From the NCBI GenBank assembly GCA_903919315.1, contig CAIXHP010000049.1:1-38794 (forward strand): a DNA stretch of 38,794 nucleotides, written 5' to 3'. This document shows, in pieces, positions 1 to 38,794 of the stretch (its first letter is position 1; every line of letters starts with the position of its first letter). The translations under genes were made by a program, and so were the position numbers. This stretch comes from an uncultured Pseudomonadota bacterium. GTDB taxonomy: Bacteria; Pseudomonadota; Alphaproteobacteria; UBA9219. A model generated the notes under the pieces. It searched no databases and was not told where the DNA came from. It worked only from the letters and a program-made list of their open reading frames with translations.

Positions 1-386
1 AAGGGGAATGTGATTCTCTATCCAACTGGATAGAGCCTTGGACAGTATTCCTTGCATTTTGGATTCCTTCTTTGGTCGGAAAGAATCCTTATCTTGAATC
101 TCTTCAAGGCTTTATCCAACTGCGTCCGGTACTATGGTCAGCGCTATAATCAATACCGATGAAAGACATAGCTCTACGACCTCGTTTGCTTGCTGCCGGT
201 TTTTTGTATCAAGCCAGCAGTTTGTCACGACTTCTCATTCCGAAAAAGCTATAATATTTTTACACGAAATCCTGTTCCCGCCCGACATTGCCTATTGCGC
301 AACAGGCGAACCGGGATGTGCCGCGACCGTAGTGGCAACGGCTTCCGTGTTTGCGCGGCGGAAGGCCAAAGGGGCGGCAGTCATTC
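1..386. other. Gene-free left edge, downstream of flgH
   Basis: No convincing gene is visible: open frames here have no homology-like features and overlap the flgH antisense. Two hairpins can be seen. The first is a perfect 8-bp stem at 16-23/28-35 (CTCTATCC / GGATAGAG, loop AACT). The second is a 10-bp stem with one mismatch at 61-70/79-88. Neither is followed by a clear T-run, so they are only possible transcript ends for a gene left of the window or for the flagellar operon. TATAAT-like boxes at 145-150 and 250-255 lack a well-spaced -35 element. The flgI gene that often follows flgH in rod/ring operons is not seen here. Confidence 0.5.
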
Positions 387-1127
387 TCAGAACGGCATCA
401 GCACATCAAGAACCTGACTGCCGAGGCGCGGTTGCTGCATGTCTTGGATCGTGCCGCGACCGCCGTAGGAGATGCGGGCTTCGGCGATTTGGTCGTAATT
501 CACGGTGTTTTCCGAGCTGATATCCTCAGGCCGCACCACGCCGGTGACGTTCAGTTCGCGCAGATCATAGTTGACCTCGACCTGCTGCTTGCCCGCGAGG
601 ACGAGGTTGCCGTTCGGCAGCACCTGCGTGATCGTCGCGGCGACGCGGAGGTTGATTTTTTCCGACCGATCCACCGAGCCCTTGCCGTCGTTGCTCAAAT
701 CGCTGCCCATCTTAAACAACTGTGTGGGGTCGACGGCTTTGGGAAACAGGTCTTTCAAATGGGTTTCATACCCCAGCGCGGCATCCAAATTCGCGTTCTC
801 GCTGTTCTGGCGCGAACGCTTGGTTTCGTTTTGCAGCTGCGCCTTTTCGTCGATGCTGATGACGACGGTCAGAATGTCGCCGACGCGGCTGGCGCGTTGA
901 TCGCGGAAGAAAGCGCGCGAGCCTGTCTGCCACAGCGAATTGGGCTGGCGTTCGTTGAGCGTCGGCGCGGGCATCGGCATCCGGACGGGGGACGGCCCCG
1001 CGATGTGGCTGGGGTCCTGCACCGACGCCAGCTTGGGCGCGGAGCCGACTTCGTTCAGCCGATCAAACGTATTGCAGCCGGTAAGGCCGATCAGCGCCGT
1101 CGCCACAAGAAGAAAACGAAGGGACAT
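387..1127 (-). CDS. flgH: Flagellar L-ring protein FlgH
   Basis: Outer-membrane lipoprotein that forms the L-ring around the flagellar rod. The product (246 aa) has a lipoprotein signal peptide ending in a lipobox LTGC at residues 15-18. It then shows the FlgH body, including a segment NSLWQTGSRAFFRDQRASRV that sits near the N-terminus of the mature family, and a C-terminal part with the VRPEDI and GGRGTIQDMQQP stretches typical of FlgH. An in-frame ATG at 1136 lies directly against an AAGGAT ribosome site, whereas the ATG at 1127 has that site about 8 bases away, so 1127 is preferred. It is the last gene of the flgF-flgG-flgA-flgH operon, 11 bases after the flgA stop. Length is normal for the family. 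Confidence 0.95.
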   Translation of the reverse strand: MSLRFLLVATALIGLTGCNTFDRLNEVGSAPKLASVQDPSHIAGPSPVRMPMPAPTLNERQPNSLWQTGSRAFFRDQRASRVGDILTVVISIDEKAQLQNETKRSRQNSENANLDAALGYETHLKDLFPKAVDPTQLFKMGSDLSNDGKGSVDRSEKINLRVAATITQVLPNGNLVLAGKQQVEVNYDLRELNVTGVVRPEDISSENTVNYDQIAEARISYGGRGTIQDMQQPRLGSQVLDVLMPF

Positions 1128-1138
1128 AAAAGCCATCC

Positions 1139-2113
1139 TTATGATCCGGCGTTCGCCATTTTTTGCGCCGTGTGAATGCGCACGACTCCGGTCGCTTCGA
1201 CGGTGCCTTCGACCACGCGGTTGCTCTGCGTGTTGGTGACGCGCACCACGTCGCCTTCGCCGCCGTCCTGCAACGAACGGCCCTGCGCGGTGATGAGCAT
1301 AACGGGCGTTTCGATCTTGAGCGTCACAAGACCGCCGCGCGTCACAAGGCGCGGCAGCATCACGTCGCGGTCGCGCAAGGGCTGGCCTTCGGCGACGGGG
1401 TGGCGCAACTCGCGCCCGATCAATTGCGCGGCATCGGTCACGACGTCGCCGGTCACGCGGTCGTCCGTCAGAGTCAGCCAATCGAGATCGGATTCGCCCA
1501 CCGTCGTTCCGGCCTCAAGCCGCCGCACCAGAACCGGCACGTCGCGCTTGACCGTCACGCGGCCCATCACGGGCATGACCACGGGCGACGTTCCGGCATC
1601 GGCCATCAGTTCGGCGCGGAAACGCCGGTTCGGCGCGTCATAGTCGAAATTGTTGAGCGCGAAGTCCGGCGCTTGCCCCGTGGGCAAATTGACCTCAAGC
1701 GTGCGATTGTCGAAGGCTACTTCGATTTTTCCCTTCACGTCGCGCTTCGCCAATTCGGCGACGACCGCCGTGCGGATCATGTCCTGCGTGATGCGTGTGG
1801 CGGCCCGCGTCAGAACGGAGCGGTCGCCGAGACTCTGCGGCTGCCAGTCGAGGCGATACTGCGCCGCCAGACGCGTCAGGACGCTCGTGTTATAGGTCAC
1901 GCTCTTGCCCGGCGCAGGAGCCACGGCGATGTCGCGGTCGATTCCTTCGGGCAGATTGGCGAACACGTCGCTGAGCCGGATCGCGGCGCGATCCACCTCG
2001 GCCACAGAGCGCAACGTCACCGGCTCGTCGGCGCGAACGGGCGCGGCGGCGAAGAGGGCGGCCAGCGCGAGGCCGAGGACGAATATCTGTACGAAACGAC
2101 GGGCGTTCAACAT
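1139..2113 (-). CDS. flgA: Flagellar P-ring assembly chaperone FlgA
   Basis: Periplasmic protein needed for assembly of the FlgI P-ring. The 324-aa product starts with a cleavable signal peptide (hydrophobic core, likely cut after VRA near residue 28). The C-terminal half carries the SAF/FlgA region: the segment around VPVLVRRLEAGTTVGESDL, then GRELRHPVAEGQPL, and finally the end with VRVTNTQSNRVVEGTVEATG, all typical of FlgA. A GTG at 2122 overlaps the flgG stop, but the ATG at 2113 has GAGGTG six bases upstream and is preferred. The start lies within a few bases of the flgG stop, consistent with translational coupling. Confidence 0.93.
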   Translation of the reverse strand: MLNARRFVQIFVLGLALAALFAAAPVRADEPVTLRSVAEVDRAAIRLSDVFANLPEGIDRDIAVAPAPGKSVTYNTSVLTRLAAQYRLDWQPQSLGDRSVLTRAATRITQDMIRTAVVAELAKRDVKGKIEVAFDNRTLEVNLPTGQAPDFALNNFDYDAPNRRFRAELMADAGTSPVVMPVMGRVTVKRDVPVLVRRLEAGTTVGESDLDWLTLTDDRVTGDVVTDAAQLIGRELRHPVAEGQPLRDRDVMLPRLVTRGGLVTLKIETPVMLITAQGRSLQDGGEGDVVRVTNTQSNRVVEGTVEATGVVRIHTAQKMANAGS

Positions 2114-2118
2114 TCCGA

Positions 2119-2904
2119 TCACCTCAACTGGCTGATGGTGGTGAGCATTTCGTCGGACGTCTTGATGACCTTCGAATTCATCTCATAGGCGCGTTGCGCG
2201 GTGATGAGGTTGGTAATTTCCGACACGATGTTGACGTTCGAGGTTTCCAGCGACCCCTGCACGATCGAGCCAAAGCCCGCCGCCTGCGGATTGCCGGTCA
2301 CCGGCGAGCCGGAGGATTCGGTTTCCTTTAGCAGGTTGTTGCCGATGGATTCCAGCCCGGTCGGGTTGGTAAAGGTGGCGAGTTGCAATTGCCCCAGATT
2401 GGATTGCGTCGATTGGCCGTCGATGTTGGCCAAAACTTGGCCCGCCGCGTTGATCGTGATGCCTGTGGCGTTGGACGGCACCGTGATGGAAGGAATGACC
2501 GGCAACCCTTCGGGATTGACCAACTGGCCGTCCTGATTGAGCTGCAACGATCCGGCGCGGGTATAGGCCGTCGTGCCGTCGGGGCGCTGCACCTGCAGGA
2601 ATCCGCGTCCGTTGATGGCGATGTCATAGGGATTGTTGGTGACGTTTAGGTTGCCTTGTTCGTTGATGCGATAGGTGGCCACCGGCATGACACCCAAGCC
2701 GACCTGCAAGCCCGACGGCAACAGCGTGCCGGTGTCGGACGAAGGCGAGCCGACGCGACGGAGATTTTCGTACAACATGTCCTGAAACTCGGCGCGCGAG
2801 CGCTTAAAGCCGGTGGTGGACAAGTTGGCGATGTTGTTCGAGATGACTTCGACGTTGAGCTGCTGGGCCTGCATGCCCGTCGCGCCGATGCTAAGTGACC
2901 TCAT
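2119..2904 (-). CDS. flgG: Flagellar distal rod protein FlgG
   Basis: Structural protein of the distal flagellar rod. The 261-aa product has the rod N-terminal motif MRSLSIGATGMQAQQLNVEV followed by NNIANLSTTGFK, a central FlgG/FlgE-type beta region (NPYDIAINGRGFLQV), and the rod C-terminal helix ITAQRAYEMNSKVIKTSDEM. Length matches the family exactly. A strong AGGAGA ribosome site lies six bases before the ATG. It is the second gene of the operon, 15 bases after flgF. Confidence 0.97.
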   Translation of the reverse strand: MRSLSIGATGMQAQQLNVEVISNNIANLSTTGFKRSRAEFQDMLYENLRRVGSPSSDTGTLLPSGLQVGLGVMPVATYRINEQGNLNVTNNPYDIAINGRGFLQVQRPDGTTAYTRAGSLQLNQDGQLVNPEGLPVIPSITVPSNATGITINAAGQVLANIDGQSTQSNLGQLQLATFTNPTGLESIGNNLLKETESSGSPVTGNPQAAGFGSIVQGSLETSNVNIVSEITNLITAQRAYEMNSKVIKTSDEMLTTISQLR

Positions 2905-2919
2905 TCGGTTTCTCCTGAA

Positions 2920-3660
2920 TTACGCTGACGTTCGGGCCAGCTTGTCGATGGCGTTGGTGCGGCGTTGGTTGTCGAGGTCGAGCAGATGCACCGACATCTG
3001 ATAGGCCCGCATGATTTCGATCATGTGCGTGATTTCGCTGACCGACCGGACGTTGGATTGCTCGACCGTGCCTTGCACGAGGCGGCTTTCGGTGTCCGCT
3101 TCCGGCGGTTGTGAGGATGTATAGAAACCGCTGCCGACGCTTTGCAGCGCTTGTTCGTTGGCGAATTTGACCAGCTTGAGCTTACCCACCTGCGTCATGG
3201 TCGTGCCGCCGCCGGACTTGGCGGCGATGACGCCGTCGCCGGAAATTTGCACGTCTTCGGCATCGCTGGGGAGCGTGATGGGTTGATCGCCTTCGCCTAA
3301 AACTTTGTCCCCGCCTGCGGTGATCAACTCGCCGGCACCGTTCAACTGAAACGCGCCGCCGCGCGTGTAGCGCGTGCCTTCGCGGGTCTGGATGGGGAAA
3401 TAGCCCGCGCCCTGAATGGCGACATCGAACGGATTGCCGGTGGTCAGCAACGGCCCCGCCGCCGTGTCGCGCAACGTGCCGCGTTCCACGGCAAAGTCGA
3501 TCTTTTCATTCGCCGCCGGACGGCTGACGAAAGTTTCGAACTGCAACTCTTCGCGCTTAAAGCCCGTCGTGCTGGCGTTCGCGACGTTGTTGGCCACAAC
3601 GTCGAGCGCCCGCGTCAGCGAGTCTTGTTGAGCGATGAGGACAAGCGCGGCGGCCTGCAT
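2920..3660 (-). CDS. flgF: Flagellar proximal rod protein FlgF
   Basis: Proximal rod protein, paralogue of FlgG. The 246-aa product shows the N-terminal rod motif as VVANNVANASTTGFKREELQ, the central NPFDVAIQGAGYFPIQTREG region, and a C-terminal rod helix (SEITHMIEIMRAYQMSVHLL). The first residues (MQAAALVLIAQQDSLTRALD) differ from the usual ALYVGLSRQ-type start but align in position. It is the first gene of the operon; a sigma-54 type promoter lies about 50 bases upstream, matching the class of regulation known for rod operons in Caulobacter-type flagellar hierarchies. Confidence 0.93.
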   Translation of the reverse strand: MQAAALVLIAQQDSLTRALDVVANNVANASTTGFKREELQFETFVSRPAANEKIDFAVERGTLRDTAAGPLLTTGNPFDVAIQGAGYFPIQTREGTRYTRGGAFQLNGAGELITAGGDKVLGEGDQPITLPSDAEDVQISGDGVIAAKSGGGTTMTQVGKLKLVKFANEQALQSVGSGFYTSSQPPEADTESRLVQGTVEQSNVRSVSEITHMIEIMRAYQMSVHLLDLDNQRRTNAIDKLARTSA

Positions 3661-3710
3661 GTGTGTCGTCCCTGAAACGCGACGGGAAAACCCCGCCTTC
3701 GCAAAGGGAG

Positions 3711-3728
3711 ATGCAGACTTCGTGCCAA
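3711..3728 (-). promoter_or_regulatory. Sigma-54 (-24/-12) promoter for flgF operon
   Basis: On the minus strand the sequence reads TTGGCACGAAGTCTGCAT. It carries GG and GC dinucleotides exactly ten bases apart, with near-consensus TGGCACG and TGC blocks as expected for RpoN promoters. Transcription would begin near 3700, giving a leader of about 40 bases before flgF. No sigma-54 gene or activator is in the window, so the regulator is inferred only. Confidence 0.75.
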
Positions 3729-3780
3729 GAAGAAATCTAGCGTGTTTTCAGGTGGTTACAACAACACCCCGCCCGCCGCA

Positions 3781-3843
3781 CCCCCGCCGTTCCGGCAAGA
3801 GGTTCCCCGGCATGCGGCAGAACTTGCCGCAGGATGGCGGGGG
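3781..3843. terminator. GC-rich hairpin between an unknown gene and flgF
   Basis: An outer 8-bp stem CCCCCGCC / GGCGGGGG (3781-3788 with 3836-3843) encloses an inner stem GCGGCA / TGCCGC (3814-3819 with 3825-3830). It sits directly after the stop of the minus-strand gene at 3854-4255 and before the flgF promoter. It could end that transcript, but no clear T-run follows on the minus strand, so the assignment as a terminator is tentative. Confidence 0.35.
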
Positions 3844-3853
3844 TCGAGTATCG

Positions 3854-4255
3854 TCAGGCGTTGGAATCCCACCATGCTTCTGGATATTCGCCTGATGACA
3901 CCATGACCATGATGTCATCATGCTCAGCGTCCAGATAGTGATGTCCGGAACTGACCGCGCTGACCTGCCGTGTTCTATTGGCTGCATCTTTCCAGCCGTT
4001 TTGATTGCGTTGCCAGCAAAAAACATCGCCGGTAAGTGACAAGCCGATGTCATGAAGGACGCACGACATCTGAAGTTTGAGGCCGCGATGAACCTTAACA
4101 AAGGGCATCAGGTGCAGGGCCGTAGTACTCATGTTGTCGGACGCGATACGATCAAACGACTCGGCCAATAACAGCATCCCCGAAGAATCGCCCGCCAAAA
4201 GCAGCGTTTTGCCCGGCCTGAAATGATCGAAACAGCCGATATGAACAAACGTCAT
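3854..4255 (-). CDS. Unknown small protein (133 aa)
   Basis: I do not recognise this protein. It is probably cytosolic: no signal peptide or membrane segment is seen. It starts MTFVHIGCFDHFRPGKTLLL and has a hydrophobic stretch LLLAGDSSGMLLLAESF near residues 18-34. Three cysteines lie at scattered positions and the C-terminus is acidic and Trp-rich (EYPEAWWDSNA). A GGGGGAG run just before the ATG can serve as ribosome site. It lies with two tandem paralogous unknown genes upstream on the same strand. The less GC-rich text suggests an accessory gene. Coding status rests on the open frame, ribosome site and context. Confidence 0.6.
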   Translation of the reverse strand: MTFVHIGCFDHFRPGKTLLLAGDSSGMLLLAESFDRIASDNMSTTALHLMPFVKVHRGLKLQMSCVLHDIGLSLTGDVFCWQRNQNGWKDAANRTRQVSAVSSGHHYLDAEHDDIMVMVSSGEYPEAWWDSNA

Positions 4256-4318
4256 GCTCCCCCCTCGCGCCAGCCAGCAATATGTCAGAGAGTTCTAATG
4301 TTTACCAGTCGCCGACAA

Positions 4319-4927
4319 TCACAAGCCGATTTGTTTGCCGCGCAACCAAAGCCGAAGATTGGAGACTCGCTTGTCCGGGCGGGCAGGTTGGCCATCCGGC
4401 GGGATAATCCGGTCGAAATGTTCGGTTTTGCTTAGCTTGGCTCCGAGCATGATGGCTTTCCTATTGCGCTCGAACTCCTGCGCCATGCGTTCCCATGCCG
4501 CAATGGCATCATCATAAATTTTCGGATCCTTGTTGTGGATGCACGATCTTTCGTCCGGCATGGCAAAGCCCGGTCGGGAATCGTTGGCGGGACGCACATC
4601 CCGGCTCAGAATCTCTCCATCACGGTTTTGCTTCTCAATGAACCAACCAATCTCGTTCTGGTAGGCAAGGATCGTCGCCGATCCATCGGCCGCATACAGC
4701 GTTTCTGTGTGTTGTAGCGGGAGTCTGGCGTGGCGGCCCTTGTACATCATCTCGCCGTCCAAATAGACGGTGGTGTCCACAATTTGGCTCGGTCTGCCGC
4801 CGATCATTTGCGTTTCATGGATTACGCGCGTGTAATACCCCGTTTGAGCGACAGGAGAATCCTTCGTGCGCAGTGCCGCATGACGCGAACCAAACAACCG
4901 AAAAGAGGGTTGGGATAGAGTGTTCAT
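4319..4927 (-). CDS. Unknown protein, intact member of a tandem paralogue pair
   Basis: Function unknown. The 202-aa product has no signal peptide or transmembrane segment. Recognisable blocks are TGYYTRV (about residues 29-35), TTVYLDGEMMYKGR (about 52-65) and YAADGSATI (about 77-85), followed by a charged, helix-rich second half (YDDAIAAWERMAQEFERNRK). All of these recur in the neighbouring upstream gene at 5027-5535. An AAGGAAG ribosome site lies seven bases before the ATG, a strong start. Codon and base use looks less GC-rich than the flanking flagellar and PTS genes, which fits acquisition followed by tandem duplication. No family name can be given. Confidence 0.7.
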   Translation of the reverse strand: MNTLSQPSFRLFGSRHAALRTKDSPVAQTGYYTRVIHETQMIGGRPSQIVDTTVYLDGEMMYKGRHARLPLQHTETLYAADGSATILAYQNEIGWFIEKQNRDGEILSRDVRPANDSRPGFAMPDERSCIHNKDPKIYDDAIAAWERMAQEFERNRKAIMLGAKLSKTEHFDRIIPPDGQPARPDKRVSNLRLWLRGKQIGL

Positions 4928-5026
4928 AGCTTAGCTTCCTTTGAATATACGTTTGTAATTGTAATGGTATTCCAAGTTTATGCAATAAATTGGCCTTATT
5001 ATGGCTGTTTTCACGCTGCGCGTCGG

Positions 5027-5535
5027 CTATTGGCGAAGCGCTTCCCGCAAGTATTGGCCGAAGGCGCTGGCCGGGCGTTCGGGGCCAACTTTGGCCAAAC
5101 TGATTTTTTGAATGAAATGAACGGTTGGCCCCTGAGCTGCGGCCGCGAGGATGTCGTTTCTCTGTGCTTGGAATTCGGCCATCCGTTCGGCCCAGACGTT
5201 GTCCGGCACATGATTTTTGTAGGTCGGGTTGCGCATCCCCTTGGCATCGCATGTAGCCAGACAGAGGGCCCCTTCGTAAAGGTGGCCGTGGATCCATCCG
5301 CCATATATATCCGGTTGAAGACGTGCCTGTTGTCGGCGGACTGGCGGCCACGGTAAACCAAGTCGCCATTATGATACACGGTCGTCACGGTCGAGCCGTT
5401 GCGGCGAGCATCCGGTGCCGAAACGCGAGTCACGCGGGTGTAATAACCGCTCGCGGGGATAGGGGATTCCTGTAGGCTGGCCGTAACGGCTTGGGCATGA
5501 CCGGCCCACAATGTCTTCAAAAAACCTAAGCGCAT
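5027..5535 (-). pseudogene. Frameshifted paralogue of the gene at 4319-4927
   Basis: The start is intact (GAGGGGG seven bases before the ATG at 5535). The frame encodes SGYYTRV, TTVYHNGDLVYRGR and YMADGSTATF, matching the paralogue downstream. After TATF, near 5278-5280, the original frame turns into nonsense-like Arg/Pro/Ser-rich sequence. The neighbouring frame continues the family with YEGALCLATCDAKGMRNPTY, then VWAERMAEFQAQRNDIL and a stop at 5027. One missing base in the short A-run at 5278-5280 (plus strand) explains the shift. It is either a recent pseudogene or a sequencing/assembly error. Repaired length would be about 169 aa. Confidence 0.75.
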
Positions 5536-5735
5536 ATCAAATCCCCCTCAGAAAATGTGGAATGTCGGCCCCACCCTAGCAAAATTCCATGAAACTATTG
5601 AACCTGTTTTTAGAGCCGAAACGACTTATTTGTGCCCGGTGTACAGCCGCTGTTTACCATGTTTTGAGCGGCTGAACCGCCTCTGGCCAATTTCCGGCAC
5701 CGGGCTATAGTCCCTTTTTGCCCGAAAGGAAGCCC

Positions 5736-6191
5736 ATGGCCTATTGGCTGATGAAGTCGGAACCTACGGCGTTTGCGTGGGAGCAGTTGGCGGTGGACAA
5801 GCGCGCCAAGTGGGACGGCGTGCGCAATCATCAGGCCGCGAACAACATGAAGGCGATGCGCTTGGGCGACGAAGCGTTTTTCTATCATTCGAACGAAGGT
5901 CTGGCGATCATCGGCATCATGCGGATCACCAAATTGGCCTATCCCGACGGCAGCGATCCGACCGGGCGTTTCGTCATGGTGGATGTGGCCCCCGTCCGCG
6001 CCTTGCCGCGTCCCGTGACGTTGCGCGAGATTAAGATGGATAAACTTTTGCAGGGCATGGCCTTGGTGCGCCAGTCGCGGCTGTCGGTCTCGTCCGTGAC
6101 CGAGGCGGAGTGGGCGAGGGTGCTGGCGTTGGCCGAAAAAAAACCGGGACCCATTTTCATGAGCCCCGGCAAGGAGGAACCGGCGGAATAA
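5736..6191 (+). CDS. EVE-domain (PUA-like) protein
   Basis: Single-domain EVE protein of 151 aa, a PUA-like fold thought to bind modified nucleotides in RNA or DNA; the exact substrate is not known. Family signatures are MAYWLMKSEPTAFAWEQL at the N-terminus, KWDGVRNHQAANNMKAMRLGD around residues 26-46, FFYHSNEG, and the PVTLREIKMDKLLQGMALVR stretch. The ATG at 5736 has AAGGA five bases upstream; the frame also extends back to a TTG at 5718, but the family N-terminus begins at the ATG. It stands alone, convergent with the small gene at 6212. Confidence 0.92.
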   Translation: MAYWLMKSEPTAFAWEQLAVDKRAKWDGVRNHQAANNMKAMRLGDEAFFYHSNEGLAIIGIMRITKLAYPDGSDPTGRFVMVDVAPVRALPRPVTLREIKMDKLLQGMALVRQSRLSVSSVTEAEWARVLALAEKKPGPIFMSPGKEEPAE

Positions 6192-6211
6192 CGGGTGAAA
6201 CGGTCGCGGCT

Positions 6212-6451
6212 TTACGAAGCGCGCTGATGCGGCGGCAACGTCATGCCCACTTCATGCACGGCGCGGACGATGCGTTCGCCGATGCTGCCGACGCGGGCTG
6301 CCGCTGCGGCATAGCTGGAGGAAGCGCGACGGATGGCGGCCATCGTCTTGTCGAGCGCGACCAGATTGGTTTGATTGGTCATCGCCACAAGGCGTTCGAG
6401 CGTTTCGTCGGCGGAGCCTACGGCGTACTGGAGTTCGCGTTCTTGGGCCAT
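6212..6451 (-). CDS. Small chemoreceptor-tip-like helical protein (79 aa)
   Basis: Short protein dominated by helix-forming sequence. Residues around MTNQTNLVALDKTMAAIRRA resemble the hairpin tip of methyl-accepting chemotaxis proteins, where the core is QTNxxALNAxxEAARAG. The flanks lack the remainder of a receptor: no sensor, no membrane segment, no HAMP. The start at 6451 is preceded by GGAAGAG about nine bases away; the frame could extend to 6529, but that part looks non-coding. It is divergent from the rod-like mini gene at 6674. It could be a free-standing modulator of chemosensory complexes or an unrelated helical protein with chance similarity. Confidence 0.6.
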   Translation of the reverse strand: MAQERELQYAVGSADETLERLVAMTNQTNLVALDKTMAAIRRASSSYAAAAARVGSIGERIVRAVHEVGMTLPPHQRAS

Positions 6452-6544
6452 GATAAAATCTCTTCCGGTTGCTGGTTTCTTGTTTGTCTCTTTCCGTACA
6501 TCCAACCTACAGGCGATTCTTGAATTCACAGTTAACGCAAGGGG

Positions 6545-6580
6545 TTTTTTTGGATCAAATCGTACTTTTTTTGGCTCAAA
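6545..6580. repeat. Phased direct repeat, possible operator
   Basis: Two copies of TTTTTTTGG(A/C)TCAAA at 6545-6559 and 6566-6580 have one mismatch in 15 bases and a 21-bp offset, that is two helical turns. They lie in the shared upstream region of two divergent small genes (starts at 6451 and 6674). This is what a cooperative regulator site would look like; the binding protein is unknown. Confidence 0.5.
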
Positions 6581-6626
6581 ACTTCAGGTTTTGCTAGGTA
6601 ATGTTGAGAAACTATTAAACATGATC

Positions 6627-6635
6627 TGCTATACT
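6627..6635 (+). promoter_or_regulatory. Extended -10 promoter for the 6674 gene
   Basis: TGCTATACT matches an extended -10 box (TGnTATAAT) and lies about 40 bases before the ATG at 6674. A TTGAGA upstream is spaced 20 bases away, too far for a standard -35, so activity would depend on the extended -10 or on an activator. Confidence 0.4.
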
Positions 6636-6673
6636 GACGGCTGCTCATAGGTCGAATCTCTAGGAAAACCGCC

Positions 6674-6970
6674 ATGTTCAGCGCGATTAGCTCGGCTTTG
6701 TCAGGCCTGAATGACTCGGTGTCGCGTGTCAGTAACGCGATTTCAAGCATCGTTAATGCTTCCTCAACAAGCGCCGCGCCCGCAAAAACGCGCGAAGATG
6801 CCGTGACATTGTCCGATGCAGCGTTGAACGCGCGCGATCAACAAGCGCCTGTGGATGTCACATCAAAATTGTTGGATGCCAAATTGGCGCAAGTGACGTA
6901 CAGCGCCAACGCCGCCGTTATCAAGGCGACGCTTGAGAACGATAAAAGACTGCTCGACACCTTGGCCTGA
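6674..6970 (+). CDS. Miniature flagellar-rod-like protein (98 aa)
   Basis: The protein seems to consist of only the two terminal helices of flagellar rod/hook proteins. Residues 1-32 (MFSAISSALSGLNDSVSRVS, then IVNASST) resemble the rod N-terminal motif SALSGLNxxxxRLxVxANNIANAST. Residues 60-98 align without gaps with the FlgG C-terminus in this same window: AQVTYSANAAVIKA against AQRAYEMNSKVIKT. The whole central domain is absent. A TAGGAA site lies before the ATG. It is followed 8 bases later by hprK, so it may share a transcript with it. Export or rod function is inference; similar short proteins may be annotated as flagellar basal-body rod C-terminal domain proteins. Confidence 0.75.
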   Translation: MFSAISSALSGLNDSVSRVSNAISSIVNASSTSAAPAKTREDAVTLSDAALNARDQQAPVDVTSKLLDAKLAQVTYSANAAVIKATLENDKRLLDTLA

Positions 6971-6978
6971 GGCTCGCC

Positions 6979-7404
6979 ATGTTGATTCATGCGACGTGCG
7001 TCGTCGTGGAAGATCGCGCCGTGTTGCTGGCCGCGCCGCCCGGTGGCGGCAAATCGGATGTCGCGCTGCGCTTGATCGATGCGGGAGCGCGGCTTGTGGC
7101 GGATGATCGTGTGGAATTGCGCGACGTTGACGGAGTCCTGACGGCCTTTGCGCCGCCGCCCATCGCCGGGTTGATCGAAGTGCGCCATGTGGGCGTGCTG
7201 AGCGTCCCGCACGAACCCAACGCGCCGGTGGCGCTCTATGTTGAGCTGATGCCCATGGATAGGGTGTTGGAGCGTCTGCCGGAACCTGAGCCGATCACAT
7301 TGCTGGATCACGCGGTGCGGCGGCTTCGCTTGCCCGCTTACGCGGCCTCCACGCCCGCCAAGATCCGCGCGGCGTTGCGCTATCGTCTGGAGTCGTCCGC
7401 CTAA
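6979..7404 (+). CDS. hprK: Short-type HPr kinase/phosphorylase
   Basis: Bifunctional kinase/phosphorylase acting on the regulatory serine of HPr. At 141 aa it is the short alphaproteobacterial form lacking the N-terminal domain of Firmicutes HprK. A Walker A loop APPGGGKSDVAL is at residues 19-30 (Lys25), followed by LVADD at 39-43, a typical HprK metal/phosphate site, and the VRHVGVLSVP segment. Its likely target HPr is encoded at 9771. Usually hprK lies directly before rapZ; here a minus-strand NUDIX-type gene separates them and their stop codons overlap (7401-7404). Confidence 0.93.
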   Translation: MLIHATCVVVEDRAVLLAAPPGGGKSDVALRLIDAGARLVADDRVELRDVDGVLTAFAPPPIAGLIEVRHVGVLSVPHEPNAPVALYVELMPMDRVLERLPEPEPITLLDHAVRRLRLPAYAASTPAKIRAALRYRLESSA

Positions 7405-8216
7405 CGCGGTGCGAGGAATCCCACGCGTTTCATATAACGGCTCAAGGCCACGACGGTTGAAGGCGACTCGCCTCGCGCCAAGGCTGTGCGCCAAGCCTGC
7501 TGCAGGGGCATCAGCCGGACCTTGGTCGTTTCCTGCTCTTGGGCGTTGCCGCCGTGGCGGTCTTTGAGTGCGCGCCGAAGATTGCGAAAGGCTTGCGGCG
7601 TAATCGTCAGCTCGGTGAAATATTGATGCTGCGCATCGGTAAGCGCAGGATGGCATGTAACAGGTGCGCCGAGCTTCCTGATCTTCCGGCGGTCGAGATG
7701 CGGGAAATCGTCCTTGCCGCCAGAGGCATGCGTTTCCTCGACGAACTCGCGCAACGCGCCCATCGTGGGGTTTTCCCAAGAGGAAAGATTGAAACCCGTC
7801 TTCTCGTGCAACAGACCGCCCGGAACCTCAAGCATGCCGACTGCGTTTCCGCCCCATCTCGGTTGCTCGATCATGACGACGTGATGCTGGTTCAGGGCAG
7901 GCCGCGCGGTGGTATCCTTCCCTGCGACCTTGAAGACAACGAGCAGAGTTGCCGCATCCGGCATGAAATTGACGTGATAGGACGCTTCGTGTCCGCCGGG
8001 GGTGGTGTAATGCACGCGGGCCTGAACGGTGAGCACAGTTCGCCTGTCTGCGGGGCCGATCAGCGAGGCTCCGTTGATAACGACCCGCGATGTTTTGAAT
8101 CCGTTTCGGCTGTGGGCTTCGATCTGCCGGTGCATGGTCGGCCATTCGTCAATCAGCTTTCGTTCGTCCGGCGAAAAATCCGTATGAGGAGCAGCTTCAA
8201 TGGAAAGATGCGACAA
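7401..8216 (-). CDS. NUDIX-like hydrolase, inserted antisense in the PTS cluster
   Basis: Probable nucleotide-diphosphate hydrolase of unknown substrate (271 aa). A degenerate Nudix box runs at residues 141-164: it retains E148, the REFVEE core (156-161) and seven-residue spacing, but has His where the following Gly is expected. It is preceded by the usual WGGNAVGMLEVPGG strand-turn (121-134). The region 1-110 is not recognised and may be an extra beta domain. No membrane segment is seen. It is convergent with hprK (stops overlap) and divergent from rapZ. Position and orientation suggest an insertion into an older hprK-rapZ unit. Confidence 0.8.
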   Translation of the reverse strand: MSHLSIEAAPHTDFSPDERKLIDEWPTMHRQIEAHSRNGFKTSRVVINGASLIGPADRRTVLTVQARVHYTTPGGHEASYHVNFMPDAATLLVVFKVAGKDTTARPALNQHHVVMIEQPRWGGNAVGMLEVPGGLLHEKTGFNLSSWENPTMGALREFVEETHASGGKDDFPHLDRRKIRKLGAPVTCHPALTDAQHQYFTELTITPQAFRNLRRALKDRHGGNAQEQETTKVRLMPLQQAWRTALARGESPSTVVALSRYMKRVGFLAPR

Positions 8217-8235
8217 AATGTTAACCCATTCTTGA

Positions 8236-8263
8236 TTGTTTAAAATCTATCCCACTGTATAAA
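8236..8263 (+). promoter_or_regulatory. Sigma-70 type promoter for rapZ-PTS operon
   Basis: TTGTTT (8236-8241) and TATAAA (8258-8263) are separated by 16 bases, upstream of rapZ. The -10 lies within a small dyad CCACT/AGTGG (8252-8256 with 8263-8267). A leader of roughly 90 bases would precede the ATG at 8364. Confidence 0.45.
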
Positions 8264-8363
8264 GTGGCCCATGTCTTTGGTAGTCCGGATTTAGTTTCTA
8301 GGGCTTTTAACCAAGAAATACGTGCGTTCAGGACGGGTGTCGTTTCATGAGAGCGGTGACAGG

Positions 8364-9275
8364 ATGACAGACTCAACGCCATCGGACACGCCTCCCAGCG
8401 ATGGCCGTCGCCATATCGTGCTGCTGACCGGCATGTCGGGCGCGGGGTTGTCCACGGCGTTGAAGGCTTTTGAAGACATCGGGTATGAGGCGGTCGACAA
8501 TCTGCGCCTCGCGCTCATCCCTTCGCTGGTCGCGGATGAACAAACGACGGCGGCCAAGGCGCTGGCCGTCGCGGTCGACACGCGCAACGCCAATTTCACG
8601 GTCGAAGAACTGCTCCGTGTCGCGCATGAACTAAGCGAGAAGTCGGGACTCAATGCCAAGCTGGTGTTTCTCGAATGCTCGGACGAAGCGTTGCAGCGGC
8701 GCTTTACCGAAACGCGGCGGCGTCATCCTTTGGCCGTCGACCGTCCCGTAACCGACGGCATCAAGCGCGAGCGCGAGATGCTGTGGCGGTTGCGCGACGA
8801 AGCGGATCACGTCATCGATACCTCGTTGCTTTCGATCCACGATTTGCGCCGTTTGATCGTCGGGCATTACTGGCTTGATGCCGCGCCGGGCTTGACGTTG
8901 TTCGTCACGTCCTTTTCCTACCGCCACGGCGTGCCGCGCGAAGCGGATCTGGTGTTCGACGCGCGCTTTCTCGCCAATCCGCATTGGGATGCCAAGCTGC
9001 GCCCGCTGACGGGGCAGGATCCCAAGGTCGCCGCCTACATCGAACGCGATGCCGACTACGCCCCGTTCCTCGACCACATGACCCAGCTCTTGGTGCCCTT
9101 GCTGCCGCGCTATCTACAAGAGGGAAAAAGTTACCTGACAATAGCTGTTGGCTGCACCGGAGGCCGTCACAGATCGGTTTTGGTGGCGGAACAGTTGGCG
9201 ACAATTCTGGCCGGACATGGTTATATCGTCGGCATCGGCCACCGCGATCTGGATCGGAACGCGAACAAGGCTTAG
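8364..9275 (+). CDS. rapZ: RapZ family nucleotide-binding RNase adapter
   Basis: RapZ (YvcJ) family protein, 303 aa. In enterobacteria it guides RNase E to a small RNA controlling amino-sugar synthesis; in alphaproteobacteria it sits with PTS genes and its targets are less clear. The N-terminal P-loop region LLTGMSGAGLSTALKAFEDI (about 20-39) has Leu at position 29 where the Walker A Lys usually is. Other family marks are intact: YEAVDNL, VDTRNANF, FLECSD, SFSYRHGVPREADLVFDARF, and the C-terminal GCTGGRHRSVLVAE. Start is uncertain: ATG at 8364 has only AGG directly before it, and the frame reaches back to a GTG at 8322. Confidence 0.92.
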   Translation: MTDSTPSDTPPSDGRRHIVLLTGMSGAGLSTALKAFEDIGYEAVDNLRLALIPSLVADEQTTAAKALAVAVDTRNANFTVEELLRVAHELSEKSGLNAKLVFLECSDEALQRRFTETRRRHPLAVDRPVTDGIKREREMLWRLRDEADHVIDTSLLSIHDLRRLIVGHYWLDAAPGLTLFVTSFSYRHGVPREADLVFDARFLANPHWDAKLRPLTGQDPKVAAYIERDADYAPFLDHMTQLLVPLLPRYLQEGKSYLTIAVGCTGGRHRSVLVAEQLATILAGHGYIVGIGHRDLDRNANKA

Positions 9276-9357
9276 GAAAGGTTCGGGCGCGGGTGCAGTC
9301 GGGAACGCACGGTTTCCGGCCCCTGCTGTCTGTCGTCGCTTCATGGGAGAAGACTAT

Positions 9358-9765
9358 ATGTTCGGCATGGTTTTGGTGACGCACGGTGGAATTGGCGCCG
9401 AGCTTTTGGCCGCGCTCAACACAATCGTCGGGCCGCAAACGCAGGCTCTGGCGGTCAGCGTCGGCGCGGACGACGATATGGAAAAATGTCGCAACGATAT
9501 TCTGCGGGCGATTGGCGAAGCGAACAAAGGCGACGGTGTCGTGCTGTTGACCGATATGTTCGGCGGCACGCCCAGCAATCTGGCGCTGTCGGTCATGCCC
9601 AAGACCAACGCCGTGGTGTTGGCGGGTGTCAATCTGCCGACGCTGATCAAGCTGGCCTCGTTGCGGAACGCCACGCCGCTGTTGGACGCAGTGCGCGAGG
9701 CGGAGACGGCCGGACGGAAATACATCCAGTTGGTCACCGAAAACCTGACCCACACCGCAGGGTAA
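9358..9765 (+). CDS. PTS EIIA component, mannose family
   Basis: EIIA(Man)-type phosphocarrier of 135 aa, cytosolic. The phosphorylated histidine is His9 in MFGMVLVTHGGIGAELLAAL. Further family marks are GDGVVLLTDMFGGTPSNLAL and VVLAGVNLPTLIKL. The ATG at 9358 is preceded by GGGAG at a good distance; an in-frame ATG at 9343 is less well placed. No IIB, IIC or IID permease subunits are in the window, so it likely works as a regulatory acceptor from HPr rather than in sugar uptake. It is 82 bases after rapZ and 5 bases before the HPr gene. Confidence 0.93.
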   Translation: MFGMVLVTHGGIGAELLAALNTIVGPQTQALAVSVGADDDMEKCRNDILRAIGEANKGDGVVLLTDMFGGTPSNLALSVMPKTNAVVLAGVNLPTLIKLASLRNATPLLDAVREAETAGRKYIQLVTENLTHTAG

Positions 9766-9770
9766 GCGCC

Positions 9771-10061
9771 ATGGAGCCTGACTTTTTCGTGAACGAGATT
9801 TGCGAAATGGTGGTGGTGGAAAACCAGCGCGGCCTGCACGCGCGCGCGGCTGCCAAACTTGTGCGCGTGGTCGAAGGCTTTAAGGCCGACGTGAATGTTT
9901 CGCGCGACGATATGCGCGTGTCGGGCCGCTCGATCATGGGGCTGATGATGCTGGCCGCCGCCAACGGAACCTGCCTGAAATTATGCGCCACCGGCGATGA
10001 TGCTGATGCCGCCGTCGCCGCCGTGGTCGAACTTGTGAAACGGAAATTCGATGAAGATTAG
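9771..10061 (+). CDS. ptsH: HPr phosphocarrier
   Basis: Histidine-containing phosphocarrier of 96 aa. The active His23 lies in NQRGLHARAAAKLV, and the regulatory Ser54 lies in VSGRSIMGLMMLAAANG, the expected target of the HprK encoded at 6979. An N-terminal extension of about 8 residues is seen relative to the usual HPr. Its stop overlaps the start of the enzyme I gene by 11 bases, implying coupled translation. Confidence 0.95.
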   Translation: MEPDFFVNEICEMVVVENQRGLHARAAAKLVRVVEGFKADVNVSRDDMRVSGRSIMGLMMLAAANGTCLKLCATGDDADAAVAAVVELVKRKFDED

Positions 10062-11829
10062 CGACAGCAAGCCCATCGACGAGCAACGTCTGGTGGGGAT
10101 TCCGGTTTCGCCCGGCATCGCGATAGGCCCGGCCTTTGTCATCGACCAGCACGGCGTGCCGGTGCCGGAGTACGCCGTTCCGGCGGGGCAGGTTGACAAG
10201 GAGTTAAAGCGCTTCAACGCCGCCGTCGCCAAAACGCAAAAGCAGCTGAGCCAGCTGCGCCAAAAGGCCGAAGCCTTGCCCGCCGGAGCGGCGGACGAAA
10301 TCTCGCTGCTGCTCGAAGCCTACAAAGGCATGTTGTCGAGTGCGCGGCTTGTGGGCGGCGTGGAGTCGCTGATCCAGAACGAACGCATCAACGCCGAAGC
10401 CGCCATTCACCGCCAGATCACCGCCATCGCGGCCAGCTTTGCGGCCATGGACGATGTCTATCTCGCGGCGCGTGTTGCCGATGTGCGCGGGGTGGGCGAA
10501 CGCCTGATCCGTAATCTGCTGCAGCAGCAGTACAATCCCTTTGCCGACGCGCCGGAAAACAGCATCCTGATCGCCGAGGAAATCACGCCCGCCGATACCG
10601 CCCTGATGAACCCTGAGCGCGTGGCGGGCTTCGCCGCCGTGCTGGGCGGAGCCGAAGGCCACGCGGCCATCATGGCCCGCGCGTTGGGGCTTCCCGCTGC
10701 GTTGGGTGTCACCGCGATGATCAGCGGCATCGCCAACGGCGACACGGTCATCATCGACGGCGGGCAGGGGCTGATTATCGTGCGTCCCGAACCGGCGACG
10801 TTGCAGCATTATCGGCAGGAGGCCGCAAAGCAAGCCCGCGAAACGCGGCGGCTGAAATCGTTGCGCGACGTTCCCGCCGTCACCAGCGATGGCGTTCCCG
10901 TGACGCTGCAGGCAAATCTGGAACTGCCGCGCGAAGCGGAATCGGCGTTGGAAGCCGGAGCTTCGGGCATCGGTCTGTTGCGCACCGAGTTCATGTTCAT
11001 GAACCGCGCCACGCTGCCGGACGAAGACGAACAATTCGACGTGCTGCGCCAACTGGTGCAGGCGATGGACGGCAGACCGCTGACCGTGCGCACACTGGAT
11101 GTCGGCGGCGAGAAACTGGCGACGGCGCTGGGCGACGCGGTGGGCGAGAGCGTCAATCCGGCCTTGGGCCTACGCGCCATTCGCCTAGGTTTGCGCGAAC
11201 CGAAATTGCTGGAAACGCAGCTGGCCGCGATCCTGCGCGCCGCCGCGTTGGGGCCTGTGCGCATCCTCGTGCCGATGGTGTCGTCGGTCGCGCAAATGCG
11301 GCAACTGCGCGAGCATGTGATGCAGGTGGAGCGCCGTTTGCACCGGCGCGGGCTTAAGACGGCAACGGCCATCCCGCCCATCGGCGCGATGATCGAGATT
11401 CCGGGCGCGGCGCTGGCGGCGGATGCCTTCGCCAAAGTCTGCGATTTTTTCGCCATCGGCAGCAACGACCTGACCCAATACACGCTGGCGATCGATCGCG
11501 GCGACGAACGCGTGGCCGACCTGTACGATCCGTTTCATCCGGCGGTGCTGCGGCTCATCCAATTCACGATTGCGGCGGCTTGGCGGGCTAATATTTCCGT
11601 CAGCCTCTGCGGCGAAATGGCGGGCGATCCGCGCGCGGTGCCGTTGTTGCTGGGTTTGGGCCTGCGCGAGTTCTCGATGGCGCCGTCGCGCCTGCCGCTG
11701 GTCAAACAGGAAATCCGCGCCACCTCGATGCCCCAAGCCGTCGCCTTCGCCGAATCCATCATGGCCCGCAGCGACGAAGCCGACATCAAACTTTTGCTGG
11801 ATCGCGGCGTTGAACCGATGAAGCGGTAG
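10051..11829 (+). CDS. ptsI: PTS enzyme I (PEP-protein phosphotransferase)
   Basis: Transfers phosphate from PEP to HPr. The 592-aa product has the N-terminal EI domain starting at LVGIPVSPGIAIGPAFVI and the swivelling phosphohistidine domain with GGAEGHAAIMARALGLPAAL (His204). The C-terminal PEP-binding barrel carries GASGIGLLRTEFMFM (about 303-317), IGAMIEIPGAAL, FFAIGSNDLTQYTLAIDR, and the active Cys520 in SLCGEMAGDP. There is no N-terminal GAF domain, so it is the PtsI rather than the PtsP architecture. It ends the rapZ-EIIA-ptsH-ptsI operon. Confidence 0.96.
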   Translation: MKISDSKPIDEQRLVGIPVSPGIAIGPAFVIDQHGVPVPEYAVPAGQVDKELKRFNAAVAKTQKQLSQLRQKAEALPAGAADEISLLLEAYKGMLSSARLVGGVESLIQNERINAEAAIHRQITAIAASFAAMDDVYLAARVADVRGVGERLIRNLLQQQYNPFADAPENSILIAEEITPADTALMNPERVAGFAAVLGGAEGHAAIMARALGLPAALGVTAMISGIANGDTVIIDGGQGLIIVRPEPATLQHYRQEAAKQARETRRLKSLRDVPAVTSDGVPVTLQANLELPREAESALEAGASGIGLLRTEFMFMNRATLPDEDEQFDVLRQLVQAMDGRPLTVRTLDVGGEKLATALGDAVGESVNPALGLRAIRLGLREPKLLETQLAAILRAAALGPVRILVPMVSSVAQMRQLREHVMQVERRLHRRGLKTATAIPPIGAMIEIPGAALAADAFAKVCDFFAIGSNDLTQYTLAIDRGDERVADLYDPFHPAVLRLIQFTIAAAWRANISVSLCGEMAGDPRAVPLLLGLGLREFSMAPSRLPLVKQEIRATSMPQAVAFAESIMARSDEADIKLLLDRGVEPMKR

Positions 11830-11845
11830 CCGAACCCCCTTCCCA

Positions 11846-11990
11846 CGAGGGGGGGGGAACTCCTGCGTCAAACCCACCACGCCTTGCGCCCGCACGACGC
11901 GCGTGAAGCTATTGCGCCGCAATAAGCGAGCAGACCGTACGCGATAGCATAGCCGAACAAGCATACCGAAACCCGCTCGTTACGCAGTCG
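11846..11990 (-). pseudogene. Decayed partial copy of hpnD 3' end
   Basis: Read on the minus strand in one frame, this stretch encodes RVSVCLFGYAIA, then AYCGAI, then SRASCGRKAWWV and a stop at 11868-11870. These match three separated parts of the intact hpnD nearby: RASVRLFGDASA (about residues 144-155), AYYGAI (249-254) and SRWRKAWLV (273-281), so the pieces between are deleted. Nucleotide similarity continues past the stop into the 3' flank (CGAGGGGG, ACTCCT, CAAAC blocks), showing a DNA-level duplication and not only protein similarity. Confidence 0.7.
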
Positions 11991-11991
11991 A

Positions 11992-12258
11992 TCAAGGCTT
12001 TGGAGCGGGTATGTTCTTCAAGTAACGGACGGTGCGCACAGCATGCAATAAAACGGGCAGGCAAAGGCAGGCCGCAGCAACACCAAAGACGAGAGCAGGA
12101 AGTGGATAACCTGCATTGGATAGATTAATACCGGCAGTCGCATTACTACCTGCGGGGGCAAAGGAGGCACCGCCAAGTGTTAATTCCTTTTTGACCACAT
12201 CCCATGCAGAATGGACAGTAGGCCGTTTGGGGTCAATCTTGCCACTATGCGCAGTCAT
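11992..12258 (-). CDS. Unknown small membrane protein (88 aa)
   Basis: Not recognised. The N-terminal half is hydrophilic (MTAHSGKIDPKRPTVHSAWD). One likely transmembrane helix, ALVFGVAAACLCLPVLLHAV, lies near residues 55-74, followed by a short basic tail. GGGAGG seven bases before the ATG at 12258 is an excellent ribosome site and decides against the longer open frame reaching 12387. The gene lies between a decayed hpnD fragment and the intact hpnD, and is less GC-rich than both, so it may have arrived with the rearrangement that duplicated the hpnD end. Confidence 0.65.
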   Translation of the reverse strand: MTAHSGKIDPKRPTVHSAWDVVKKELTLGGASFAPAGSNATAGINLSNAGYPLPALVFGVAAACLCLPVLLHAVRTVRYLKNIPAPKP

Positions 12259-12414
12259 TTTTATCCTCCCACCGAAATTAAACTTGAGTGCAAGTATACT
12301 GCAGAAAGATGAAACTAAAAAGATAAACAGGATGGTTAACGGGGCTTTTTTCAGCCGTTTTGCAAAAGCCCTCTGATCAAGCCGCAACGCGAGAACGCGA
12401 GGGGGATGGCACTC

Positions 12415-13275
12415 CTACACCAAACTCGCCGCCACCAGCCACGCCTTGCGCCAGCGTGACAGCGAAACGCGCGTCATGGGATTGCGCCAGTCTTCTTCGA
12501 CCAGACGGGCAAAGATCGCGCCGTAATAGGCTCGCATGATGCGGGCGGGGCGCATGGCGGCGGCGGGGCACAATTTCATAGCATCAGAGGCCGCCGTAAA
12601 ATGATCGCCCGCAAGGACGGCCAGATCGCGGCACACGGCGCGGAGGTTGGGATCGCGCAAGACCTGCTGCGGATCGAGGGAAGCGCCATGCTTGACCAAC
12701 AATTCGCGCGGCAGATACAGCCGTCCCCGCGCCGCGTCCTCGGCCACATCGCGCAGGATGTTGGTGAGCTGCAACGCGCGGCCCAGATGGTGCGCGACGC
12801 GCATGCCGTTGGCGCTGGCATCGCCGAACAAGCGCACCGAAGCCCGCCCCACGGCGCTGGCCACGCGGTCGCAATAAAGGTCGAGCGTCGCCATGTCGGG
12901 CGCGCAGATAGGCGCGTCCGCGTCCATGTCCATGCCGTCGATGATGGCCTGAAAATCGTCCTCGACGAGGGCAAAGGGCTTGATGGCGGGGAGGAGGGCG
13001 GTGGTGATCGCGTCGCTGGCCGCGCTGCGCCGGAACAGATCGGCGATGCGTTGCCGCCACAGCGCCAATCCGGCTTTGCGTTCCTCCAGCGTCGGCAGAT
13101 CGTCGGCGATGTCGTCCACCTCGCGGCAAAAGGCATAGAGCGCGTACATGGCCTCCCGCCGCGCGCGCGGCAACACGGCCATGCCCGCGCCGAACGACGT
13201 GCGCGAAGCCGCCACCCGCGCGCGCACCTCGCGCAGGGCTTGCTGATAGGACATGGGGGACGTTTCGAGGGTCAT
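12415..13275 (-). CDS. hpnD: Presqualene diphosphate synthase-like (HpnD)
   Basis: Squalene/phytoene synthase family enzyme, 286 aa. HpnD condenses two farnesyl diphosphates to presqualene diphosphate for hopanoids. Aspartate-rich motif 1 is AFCREVDDIADD (48-59), and motif 2 is QLTNILRDVAEDAARGRLYL (169-188). The GMDMDA segment (114-119) and SFGAGMAVLPRARREAMYAL start favour HpnD over HpnC or CrtB. hpnC and hpnE, its usual partners, are not in the window, so a phytoene synthase role cannot be fully excluded. Start at the first ATG; an alternative at 13254 has no better ribosome site. A decayed fragment of the same gene lies downstream. Confidence 0.82.
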   Translation of the reverse strand: MTLETSPMSYQQALREVRARVAASRTSFGAGMAVLPRARREAMYALYAFCREVDDIADDLPTLEERKAGLALWRQRIADLFRRSAASDAITTALLPAIKPFALVEDDFQAIIDGMDMDADAPICAPDMATLDLYCDRVASAVGRASVRLFGDASANGMRVAHHLGRALQLTNILRDVAEDAARGRLYLPRELLVKHGASLDPQQVLRDPNLRAVCRDLAVLAGDHFTAASDAMKLCPAAAMRPARIMRAYYGAIFARLVEEDWRNPMTRVSLSRWRKAWLVAASLV

Positions 13276-13427
13276 GAACGAAGCCCATAGCGACGGAGGA
13301 CAAGGACGGCGAAGCCGGAAACTTCCGACTTTTTGGCCGGTTTGTCCATCAGGCTTCGAAGCCCCGCCGTTAAATCGTTACGCCCCTGTTGTATTCTTTC
13401 CGGCGGGCCTTTAGGGTTGGGCGGTAT

Positions 13428-13450
13428 GGCCCGCTCCCGATGAGCGGGCC
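13428..13450 (+). promoter_or_regulatory. Hairpin in lysS leader
   Basis: A perfect 8-bp stem GGCCCGCT / AGCGGGCC with a 7-base loop lies about 30 bases before the lysS ATG. There is no T-run after it, so it is not a plain terminator. It may influence lysS translation or mRNA stability; no T-box or known riboswitch pattern was recognised. Confidence 0.4.
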
Positions 13451-13480
13451 TTGATCCCCTGACCGAGTTTTGAGCCCATT

Positions 13481-14983
13481 ATGTCTGATAGTGCCGTCCC
13501 CGCCGCCCCCTTGGCCGCCGAAGATGAATTGTCCCGCCGCACCGCGCGGCTCGCGAAGATCACCGAACTCTGCGGCGATCCGTTCTTCATCACCAAATTC
13601 GACAAAACGCACAGCGCCACGGCGGTGAAGACGAAGTTCGAAGGCCTAGCCGCCGGTGAAAAGACCGACCAGAGCGTGAGCGTCGCCGGGCGCGTCATGG
13701 CGATCCGCAACAACGGCATGTTCGTCGTCATCCTCGACGACACCGACCGTTTGCAAATCTTCCACGACCTGAAGGCCTCGGCGCCGGAGCTGTTGGAACT
13801 GCTCGCGCTGCTCGATCTCGGCGACATCATCGGCGTGACGGGCCTCGTGCGTCGCACCCCGCGCGGCGAAATCACGGTGGACGCGACGGAACTCAAGGTT
13901 CTGAGCAAAGCCTTGGAGCCGCCGCCGGAAAAATTCCACGGCCTCAAGGATGTCGAAGCGCGTTTTCGCCACCGCGAGCAGGATCTTGTCGCCACGCCCC
14001 GCACGCGCGAGACGTTGCGCGCGCGCTACAAAATGGTCGCCGCGATCCGCCAGTATCTTTACGACCGCGAATTCCTCGAAGTCGAAACGCCGATGCTGCA
14101 TGTGATGGCGGGCGGCGCGATTGCCAAGCCCTTTGTCACGCACCATAACGCGCTCGACATGCCGCTTTACCTGCGCATCGCGCCGGAACTGCATCTCAAG
14201 CGCCTCGTCATCGGCGGCGTGTCGGAGAAACTGTTCGAAATCAACCGCTGCTTCCGCAACGAAGGCCTGAGCCCCAAGCACAACCCCGAATTCACCTCGC
14301 TGGAGGTCTATCAGGCCTACGTCGATTTCACCGCGATGATCGACCTGACGGAAGCCATCGTTCACCATGTGGCGCTGATGCTGCACGGCACGGGCAAAGT
14401 GAAATTCGGCGACAAGGAAATCGACTTCACGCCCCCGTGGCCGCGCAAGGGCATGGTGGAACTGGTGCGCGAACATACCGGCCTCGACCTCGACGCGCTG
14501 ACCGATCCGGTCGCGGCGCGGGCGGCGGCACAAAAAATCGGCGTTTCGACCGAGCCGGGCCTCAGCTGGGGCCAGATCGTCGAAACCGTCTTTGGCCACA
14601 AGGTCGAGGACAAGCTGATCCAGCCGACGCATGTGATCGACCTGCCCAAGGAAATCTCGCCGTTGTCGAAGGCGTGGCCGGATCGCCCCCATGTGGCGCA
14701 GCGGTTCGAGACGTATGTGAACGGCTGGGAAATCGCCAACGCGTTCTCCGAGCTGAACGACCCCCGCGAACAGCGGGCGCGGTTTCTGGAGCAAGCCGAG
14801 CAAAAGCGCGGCCCCGACGATCCCCCGCACCCCATCGACGAGGACTTCATCAAGGCGCTGGCCTTTGGCATGCCGCCGATGGGCGGATTGGGCATCGGCA
14901 TCGACCGCCTCGGCATGCTGATGACCGACAGCGCAAGCATCCGCGAAGTCATCGCCTTCCCGACCATGCGCGCGGTGGATTAG
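13481..14983 (+). CDS. lysS: Lysyl-tRNA synthetase, class II
   Basis: Charges tRNA-Lys. The 500-aa class II enzyme has an N-terminal OB-fold anticodon-binding domain (VAGRVMAIRNNGMFVVILDD region, about 66-87) and then the catalytic core. Motif 1 lies around FLEVETPMLHVMAGGAIAKP, motif 2 around NRCFRNEGLSPKHNPEFTSL, and motif 3 is GIGIDRLGMLM close to the C-terminus. Length is normal. Many alphaproteobacteria use the unrelated class I LysRS, so the class II type is a useful lineage marker. Confidence 0.96.
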   Translation: MSDSAVPAAPLAAEDELSRRTARLAKITELCGDPFFITKFDKTHSATAVKTKFEGLAAGEKTDQSVSVAGRVMAIRNNGMFVVILDDTDRLQIFHDLKASAPELLELLALLDLGDIIGVTGLVRRTPRGEITVDATELKVLSKALEPPPEKFHGLKDVEARFRHREQDLVATPRTRETLRARYKMVAAIRQYLYDREFLEVETPMLHVMAGGAIAKPFVTHHNALDMPLYLRIAPELHLKRLVIGGVSEKLFEINRCFRNEGLSPKHNPEFTSLEVYQAYVDFTAMIDLTEAIVHHVALMLHGTGKVKFGDKEIDFTPPWPRKGMVELVREHTGLDLDALTDPVAARAAAQKIGVSTEPGLSWGQIVETVFGHKVEDKLIQPTHVIDLPKEISPLSKAWPDRPHVAQRFETYVNGWEIANAFSELNDPREQRARFLEQAEQKRGPDDPPHPIDEDFIKALAFGMPPMGGLGIGIDRLGMLMTDSASIREVIAFPTMRAVD

Positions 14984-14993
14984 GTAACGCTTT

Positions 14994-15683
14994 ATGAAAA
15001 ACGATTGTGAGTTCGTGATGAAGTACAAATTTGTTCTTCCTATCACAGGCCTGTTTGCGGCCATTCTTCTGATCACCAATACATTGAATACCAAGATGTT
15101 CGCCATCGGCGGCATCCCCTTTCCAGCGGGCATCATTGTGTTTCCGCTCTCGTACTTGTTAGGCGACATACTAACTGAGGTTTATGGTTATTCCACTTCA
15201 CGCCGCATAGTATGGACGGGGTTTGCGAGTGTCCTGCTGATGTTAGTCTGCTACGAAATTGCCATCGCGCTCCCTGCGGCTTCTTTCTGGAACAATCAGG
15301 CGGCGTTCGAGAGTATTTTCCAAGGTGCTCCGCGTATGGTTCTTGCCTCATTCACCGCATACTTGTGCGGGGAATTTATGAACTCTTATGTCGTCGCCAA
15401 AATGAAAGTCAGGACCAAGGGTCGATATATGTCATTGCGATTCGTAGCATCAACTCTAATTGGCGAATTCGTGGACACCAGTGTTGTTATCGCTATCGCC
15501 TTTTGGGGAGTCCTAAAAGCGGGAGATATGGTTCAACTCATGTTTTCAGCGTGGGTATTTAAAGTTACATGGGAAATCATAGCGCTCCCAGTTACCATTC
15601 CACTCGTCAACAAAATAAAGCATATCGAGCAGGTGGACTATTTTGACAGTGCAACAGACTTCAATCCTTTCCATATCAAGTAA
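14994..15683 (+). CDS. yhhQ: Queuosine-precursor transporter, YhhQ/QPTR family
   Basis: Integral membrane protein (229 aa) of the DUF165/YhhQ family, which takes up queuosine precursors such as preQ0. Visible marks are the first membrane segment with FAAILLITNTLNTKMFAIGG, the conserved SYLLGDILTEVYGYSTSRRI (about 53-72), and several more hydrophobic helices including FVDTSVVIAIAFWGVLKAGD. About six membrane segments are expected. An ATG at 15018 (MKYKF) is an alternative start; neither has a strong ribosome site. The text is clearly less GC-rich than lysS, suggesting transfer. It is 10 bases after the lysS stop and 20 bases before a methyltransferase gene. Confidence 0.9.
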   Translation: MKNDCEFVMKYKFVLPITGLFAAILLITNTLNTKMFAIGGIPFPAGIIVFPLSYLLGDILTEVYGYSTSRRIVWTGFASVLLMLVCYEIAIALPAASFWNNQAAFESIFQGAPRMVLASFTAYLCGEFMNSYVVAKMKVRTKGRYMSLRFVASTLIGEFVDTSVVIAIAFWGVLKAGDMVQLMFSAWVFKVTWEIIALPVTIPLVNKIKHIEQVDYFDSATDFNPFHIK

Positions 15684-15703
15684 GCACCCCACCAGGAGGG
15701 CTC

Positions 15704-16411
15704 GTGACACATAGCGAGACGATGGCCCCGCCGGGAGTGAACAAAGAGGCCATTCTAGCCTTTAAACAAATTTCCAACGAAGAGCGTTTGATTGCCGACA
15801 CTTTAAATGGGTTCAACAAGTTCACTTTTGATCCGATTATTGATGTGGGAAGCGGGACGGGCCTGATTGCCGCCCTCGCGTGGCCATCGCGAAATGTTCT
15901 ACTCGTCGATATGGAGGAATATCCAGCCCCCACCGACCAAATGCATACACGTGTGAGGGCAAATTTTTTTCACGAAGATTGGTCGGAAGGAAGATCGGCG
16001 GGCACACTGGTATTTTCCCATAGCCTCCAATACCTCGACGAAAACATGCCGCTCCTCAACCGTCGCATCGCGGAGCTTGCGCCGCGAACCGTGTTGTCAG
16101 TGACGGATGTACGAGAAGGATTTTATGGCGAACTGGTCGCATGGGCCGAATGCACGTTGCCGAACATTAATCCCGAACATGCCCACTACACCTTTGCAGG
16201 TTACGAGGTGGTTGAGACTGTTCGTTTCCACTCAACGATTGCCGCGCACGACATGATGACTTTAGCACAGCTTATGGTCGGAGCGTTGCTCGACCATATT
16301 GTCGCCCCGAATGAAATGGAAACATGTGTCGATTTTTTTCAAACCCACCTCAAAGGGCCAGATGTTCGTCTTGCTCAGATCGCGCAAGTTCATAGGTGTG
16401 CAGAACTCTAG
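15704..16411 (+). CDS. SAM-dependent methyltransferase-like protein
   Basis: Probable class I methyltransferase, 235 aa, substrate unknown. Motif I is FDPIIDVGSGTGLIAALAW (about 42-60), with the acidic end of strand 2 in NVLLVDMEEY. The SHSLQYLDE segment (about 105-113) sits where motif IV is expected. The C-terminal third is not recognised. The start is a GTG at 15704 with AGGAGG four bases upstream; the next in-frame ATG (15722) is badly spaced from it. It follows the queuosine-precursor transporter closely and shares its lower GC content, so the two may have travelled together. Confidence 0.75.
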   Translation: MTHSETMAPPGVNKEAILAFKQISNEERLIADTLNGFNKFTFDPIIDVGSGTGLIAALAWPSRNVLLVDMEEYPAPTDQMHTRVRANFFHEDWSEGRSAGTLVFSHSLQYLDENMPLLNRRIAELAPRTVLSVTDVREGFYGELVAWAECTLPNINPEHAHYTFAGYEVVETVRFHSTIAAHDMMTLAQLMVGALLDHIVAPNEMETCVDFFQTHLKGPDVRLAQIAQVHRCAEL

Positions 16412-16673
16412 GTATAAAGATATAACTTCGCTAAAAAGTGCAAAGCCTTGCTCTTCCGTTCTCCCTATGAAAAAATCTGCGCCGATTGGAAGGCTGACCC
16501 CTCGGCTTTCAACTCAGACCCACACATTTTCACCGTGGGACTAAACAATCAGGCCCCTAGCCGCGGCGTTTGGGGGGCGTGAAAATTTATGTCCCAAAGC
16601 CCGTTCTTTTTGGCATAGTGTGGCTCTCCTCCGGCGCGGGATTCGCTCGCGCCCGTCATCCCGGCTGTGGACG

Positions 16674-17951
16674 ATGAACGAACCGCGACGTTTGACCATC
16701 ATCACGCAAAACGAGCTCGACGCCGTCGTGCGCAAACACGCGATGTTTCGCGCGGCGCGGATGGGCGGCGCGCGCGCGGTTCTGGCCTATCACGATTTGT
16801 CGCAGCTTTCGCTGGTGGGGCAAGATTTGTCCCATGCGGATTTGACCGGCGCGTTGCTGTTCCAAACCGACATGCGCGACGCGCGGCTGGACTATGCCGT
16901 CCTGTTCGGCGCTGATTTGCGGCAAGCCAACCTGCAAAGCGCCAGTCTGGTGCGCGCCGACATGCGCGGCGCCTGCGTGCGCGGCGCGTTGCTGGCGAAC
17001 GCCGACCTGACGGGCGTTGACCTGCGCGAAGGCGTGATTGCGGGCAAGGACGGCAGCCAGCGCAGCCATGACGACATCGACACCGCCGCGCCCGAAGACG
17101 TGCGCGGCGCGGATTTCAGCGGCGCAAACCTGACGCAGGCCAGCCTCTCCGGCGCGATTGCGATCAACGGCGATTTCAGCGACACGACCATGCGCGGCTG
17201 CAGGCTGATCCGCGCCAATCTGCAGGGCGCGCGGTTCGAGGGGGCCAATCTGGAAAACGCCGACCTCAGCATGTGCGACTTGCGGCAAGCCAATCTGCGC
17301 GGCGCGATCATGGTGAATGTGAGCATGAGCCTCGCCAACCTGACCGATGCCGACATGGCAGGCGCGTTGACCGACAAACCGGTCGGGCTGACGGTCAAGG
17401 ATTTGCCCGTGCCGTTGGAAACGATGATGGCCCGCCATGCCCTCTGGCTGGAAAGCGGCGGCAAGGACGGCAAACGGCTCGACCTCAGCCGCTATGATCT
17501 ACGCCGCACCACCAGCTTTGCCCGCGCGAACCTGACCATGATGTGCGCCGAGGGGGCGATGCTCTACGGCGTGGATTTCTCGGATGCCCAGTTGCAGGCC
17601 GCCGACTTTCGCGCCGCCGATTTGCGCCATGCCGATCTGATGGCGGCCGACCTGCGCGGCGTGGATTTTCGCAATGCGCGGCTCAACAACATCAGCTTTC
17701 AGGGCGCGCAGCTCCAGCCGTTGGTGTTGACGGGCGGGCGGGTGATGGTCTCGGACTTCTCCGGCGTCGCGCTGCGCTACGCGAATCTGTCAGGCGCTTG
17801 CCTGCGCCAGATCAACTTGCGCGGCGCGGATTTGTCCTTCACCAACCTGCTCGGCTGCGATTTGACCGGAGCCGACCTCACCGCCGCCAAACTGGAAGGC
17901 GCCAAACTAAACCCCAGCCAGCAAGCGCTGCTCAAGGCGCAAACGGGGTGA
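16674..17951 (+). CDS. Pentapeptide-repeat protein (425 aa)
   Basis: Two blocks of pentapeptide repeats (A(D/N)Lxx) form right-handed beta-helices. The first spans about residues 47-230, with units such as ADLTG, ADLRQ, ANLQS and ADMRG. The second spans about 285-415, with ADFRA, ADLRH, ADLMA, ADLRG and ADLTG. They are separated by a non-repeat linker around LPVPLETMMARHALWLESGG. The N-terminus (MNEPRRLTIITQNELDAVVR) is non-repeat. No signal peptide is visible, so it is likely cytosolic. Function is not predictable from repeats alone. Start at ATG 16674; the frame extends upstream to 16620 without better support. Its base composition matches the core genome, unlike its neighbours on both sides. 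Confidence 0.9.
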   Translation: MNEPRRLTIITQNELDAVVRKHAMFRAARMGGARAVLAYHDLSQLSLVGQDLSHADLTGALLFQTDMRDARLDYAVLFGADLRQANLQSASLVRADMRGACVRGALLANADLTGVDLREGVIAGKDGSQRSHDDIDTAAPEDVRGADFSGANLTQASLSGAIAINGDFSDTTMRGCRLIRANLQGARFEGANLENADLSMCDLRQANLRGAIMVNVSMSLANLTDADMAGALTDKPVGLTVKDLPVPLETMMARHALWLESGGKDGKRLDLSRYDLRRTTSFARANLTMMCAEGAMLYGVDFSDAQLQAADFRAADLRHADLMAADLRGVDFRNARLNNISFQGAQLQPLVLTGGRVMVSDFSGVALRYANLSGACLRQINLRGADLSFTNLLGCDLTGADLTAAKLEGAKLNPSQQALLKAQTG

Positions 17952-17963
17952 TGGACGAAGGCA

Positions 17964-18944
17964 TCACATCCTTGGGCCCGTGCCAGCGCCAGCGCGAGGA
18001 GACCTTGGTGCCGGTATATTGGGGGTGGAACGCGGCGTAGGCCAAAGGTGGAATTCGATGTCGGGGGTGCATCGCAATGGTTGCTCCAGAAAACTGCTGC
18101 CAATGCGATCAGTACCTTCCAAGATAACCCTGTCCAGCCTTTCCATGTACCGGATTAAGTGCGTCTGGCGGTGGTGCCATGTGGCGGAGTCCTCGGCTTG
18201 TTGTTGGGCCACTTTTTCGGCTGGGGCCAGCGCGACGGGCTTGCCGCCTATGGCAAGGGCAAAGAATCGTCTCAGCGACGACTGATGTCCGACAACCGAG
18301 GCGACCATACCGCCTATGGCATAAGCCTTGACGCGGGTTTCGATGGGTTCGATTTGCTGGGCAATCAGACGTTTGTATTCGGAGCATGTCTTGTGAAGGG
18401 AACCGACGGTTCCATTCATTGTGGCCCCTTCCTCAATATCGCGCTCAATGCCCATGGCCATGGCAACAGGCAAGCCTTCCGCGAAGGCGCGGCAGGCCCG
18501 GTTTTTGTCGCCAAAGAAATTGGCGGCGGGCTCGGCCGGACCGGTTGTCCCGTAACGATTCCGAAAAGCCGAAGTCTGGTCATTCCGTATCATGAGCGGG
18601 ATATGGTTCGCCCCGAGGGCCAGCAAAGCGCGGATGCTTTCCGGATCGCCGGAGGTGATCGCGGCTCGGTTTTTCCGTGCGTCATAATTTATCGTGATAG
18701 GCTCGAACGGCGAAGCGGGTCCGCCGGTCACGATGTCGATGCCACGCTTTATGTCCTGCGGCGTGCGGGGAGCCGGGGCATTGATCTGGTGCGACAATTC
18801 GGGTTGCTCACTTACCATGGCCCTGAAAGCTTCTTTGCTCATAAAAAGGATGGAAAGATTTTTGTATGCGTTTGGCCTGCCCTTGAGGCCGTAATGGACT
18901 TGTCCGTTGGGGATTTCGGATAGGAAAATCGGGAAATTATTCAT
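17964..18944 (-). CDS. Unknown protein (326 aa)
   Basis: Not recognised. No signal peptide is visible. It has an N-terminal part with many aromatic residues (MNNFPIFLSEIPNGQVHYGL), a middle segment SIRALLALGANHIPLMIRND (about residues 103-122), a small Ala/Gly-rich stretch YAIGGMVASVVGH (about 213-225), and a Pro/Arg-rich tail. GAGG lies a few bases before the ATG at 18944. Less GC-rich composition than the neighbouring pentapeptide and mutL genes suggests an accessory gene. It is convergent with the pentapeptide gene, 12 bases apart. Confidence 0.65.
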   Translation of the reverse strand: MNNFPIFLSEIPNGQVHYGLKGRPNAYKNLSILFMSKEAFRAMVSEQPELSHQINAPAPRTPQDIKRGIDIVTGGPASPFEPITINYDARKNRAAITSGDPESIRALLALGANHIPLMIRNDQTSAFRNRYGTTGPAEPAANFFGDKNRACRAFAEGLPVAMAMGIERDIEEGATMNGTVGSLHKTCSEYKRLIAQQIEPIETRVKAYAIGGMVASVVGHQSSLRRFFALAIGGKPVALAPAEKVAQQQAEDSATWHHRQTHLIRYMERLDRVILEGTDRIGSSFLEQPLRCTPDIEFHLWPTPRSTPNIPAPRSPRAGAGTGPRM

Positions 18945-19106
18945 AACGCCTCGCTTGTTTAATAAGGTGTTTATAATACAATTGGTTACCTGACCCTATG
19001 TTGATATCACATTAGTCGTTGATGGTGAAAGAAAAGAATTAGTTGCTTGTCACATCAAATAGGTAGGGGCTGGAGTTAGCGGGGGCGCAAGGGCTATGCT
19101 GCCCCC

Positions 19107-20891
19107 ATGCTGATCCGTCGCCTCCCCGAATCCCTCGTCAATCGCATCGCCGCAGGCGAGGTGATCGAGCGTCCGGCTGCCGCTTTGAAGGAACTGGCGG
19201 AAAACGCGCTGGATGCCGGAGCGACGCGGTTGGAGATCGCGTTGCGCGACGGCGGGCAGGCGTTGATCCGCATCGCCGACAACGGCTGCGGCATGACCCG
19301 CGACGAGCTGGAGCTGGCCATCGAACGCCACGCGACTTCTAAATTGCCGGACGGCGATTTATGGAACATCCACAGTTTCGGCTTTCGCGGCGAGGCTCTC
19401 CCCTCCATCGGCTCCGTCGCGCGGCTCAGCATCGCCAGCCGCGCCCGTGGCGCGGACGAAGCGTGGCAGATCGGTGTTGAAGGCGGCGCGGTGGTGTCCC
19501 CGCGTCCGACCTCGCTGGCCGAAGGCACGGTGGTCGAGGTACGCGACTTGTTTTTCGCCACCCCCGCGCGGCTCAAATTCCTCAAATCTCCCCGCGCCGA
19601 AGCCGATGCCGCCCGCGAAGTGGTTGAGCGTCTGGCGATGGCGCATCCCCATGTCGATTTCACGTTGCAGGAAGACGACCGCCGCCCGGTGCGCTTTGCC
19701 CCACCCGCGCCGGGCCTGCTGCCCGAAGAAGGCCGCAAGGAACGCTTGGCCGCTGTCCTCGGCGCGGATTTCATGGGCAACGCGGCGCGTGTGGACGTGA
19801 CGCGCGACGGCCTCGGAGTCACGGGCTACGCCGCTTATCCGACGTGGCACCGTCCGACGACGCGCGATCAATACCTGTTCGTCAACGGCCGCCCGGTGCG
19901 CGACCGCGTCCTGCTGGCCGCCGTGCGCGGCGCTTACGGCGATGTTCTCCCGTCCGGGAGGCATCCGGCGGTGGTGTTGTTCCTCGATGTTCCCGTGCGC
20001 GACGTGGACGTGAACGTGCATCCGACCAAGGCCGAGGTCCGCTTTCACGACAGCAGCCGCGTGCGCGGCCTGATCGTCACCGCCATCCGCCGCGCGTTGG
20101 AACAAGCCGCCCAATTCACCTCCAGCACGCTGGCCCCGCAAGCCATGGAGATGCTGCGCCCCGAGTCGATAGGCTATGTGCCGCAAGGCTTTGGCGAGCG
20201 TTCTTTCGGCGCGACCTACGCGCCCTTTCAAGGCGCGGCCACGCCGCACCTGATGGCCGACGCGCCCCCCGGCGCGCGCGTGACCGAGGCCGGAGCCATG
20301 CCGACGGCGATGGGGCGGCTGGGCGCGGCGGTGGCGCAGATGCACGGCACCTTCATCGTCGCCCAGACGGAGGACAGCGTCGTCATCATCGACCAGCACG
20401 CCGCGCACGAGCGCATCGTGTACGAAAAGATGAAGCAAAGCCTGAGCGGCGAAGGCATCAAACGCCAGATCATGTTGATCCCCGAAGTTGTTGAAATGGA
20501 TGAGGCTTCGTCCCTGCGCCTCGCGGCGCGGGCGGAGTCGTTGGCCGAGTTGGGCCTAGTGATCGAGTCGTTCGGGAACGGAGCCGTTCTGGTGCGCGAG
20601 ATTCCGGCGTTGCTCGGCAAGACGGACGTGAAGGCGCTCCTGCGCGACCTCGCCGAAGAATTGGCCGAACATGAACAAGACCACGCCCTGCGCGACCGAC
20701 TGGAAGCCATCTGCGCCACGATGGCCTGCCACGGCTCGGTGCGTTCGGGCCGCGTCCTTTCCGTCGATGAAATGAACGCCTTGCTCCGCCAGATGGAAGC
20801 GACGCCCAACAGCGGCCAGTGCAACCACGGCCGCCCGACCTATGTGGAATTGAAGAAAGCCGATCTGGAAAAACTCTTCGACCGACGCTGA
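19107..20891 (+). CDS. mutL: DNA mismatch repair protein MutL
   Basis: GHKL ATPase coordinating mismatch repair (594 aa). ATP-site motifs are LAENALDAGA (30-39), ADNGCGM (57-63) and GFRGEAL (92-98). The C-terminal dimerisation domain keeps the latent endonuclease signature DQHA-x2-E-x4-E (429-440), with ACHGSVR near 540 and CNHGRP near the end. It should therefore nick DNA itself, as in bacteria lacking MutH. No mutS is in the window. It is separated from the convergent xseA by an inverted repeat pair. Confidence 0.96.
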   Translation: MLIRRLPESLVNRIAAGEVIERPAAALKELAENALDAGATRLEIALRDGGQALIRIADNGCGMTRDELELAIERHATSKLPDGDLWNIHSFGFRGEALPSIGSVARLSIASRARGADEAWQIGVEGGAVVSPRPTSLAEGTVVEVRDLFFATPARLKFLKSPRAEADAAREVVERLAMAHPHVDFTLQEDDRRPVRFAPPAPGLLPEEGRKERLAAVLGADFMGNAARVDVTRDGLGVTGYAAYPTWHRPTTRDQYLFVNGRPVRDRVLLAAVRGAYGDVLPSGRHPAVVLFLDVPVRDVDVNVHPTKAEVRFHDSSRVRGLIVTAIRRALEQAAQFTSSTLAPQAMEMLRPESIGYVPQGFGERSFGATYAPFQGAATPHLMADAPPGARVTEAGAMPTAMGRLGAAVAQMHGTFIVAQTEDSVVIIDQHAAHERIVYEKMKQSLSGEGIKRQIMLIPEVVEMDEASSLRLAARAESLAELGLVIESFGNGAVLVREIPALLGKTDVKALLRDLAEELAEHEQDHALRDRLEAICATMACHGSVRSGRVLSVDEMNALLRQMEATPNSGQCNHGRPTYVELKKADLEKLFDRR

Positions 20892-20948
20892 GCCTCAGTG
20901 TCCGTTCAGAAGCTTGTCGTTTGTTCACAACGAGTTATAAAGGGGACG

Positions 20949-21061
20949 GTCATCCCCGCGAAGGCGGGGATCCATCTCCCGGTGACAGGATTGAGCTCAA
21001 TTTTTCCAGACCGACGCTTTTCATTCTACAGGTGATGGATCCCCGCCTTCGCGGGGATGAC
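20949..21061. repeat. Inverted pair of REP-like palindromes
   Basis: A 28-bp sequence (20949-20976), whose core is the palindrome CCCCGCGAAGGCGGGG, recurs as its exact reverse complement at 21034-21061. The two are separated by 57 bases. This is the general form of a REP doublet between convergent genes; a T-rich tract follows the right arm, so it may also end mutL transcription. Confidence 0.85.
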
Positions 21062-21100
21062 GGTTTTCGGGGTTGTTTTTTAAGTTTTTTGGACGAACCC

Positions 21101-22489
21101 TCAGTCTTCGACCGATGCCCCCCGCGTGCCGTCTTGCAACTCGATCCGCACCTTGTCGCCGCGTTTCATGGCGGCGGCGTGTGTGACGAGGTGGCCCTGC
21201 GCGTCATAGACCAAGCCATAGCCGCGCCCCAACACCGCGCGCGGCGACAAAGCCTCCAACAGCGTCGTCAGACGCTCCAGCCGCTTGTCCGCCTGAAACA
21301 GCCGCTCGCGCCCGCCGGATTGCAAACGATGCGTTTGATGCTGAAGCCGTTGCGCCGCCAGTTGCACCAGATCGCGCGGATGCCGGAGCTTGCCCGAAGC
21401 TTCGGCCAACCGTCCCCGCGCCCGCGTAAAGCATCCCTGCCACGCCAGAGCCAACCGCTCGGCCCGTTCGTCGAGCCGCTGCATCAACGGCTCGGTCGCC
21501 CGCGCCGGATCGCCCAAAGCGCGGCTGAGCAGCGCCAGCTTTTCCTTGCGCTCGCGCGTCATGCGCAGCATCGCGCCGTTGAGCCGCGCGCCGTCGTCCA
21601 GAACTTGCGCCAGCAGATTGTCGCGCACCGGAACAGCTATCTCCGCCGCCGCCGTCGGAGTCGGCGCGCGCACATCGGCGGCATAGTCGATCAAGGTCGT
21701 GTCGGTTTCATGCCCGACGGCGGAAATGATGGGGATCATGCTGTCCGCCACCGCCCGCACCACGCTTTCGTCGTTGAACGGCATCAGGTCTTCGACCGAG
21801 CCGCCGCCCCGCGCCACGATCAACACATCGGGACGCGGCACCGGCCCGTCGAGGGGCAGGGCGTTAAATCCGCGTAGAGCCGCCACGACCTGCGCCGCCG
21901 CCGCTTCGCCCTGCACCGCGACGGGCCACACCAGAACGCGGCGCGGGAAACGGTCGGCCAGACGGTGCAGAATATCGCGGATCACGGCCCCCGTCGGCGA
22001 GGTGACCACGCCGATCACCTCCGGCAGATAGGGCAACAGCTGTTTCCGCGCCGGATCGAACAAGCCTTCGGCGGCCAGCTTCTTCTTGCGCTCCTCCAGC
22101 ATCTTGAGCAAAGCGCCCACGCCCGCCAGAGCCATGCTCTCGATGACCATCTGGTACTTGGACGAACCCATATAGGTGGTGAGCTTGCCGGTGCAGATCA
22201 CGTCCATGCCGACCTCGGGCCGCAGGCCGAGCTTGCTCACTTGCCCCTTCCAGCACACGGCATCCAGCACCGCCGTTTCATCCTTTAACGACAGATACAT
22301 ATGGCCGCTTGAGTGCAGTTTACATGAACCGATTTCGCCCCGCACGCGCACCAGACCAAACGTCTCCTCGACCGTGCGCTTCAATTGGCGCGACAGATCG
22401 CTGACGGAGAATTCCGGCAAATTGCTGCCCGGACGCGGCGCGTCGAACAGGTTGGGGGCAGGGGGCGGAGCGGCGGTCGTTTTGGCCAT
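21101..22489 (-). CDS. xseA: Exodeoxyribonuclease VII large subunit
   Basis: Catalytic subunit of the ssDNA exonuclease VII (462 aa). An N-terminal OB-fold (EFSVSDLSRQLKRTVEETFG, then VRVRGEIGSCK and HMYLSLKDE) is followed by the exonuclease domain. Motifs include GVVTSPTGAVIRDILHRLADR, VLIVARGGGSVEDLMPFNDE, and ISAVGHETDTTLIDYAADVRAP in family order. The C-terminal third is a long helical region as usual. It is divergent from purD, an arrangement common in alphaproteobacteria. The small subunit xseB is not in the window. Confidence 0.97.
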   Translation of the reverse strand: MAKTTAAPPPAPNLFDAPRPGSNLPEFSVSDLSRQLKRTVEETFGLVRVRGEIGSCKLHSSGHMYLSLKDETAVLDAVCWKGQVSKLGLRPEVGMDVICTGKLTTYMGSSKYQMVIESMALAGVGALLKMLEERKKKLAAEGLFDPARKQLLPYLPEVIGVVTSPTGAVIRDILHRLADRFPRRVLVWPVAVQGEAAAAQVVAALRGFNALPLDGPVPRPDVLIVARGGGSVEDLMPFNDESVVRAVADSMIPIISAVGHETDTTLIDYAADVRAPTPTAAAEIAVPVRDNLLAQVLDDGARLNGAMLRMTRERKEKLALLSRALGDPARATEPLMQRLDERAERLALAWQGCFTRARGRLAEASGKLRHPRDLVQLAAQRLQHQTHRLQSGGRERLFQADKRLERLTTLLEALSPRAVLGRGYGLVYDAQGHLVTHAAAMKRGDKVRIELQDGTRGASVED

Positions 22490-22586
22490 CGGACAACAAA
22501 AGACGGAGGACAGGAGGCGGACAAGCCTTTATAAGACGTTTACCCCTTTGGCGACAGAGCAATCCAAGACCTAAGCAGGAGCAGCC

Positions 22587-23900
22587 ATGAATATTCTCGT
22601 TATCGGTTCCGGCGGACGCGAACACGCCCTTTGCTGGTCGTTCGCGCGGTCGCCTTTGTGCGAAAAACTGTATTGCGCCCCCGGCAACGCGGGAATCGCC
22701 AGCGTCGCGACCTGTCTGCCCATCGCGGTGGATCAGATCGATGCCATCCTTGCCGCTTGCAGCGAACACGCCATCGACTTTGTCATGATCGGGCCGGAAT
22801 TGCCGCTGACGCTGGGGCTTGCGGACGCGCTTCGCGCCGCCAACATCGCCTGCTTCGGCCCCAACAAGGACGCGGCGGCGCTGGAAGGCTCCAAGGGCTT
22901 TATGAAGGACATGTGCGCCAAGGCCGGAATTCCCACCGCCGCCTACGCCCGCTTTGCCGAGGCCGAAGCCGCGAAAGCCTATGTGCGCCAGCAGGGCGCT
23001 CCCATCGTCATCAAAGCCGACGGCCTCGCCGCCGGAAAAGGCGTCACCATCGCCCAGACGGTGGACGAAGCCCTCAAGGCCATCGACGAAGCCATGAACG
23101 ACAAGGTCTTTGGCGACGCGGGCAACGAAATCGTGATCGAGGAATTCATGGTCGGGGAGGAAGCCAGCTTTTTCGCCCTCTGCGACGGCAACGACGCCGT
23201 GCCCTTCGCGGCGGCGCAAGACCACAAGGCCGTCTTTGACGGCGACAAAGGCCCCAACACCGGCGGCATGGGCGCTTATTCGCCCGCGCCGATCGTCGAT
23301 GCCACGATGCAAAGGCGCATCATGCACGAAATCATCAACCCGACGATGGTGGCCATGCGCGAAGCGGGCAAGCCCTTTACCGGCGTGCTGTTCGCGGGCC
23401 TGATGATCACCGCCTCGGGGCCGAAATTGATCGAATACAACGTCCGCTTCGGCGACCCGGAAACCCAAGCCATGCTGCCGCGCCTGAAATCCGACCTGCT
23501 CGCGGTGTTGTTCGCCGCCGCGAAAGGCACCGTCAACGGCTTCCCGCTCAACTGGCACGACCGCGCCGCCCTGTGCGTGGTGATGGCCGCCGAGGGGTAC
23601 CCCGGCGCGTACAAAAAGAACACCGTGATTCACGGCCTTGACCAAGCGGCGACCGTCCCCGATTGCATCGTGTTCCATGCCGGAACCGCCAAGAACGCGG
23701 CGGGCGATATGATCGCCACAGGAGGCCGCGTCCTCGGCGTCACCGGCTGGGCACCCACCGTCGCCGAAGCGCAAACCCGCGCCTATCAAGCGGTCGATAA
23801 AATCAACTGGCCCGAAGGCTTCTGCCGCCGCGACATCGGCTGGCGCGCCATCGCCGCCGCCTCCGCCAACGACAACCGGCGCGGGACGGAGGGGGCGTAG
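22587..23900 (+). CDS. purD: Phosphoribosylamine-glycine ligase (GARS)
   Basis: Second step of purine synthesis: joins glycine to phosphoribosylamine using ATP. The 437-aa ATP-grasp enzyme starts MNILVIGSGGREHALCWSFA. It shows FVMIGPELPLTLGLADALRA, the ATP-grasp segment IVIKADGLAAGKGVTIA (about 137-153), DHKAVFDGDKGPNTGGMGAY, and the metal-site region EYNVRFGDPETQAMLPRL. An AGGAG site five bases before the ATG supports the start. Confidence 0.97.
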   Translation: MNILVIGSGGREHALCWSFARSPLCEKLYCAPGNAGIASVATCLPIAVDQIDAILAACSEHAIDFVMIGPELPLTLGLADALRAANIACFGPNKDAAALEGSKGFMKDMCAKAGIPTAAYARFAEAEAAKAYVRQQGAPIVIKADGLAAGKGVTIAQTVDEALKAIDEAMNDKVFGDAGNEIVIEEFMVGEEASFFALCDGNDAVPFAAAQDHKAVFDGDKGPNTGGMGAYSPAPIVDATMQRRIMHEIINPTMVAMREAGKPFTGVLFAGLMITASGPKLIEYNVRFGDPETQAMLPRLKSDLLAVLFAAAKGTVNGFPLNWHDRAALCVVMAAEGYPGAYKKNTVIHGLDQAATVPDCIVFHAGTAKNAAGDMIATGGRVLGVTGWAPTVAEAQTRAYQAVDKINWPEGFCRRDIGWRAIAAASANDNRRGTEGA

Positions 23901-23906
23901 AACGCC

Positions 23907-24353
23907 TCACCCCCGTCGTGCCGCGAAGAAGCGTTTGAGGAGGTCGCCAGCGCGGCTTTCTTCGATGCCGCCGATGACTTCGGGGGCGTGGTGGCAGGTG
24001 GGTTGGGCGAAAAAGCGCGGGCCGTGTTCGATGCCGCCGCCTTTCGGGTCATAGGCGGCAAAGATCACGCGGCGCAATCGGGCAAAACTGATCGCCGCCG
24101 CGCACATGGCGCAAGGCTCCAGCGTCACATACAAATCGCAATCCGGCAGCCGAGGGCTGTTCCTCAACCGCGTTGCCGCCCGGATCGCCAGCATTTCGGC
24201 GTGGGCAGTGGGGTCGGTCAGCTCCTCGGTTTGGTTTCCGGCCTCGGCCAGAACCTGCCCCTCCGCCGTCACCACCACAGCCCCCACCGGCACTTCGCCG
24301 CGCCGCGCGGCAGCCTCGGCCTGTTCAAAAGCCCGTTGCATCGGATCGCTCAT
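23907..24353 (-). CDS. tadA: tRNA-specific adenosine deaminase TadA
   Basis: Converts A34 to inosine in tRNA-Arg. This 148-aa zinc deaminase has zinc ligands and the catalytic Glu in HAE (51-53) and PCAMC (80-84). It also has the substrate-site NQTEELTDPTAHAEM and the YDPKGGGIEHG loop. A GAGG site six bases before the ATG at 24353 decides the start; the frame upstream runs into the palindromic repeat and is not part of the gene. It is convergent with purD and divergent from rluB. Confidence 0.95.
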   Translation of the reverse strand: MSDPMQRAFEQAEAAARRGEVPVGAVVVTAEGQVLAEAGNQTEELTDPTAHAEMLAIRAATRLRNSPRLPDCDLYVTLEPCAMCAAAISFARLRRVIFAAYDPKGGGIEHGPRFFAQPTCHHAPEVIGGIEESRAGDLLKRFFAARRG

Positions 24354-24386
24354 GTTGTGCCTCAACCATTTGAAAACGCACGAAAG

Positions 24387-24504
24387 CCCTCCCCCCTTGG
24401 GGGGAGGGTTGGGTGGGGGGTCGACGTTAGGGATAAACCTGCAAAGATCACCTCCGGCGGAACCCACCCCCCACCTAGCCTCCCCCCAAGGGGGGAGGGA
24501 GGGC
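24387..24504. repeat. Inverted GC-rich palindromic repeat between tadA and rluB
   Basis: The left arm (24387-24421) and right arm (about 24462-24504) are near reverse complements. Each arm contains its own palindrome built from CCCTCCCCCC and GGGGGGAGGG, followed by TTGGGTGGGGGGT or its complement. The arms flank a 39-base linker. The same arms occur several times inside waaA (27289-27772), so this is a dispersed repeat family. Confidence 0.85.
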
Positions 24505-24582
24505 GCTCCTTCTTATCGTAAAACGCTAAAAAATCACGACCTATCGTTGTTTCTTCACAGTTTTTCCCCTACAGTCCCCACC

Positions 24583-25353
24583 ATGACTGAAAAAGCAGAG
24601 AAAATCGAGCCTGCAAAAGGCGAACGAATTGCCAAGGTTCTGGCCCGCGCGGGCGTAGCCTCGCGGCGCGAGGTGGAGCGCATGATTGCCGAGGGCCGCG
24701 TGACGGTGGACGGCAAGATCATCCCGTCGCCCGCGCTGAACGTCACGGCGGCGAACCGCATCGCCGTGGACGACAAACCCGTGGCCGCCGCCGAGGAAGC
24801 CCGCGTCTGGCGCTATCACAAAAGCCCCGGAACGCTGACGACCAACAGCGACCCGCAAGGCCGCCCGACGATCTTTGAGAAACTCCCGCCGGAACTCCCC
24901 CGCGTCGTGACCATCGGACGGCTGGACTACAACACCGAAGGCCTGTTGCTGTTGACCAACGACGGCGAGCTGGCGCGGCATTTGGAATTGCCCAAGCACG
25001 CTTGGCTGCGGCATTACCGCGTGCGGGTCTACGGCTGGGTCGACGTGGCCAAGCTGAAAAAGCTAGAAGACGGCGCCACCATCGACGGCGTGCATTACGA
25101 GCCGATCAAGGCCGAGCTGGAAACCGAAAAGCAGGAAGGCTCCAACAGCTGGCTGTCGGTCAGCATCCGCGAAGGCAAAAACCGCGAGATTCGCCGCGTG
25201 ATGGAGCATCTGGATTTGGAAGTCACGCGCCTGATCCGCGTCGCTTTCGGCCCGTTCCAGCTCGGCAAATTGGTGCGCGGCGGCGTTGAAGAAGTGCCGC
25301 GCCGAATCTTGCGTGAATCGCTGGGCAACTTCTTCAAGGAACTCGGCAAGTAA
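24583..25353 (+). CDS. rluB: Ribosomal large subunit pseudouridine synthase RluB-like
   Basis: Pseudouridine synthase of the RsuA/RluB family, 256 aa. It has an N-terminal S4 RNA-binding domain (ERIAKVLARAGVASRREVER and GRVTVDGKII) followed by the catalytic domain with the Asp motif TIGRLDYNTEGLLLLTNDGE. Then come LPKHAWLRHYRV and SIREGKNREIRRVMEHLDLE. The RluB assignment over RluE/RsuA comes from length and the rluB-rsmD neighbourhood. The ATG at 24583 opens the S4 domain; an upstream extension crosses the palindromic repeat and is rejected. Confidence 0.9.
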   Translation: MTEKAEKIEPAKGERIAKVLARAGVASRREVERMIAEGRVTVDGKIIPSPALNVTAANRIAVDDKPVAAAEEARVWRYHKSPGTLTTNSDPQGRPTIFEKLPPELPRVVTIGRLDYNTEGLLLLTNDGELARHLELPKHAWLRHYRVRVYGWVDVAKLKKLEDGATIDGVHYEPIKAELETEKQEGSNSWLSVSIREGKNREIRRVMEHLDLEVTRLIRVAFGPFQLGKLVRGGVEEVPRRILRESLGNFFKELGK

Positions 25354-25355
25354 CC

Positions 25356-25919
25356 ATGCGGATCACCGGCGGAAGCTTGCGCGGTCGAACCCTCGTCGCT
25401 CCCGAAGGCCGGACGACGCGCCCCACCAGCGACCGCGTGCGCGAAGCGTTGTTGAACATCCTGATGCACCACGACTGGGGCGCGGCCATCGGCGACCCTT
25501 TGGTGGGTGCGCGGGTGTTGGACGCTTTCGGCGGCACGGGAGCCTTAGCGTTCGAAGCCTTATCGCGCGGCGCGGCCCACGCCACGCTGTTCGACACGGA
25601 TCGGCAGGCGCTTAAACACATCCGCGAGAATGCGGCTGCTCTAAAAATCACGGACGATTGCGCCATCATGCCCGCCGATGCCACGCGCCCGCCGCAAGCC
25701 GCGCAGCCTTGCACGCTTGTTTTCCTCGATCCGCCCTACCGCAAGAATTTGATTCCGGAATCGCTGGCAGCACTGGGCCGCGCCGGATGGATCGCGCCCC
25801 ACGCCCTCATCGTCGCGGAAACCGCGAAGGACGAGAATCTGGCGCTTCCCGAAAACCACGCCGTGGCGCTGGCGCGGACGTACGGCGACACCGCCGTGCA
25901 TTTTATCACGCTGTCCTGA
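25356..25919 (+). CDS. rsmD: 16S rRNA (guanine966-N2)-methyltransferase RsmD
   Basis: Methylates G966 of 16S rRNA. The 187-aa product begins MRITGGSLRGRTLVAPEG and has the RPTSDRVREALLNIL motif. SAM motif I is VLDAFGGTGALAFEALSRGA (54-73), and the catalytic LDPPY is at 124-128. It follows rluB by two bases, forming an rluB-rsmD unit, and its last 14 bases overlap the end of the convergent lpxK. Confidence 0.95.
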   Translation: MRITGGSLRGRTLVAPEGRTTRPTSDRVREALLNILMHHDWGAAIGDPLVGARVLDAFGGTGALAFEALSRGAAHATLFDTDRQALKHIRENAAALKITDDCAIMPADATRPPQAAQPCTLVFLDPPYRKNLIPESLAALGRAGWIAPHALIVAETAKDENLALPENHAVALARTYGDTAVHFITLS

Positions 25920-26862
25920 TCACGCGCTTTAGCGCCGCTTCGTCCTCGAACGTCAAAGTCACGGGCAACACCGCGACCTGCGCCCGAAAGGCATCGGGGA
26001 GGCGCACCCAGTCCTTGGCCGTGGTGATGAGGCGGAGGTTCTGCGCCTTGGCCTGTTCCGCCAGCGCGGCGAGTTCCGGCGGCGTGAACAGGTGATGATC
26101 GGGGAAATCCTTTGTGACGGCCAACGCCAGCCCCGCCTCGCGGCACGAGGCATAAAATTTCGCAGGCCGTCCGATTCCGGCAAAAGCGAGGAACGCGCCG
26201 TCGCGCGGAAAATCGTCGGACAACGCAGAAGTCAATTGCGCCTGAAGGACGGGGATTTTGCGGGCAAAGGGCAGGGGCCGCGCCAGAGCGCCGATCACGA
26301 TCACCGCGTCCAACCGCTTGGTCGCCTCGATGAAATCTTCGCGCAGCGGCCCGGCGGGAATGATCGCGCCGTTGCCGAGTCCCGTCGCGCCGTCGATGAC
26401 GCACAGCTTGACGCTCGGCGCGATGGTCGGGTTCTGCAAGCCGTCGTCGAGGATGATATGCGTCGCCTGCGGCGCGGCGGCGCGGATCGCGGCGGCGCGG
26501 TCGCGCCCGATCCAGCACGGCGCGGCGCAAGCCAGCAGCAACGCTTCGTCGCCGACATCGCGCGCGCTGTGGCGGTCGGGATCGACGCGCAACGGCCCGG
26601 CTTCCATCCCGCCATAGCCGCGCGTGACGAAAACCGGTTGAGCGCCCGTTTGCTGCAACAGCCGCGCCAGCGCGAGCGCGGTCGGCGTTTTTCCGGCCCC
26701 GCCCGCCACGACATTGCCGACGCAGATGACAGGAATAGCGGCGCGGTAAGGCCGCGCAAAGGCGCGGCGGATTTCGGCGGCCATTTCATAAACGCGGCCA
26801 AAGGGCATGAGCAACGCGGCGCAAAGGCCAAAGGGGCGGTACCAAAAAGCGGGCGCTTTCAT
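25906..26862 (-). CDS. lpxK: Tetraacyldisaccharide 4'-kinase LpxK
   Basis: Phosphorylates the 4' position of the lipid A precursor at the inner membrane. The 318-aa product has an N-terminal amphipathic/hydrophobic region, then the P-loop GNVVAGGAGKTPTALAL (49-65, Lys58), followed by VTRGYGG, VGDEALLLA, IILDDGLQNP and ITTAKDWVRL, all family hallmarks. Start at the ATG at 26862 with AGGAG eight bases upstream; it overlaps the waaA stop as ATGA, so the two are translationally coupled. Confidence 0.95.
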   Translation of the reverse strand: MKAPAFWYRPFGLCAALLMPFGRVYEMAAEIRRAFARPYRAAIPVICVGNVVAGGAGKTPTALALARLLQQTGAQPVFVTRGYGGMEAGPLRVDPDRHSARDVGDEALLLACAAPCWIGRDRAAAIRAAAPQATHIILDDGLQNPTIAPSVKLCVIDGATGLGNGAIIPAGPLREDFIEATKRLDAVIVIGALARPLPFARKIPVLQAQLTSALSDDFPRDGAFLAFAGIGRPAKFYASCREAGLALAVTKDFPDHHLFTPPELAALAEQAKAQNLRLITTAKDWVRLPDAFRAQVAVLPVTLTFEDEAALKRVIRTA

Positions 26863-28601
26863 GGCGTTTTCTCCTGCGCGAGCCACGGATCCAACAGGCG
26901 AAGCGTTGCGTCCAGAACATGGCTCTGGCGTTCCGCCACGGCGCGGGCGGCGGCGGCAAGAGCGGCCGCTTCCTCCGGCGCGGCCAGCAGACGCGCCAGC
27001 GCCGTGGCCAGCTCGTCGGGCGCGGCCACTTGCAGGGCGGCGTTGTGCTGCACAAGGTCGGCGGCGATTTCGGCGAAGTTGGGCATGCAGGGGCCAAAGA
27101 CCATGGCGCAGCCGAGTTGCGCAGGCTCCACCGGATTATGCCCGCCCCAAGTGAAGGATCCGCCCAAACATGTCACCGATGCCAGCCGATAAAACAGCCC
27201 CAGTTCCCCCATCGTGTCGGCGAGATAGATTTGCGTGGCGGGGGTAATGTCCTGATGCTGGGAACGACGAACGCAAACGTCACGCACCCCCTCCCCAACC
27301 CTCCCCTCAAGGGGGAGGGAGCCCCGAAAGCCCTCCTCCAATTCCTCCCCCCTTGAGGGGGAGGTTAGGTGGGGGGTGGCTTCCGCATGTACGGACGTTG
27401 CAGGACGAGCGTCCACAGACCCCCCACCCAACCCTCCCCCCAGAGGGGGAGGGCTTTGCAGTGTGCTGCTCTGTCTCCTCCCGGAATCCCCCCCCAATTC
27501 CTCCCCCCTTGAGGGGGAGGTTAGGTGGGGGGTAGTTTCCGCATGCACGGACGCATCAGGACGAGCGTCCACAGACCCCCCAACTAACCCTCCACACAGA
27601 GGGGTAGGGCTTTGCAGTGTGCCGCTCTGTCCCCTCCCGGAATCCCTCCCTAATTCCTCCCCCCTTGAGGGGGAGGTTAGGTGGGGGGTGGTTTCCGCAA
27701 GCGCGGACGCATCAGGACGAGCGTCCAGAGACCCCCCACCCAACCCTCCCCCCAGAGGGGGAGGGTTTTGCAGGAGGGCCTTAATGGCTCCGCCGCGCTC
27801 GGCGTGGCGTGGGACAATGATGGTCAAAAGGTCGGGCCAGCGCCTGCGCAGCATTTGGTGCGCGTCCAGCGCGATTTGCTCCTCGCCCGGATGCGTGGAG
27901 GCCATCACCCATACCTTGCGCCCGCCGATCTGGGCCTTCAGGCGGCGCAATTCCGCTTCGTCGCAGGGCAGCGGCTCGGCGGCGAATTTGAGATTGCCGA
28001 CGTAGCGCATGTCGCGCAACCCCAGCGCGGCAAAGCGTTGGCGCTCGACTTCGGTTTGCGCCAAACCCAACGCGAACGCGCCGAGCAGCTCCCGCGCCCA
28101 GCTTTTCACAAAGCTCCATTGGCGAAAGGATTTCTCCGACATGCGCCCGTTCAGCAGAACCGCCGGAACGGCGCGGCGGCGCAGAGCGGTCAGCATGTTG
28201 GGCCACAGTTCGGACTCGACCCACAAAGCCAGATCAGGCCGCCAATGATCGAGAAAGCGCGTCACATAAGCCCAGCGATCCACCGGGACATACTGATGAA
28301 ACACGCCCGGCGGCAGGCGCGAGGCCAACAGCTGCGCGGACGTGACCGTGCCGGTGGTCAGAAGAATGCTCCAGTGCGGATAGGCGCGGCGCAGGGCTTT
28401 GGCGAGGCTTAAAACCGACATGGCCTCGCCGACGCTGGCGGCATGGCACCAAACCAGCTTGCCCGCAGGACGCGCTGCCGAAGCGTAGCCGAGCCGTTCG
28501 GGAAAACGCGCCGGATCCTCGCGCCCCTTGGCGCGACGGCGGCGCAAGACGAGCGCAATCGCCGGTGCGCCGAGGTCGGTCAGAACGCGGTAAAGCCACA
28601 T
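26859..28601 (-). CDS. waaA: Kdo transferase WaaA with an in-frame repeat insertion
   Basis: Adds Kdo to lipid IVA; inner-membrane-associated GT-B glycosyltransferase. Residues 1 to about 275 are the N-terminal domain (MWLYRVLTDLGAPAIALVLR, then WCHAASVGEAMSVLSLAKAL with the catalytic-type Glu, and YVPVDRWAYVTRFLDHWRPD). The C-terminal domain resumes near residue 440 with IYLADTMGELGLFYRLASVT and GGHNPVEPAQLGCAMVFGP. Between them about 160 residues are Pro/Gly/Ser-rich and come from 156-bp palindromic tandem repeats. Without the insertion the length would be the normal 420 or so. Both catalytic halves stay in one frame, so the protein may still be functional with a long loop. Coupled to lpxK by an ATGA overlap. 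Confidence 0.92.
   Translation of the reverse strand: MWLYRVLTDLGAPAIALVLRRRRAKGREDPARFPERLGYASAARPAGKLVWCHAASVGEAMSVLSLAKALRRAYPHWSILLTTGTVTSAQLLASRLPPGVFHQYVPVDRWAYVTRFLDHWRPDLALWVESELWPNMLTALRRRAVPAVLLNGRMSEKSFRQWSFVKSWARELLGAFALGLAQTEVERQRFAALGLRDMRYVGNLKFAAEPLPCDEAELRRLKAQIGGRKVWVMASTHPGEEQIALDAHQMLRRRWPDLLTIIVPRHAERGGAIKALLQNPPPLGGGLGGGSLDARPDASALAETTPHLTSPSRGEELGRDSGRGQSGTLQSPTPLCGGLVGGSVDARPDASVHAETTPHLTSPSRGEELGGDSGRRQSSTLQSPPPLGGGLGGGSVDARPATSVHAEATPHLTSPSRGEELEEGFRGSLPLEGRVGEGVRDVCVRRSQHQDITPATQIYLADTMGELGLFYRLASVTCLGGSFTWGGHNPVEPAQLGCAMVFGPCMPNFAEIAADLVQHNAALQVAAPDELATALARLLAAPEEAAALAAAARAVAERQSHVLDATLRLLDPWLAQEKTP
27289..27772. repeat. 156-bp tandem repeats with nested palindromes inside waaA
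   Basis: Two full units start at 27341 and 27497 and a third, partial one starts at 27653; the offset is exactly 156 bases (52 codons) each time. A more diverged half-unit lies at 27289-27340. Each unit has the two inverted GC-rich arms known from 24387-24504, and between them a second dyad GGACGC/GCGTCC. No unit has a stop in the waaA frame, so each adds 52 residues. Confidence 0.92.
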
Positions 28602-28661
28602 GAGCGGAACCTGAACATAACCGGTGAGTGACCCGCCCCGCGTGTCGGCGGTAAAAGGCTG

Positions 28662-29357
28662 TTAGCCCTTGCCGTGGGTCGAAGGCTCCTGAAGCCGTTG
28701 GCGCATCAGGTCGAGCAGACCGCCGATGTTGCCGCCGTTGCGTTGGATGACGGCGGCGTATTCCTGCCGCTGGGTGACGCTCATGCTCACGCCCTCGACC
28801 ACAACGTCGATGATGCCCTGCTTGCCGTTCTTGGTGCGCACGCGCCAGTCCACGGTCGTGGGAGCCGAGCCGTCGGGATGGGTGATTTCGCTTTTGACGA
28901 CGAAGTCCAGATCGCCTTCGGGCTGAACCGCGCGAACGCGGAAGCCTTCGCCGGTGTAAAGCGCGAAACGGTCGGAATAGGTCTTGACCACCAATTTCTC
29001 GAACAGGTTCATGTAATCCTGCTGCTGATCCGGCGCGGCGGCGTTCCAGCTGCGCCCGATCACAAAGCGCCCGATGGTCATCAGATCGAACGAATCGCGC
29101 AGCATGTCGCGGAACTGGTCGTTGCGCTGCTCGGCGTTGATGCTTTTGTCGGCGAGGATGGCGATGGCCTTGTCGCCGAGCGTGGCGATAAAGCGCCCCT
29201 CCGGCGTGGCGGCGGCGGCCTCGACGGCGCTCGTGGGCGGCTTGGGCGCAGCGACGGGGGCTTGCGCCATGCTCGGACTCGGCAGGACAAAGCCGGTCGT
29301 GGCCAGCAAAAGGGCCAGAAAACGCAGGCGGGAAACGGGGCGCAACACTCGCAGCAT
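28662..29357 (-). CDS. mlaC: MlaC/Ttg2D periplasmic phospholipid-binding protein
   Basis: Periplasmic carrier of the Mla system that moves phospholipids between outer and inner membrane. The 231-aa product has a signal peptide ending near SPSMAQA (about residue 32). The MlaC domain shows FRDMLRDSFDLMTIGRFVIG, NLFEKLVVKTYSDRFALYTG, VDWRVRTKNGKQGIIDVVVE and SVTQRQEYAAVIQRNGGNIG. GGAGAG about six bases before the ATG at 29357 favours this start over a longer frame to 29426. Other Mla genes are not in the window. It lies 60 bases before waaA on the same strand. Confidence 0.93.
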   Translation of the reverse strand: MLRVLRPVSRLRFLALLLATTGFVLPSPSMAQAPVAAPKPPTSAVEAAAATPEGRFIATLGDKAIAILADKSINAEQRNDQFRDMLRDSFDLMTIGRFVIGRSWNAAAPDQQQDYMNLFEKLVVKTYSDRFALYTGEGFRVRAVQPEGDLDFVVKSEITHPDGSAPTTVDWRVRTKNGKQGIIDVVVEGVSMSVTQRQEYAAVIQRNGGNIGGLLDLMRQRLQEPSTHGKG

Positions 29358-29532
29358 AAAGTCTCTCCAACGCAGGGACAGCCGGGGAACAAGGATAGAA
29401 TCAAGTTTATAGCGACTGCGCGACAAAAAACAAACACGGATTGCAGCTTCCGGTAGCGTTTCCGAAACTGTGGCTTTTCGGATCGGTCCGGAAAAAAATG
29501 CTCAAATGGCTGCGGAGTCCCACAAAGCGCCT

Positions 29533-29584
29533 TTGTTTTGCCATGCTTGCCTGCCTACATACGACCAAGGACTCGTTCGAGTCC
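29533..29584 (+). promoter_or_regulatory. Promoter with overlapping dyad for the 29618 gene
   Basis: TTGTTT (29533-29538) and TACATA (29556-29561) have a 17-base spacer. A 7-bp dyad GGACTCG / CGAGTCC around a TT (29569-29584) lies where transcription would start, as an operator might. The A-rich sequence after it is not a terminator for either strand. Confidence 0.4.
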
Positions 29585-29617
29585 AAAAACAAAAAAATCC
29601 ATGGAAAGGGTCTCAAG

Positions 29618-29851
29618 ATGCGTTCGATGAAACTTCTGGCTGCCGCTGCCGTTTTGGCCACATTGGTTGCCGGTCCCGTGATGGCGCAAGATGCCGTCTC
29701 CCCCGCTTCTGAGCCGACCGCGGCTTCCGAGCAGGCTGTCAAGGCTCCCGTCAAGAGCCACGTCAAGAAGCACAGCGTCAAGAAGCATCATGTCAAGAAG
29801 GTCCACGCCAAGAAGGTGAAGGCTTCCGATGGCGTGAAGGTCGGCGAATAA
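29618..29851 (+). CDS. Small exported Lys/His-rich protein (77 aa)
   Basis: Signal peptide MRSMKLLAAAAVLATLVAGP with likely cleavage after VMA (about residue 23). The mature part has a short Ala/Ser/Glu-rich region and then a basic tail with a repeating SVKKHHVKKVHAKKVKA pattern (about residues 50-70). The Val/Lys/Lys/His periodicity suggests an extended or helical polycation that could bind the cell wall, LPS or metal ions through His. No known family is claimed. A rho-independent terminator follows and a promoter with a dyad precedes, so it is a single-gene unit. Confidence 0.8.
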   Translation: MRSMKLLAAAAVLATLVAGPVMAQDAVSPASEPTAASEQAVKAPVKSHVKKHSVKKHHVKKVHAKKVKASDGVKVGE

Positions 29852-29873
29852 GCTCTGACCCACGGTCATTCCG

Positions 29874-29914
29874 AAAACCGCTGCGTCGGGCGCAAGCCCC
29901 GCAGCGGTTTTTTT
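29874..29914. terminator. Rho-independent terminator, probably bidirectional
   Basis: An 11-bp stem AAAACCGCTGC / GCAGCGGTTTT (29874-29884 with 29901-29911) has a GGGC-GCAA-GCCC hairpin inside its loop and a T-run after the right arm. It ends the gene at 29618, and with the A-run on the left it can also serve the minus-strand folC. Confidence 0.85.
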
Positions 29915-29926
29915 ATGTGCGAAGGC

Positions 29927-31240
29927 TTAAAGGCCGGACTGATTGAGCGACAAAATCTGCCCAGCCAGATAGAGCGAGCCGCAGATCAAAAGGCGTCCCG
30001 GACGCGGCGCGGCGGCGACGATGTCCCGCAGGGCCGAAGCCGCATCGGCGGCGGCCGTAGCTTTCGGAAAGCCAGCCTGTTGCGCCAGTCGCGCGAGATC
30101 GTCCGCCGGACAAGCCAGCGGCTCGCCCTCAATCCCCACGGTGCGCAACCGATCGACAAAGGGCGCGAGCGGCTTCAAAAAGTCCTTCGGCGCCTTGGTG
30201 GACAACATGCCAAAGATCATGTGCAGCGGACGTGGCGAGTCGCCATCCTCGCGCTGCCACGCCGCCGCTTGCGCGGCCAAAACCTCGCCCGCCGAATCAT
30301 TGTGCCCGCCGTCCAGCCAGAGTTCCCAGCCCGGCGGCAACAGCGATGGCAAAACGCCCCGATCCAGCCTTTGCAGCCGCGCGGGCCATTCCACGCGACG
30401 CATCGCCAGCCGCAGGGCATCGTCGGAGATCGCCAGCGGAACGGCCGCCGTCGTCGCGATGGCCAGACCGGCGTTCCAGAACTGATGCTGTCCCACCAGC
30501 GCCGGATGCGGTAGATCGACCGAACGGGCGGGGCCGGTGAAACGGAACCGTGTGTCGTCAAGCCTCTCGACGCGCCAGTCCTCGCCGCCGACGACCAGCG
30601 GCGCGTTGCGTTCCGCCGCCACCTCCCGCAGCGCGTTGAGCGCCTCGGGCGCGGGTTGCGGCGCGGCGAAGCAGGGGACGCCTTTCTTCATGATCCCGGC
30701 CTTCTCGCGCGCGATGGAGGTAAGCGTGTCGCCGAGATACGCGCAATGGTCATACGACAGGCGCGTAATGGCGGAAGCGGCGGCGGTGGGGATGACGTTC
30801 GTGGCATCCAGACGTCCTCCGAGTCCGACTTCGAGGATCACGAGATCGGCAGGATGGCGGGCAAAGGCGACGAAAGCGGCGGCGGTCGTGGCCTCAAAGA
30901 AGGTCACCGCGCCCGGCTCGGCCAGCCGCTCGCAGTCGCGGAGGATGGCAACCAGTTCGTCCTCGCCGATCAACGCGCCCGCGATGCGAATACGTTCGTG
31001 AAACCGCACCAGATGCGGCGAGGTGTAGACATGCGCTTTGTAGCCCGCCGCCTCGACCATCGCGCGTAGAAACGCGCAGGTGGAGCCTTTCCCGTTCGTC
31101 CCCGCCACATGCACGACAGGCGGCAGGTGGCGATGTGGACTGCCTAGTCTTTCCAGAAGATCGAAATAAGGTTGTCGAAGTCCCAGATCGATGTTGTAGG
31201 GGCGGAAACGCTCAAGAATGTCGGCGGATGTTTCTGCCAT
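29927..31240 (-). CDS. folC: Folylpolyglutamate/dihydrofolate synthase
   Basis: Makes dihydrofolate from dihydropteroate and adds glutamates to folates. The Mur-ligase-fold enzyme of 437 aa has the P-loop VVHVAGTNGKGSTCAFLRAM (42-61, Lys51). It is followed by YTSPHLVRFHERIRI, the EVGLGGRLDATNVI segment, SYDHCAYLGDTLTSIAREKA and the C-terminal LWLDGGHNDSAGEVLAAQ. It lies 27 bases after accD in the accD-folC order typical of alphaproteobacteria; the trp genes that often precede accD are absent. Confidence 0.96.
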   Translation of the reverse strand: MAETSADILERFRPYNIDLGLRQPYFDLLERLGSPHRHLPPVVHVAGTNGKGSTCAFLRAMVEAAGYKAHVYTSPHLVRFHERIRIAGALIGEDELVAILRDCERLAEPGAVTFFEATTAAAFVAFARHPADLVILEVGLGGRLDATNVIPTAAASAITRLSYDHCAYLGDTLTSIAREKAGIMKKGVPCFAAPQPAPEALNALREVAAERNAPLVVGGEDWRVERLDDTRFRFTGPARSVDLPHPALVGQHQFWNAGLAIATTAAVPLAISDDALRLAMRRVEWPARLQRLDRGVLPSLLPPGWELWLDGGHNDSAGEVLAAQAAAWQREDGDSPRPLHMIFGMLSTKAPKDFLKPLAPFVDRLRTVGIEGEPLACPADDLARLAQQAGFPKATAAADAASALRDIVAAAPRPGRLLICGSLYLAGQILSLNQSGL

Positions 31241-31267
31241 GAAAAAGCCCGCCGCTGCGCCTTACGC

Positions 31268-32200
31268 TTACTTCCGTCGCGCCGTCGCGTCGCGCCGTGC
31301 GCCGTGCGGCACCGGCCCGGCCAGCGTCAGCGTGGCGGGACGCTTTGTGCGCGGCTCCTTGCGGAGGAGGCCGAGAACGCGCACCAGCGTGTCGCGCAAC
31401 TGGTGCCGCGTCACGACGATGTCCACCATGCCGTGGTCGAGGAGATATTCCGAACGCTGGAACCCCGGCGGCAGAGTCTCGCGGATCGTGCTTTCGATCA
31501 CCCGCGCTCCGGCAAAACCGATCTGCGCGCCTTTTTCCGCGATGTGAATGTCGCCCGTCATGGCAAAGGATGCCGTGACCCCGCCGGTGGTGGGGTCGGT
31601 GAACACAACGATATAGGGCAGACCGGCGGCCTTGACGCTTTGCGCCGCGATGATGCTGCGCGGCATTTGCATGAGAGACAAAATGCCCTCCTGCATCCGT
31701 GCGCCGCCCGAAGCGGGGATGACGATCAGCGGGGCGCGAAGCTCGACGGCCTTTTGCGCCGCCGTGACGAGGCCTTCGCCCACCGCCATGCCCATCGAAC
31801 CGCCCATAAAGCTAAAATCGAACGCGGCGACGACGGCGCGGTGGCCGCCCATCAAACCTTCGCCCACAAGAATGGCATCCTGCTTGCCGGTCTTGTGCTG
31901 GGCGTCTTTAAGCCGGTCGCTGTAGCGTTTCTGGTCGCGGAATTTCAAAGGGTCGACGATCACCTTTTCCACGTCGATGACGGTATAGCCCCCGTCGTCA
32001 AACAGCATCCCCAGCCGCCGCGCGGGGGCGAGCTTCAGGTGGTGGCCGCAATGGCGGCACACGCTCATCTGTTCCTCAAGCTCGCGCCGGAAGAGCATGG
32101 CGCTGCAGCCGGGGCATTTCTCCCAGAGGTTGTCCGGAACCTCCTTCTTGCTGACGAGCGCGCGGATTTTGGGTCGGACGAAATTTGTTAGCCAGTTCAT
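31268..32200 (-). CDS. accD: Acetyl-CoA carboxylase carboxyltransferase subunit beta
   Basis: Carboxyltransferase beta subunit for malonyl-CoA synthesis; works with AccA, not present here. The 310-aa product has the N-terminal zinc ribbon with cysteine pairs at 29/32 and 48/51. The crotonase-like domain follows, with SASGGARMQEG-type motif PASGGARMQEGILSLMQM, PTTGGVTASFAMTGDI and GFAGARVIESTIRETLP. The ATG at 32200 matches the family N-terminus MNWLTNFVRP; the frame reaches a TTG at 32218. It is divergent from the unknown gene at 32273. Confidence 0.96.
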   Translation of the reverse strand: MNWLTNFVRPKIRALVSKKEVPDNLWEKCPGCSAMLFRRELEEQMSVCRHCGHHLKLAPARRLGMLFDDGGYTVIDVEKVIVDPLKFRDQKRYSDRLKDAQHKTGKQDAILVGEGLMGGHRAVVAAFDFSFMGGSMGMAVGEGLVTAAQKAVELRAPLIVIPASGGARMQEGILSLMQMPRSIIAAQSVKAAGLPYIVVFTDPTTGGVTASFAMTGDIHIAEKGAQIGFAGARVIESTIRETLPPGFQRSEYLLDHGMVDIVVTRHQLRDTLVRVLGLLRKEPRTKRPATLTLAGPVPHGARRDATARRK

Positions 32201-32233
32201 GGGGCGTATGCTAGTCAAAGAAAATGTTGGAAG

Positions 32234-32257
32234 CTAGGCCTAAAATGAGAGGCCTAG
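32234..32257. repeat. Inverted repeat between accD and an unknown gene
   Basis: A perfect 7-bp stem CTAGGCC / GGCCTAG with a 10-base loop lies between two divergent starts (32200 and 32273). It could be an operator or a leader hairpin close to the ribosome site of the plus-strand gene. Confidence 0.45.
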
Positions 32258-32272
32258 ACATGGGTGGGAATG

Positions 32273-32620
32273 ATGGCCAGAAAAAAGCCAAACAGTAAAA
32301 ACGTCAAAATCACGGATGAAGAAGTCGAGGAGTTCATTGGAAAGCATCTTCTCGCTGGAATAACTTACTTTGACTTGGTTGGAAACGTGGACTCGTGTGT
32401 GCAAATTCACGGGATCATAGTCCGTATCAACGAGGATGAGGGCATTGTCGTTCGGGTCAATAATGAAGGCAAAGAATTCAAGCTTCCGCCTTATTTGCCC
32501 CATCTTGTGCGGGCTCAGCCGGGAGAGTATCGACTAAGGGCGACAGGGGAGGTCGTCGTTAATCCTGACTTCGCCATGGTCTGGAATGTATACCCAAAGG
32601 GATATCAAGGCAGTGTCTAA
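32273..32620 (+). CDS. Unknown small protein (115 aa)
   Basis: Not recognised. A Lys-rich N-terminus (MARKKPNSKNVKITDEEVEE) is followed by a probable small beta domain: FDLVGNVDSCVQIHGIIVRI, EGIVVRVNNEG, then PPYLPHLVRAQPGEYRLRAT. No signal peptide or membrane segment is seen. ATGs at 32270 and 32273 are both possible; GGTGG fits the second better. It is less GC-rich than its neighbours. It sits at a break between two conserved units (accD-folC and ybeY-corC) and its end overlaps the proposed ybeY start. Confidence 0.65.
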   Translation: MARKKPNSKNVKITDEEVEEFIGKHLLAGITYFDLVGNVDSCVQIHGIIVRINEDEGIVVRVNNEGKEFKLPPYLPHLVRAQPGEYRLRATGEVVVNPDFAMVWNVYPKGYQGSV

Positions 32621-33176
32621 ACATAATCCGCTCCACATCGAAGTGGCTATTGTCCCGTGGCGAAAAATTTCTGGACTGAAGTCAAGATTGGAAAAAGCGG
32701 CGGCTTTGACGTTGGCCGCCTTGCCCGAAGCGCTGCAACCGGCGGCGCGACGAGCGCAGTGGACGGTGTTGCTGACCTCGGACGCGGCGGTGCGGCGGCT
32801 GAACAACGACTTTCGCGGCATCGACAAACCAACCAACGTGCTGTCCTTCCCTCACTTCACCCGCCCCCAACTCGTCAAAACGAACAAGGGCCGCGAGGTC
32901 GTTTATGTCGGGGATATAGCCATCGCATATCAATATGTGGTGGCTGAGGCACGAAGCGAACACAAAATACTGTTGAATCATGTAACCCATCTCATGATCC
33001 ATGGCCTTTTGCATCTTTTCGGGTATGATCATCAGGCGAACGCGCCTGCCGTTCGCATGGAACGACTGGAGAGAAAACGAATGGCCGAACTTGGCCTGCC
33101 TGATCCTTACGCCTCCGCGACATCGCTCGTCCCCAAGGCGAAGCCCGCGCACCGAGGCCAACGGTCAAAGGCATGA
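32613..33176 (+). CDS. ybeY: Endoribonuclease YbeY (rRNA maturation)
   Basis: Metal-dependent RNase for 16S rRNA 3' maturation and ribosome quality control. The zinc motif HGLLHLFGYDH is in the C-terminal half, preceded by RRLNNDFRGIDKPTNVLSFP and GDIAIAY. The start is a GTG at 32613, eight bases before the end of the unknown upstream gene; the frame also allows an ATG at 32586. From the GTG the product is 187 aa. The usual upstream phoH is missing. It is coupled to corC through an ATGA overlap. Confidence 0.93.
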   Translation: MSKHNPLHIEVAIVPWRKISGLKSRLEKAAALTLAALPEALQPAARRAQWTVLLTSDAAVRRLNNDFRGIDKPTNVLSFPHFTRPQLVKTNKGREVVYVGDIAIAYQYVVAEARSEHKILLNHVTHLMIHGLLHLFGYDHQANAPAVRMERLERKRMAELGLPDPYASATSLVPKAKPAHRGQRSKA

Positions 33177-34105
33177 GCGATCCTCAACGGCAGAACAACG
33201 GAATGTCGTCCGGCGAAAACGAGGACGCGCCTAGTCCTTGGCATCGCCTATGGCGGCGTGTGAACGAACGCTGGCAAGGCTCGTCCGAAGCCGAGGCGCT
33301 GCGCGAGGCGGTTGAAGAATTGATCGAGGAATCCGCCGCCGACTCCGGCGGTGCGCCGACCACCGAACGGACGCTGCTCACCAACCTTTTGAATCTGCGC
33401 GAACGGCATGTGTGCGACTGCATGGTGCCCCGCGCCGACATCGTCGCCATCGACGCCGACAGCGAGATGAAGACGCTGGTCGGCCTGATGGTAGAACACA
33501 CCCACAGCCGCATCCCCGCCTACAGCGACACGCTCGATGAAACGCTGGGCATGGTGCACATGAAGGACGTTCTGGTCTGCATCGCGCAGCAAAAAGAATG
33601 TCGCATTCGTGATTTGCTGCGTCCGGTGATGTTCGTGGCGCCGTCCATGCCCGCCGCCAAGTTGCTGCTGCAAATGCGTACGACGCGCCAGCATATGGCG
33701 ATGGTGGTGGACGAATTCGGCGGCATCGACGGCTTGGTGACGCTCGAAGACCTCGTCGAGGAAATCGTCGGCGAGATCGAAGACGAACATGACGATCCCG
33801 CGACGCAAGACATGGTGGCCCGCGCCGATGGCACGTTGCTGGTCAACGCCCGCGTGACGATTGAGGATTTCGAAGCCCGCGTCGGCACGCTGTTGACCGA
33901 ACCGGAACGCGAAACCATCGACACGCTTGCGGGCTATGTCTTTCACCTCGCCGGACATGTGCCCAAAATCGGCGAACGCGTCGAAGGCCCGAACGGCATC
34001 CTGTTCGAAGTTCTGGAAACGGATCAAAACCGCATCCACCGCGTCCGCGTCCGTGGCCTGCGCCGCACTGAGGCGGAGACGACGGAGTCGGCCAAGGCGG
34101 AGTAA
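33173..34105 (+). CDS. corC: CBS-domain protein, CorC/HlyC family
   Basis: Cytosolic CorC-type protein of 310 aa, linked in the family to Mg/Co efflux. After a charged N-terminus come two CBS domains: about 75-135 with [20 protein letters not shown] and [20 protein letters not shown], and about 140-200 with [20 protein letters not shown]. The CorC_HlyC domain follows (about 215-295: [20 protein letters not shown]). It lacks the DUF21 membrane domain, as typical for CorC next to ybeY. The lnt gene that often follows is absent. Confidence 0.93.
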
Positions 34106-34107
34106 CC

Positions 34108-35259
34108 TTACGGGCGAGCCGTAATGATCTTCGCCTCGGTTCCGCAACCGGAGCAGGGCAGAGTCGGATAGGTGTTGAACGGGAAGATGTGGGGCTGATG
34201 CGGGACGATGCCCTTCTTTTTATCCCAGCGCACCATAGAGGGTCGTCCCTTTCCGTCAAAGAGCAAGGCCGTCCGCCCGATGTGAGGCAAACCTCTGGCC
34301 CAGCTGCCGTCGTTGAGGAGGGTGACGTGGCAGGGGCCGATGTGATGTCCCGACGGGGTTCGCGGCGATTCGACCGCGAGAGCCTCAGAGATGTGCGTAT
34401 GGCCGCTGATGGATCCGTCAAGATAGGGCGCGTCCTCGCCCTTGGCCCGACAGGCAAAGGCTTTCCCGTTTTCACGGAACAAATGCCGCAGCAACAGCGT
34501 TTTGAGCGTGCGATCATGGCCCGTTCGTTCCTTGAAAGCCTGTTCGAGAGTAAAGGCCAAGGAAAAATGATCGTGCCAGCGCGTCGTGGGCTTTGGAACG
34601 TCAAAATCCATGTGGGCGGCCAGAAGCGTGGCGGCGGATTCCAGTGTCGCTTGCGGTGACCAACGGCTCTGCACATGGGGGCGGCGGCGAAAGACTTCGA
34701 ACGCCGCGTTCAAAAAACGCCCGGTGCCGCTGTAAATCTCTTCGACGCAAGCTGTTCTGTCCGACAAACGGGAAAAGGCCTTCAGCAGTGTGTCGAATTC
34801 GTCGCCATGGCGAACCAGAAATCTTTTCCCGGCGGGGGTTTCATAGATGGCTTCGTTGGCGATGGAAAATTTTCCGTGGCGGAATCCGTCGTATTTTCTG
34901 AAATAAATGTCATGGTTTCCGGGAACGAAGACGACCTGAACGCCGTCTTCCGCCATCGAAAAAATATACTGGAGCGCCTCCAAATGGGACGCCTTCACCA
35001 GCCTTTTATCGCCGAGGACGCTGAGGTCGAAAACATCCCCGCGCGCGCTCTCAATCGCGCGGTCAATGATGTCTTGAATATACGAATAGGTTACGCCGGC
35101 ATTGTATTTTATGGCCCACATGTCGATGGCATCGCCGACAATGTACAAACGCTTCGGTTTAACTCTTTTGAGAAACGGAACCAGATGGTCGGACTGACTC
35201 TGGTTGGAACCTATATGAAGGTCGGAAACAAACAACGCATCGCATTTCAGCTTTTTCAT
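34108..35259 (-). CDS. Metallophosphoesterase, UDP-diacylglucosamine diphosphatase-like
   Basis: Calcineurin-fold phosphoesterase of 383 aa. Metal-site motifs in order are SDLHIG (12-17), GDAIDMW (42-48), GNHD (about 113), RHGDEFD and GHTH (in the later half). The layout resembles the UDP-2,3-diacylglucosamine diphosphatase group (COG2908, LpxH-like), but the protein is longer than classic LpxH and has a C-terminal extension ending in a CSGC pair. With lpxK and waaA nearby, a lipid A role is attractive, but the substrate cannot be fixed from sequence. Start at the ATG at 35259. It is convergent with corC, two bases apart. Confidence 0.85.
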   Translation of the reverse strand: MKKLKCDALFVSDLHIGSNQSQSDHLVPFLKRVKPKRLYIVGDAIDMWAIKYNAGVTYSYIQDIIDRAIESARGDVFDLSVLGDKRLVKASHLEALQYIFSMAEDGVQVVFVPGNHDIYFRKYDGFRHGKFSIANEAIYETPAGKRFLVRHGDEFDTLLKAFSRLSDRTACVEEIYSGTGRFLNAAFEVFRRRPHVQSRWSPQATLESAATLLAAHMDFDVPKPTTRWHDHFSLAFTLEQAFKERTGHDRTLKTLLLRHLFRENGKAFACRAKGEDAPYLDGSISGHTHISEALAVESPRTPSGHHIGPCHVTLLNDGSWARGLPHIGRTALLFDGKGRPSMVRWDKKKGIVPHQPHIFPFNTYPTLPCSGCGTEAKIITARP

Positions 35260-35354
35260 AAGGTCTCCACATCGAACAAATGAGGGCTCTGATTTCTCAA
35301 ATTTAGCTTGGCGTTGGTCAGCTTGCCGAAAATGCGGCGAAGGACCTCACGGGA

Positions 35355-35870
35355 TCACGATGGCAACGTCTCCCCCCGCTTGATCGCTTCGGCCAAGGGG
35401 CTGAAGGCGGCGACGACGCTTTCGTACACGGGGCGCTTGAAATCGACGATCAGGGACGGGGTCTGCGCTAAAGGTGTCCATTTCCACGCCGTAAATTCGG
35501 GGTCTTCGGGGTCGTGTTCGCCCGCGAGGCTGACATCGCTGTCCTGTCCCTGAAAGAGCAGGGCGAACCAGCGCTGTTCTTGCCCCCGATATTTGCCCCT
35601 GAAAACGCCGTTGCGGTATTGCAGATAGTCGGGGAATTCGTAACGCAGCAGTTCGGGATGCTCGGCGATGATCGTGGCGTTGTTGGTGCCGATCTCTTCC
35701 TTCAATTCGCGCATCGCGGCGGCGACGGGGTCTTCGCCCTTTTGGATGCCGCCTTGCGGCATCTGCCACGCGCCCGGCTTGTCGCGGCGCTCGGCGCACA
35801 GGACGAGGCCGTCATGATTAAACAGGCACAAGCCGACGCAGGCGCGATAGGAGAGCGTAAGGGGATCCAT
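35355..35870 (-). CDS. rppH: RNA pyrophosphohydrolase RppH
   Basis: NUDIX enzyme removing pyrophosphate from mRNA 5' ends (171 aa), which starts decay by RNase E. It begins YRACVGLCLFNHDGLVL, has WQMPQGGIQKGEDP and the complete Nudix box GGIQKGEDPVAAAMRELKEE (40-59). The segments YRGQEQRWFALLFQG and EFTAWKWTPL are typical of RppH. It follows the divergent polysaccharide deacetylase gene by three bases in a ctpA-deacetylase-rppH unit. Confidence 0.95.
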   Translation of the reverse strand: MDPLTLSYRACVGLCLFNHDGLVLCAERRDKPGAWQMPQGGIQKGEDPVAAAMRELKEEIGTNNATIIAEHPELLRYEFPDYLQYRNGVFRGKYRGQEQRWFALLFQGQDSDVSLAGEHDPEDPEFTAWKWTPLAQTPSLIVDFKRPVYESVVAAFSPLAEAIKRGETLPS

Positions 35871-35873
35871 TCT

Positions 35874-36983
35874 TTATTCCACCATGGCTGAGAGCGGAGC
35901 CAGGGCGATGCCCCGGCTCGGCAGTTGTTTGATCCAGAGTTCGAGTCGATCCACCGTCATTGGCAAGGACGAGGCGATGCCGATGGCGCGTCCCGTTTGC
36001 TGCGCGGCCAGTTCAAGCTGGCTGAGCGCCGCGTCGATGGCTTCGGGCGTGGGAGTCGGGTCGATGAACAGCGTGGCCGTTGCCGTCGGAACCTGAGCGC
36101 GACGGGCGAGATCCTTCACCACGCTGTGCGGCGCGGCGCGGGCATCCAGCACCAGCAACCCGCGCTGTTTCAGGACATCGAGAACGGGCGCGAATTTGTT
36201 CGGATCGGTGGTGAAGCGCGAACCGGTTAGGCTGGTCACGCCCACATAGCCCGACCCTTGCCGCAAAGACCAGTTGAGCCGCTGCAGATTATCGACATTG
36301 GGCAAATTGGTCAGCAGCGTGTTGGGGCCGGGATCGCTGCGGGGATAGTCGAACGGCTCCATCGGCAGCGCCAGCAAGGTTTCATGCCCATCCTGCCGTG
36401 CGCGTCCCATCCACGATCCCACCACCGCTCCCTGAACGTCAAAGGCCAAGGTCACGTTGGCGGGCAGACTCTGCAACGCGGTGTCGGTGGCCACGCGCGC
36501 AAGGCCGAGGTCGTTCACGACGATGGCAATCCGGGGCCGCCGGTCGGCCTTGTCAAAAGGACGGGCATAGACCTGCCACGGCATGCGGCCATCCTCGCCG
36601 ACGCGCGGCAGGCTTCCCTCCGCCGTGTCCTCCGTCAAGCCGGGGTCGGGCGCACGGGCCATGCGGGTGCCGTGGTCGTCGGTGTCGTTGCGCGCGGCGG
36701 CGGCGAGGGACTCCGCCGTCGGCGCGGATTCGGAGCCCGTCGCCGCCGGTGGCGGCGACATATCGACGCGGGACGCGGCCGCGCTCTGGCTTTCGGTCAC
36801 AACGGGCGCGGGCGTGGCTTCTGGCGGTTTCGAAGGAGCCCACGGCAGAAACAGAGGCGCCAGTAAAACCACCAAAATTCCACCCGTCACCGCCAGCTTC
36901 AGCTTGCGCGGATAGCGCGCCAGAAAAGTCTCTTTCCGGGGAGGCAAGCCGCTGTCCGGCGAAAGATCGGGCGACAGGTTCAC
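35874..36983 (-). CDS. Divergent polysaccharide deacetylase (YibQ family)
   Basis: Predicted periplasmic protein anchored by one N-terminal membrane helix (LKLAVTGGILVVLLAPLFLP, about 27-46), followed by a Pro/Ala/Glu-rich linker. The C-terminal divergent deacetylase domain shows PRIAIVVNDLGL, VTLAFDVQG, GHETLLALPMEPFDYPRSDP, LDARAAPHSVVKDLARR and RAIGIASSLPMTVDRLELWI. The start is a GTG at 36983 overlapping the ctpA stop. The ctpA-YibQ-rppH order recurs in proteobacteria and suggests a cell-wall role. Confidence 0.9.
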   Translation of the reverse strand: MNLSPDLSPDSGLPPRKETFLARYPRKLKLAVTGGILVVLLAPLFLPWAPSKPPEATPAPVVTESQSAAASRVDMSPPPAATGSESAPTAESLAAAARNDTDDHGTRMARAPDPGLTEDTAEGSLPRVGEDGRMPWQVYARPFDKADRRPRIAIVVNDLGLARVATDTALQSLPANVTLAFDVQGAVVGSWMGRARQDGHETLLALPMEPFDYPRSDPGPNTLLTNLPNVDNLQRLNWSLRQGSGYVGVTSLTGSRFTTDPNKFAPVLDVLKQRGLLVLDARAAPHSVVKDLARRAQVPTATATLFIDPTPTPEAIDAALSQLELAAQQTGRAIGIASSLPMTVDRLELWIKQLPSRGIALAPLSAMVE

Positions 36984-38410
36984 TTCCGCGTCGCCTCGCC
37001 GGAAAAGGTCACAGGGGTGGTCTTCGTCTCAAACAGATGAACGCCCCGGATCAGATCAAGCGCCCGCGCCAACTGGTAATCGAACGGCTCGTCCTTTTTG
37101 TCGGACTTGTCGCTCGTCTTGTCGCTGTCCTTGTCTTTCTTGCCCTTGTCGTTGCCGTCGGCATCGGGCTTCGGCTTGGCATCCTTGTCCGGCTTGATGG
37201 TGTCGTTCGAGAGAGCGCCGCGCAGATCGGCTTCGTGCAGCCCTTGACCCGTCGCGATTTCCTCAAGCTTGGCGGGCTGGACGGTGATGTCCGGCTCGAT
37301 GCCGAGCGCCTGAATCGAACGGCCCGACGGCGTGTAATACCGCGCCGTGGTCAAGCGCATCGCGCCGCCGCCCGACACCGGCAAAATGGTCTGCACGGAA
37401 CCCTTGCCAAAGCTCTTGGTGCCGATCAGGAGGGCGCGGCGGTAATCCTGCAACGCGCCCGCGACGATCTCGGCCGCGCTGGCCGATCCGCCGTTGATCA
37501 GAACCGCGATAGGCTTGCCCCGCGTCTTGTCGCCGCCCTTGGCGAGGAAAGACTGGTTCTCCTCCTTATGGCGGCCCCGCGTCGAAACCACTTCCTTGCC
37601 CGCTTCGAGGAATGACCCCGCGACGTTGATGCCCTGTTCCAGCAACCCGCCGGGATTGTTGCGCAGGTCGAGGACATAGCCGATCAGCTTGCTGCCCATC
37701 TGCTTGTCGGCTTCGGCCAGAGCCTTGTCGAGGCCCGGCATCGTTTGTTCGTTGAATGTCGTGATGCGGATATAGGCGATGTCGTCCTTGGCCGACCACC
37801 GCACTGACTGAATGTGAATGACGGCGCGTGTCAGCGTCACGTCGAACGGCTGGCCGCTGAGGCCGCCGCGCCGAACGGTGAGCGTGATCTTGGTGCCCGG
37901 CACGCCGCGCATCTTGTCGACGGCCTCGTTCAAAGTCATCTCGGTCACCGGCTTGTTGTCGAGATGGGTGATGAGGTCGCCCGGTTGCAACCCTGCCTTG
38001 GCCGCAGGCGTGTCGTCGATCGGCGACACGACCTTGACCAGCGTGTTGTCCATCGTCACTTCGATGCCGAGGCCCCCGAACTCGCCATGGGTCTGGGTCT
38101 GCATGTCTTCGAAATTCTTTTTGGTGAGATAGCCCGAATGCGGGTCGAGCGAGCTCAACATCCCGTTCAGCGCGGCCTCGATCAGCTTTTCATCGGTGAC
38201 GGGATCGACATAATCCGCCCGCGTCCGCTCCAACACGTCCGAAAACAACGTCAGTTGCTTAAACGTGTCGCTGGAAGACGAATCGCTGTCCGCAGCGGAA
38301 GCCGCCACCGGCCCGGCGGTTCGCGCTTGGGTTGCATGCCAACCGGCAAACGCCGCCAAGAGCAAAAGAGCGGAAAAAACGGTCAAAAGGCGCAAAGCAG
38401 AGCGTGACAT
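36980..38410 (-). CDS. ctpA: C-terminal processing peptidase (S41)
   Basis: Periplasmic serine/lysine peptidase of 476 aa. A signal anchor is followed by the N-terminal helical part (LFSDVLERTRADYVDPVTDE, then LDPHSGYL), the PDZ domain (about 110-180: GLGIEVTMDN, TPAAKAGLQPGDLITHLDNK) and the S41 core. Core motifs are YIRITTFNEQT, VLDLRNNPGGLL, the serine segment NGGSASAAEIVAGAL (about 306-320), and the Lys in GTKSFGKGS. A Lys/Asp-rich low-complexity stretch lies near the C-terminus. AAGGGA six bases before the ATG at 38410 is preferred to the ATG at 38416, which directly touches it. Confidence 0.96.
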   Translation of the reverse strand: MSRSALRLLTVFSALLLLAAFAGWHATQARTAGPVAASAADSDSSSSDTFKQLTLFSDVLERTRADYVDPVTDEKLIEAALNGMLSSLDPHSGYLTKKNFEDMQTQTHGEFGGLGIEVTMDNTLVKVVSPIDDTPAAKAGLQPGDLITHLDNKPVTEMTLNEAVDKMRGVPGTKITLTVRRGGLSGQPFDVTLTRAVIHIQSVRWSAKDDIAYIRITTFNEQTMPGLDKALAEADKQMGSKLIGYVLDLRNNPGGLLEQGINVAGSFLEAGKEVVSTRGRHKEENQSFLAKGGDKTRGKPIAVLINGGSASAAEIVAGALQDYRRALLIGTKSFGKGSVQTILPVSGGGAMRLTTARYYTPSGRSIQALGIEPDITVQPAKLEEIATGQGLHEADLRGALSNDTIKPDKDAKPKPDADGNDKGKKDKDSDKTSDKSDKKDEPFDYQLARALDLIRGVHLFETKTTPVTFSGEATRK

Positions 38411-38738
38411 GAACATTCCCTTGGGTCGGTCGCGGCAGGTCGAATCAGTCTAGATGTTTTTTCGCCGCGAGGGAACCTCTGAGGTGAGGGGCAGAGTGGG
38501 CTCCAGCCTGAAAGTCTACGCCTGCAACGCGGCCCACGAAAAAACCGGCCAGCCAACACGGGCGGGTCGAAATTCGCTAGAACGGCTTCACGTTAGGTGC
38601 CGTATTGACAGAGAAGAGATAAGTTCCTCCGTGGATGCGGCGGCGGTAATTAGTCATTAGACTCGTTGCGAAAGAGGCATTGAATCTTTGTTAACCGGCT
38701 TGTGATTCAAGGGTGGAGAGGCGTTGGAGGCCTCTCCG
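38411..38738. other. Intergenic region upstream of ctpA
   Basis: No convincing gene: a 68-codon plus-strand frame from 38454 has no recognisable features and poor start context. The region should hold divergent promoters for ctpA and the gene at 38739. A TTGCGA / TGTTAA pair (38666-38671, 38689-38694, 17-base spacer) is a weak candidate for the latter. Confidence 0.5.
38715..38737 (+). promoter_or_regulatory. Hairpin overlapping a ribosome site
   Basis: GGAGAGGC (38715-38722) pairs with GCCTCTCC (38730-38737). The GGAGG at 38726-38730, the likely ribosome site for the ATG at 38739, lies mostly in the loop and at the stem foot. Folding could control access of ribosomes. Confidence 0.4.
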
Positions 38739-38794
38739 ATGGCAAAGTTTAATAGCGCGGCGCTTTTACGCAAGCGGCAATTTCAGCGCCTGAC
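38739..38794 (+). CDS. 5' end of an unidentified gene, cut by the window
   Basis: An open frame MAKFNSAALLRKRQFQRL runs off the right edge. GGAGG eight bases before the ATG supports a real start. Only 18 residues are visible, basic and helix-prone; nothing can be said on function. It is divergent from ctpA. Confidence 0.45.
   Translation, partial: MAKFNSAALLRKRQFQRL

What the first reader, a model, noticed from the sequence alone, without database searches (positions are those of the whole stretch)
6674..6970. Miniature rod-like protein made only of flagellar terminal helices
A 98-aa protein carries both the N-terminal rod motif (SALSGLN, then NASST) and a C-terminal helix aligning without gaps to FlgG (AQxxYxxNxxVIK), with the whole central domain missing. 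It could cap, regulate or compete in rod/hook assembly, or be a secreted assembly regulator. It sits by the PTS kinase gene instead of in a flagellar operon.
Basis: partly seen in the sequence, partly recalled or inferred. Interest (0 to 1): 0.6.

Follow-up and report, generated by a model that had tools for sequence, protein, structure and literature searches.

The report
Shrunken copy of flagellar rod protein
The gene encodes a cut-down copy of the flagellar rod protein FlgC that keeps only its two end helices; it is one of many poorly studied relatives across the Proteobacteria, and here it sits back to back with a second miniature protein resembling the tip of a chemotaxis receptor, both behind promoters of the kind that switch on swimming genes.

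Summary
The ORF is real: 98 aa, conserved ribosome-binding site, relatives under purifying selection (dN/dS about 0.08 for one pair). No family model recognises it alone, but profiles of its relatives do. The closest known protein is FlgC, not FlgG: 132-136 aa orthologues align with FlgC over 128 columns (E 1e-17), and shorter ones, including this, lack only the middle. The family splits from canonical FlgC by a fully supported branch. It has lost the Phe conserved in 35/35 FlgC and critical for FlgC assembly in Salmonella, while the export-signal region is kept. Canonical FlgC is elsewhere in the genome. Similar orphans occur across Proteobacteria, in genomes with other rod or hook genes; RefSeq calls some 'flagellar basal body rod C-terminal domain-containing protein'. 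hprK lies 8 bp downstream, but flgFGAH is only 3 kb away. The most conserved neighbour is a divergent 79-aa protein related to the MCP hairpin tip. Two mirror-image CtrA-type promoters between them occur in 20-21 of 21 genomes. Likely role: CtrA-timed, early-exported two-helix accessory of the proximal rod, FliE-like (inferred). No function was tested.

The parts
6674..6970 (+). 98-aa reduced FlgC paralogue (the finding)
6677..6769 (+). N-terminal helix, residues 2-32 (AF2), with the SALSGLN and IVNASST segments; includes the region equivalent to FlgC 5-14 needed for export in Salmonella
   Evidence: PMC9307174
6857..6964 (+). C-terminal helix, residues 62-97 (AF2), containing VTYSANAAVIKATLENDKRLLDTL
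6662..6667 (+). Shine-Dalgarno-like AGGAAA; the AGGAAAACCGCCATG leader recurs in relatives
6604..6635 (+). CtrA-type promoter for the finding: TTGA-N7-TTAA (6604-6618), N11, TATACT (6630-6635)
   Evidence: full pattern in 20 of 21 genomes, 21 of 21 up to the TA
6504..6535 (-). mirror-image CtrA-type promoter for the divergent gene: TTAA-N7-TTCA, N11, TAGGTT
   Evidence: 21 of 21 genomes
6212..6451 (-). 79-aa divergent partner gene related to the MCP signalling-hairpin tip, very strongly conserved
6979..7404 (+). hprK (HPr kinase, C-terminal domain form), 8 bp downstream; adjacency conserved in part of the relatives
387..3660 (-). flgF-flgG-flgA-flgH operon, about 3 kb from the finding

Best explanation
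The gene encodes a reduced paralogue of the proximal-rod protein FlgC, consisting of the two terminal helices that form domain D0 in axial proteins, joined by a short disordered linker. Shown here: descent from a FlgC-like paralogue family distinct from the genome's own FlgC; loss of the FlgC middle and of the assembly-critical Phe; purifying selection in the family; a CtrA-type promoter region shared, back to back, with an MCP-tip-like gene. Inferred: CtrA switches it on together with flagellar and motility genes; the retained N-terminal region sends it through the flagellar export gate as an early substrate; there its two helices pack onto the proximal axial structure (FliE/FlgB/FlgC) much as the D0 helices of FliE do, adjusting export-gate opening or proximal-rod assembly, without replacing FlgC.
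For: Profile of the family hits FlgC best among solved structures (E 1.6e-9); members match TIGR01395 FlgC up to 5e-18; long members align to FlgC over 128 columns (E 1.4e-17), short ones at both ends (E 4.4e-8, controls 0.007 or worse). Paralogues and canonical FlgC fall on opposite sides of a 100/99 branch. Canonical flgB-flgC-fliE is on contig C59. At the FlgC F49 position FlgC has Phe in 35/35; no long paralogue has it; F49 is critical for assembly, less so for secretion, and FlgC residues 5-14 matter for secretion in Salmonella (PMC9307174). FliE shows that a small protein can act in the axis through a two-helix D0 (PMC8546590). All 69 class genomes with a family-profile hit also have a FlgC-model hit; the 110 genomes without the latter have none. 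CtrA-type promoter in 20/21 genomes; CtrA homologue present, 71% identity; such boxes drive divergent flagellar promoters in Rhodobacter (PMC6180460). AF2 gives two long helices.
Against: No functional data. The AF2 model is only moderately confident (pLDDT 69, pTM 0.41) and Foldseek finds no significant PDB match. Six of 33 genomes of the order, all with a FlgC-type hit, lack the small paralogue or were missed (three of the six are at most 82% complete), so it is not essential for a flagellum. The other genome-wide matches to the promoter pattern lie upstream of non-flagellar genes. The FlgC-model hits used for co-occurrence can include the paralogue itself; G101, G256 and G311 have no strong FlgC hit.
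Confidence: 0.5

Rival explanations
1. It stays in the cytoplasm as a decoy or brake: its FlgC-like ends occupy the substrate sites of FlhB/FlhA or bind FlgB/FlgC, so that export of rod subunits is delayed until the right stage of the cell cycle.
For: Loss of the assembly Phe with retention of the N-terminal segment (PMC9307174), a CtrA-type promoter, and fast sequence divergence of the linker.
Against: A decoy would not obviously need conservation of both helices including the ANAxVIK segment; no direct evidence for either location.
Confidence: 0.2
2. It is no longer a flagellar component but a partner of its neighbours: the MCP-tip-like protein (a CtrA-coregulated motility or chemotaxis module) or the HprK/PTS-Ntr operon with which it may be cotranscribed.
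For: Head-to-head order with the 79-aa gene in all genomes of families f1 and f3 where both were found, with mirror promoters; hprK or EIIA/HPr adjacency in f1, f2, f3, f103 and f104; hprK starts 8 bp downstream.
Against: Each occurs without the other (f2 genomes lack the 79-aa gene nearby, G003 and L137-L140 lack the rod-like gene nearby), and class-wide relatives have scattered neighbours. Restriction to genomes with rod/hook genes argues for a flagellar tie.
Confidence: 0.2
3. It is a decaying duplicate of FlgC without function, on the way to loss; the short forms are remnants.
For: Length series 136, 109, 98, 85, 72 aa, and a frame-broken copy in G025; low identity (37% mean); absence from some genomes.
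Against: dN/dS about 0.08 between L055 and L057 (both are long forms), fixed 72-aa forms in many genomes with intact ends, and promoter retained in 20/21.
Confidence: 0.07
4. Chance similarity of a low-complexity helical ORF to rod proteins.
For: The single sequence has no significant family hit.
Against: Profile matches with shuffled and reversed controls, FlgC-like full-length orthologues, and no match between this family and another small helical family used as a control (E 0.014).
Confidence: 0.02

Closest known systems
FlgC, proximal-rod protein (TIGR01395; PDB 7bin and others)
   Same: Both terminal helices; in the long orthologues the whole length including the YxPxD and PNVD regions
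   Different: Middle segment lost in this member; F49-position Phe absent in the family; far below the FlgC curated cut-off; separate branch from the genome's canonical FlgC
RefSeq 'flagellar basal body rod C-terminal domain-containing protein' orphans (e.g. Azospirillum WP_111068137.1, WP_109331458.1)
   Same: Stand-alone small FlgC-like proteins outside flagellar operons, uncharacterised
   Different: The Azospirillum ones are about 135 aa and keep the middle; this one has 98 aa
FliE, rod/MS-ring adaptor
   Same: Small axial protein whose two helices form a D0 domain; precedent for how the finding could work
   Different: No sequence relationship shown; FliE has an additional N-terminal helix that binds the MS-ring; the genome has its own FliE
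FlgE/FlgF/FlgG end segments (PF00460, PF06429)
   Same: General rod/hook terminal motifs
   Different: Large central domains; weaker similarity than FlgC overall

Membership tests
FlgC (TIGR01395) | score above the curated cut-off (102.1 bits) | tested here: not met
   P0001 no hit; a long orthologue reaches 58 bits
FlgC (TIGR01395) | full length of about 134-139 aa with the middle segment | tested here: not met
   98 aa; middle absent although present in long orthologues
FlgC (TIGR01395) | Phe at the F49 position | tested here: not met
   absent in this protein; 35/35 FlgC have F, no long paralogue does
FlgC (TIGR01395) | located in flgB-flgC-fliE operon | tested here: not met
   that operon is on contig C59 with its own FlgC
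flagellar rod/hook axial superfamily (PF00460 + PF06429) | N- and C-terminal axial helices | tested here: met
   by profile, not by single sequence; Flg_bbr_C found in 8 and Flg_bb_rod in 2 of 13 members
flagellar rod/hook axial superfamily (PF00460 + PF06429) | export by the flagellar type III system and assembly in the axis | not testable with these tools
   needs secretion assay and basal-body purification
small orphan 'flagellar basal body rod C-terminal domain-containing' proteins | stand-alone small ORF with both axial ends, outside flagellar operons, in genomes with rod/hook genes | tested here: met
CtrA-controlled promoter | TTAA-N7-TTAA near -35 with a -10 box downstream | tested here: met
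   one-base variants of the box on both strands, conserved in 20-21 of 21 genomes; CtrA binding itself not testable here

The most novel reading that the evidence does not exclude
A CtrA-timed two-gene motility module in which a D0-only rod mimic and a chemoreceptor-tip-only protein act as small adaptors, for example tying the start of rod export at the new pole to assembly or occupancy of the chemoreceptor array.
Probability: 0.12. Interest if true: 0.75.

Novelty: new variant of a known kind. Interest (0 to 1): 0.45.

Why it matters
The proximal axis of the flagellum is thought to be made by a fixed set of proteins (FliE, FlgB, FlgC, FlgF, FlgG). A widespread set of shrunken FlgC copies that keep the export end and the packing helices but have lost the assembly residue would point to an overlooked layer of control at the base of the flagellum, open to test with simple deletions. 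The conserved pairing with a receptor-tip-like protein behind mirror CtrA-type promoters gives a concrete entry point.

Tried and rejected
Single-sequence searches in Pfam, NCBIfam and PDB: no significant hit, uninformative. Foldseek with both models: no significant match, as expected for short helices of moderate confidence. Rfam on 6400-7000: nothing. Sigma-70 scan: nothing in the region. A test of whether the CtrA-type pattern marks flagellar genes genome-wide: 11 forward-type sites against 0 for the reversed pattern, but the other genes downstream are not flagellar, so the promoter alone is not used as proof of a flagellar role. Literature searches for a described small FlgC-like protein: none found in the open-access library held. 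Plasmid searches with short forms: no match. Considered and rejected: FlgG as closest relative; chance; hprK as the main functional clue, because linkage is patchy.

Full report
Observation. The ORF 6674-6970(+) is 98 codons with an ATG and AGGAAA upstream. Alone it scores with no rod model in Pfam, reaches only E 0.04 to the FlgE C-terminus in NCBIfam and finds nothing in the PDB. Relatives from the same GTDB family and order change this. An alignment of 13 gives FlgC as best PDB match (7bin chain V, E 1.6e-9), and members match TIGR01395 FlgC down to 5e-18 and Flg_bbr_C in 8 of 13 cases.

Identity. Members range from 136 to 72 aa. The 132-136 aa ones look like complete FlgC, including the Y-P-D and SPxANxxGxxAxPNVD regions; the window protein and the shorter ones have lost the middle and keep both ends. 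Profile comparison against FlgC from the same order: long set E 1.4e-17 over 128 columns; short set alone E 4.4e-8; ten column shuffles and the reversed alignment 0.007 or worse. A tree of long paralogues from this order and the wider class with 35 canonical FlgC separates them with 100/99 support (a few long branches are uncertain inside the paralogue half). The genome keeps a canonical flgB-flgC-fliE on another contig and flgE, flgK, flgL on a third.

A diagnostic residue. In Salmonella FlgC, F49 is critical for assembly but less so for secretion, and residues 5-14 matter for secretion (PMC9307174). At the matching position 35/35 canonical FlgC have Phe, while no long paralogue does (T, S, Q or others; the position was located by counting from a conserved Tyr, so it is unsure in the few sequences where that Tyr shifts). 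The segment is gone in the window protein. The family therefore does not qualify as FlgC, though it derives from a FlgC-like ancestor.

Distribution. In the order, 27 of 33 genomes have the paralogue besides FlgC (my count). In a class-wide sample of 289 genomes, all 69 with a family-profile hit at E 1e-7 also have a FlgC-model hit, and none of the 110 without one has a family hit. Some of the 69 are canonical FlgC or long hook proteins rather than the paralogue. Short two-ended proteins also occur outside the Alphaproteobacteria. Azospirillum examples are annotated as 'flagellar basal body rod C-terminal domain-containing protein'. Selection: dN 0.068, dS 0.87 between two long-form relatives.

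Neighbourhood. flgF-flgG-flgA-flgH lies 3 kb left; the same operon is near the pair in G014 (L057), and in three genomes of family f44 the paralogue lies about 5 kb from flgB-flgC-fliE. hprK starts 8 bp downstream, and hprK or PTS genes adjoin the paralogue in families f1 (part), f2, f3 (G025), f103 and f104. The most constant neighbour is a divergent gene at 6212-6451(-), 79 aa, head to head in all the f1 and f3 genomes where both were found. It has no Pfam or NCBIfam family but 74% mean identity with 38 invariant columns, and its profile matches the hairpin tip of methyl-accepting chemotaxis proteins (QTNLVALDKTMAAIRRA against QTNLLALNATIEAARAG; hhalign E 4.8e-9, twenty shuffles 0.054 or worse). 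The genome has eight full chemoreceptor hits above the MCPsignal cut-off.

Promoters. The 222-bp gap between the two genes is conserved. It holds TTGA-N7-TTAA-N11-TAnnnT towards the finding (20 of 21 genomes; 21 of 21 up to TA) and TTAA-N7-TT(C/T/A)A-N11-TAnnnT towards the partner (21 of 21); mononucleotide shuffles give 0.01 genomes on average. This is the layout of CtrA-activated promoters, whose full site is TTAA-N7-TTAA near -35, known from divergent flagellar promoters of Rhodobacter (PMC6180460). A CtrA homologue (71% identity to the Caulobacter sequence, which I supplied from memory) is present. The pattern has 11 forward-type matches in the genome against 0 for its reverse, mostly upstream of non-flagellar genes, so it marks a regulon, not specifically a flagellar one. 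CtrA binding is not shown.

Structure. AF2 gives helices 2-32 and 62-97 with a disordered linker (pLDDT 69); the partner gives a helical hairpin-like model (pLDDT 79). Foldseek finds nothing significant for either.

Mechanism. Most likely, with modest confidence: a CtrA-timed early export substrate that acts at the proximal axis through a two-helix D0, as FliE's D0 does (PMC8546590), as accessory or modulator rather than as rod subunit. Steps shown: ancestry, reduction, selection in the family, promoter layout, co-occurrence with rod/hook genes. Steps inferred: export, site of action, partners, regulation by CtrA. Cytoplasmic decoy and partner-of-neighbour models remain open.

Taxonomy.

Noticed in passing
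window 6212-6451 (-): 79-aa protein, 74% mean identity across its relatives, related to the signalling-hairpin tip of chemotaxis receptors and lacking everything else of a receptor; the Glu residues of the tip (IEAARAGE) are not kept. No Pfam or NCBIfam family.
   Followed up: partly
window 6504-6635: Two mirror-image CtrA-type promoters in one intergenic region, conserved in 21 genomes; about 11 sites of this type in the whole genome.
   Followed up: yes
window 27323-27773, inside ORF 26859-28601 (-): A 156-bp unit repeated 2.9 times in frame inside the KDO-transferase (waaA-type) gene, between its two Pfam domains; similar PPPLGGGLGGG text occurs in ORF 24106-25353.
   Followed up: partly
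window 4319-4927 and 5011-5535 (-): Two neighbouring ORFs without Pfam hits that share a 66-aa stretch (35% identity, E 1e-9), apparently tandem paralogues.
   Followed up: partly
L074 5193-5622: In G025 the rod-like paralogue is split over two overlapping frames (frameshift or sequencing error).
   Followed up: no
L060, gap between the two divergent genes: The gap is 457 bp instead of about 220 and contains an inverted repeat (CATTCCCGCGAAAGCGGGAATC and complement), probably a small mobile repeat inserted between promoter and gene.
   Followed up: no
L137, L138, L140: In more distant genomes the MCP-tip-like gene stays next to an EVE-domain gene and an acetyl-CoA-synthetase-like gene without the rod-like gene nearby.
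   Followed up: no

Follow-up and report, generated by a model that had tools for sequence, protein, structure and literature searches.

What lies in the 585 bases between ptsI and hpnD, and how did it come to be there? A sequence-only reading of the window (the whole 38,794-nucleotide stretch of DNA that was analysed) had described three separated pieces of hpnD recurring beside a small gene, and proposed duplication coupled with insertion of that gene, followed by decay of the distal copy. Our analysis indicates that the interval probably holds a partial, non-functional paralogue of hpnD, the gene next to it, copied in direct orientation, with a low-G+C segment carrying an orphan gene at the junction. 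The features are listed in Table 1.

Table 1. Intact hpnD and the features mapped between it and ptsI (window coordinates)
Feature	Position	Strand	Remarks
Arm of dispersed G+C-rich hairpin repeat	11837..11860	+	overlaps the remnant's flank, just past the ptsI stop
Putative decayed hpnD 3' end and short 3' flank	11846..11913	-	matches 12398-12483 with gaps; stop lost
Putative short middle hpnD piece	11914..11926	-	matches 12518-12530, 11/13; from the chained alignment; weak alone
Putative decayed internal hpnD piece	11927..11997	-	matches 12798-12880 with gaps, about codons 132-160
Probable orphan small gene, 88 aa	11992..12258	-	hydrophobic stretch at residues 53-71; GGGAGGA ahead of ATG
A+T-richer spacer upstream of the orphan gene	12259..12397	.	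no hpnD 5' part detected
Intact hpnD (presqualene diphosphate synthase), 286 aa	12415..13275	-	NCBIfam TIGR03465, Pfam SQS_PSY

Intact hpnD scores 296.5 bits against TIGR03465, above the curated cut-off of 278.6, and is the only hpnD match at E <= 1e-30 in its own genome (2.4 Mb in 70 contigs). It is flanked by ptsI (10051-11829, plus strand) and lysS (13481-14983, plus strand) rather than by hpnC or hpnE, its usual though not defining neighbours. Thirty-eight relatives have an hpnD match at E <= 1e-30, and 29 loci were taken for comparison; in 27 of them hpnC or hpnE lies within about 1.5 kb of hpnD. The hopanoid/squalene genes of this genome are spread over three contigs, with hpnA, hpnB and hpnC on contig 69 (L177), hpnE on contig 18 (L180) and hpnD apart and alone. 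They are clustered in the eight relatives' loci examined, in the order hpnA-(B)-C-D-E as far as each locus extends (L178, L097-L100, L102, L105 and L116; hpnC is partial in L178 and hpnA was unseen in L098).

Bases 11846-11997 align to hpnD in eight collinear blocks on a single strand, with deletions (chained alignment). The outermost blocks pair 11846-11873 with 12398-12425 and 11991-11997 with 12874-12880. The remnant is short, about 150 bases, and has the same orientation as the intact gene (minus strand). Local search recovers two parts of it. One, 11927-11976, matches 12798-12847 at 39/50 nt (E 7e-8); the other, 11846-11918, matches 12398-12488 at 60/91 with gaps (E 1e-5). The pieces thus recur in order with deletions, as had been claimed, and from the claimed start; their end lies near 11997 instead of at 11990. 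The stop codon, also said to be duplicated, is not kept: where the intact gene has CTA (TAG on the minus strand), the remnant has CTG in the alignment. In 11830-12400 there is no detectable trace of hpnD upstream of about codon 132, its 5' half, so the copy also lacks a start. The second aspartate-rich motif of hpnD presumably falls within the part deleted from the remnant.

Chance similarity in G+C-rich sequence, which the sequence-only reading had named as the outcome that would overturn it, was assessed with several controls. The chained score of the remnant against hpnD is 98.3. None of 2000 dinucleotide shuffles reaches this value (maximum 57.0), and hpnD in reverse complement gives 31.9. 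Chain scores as high as 73.3 do occur by comparison with other parts of the window (best of 1482 comparisons, 741 segments on two strands), which is what a chance explanation would draw on, but they stay below 98.3 and every block of the remnant is collinear on one strand. A stricter local score is 71.6, where 1000 shuffles reach at most 52.8 and 457 segments compared on two strands (914 comparisons) at most 60.4. Two other results weigh against the reading: across the 2.4 Mb genome its top single piece reaches only E 3.8e-4, and a translated comparison with hpnD is weak (best E 0.007 on the wrong strand and 0.009 on the right one). The shuffles, the reverse-complement control and the window-wide controls lead us to reject chance, which we consider extremely improbable.

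The 3' flank of hpnD does align, as had been claimed, and it carries less weight than was given to it. It overlaps a dispersed hairpin repeat, and similarity there is therefore weak evidence. Allowing one mismatch at most, the repeat CCCTCCCCACGAGGGG has 24 occurrences in the genome, against none for a backward control; twelve of these make up six inverted pairs whose members are about 130 bases apart. Within the window, a longer pattern finds it at 11837-11857 and 27299-27319, with two mismatches each. The hpnD-coding part of the remnant stands without the flank.

The remnant resembles its neighbour more than any other hpnD compared. The piece at 11927-11976 scores 56 against its own hpnD (39/50) and at most 34 (23/29, locally) against the hpnD genes of 29 relatives; for the 3'-end piece the corresponding scores are 59 and at most 37. 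Since both larger pieces are closer to their own hpnD, copying most likely took place within this lineage. The 135 aligned coding positions include 28 mismatches, distributed 13/6/9 over codon positions 1/2/3. When differences are polarised, more relatives share the intact base at 21 of 27 and the remnant's base is favoured at 6, each call resting on 9 to 29 relatives and some of the 21 on narrow majorities. Changes from G/C to A/T (15) exceed those in the opposite direction (6), a bias that adds little, given the lack of normalisation and a G+C content of 66.5% in the stretch. Although the numbers are small, the pattern looks like that of an unconstrained copy. The remnant has what is expected of a pseudogene: collinear homology above controls, a broken structure with gaps, no detectable 5' half and a lost stop, and signs of relaxed constraint in the spread over codon positions and the share of changes on its side. 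On sequence grounds, 11846-11997 is very likely a decaying partial paralogue of hpnD, and these differences, the controls and the closeness to the resident gene give good support to the earlier proposal that a duplication took place and the distal copy then decayed.

Between the remnant and intact hpnD, the segment 11999-12387 has 48.1% G+C, versus 61.2% for the window. It contains most of the small, less G+C-rich gene noticed earlier, which we confirm as an ORF of 88 aa. G+C by codon position is 0.60/0.53/0.44 in this ORF and 0.69/0.50/0.83 in hpnD. Its product would have a single hydrophobic stretch (mean hydropathy 2.46 from residue 53). The stop falls in hpnD-derived sequence (11992-11997), so the junction determined where the gene ends. 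Among 2000 shuffled versions of 11991-12388, an ATG ORF of at least 88 codons arose in 139, an open frame of at least 131 in 28, and an ATG ORF of at least 85 codons with such a ribosome-binding site in 7; given these frequencies, the ORF is probably, not certainly, a real gene. Pattern scans of 11780-13490 found no promoter-like or terminator-like site for it on its strand. Within 11999-12387, two ORFs reach 60 aa: this 88/131-codon frame and, on the opposite strand, a TTG frame of 86 codons. Neither has a Pfam match above cut-off.

The small gene was sought in other genomes, as had been suggested, and no confident relative emerged. Among 58 relatives there were seven matches (E 0.00996 to 0.097, 23-39% identical), all dropped; three contain stops. 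A search of 32 genomes from the order, a set that overlaps with the 58, gave one match, which is among the same seven. Nothing was found in GTDB contigs (exact peptide patterns), plasmids, phages, viral contigs, PHROGs or NCBIfam. A sub-threshold nucleoporin match in Pfam (E 0.019, the only one up to E 10) and one match in PDB (E 0.49) were taken as chance.

On the minus strand, the order is whole hpnD, then the lower-G+C segment, then hpnD from about codon 132 to its end. The following history would account for it. Probably hpnD reached the ptsI-lysS interval first. Its sequence from about codon 132 to the 3' end would then have been duplicated in direct orientation, apparently in place next to the parent gene, with a segment of about 390 bases carrying the 88-codon orphan placed at the copy junction. 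Point mutations and deletions would afterwards have eroded the copy, which shows no sign of constraint. A single crossover of hpnD with circular DNA bearing its 3' part would give the observed order; tandem duplication with insertion at the junction would be another route to the same order, and the choice between them is one that we can only infer. An origin by insertion suits the base composition of the small gene, the failure to find relatives and the position of its end inside hpnD-derived sequence, and the proposed coupling of insertion with duplication is consistent with the layout.

How many events this took is a matter of tentative judgement. Duplication and the arrival of the small gene may have been a single event, a reading that we hold with some reserve. 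It is also quite possible that the two steps were independent: hpnD would first have undergone a tandem or partial duplication, and later an unrelated insertion would have brought the small gene, with the distal copy losing its 5' half. Such a history departs from the best explanation in event order alone and is otherwise a variant of it. It accords with the missing 5' part in 11830-12400, and neither event can be dated, but it needs an extra deletion that ends at the insertion. Far less likely is that the orphan gene forms part of a small mobile segment, specific to the lineage, which inserts into the 3' half of hpnD, restores the gene and leaves a partial hpnD as a scar. Islands that restore the 3' end of their target gene likewise repeat that end at the far side of foreign DNA. 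The insert 11999-12387 differs from them in having no integrase-sized ORF or transposase gene, and its repeat is roughly half a gene rather than a short att core. At 11970-12420 the longest repeats measure 9 to 11 nt, with no longer terminal repeat on the insert.

Another origin for the pair would be import: the remnant might be the former native hpnD and the intact gene a later arrival from a related organism, or the reverse. The distance of hpnD here from hpnC and hpnE would suit such a history. However, two members of the same family (G014 and G002) have neither gene on their hpnD contigs (7.5 and 6.1 kb), so this genome is not the only one to have lost the linkage. Family members share up to 70% identity with the intact gene, which is also comparable to the value for hpnC (71% to L099), and the better fit of the remnant to its own hpnD than to those of the 29 relatives disfavours an imported remnant. 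We regard import as unlikely. That the remnant is retained for a function, for example to act on hpnD as a 3' untranslated or antisense element, seems to us extremely unlikely. It does have sequence in common with hpnD and is located downstream of the small gene, on the strand that carries that gene, but its changes look unconstrained and its orientation is direct, not inverted. A read-through transcript from the small gene could therefore not pair with hpnD mRNA; one from ptsI could.

The preferred reading, a partial copy of hpnD made beside its parent with the orphan segment at the junction, has familiar counterparts. Truncated gene duplicates beside a parent gene share the collinear partial copy, the deletions, the lost stop and the changes at all codon positions; the hpnD case differs by the orphan gene at the junction. 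Single-crossover insertion-duplication of circular DNA leaves the same series of whole gene, foreign segment and 3' part in direct orientation. At the hpnD locus no vector gene is recognised, and the process is deduced from the layout. The remnant would be what an ordinary gene duplication and its decay leave behind, a small fossil of rearrangement in the genome that does not affect views of hopanoid synthesis. It would mark the entry point of the orphan gene, beside an hpnD that has departed from the hopanoid cluster in this lineage.

Among the loci compared, the arrangement is seen here alone, and no genome in an intermediate state came to light. A genus search returned only this genome, with no second member for comparison. 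No two of ptsI, hpnD, lysS and the small gene occur together in the 29 relatives' hpnD loci, in 29 ptsI loci (28 relatives) or in 17 lysS loci, where loci reach at most about 1.5 kb to each side and less at contig ends. Of three publications in which hpnD and pseudogene both occur, none concerns the subject by its title.

A separate observation concerns hairpin repeats elsewhere in the window. A Kdo transferase gene (ORF 26859-28601, minus strand) carries a G+C-rich hairpin repeat of 156 bases in 2.9 tandem copies at 27323-27773. The assignment rests on Pfam Glycos_transf_N; the NCBIfam lipid IV(A) Kdo transferase models match below their cut-offs, and for three of the five the match is split into two stretches. 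The repeat length is a multiple of 3 and the Kdo transferase frame remains open. The repeat resembles the in-frame palindromic elements of Rickettsia.
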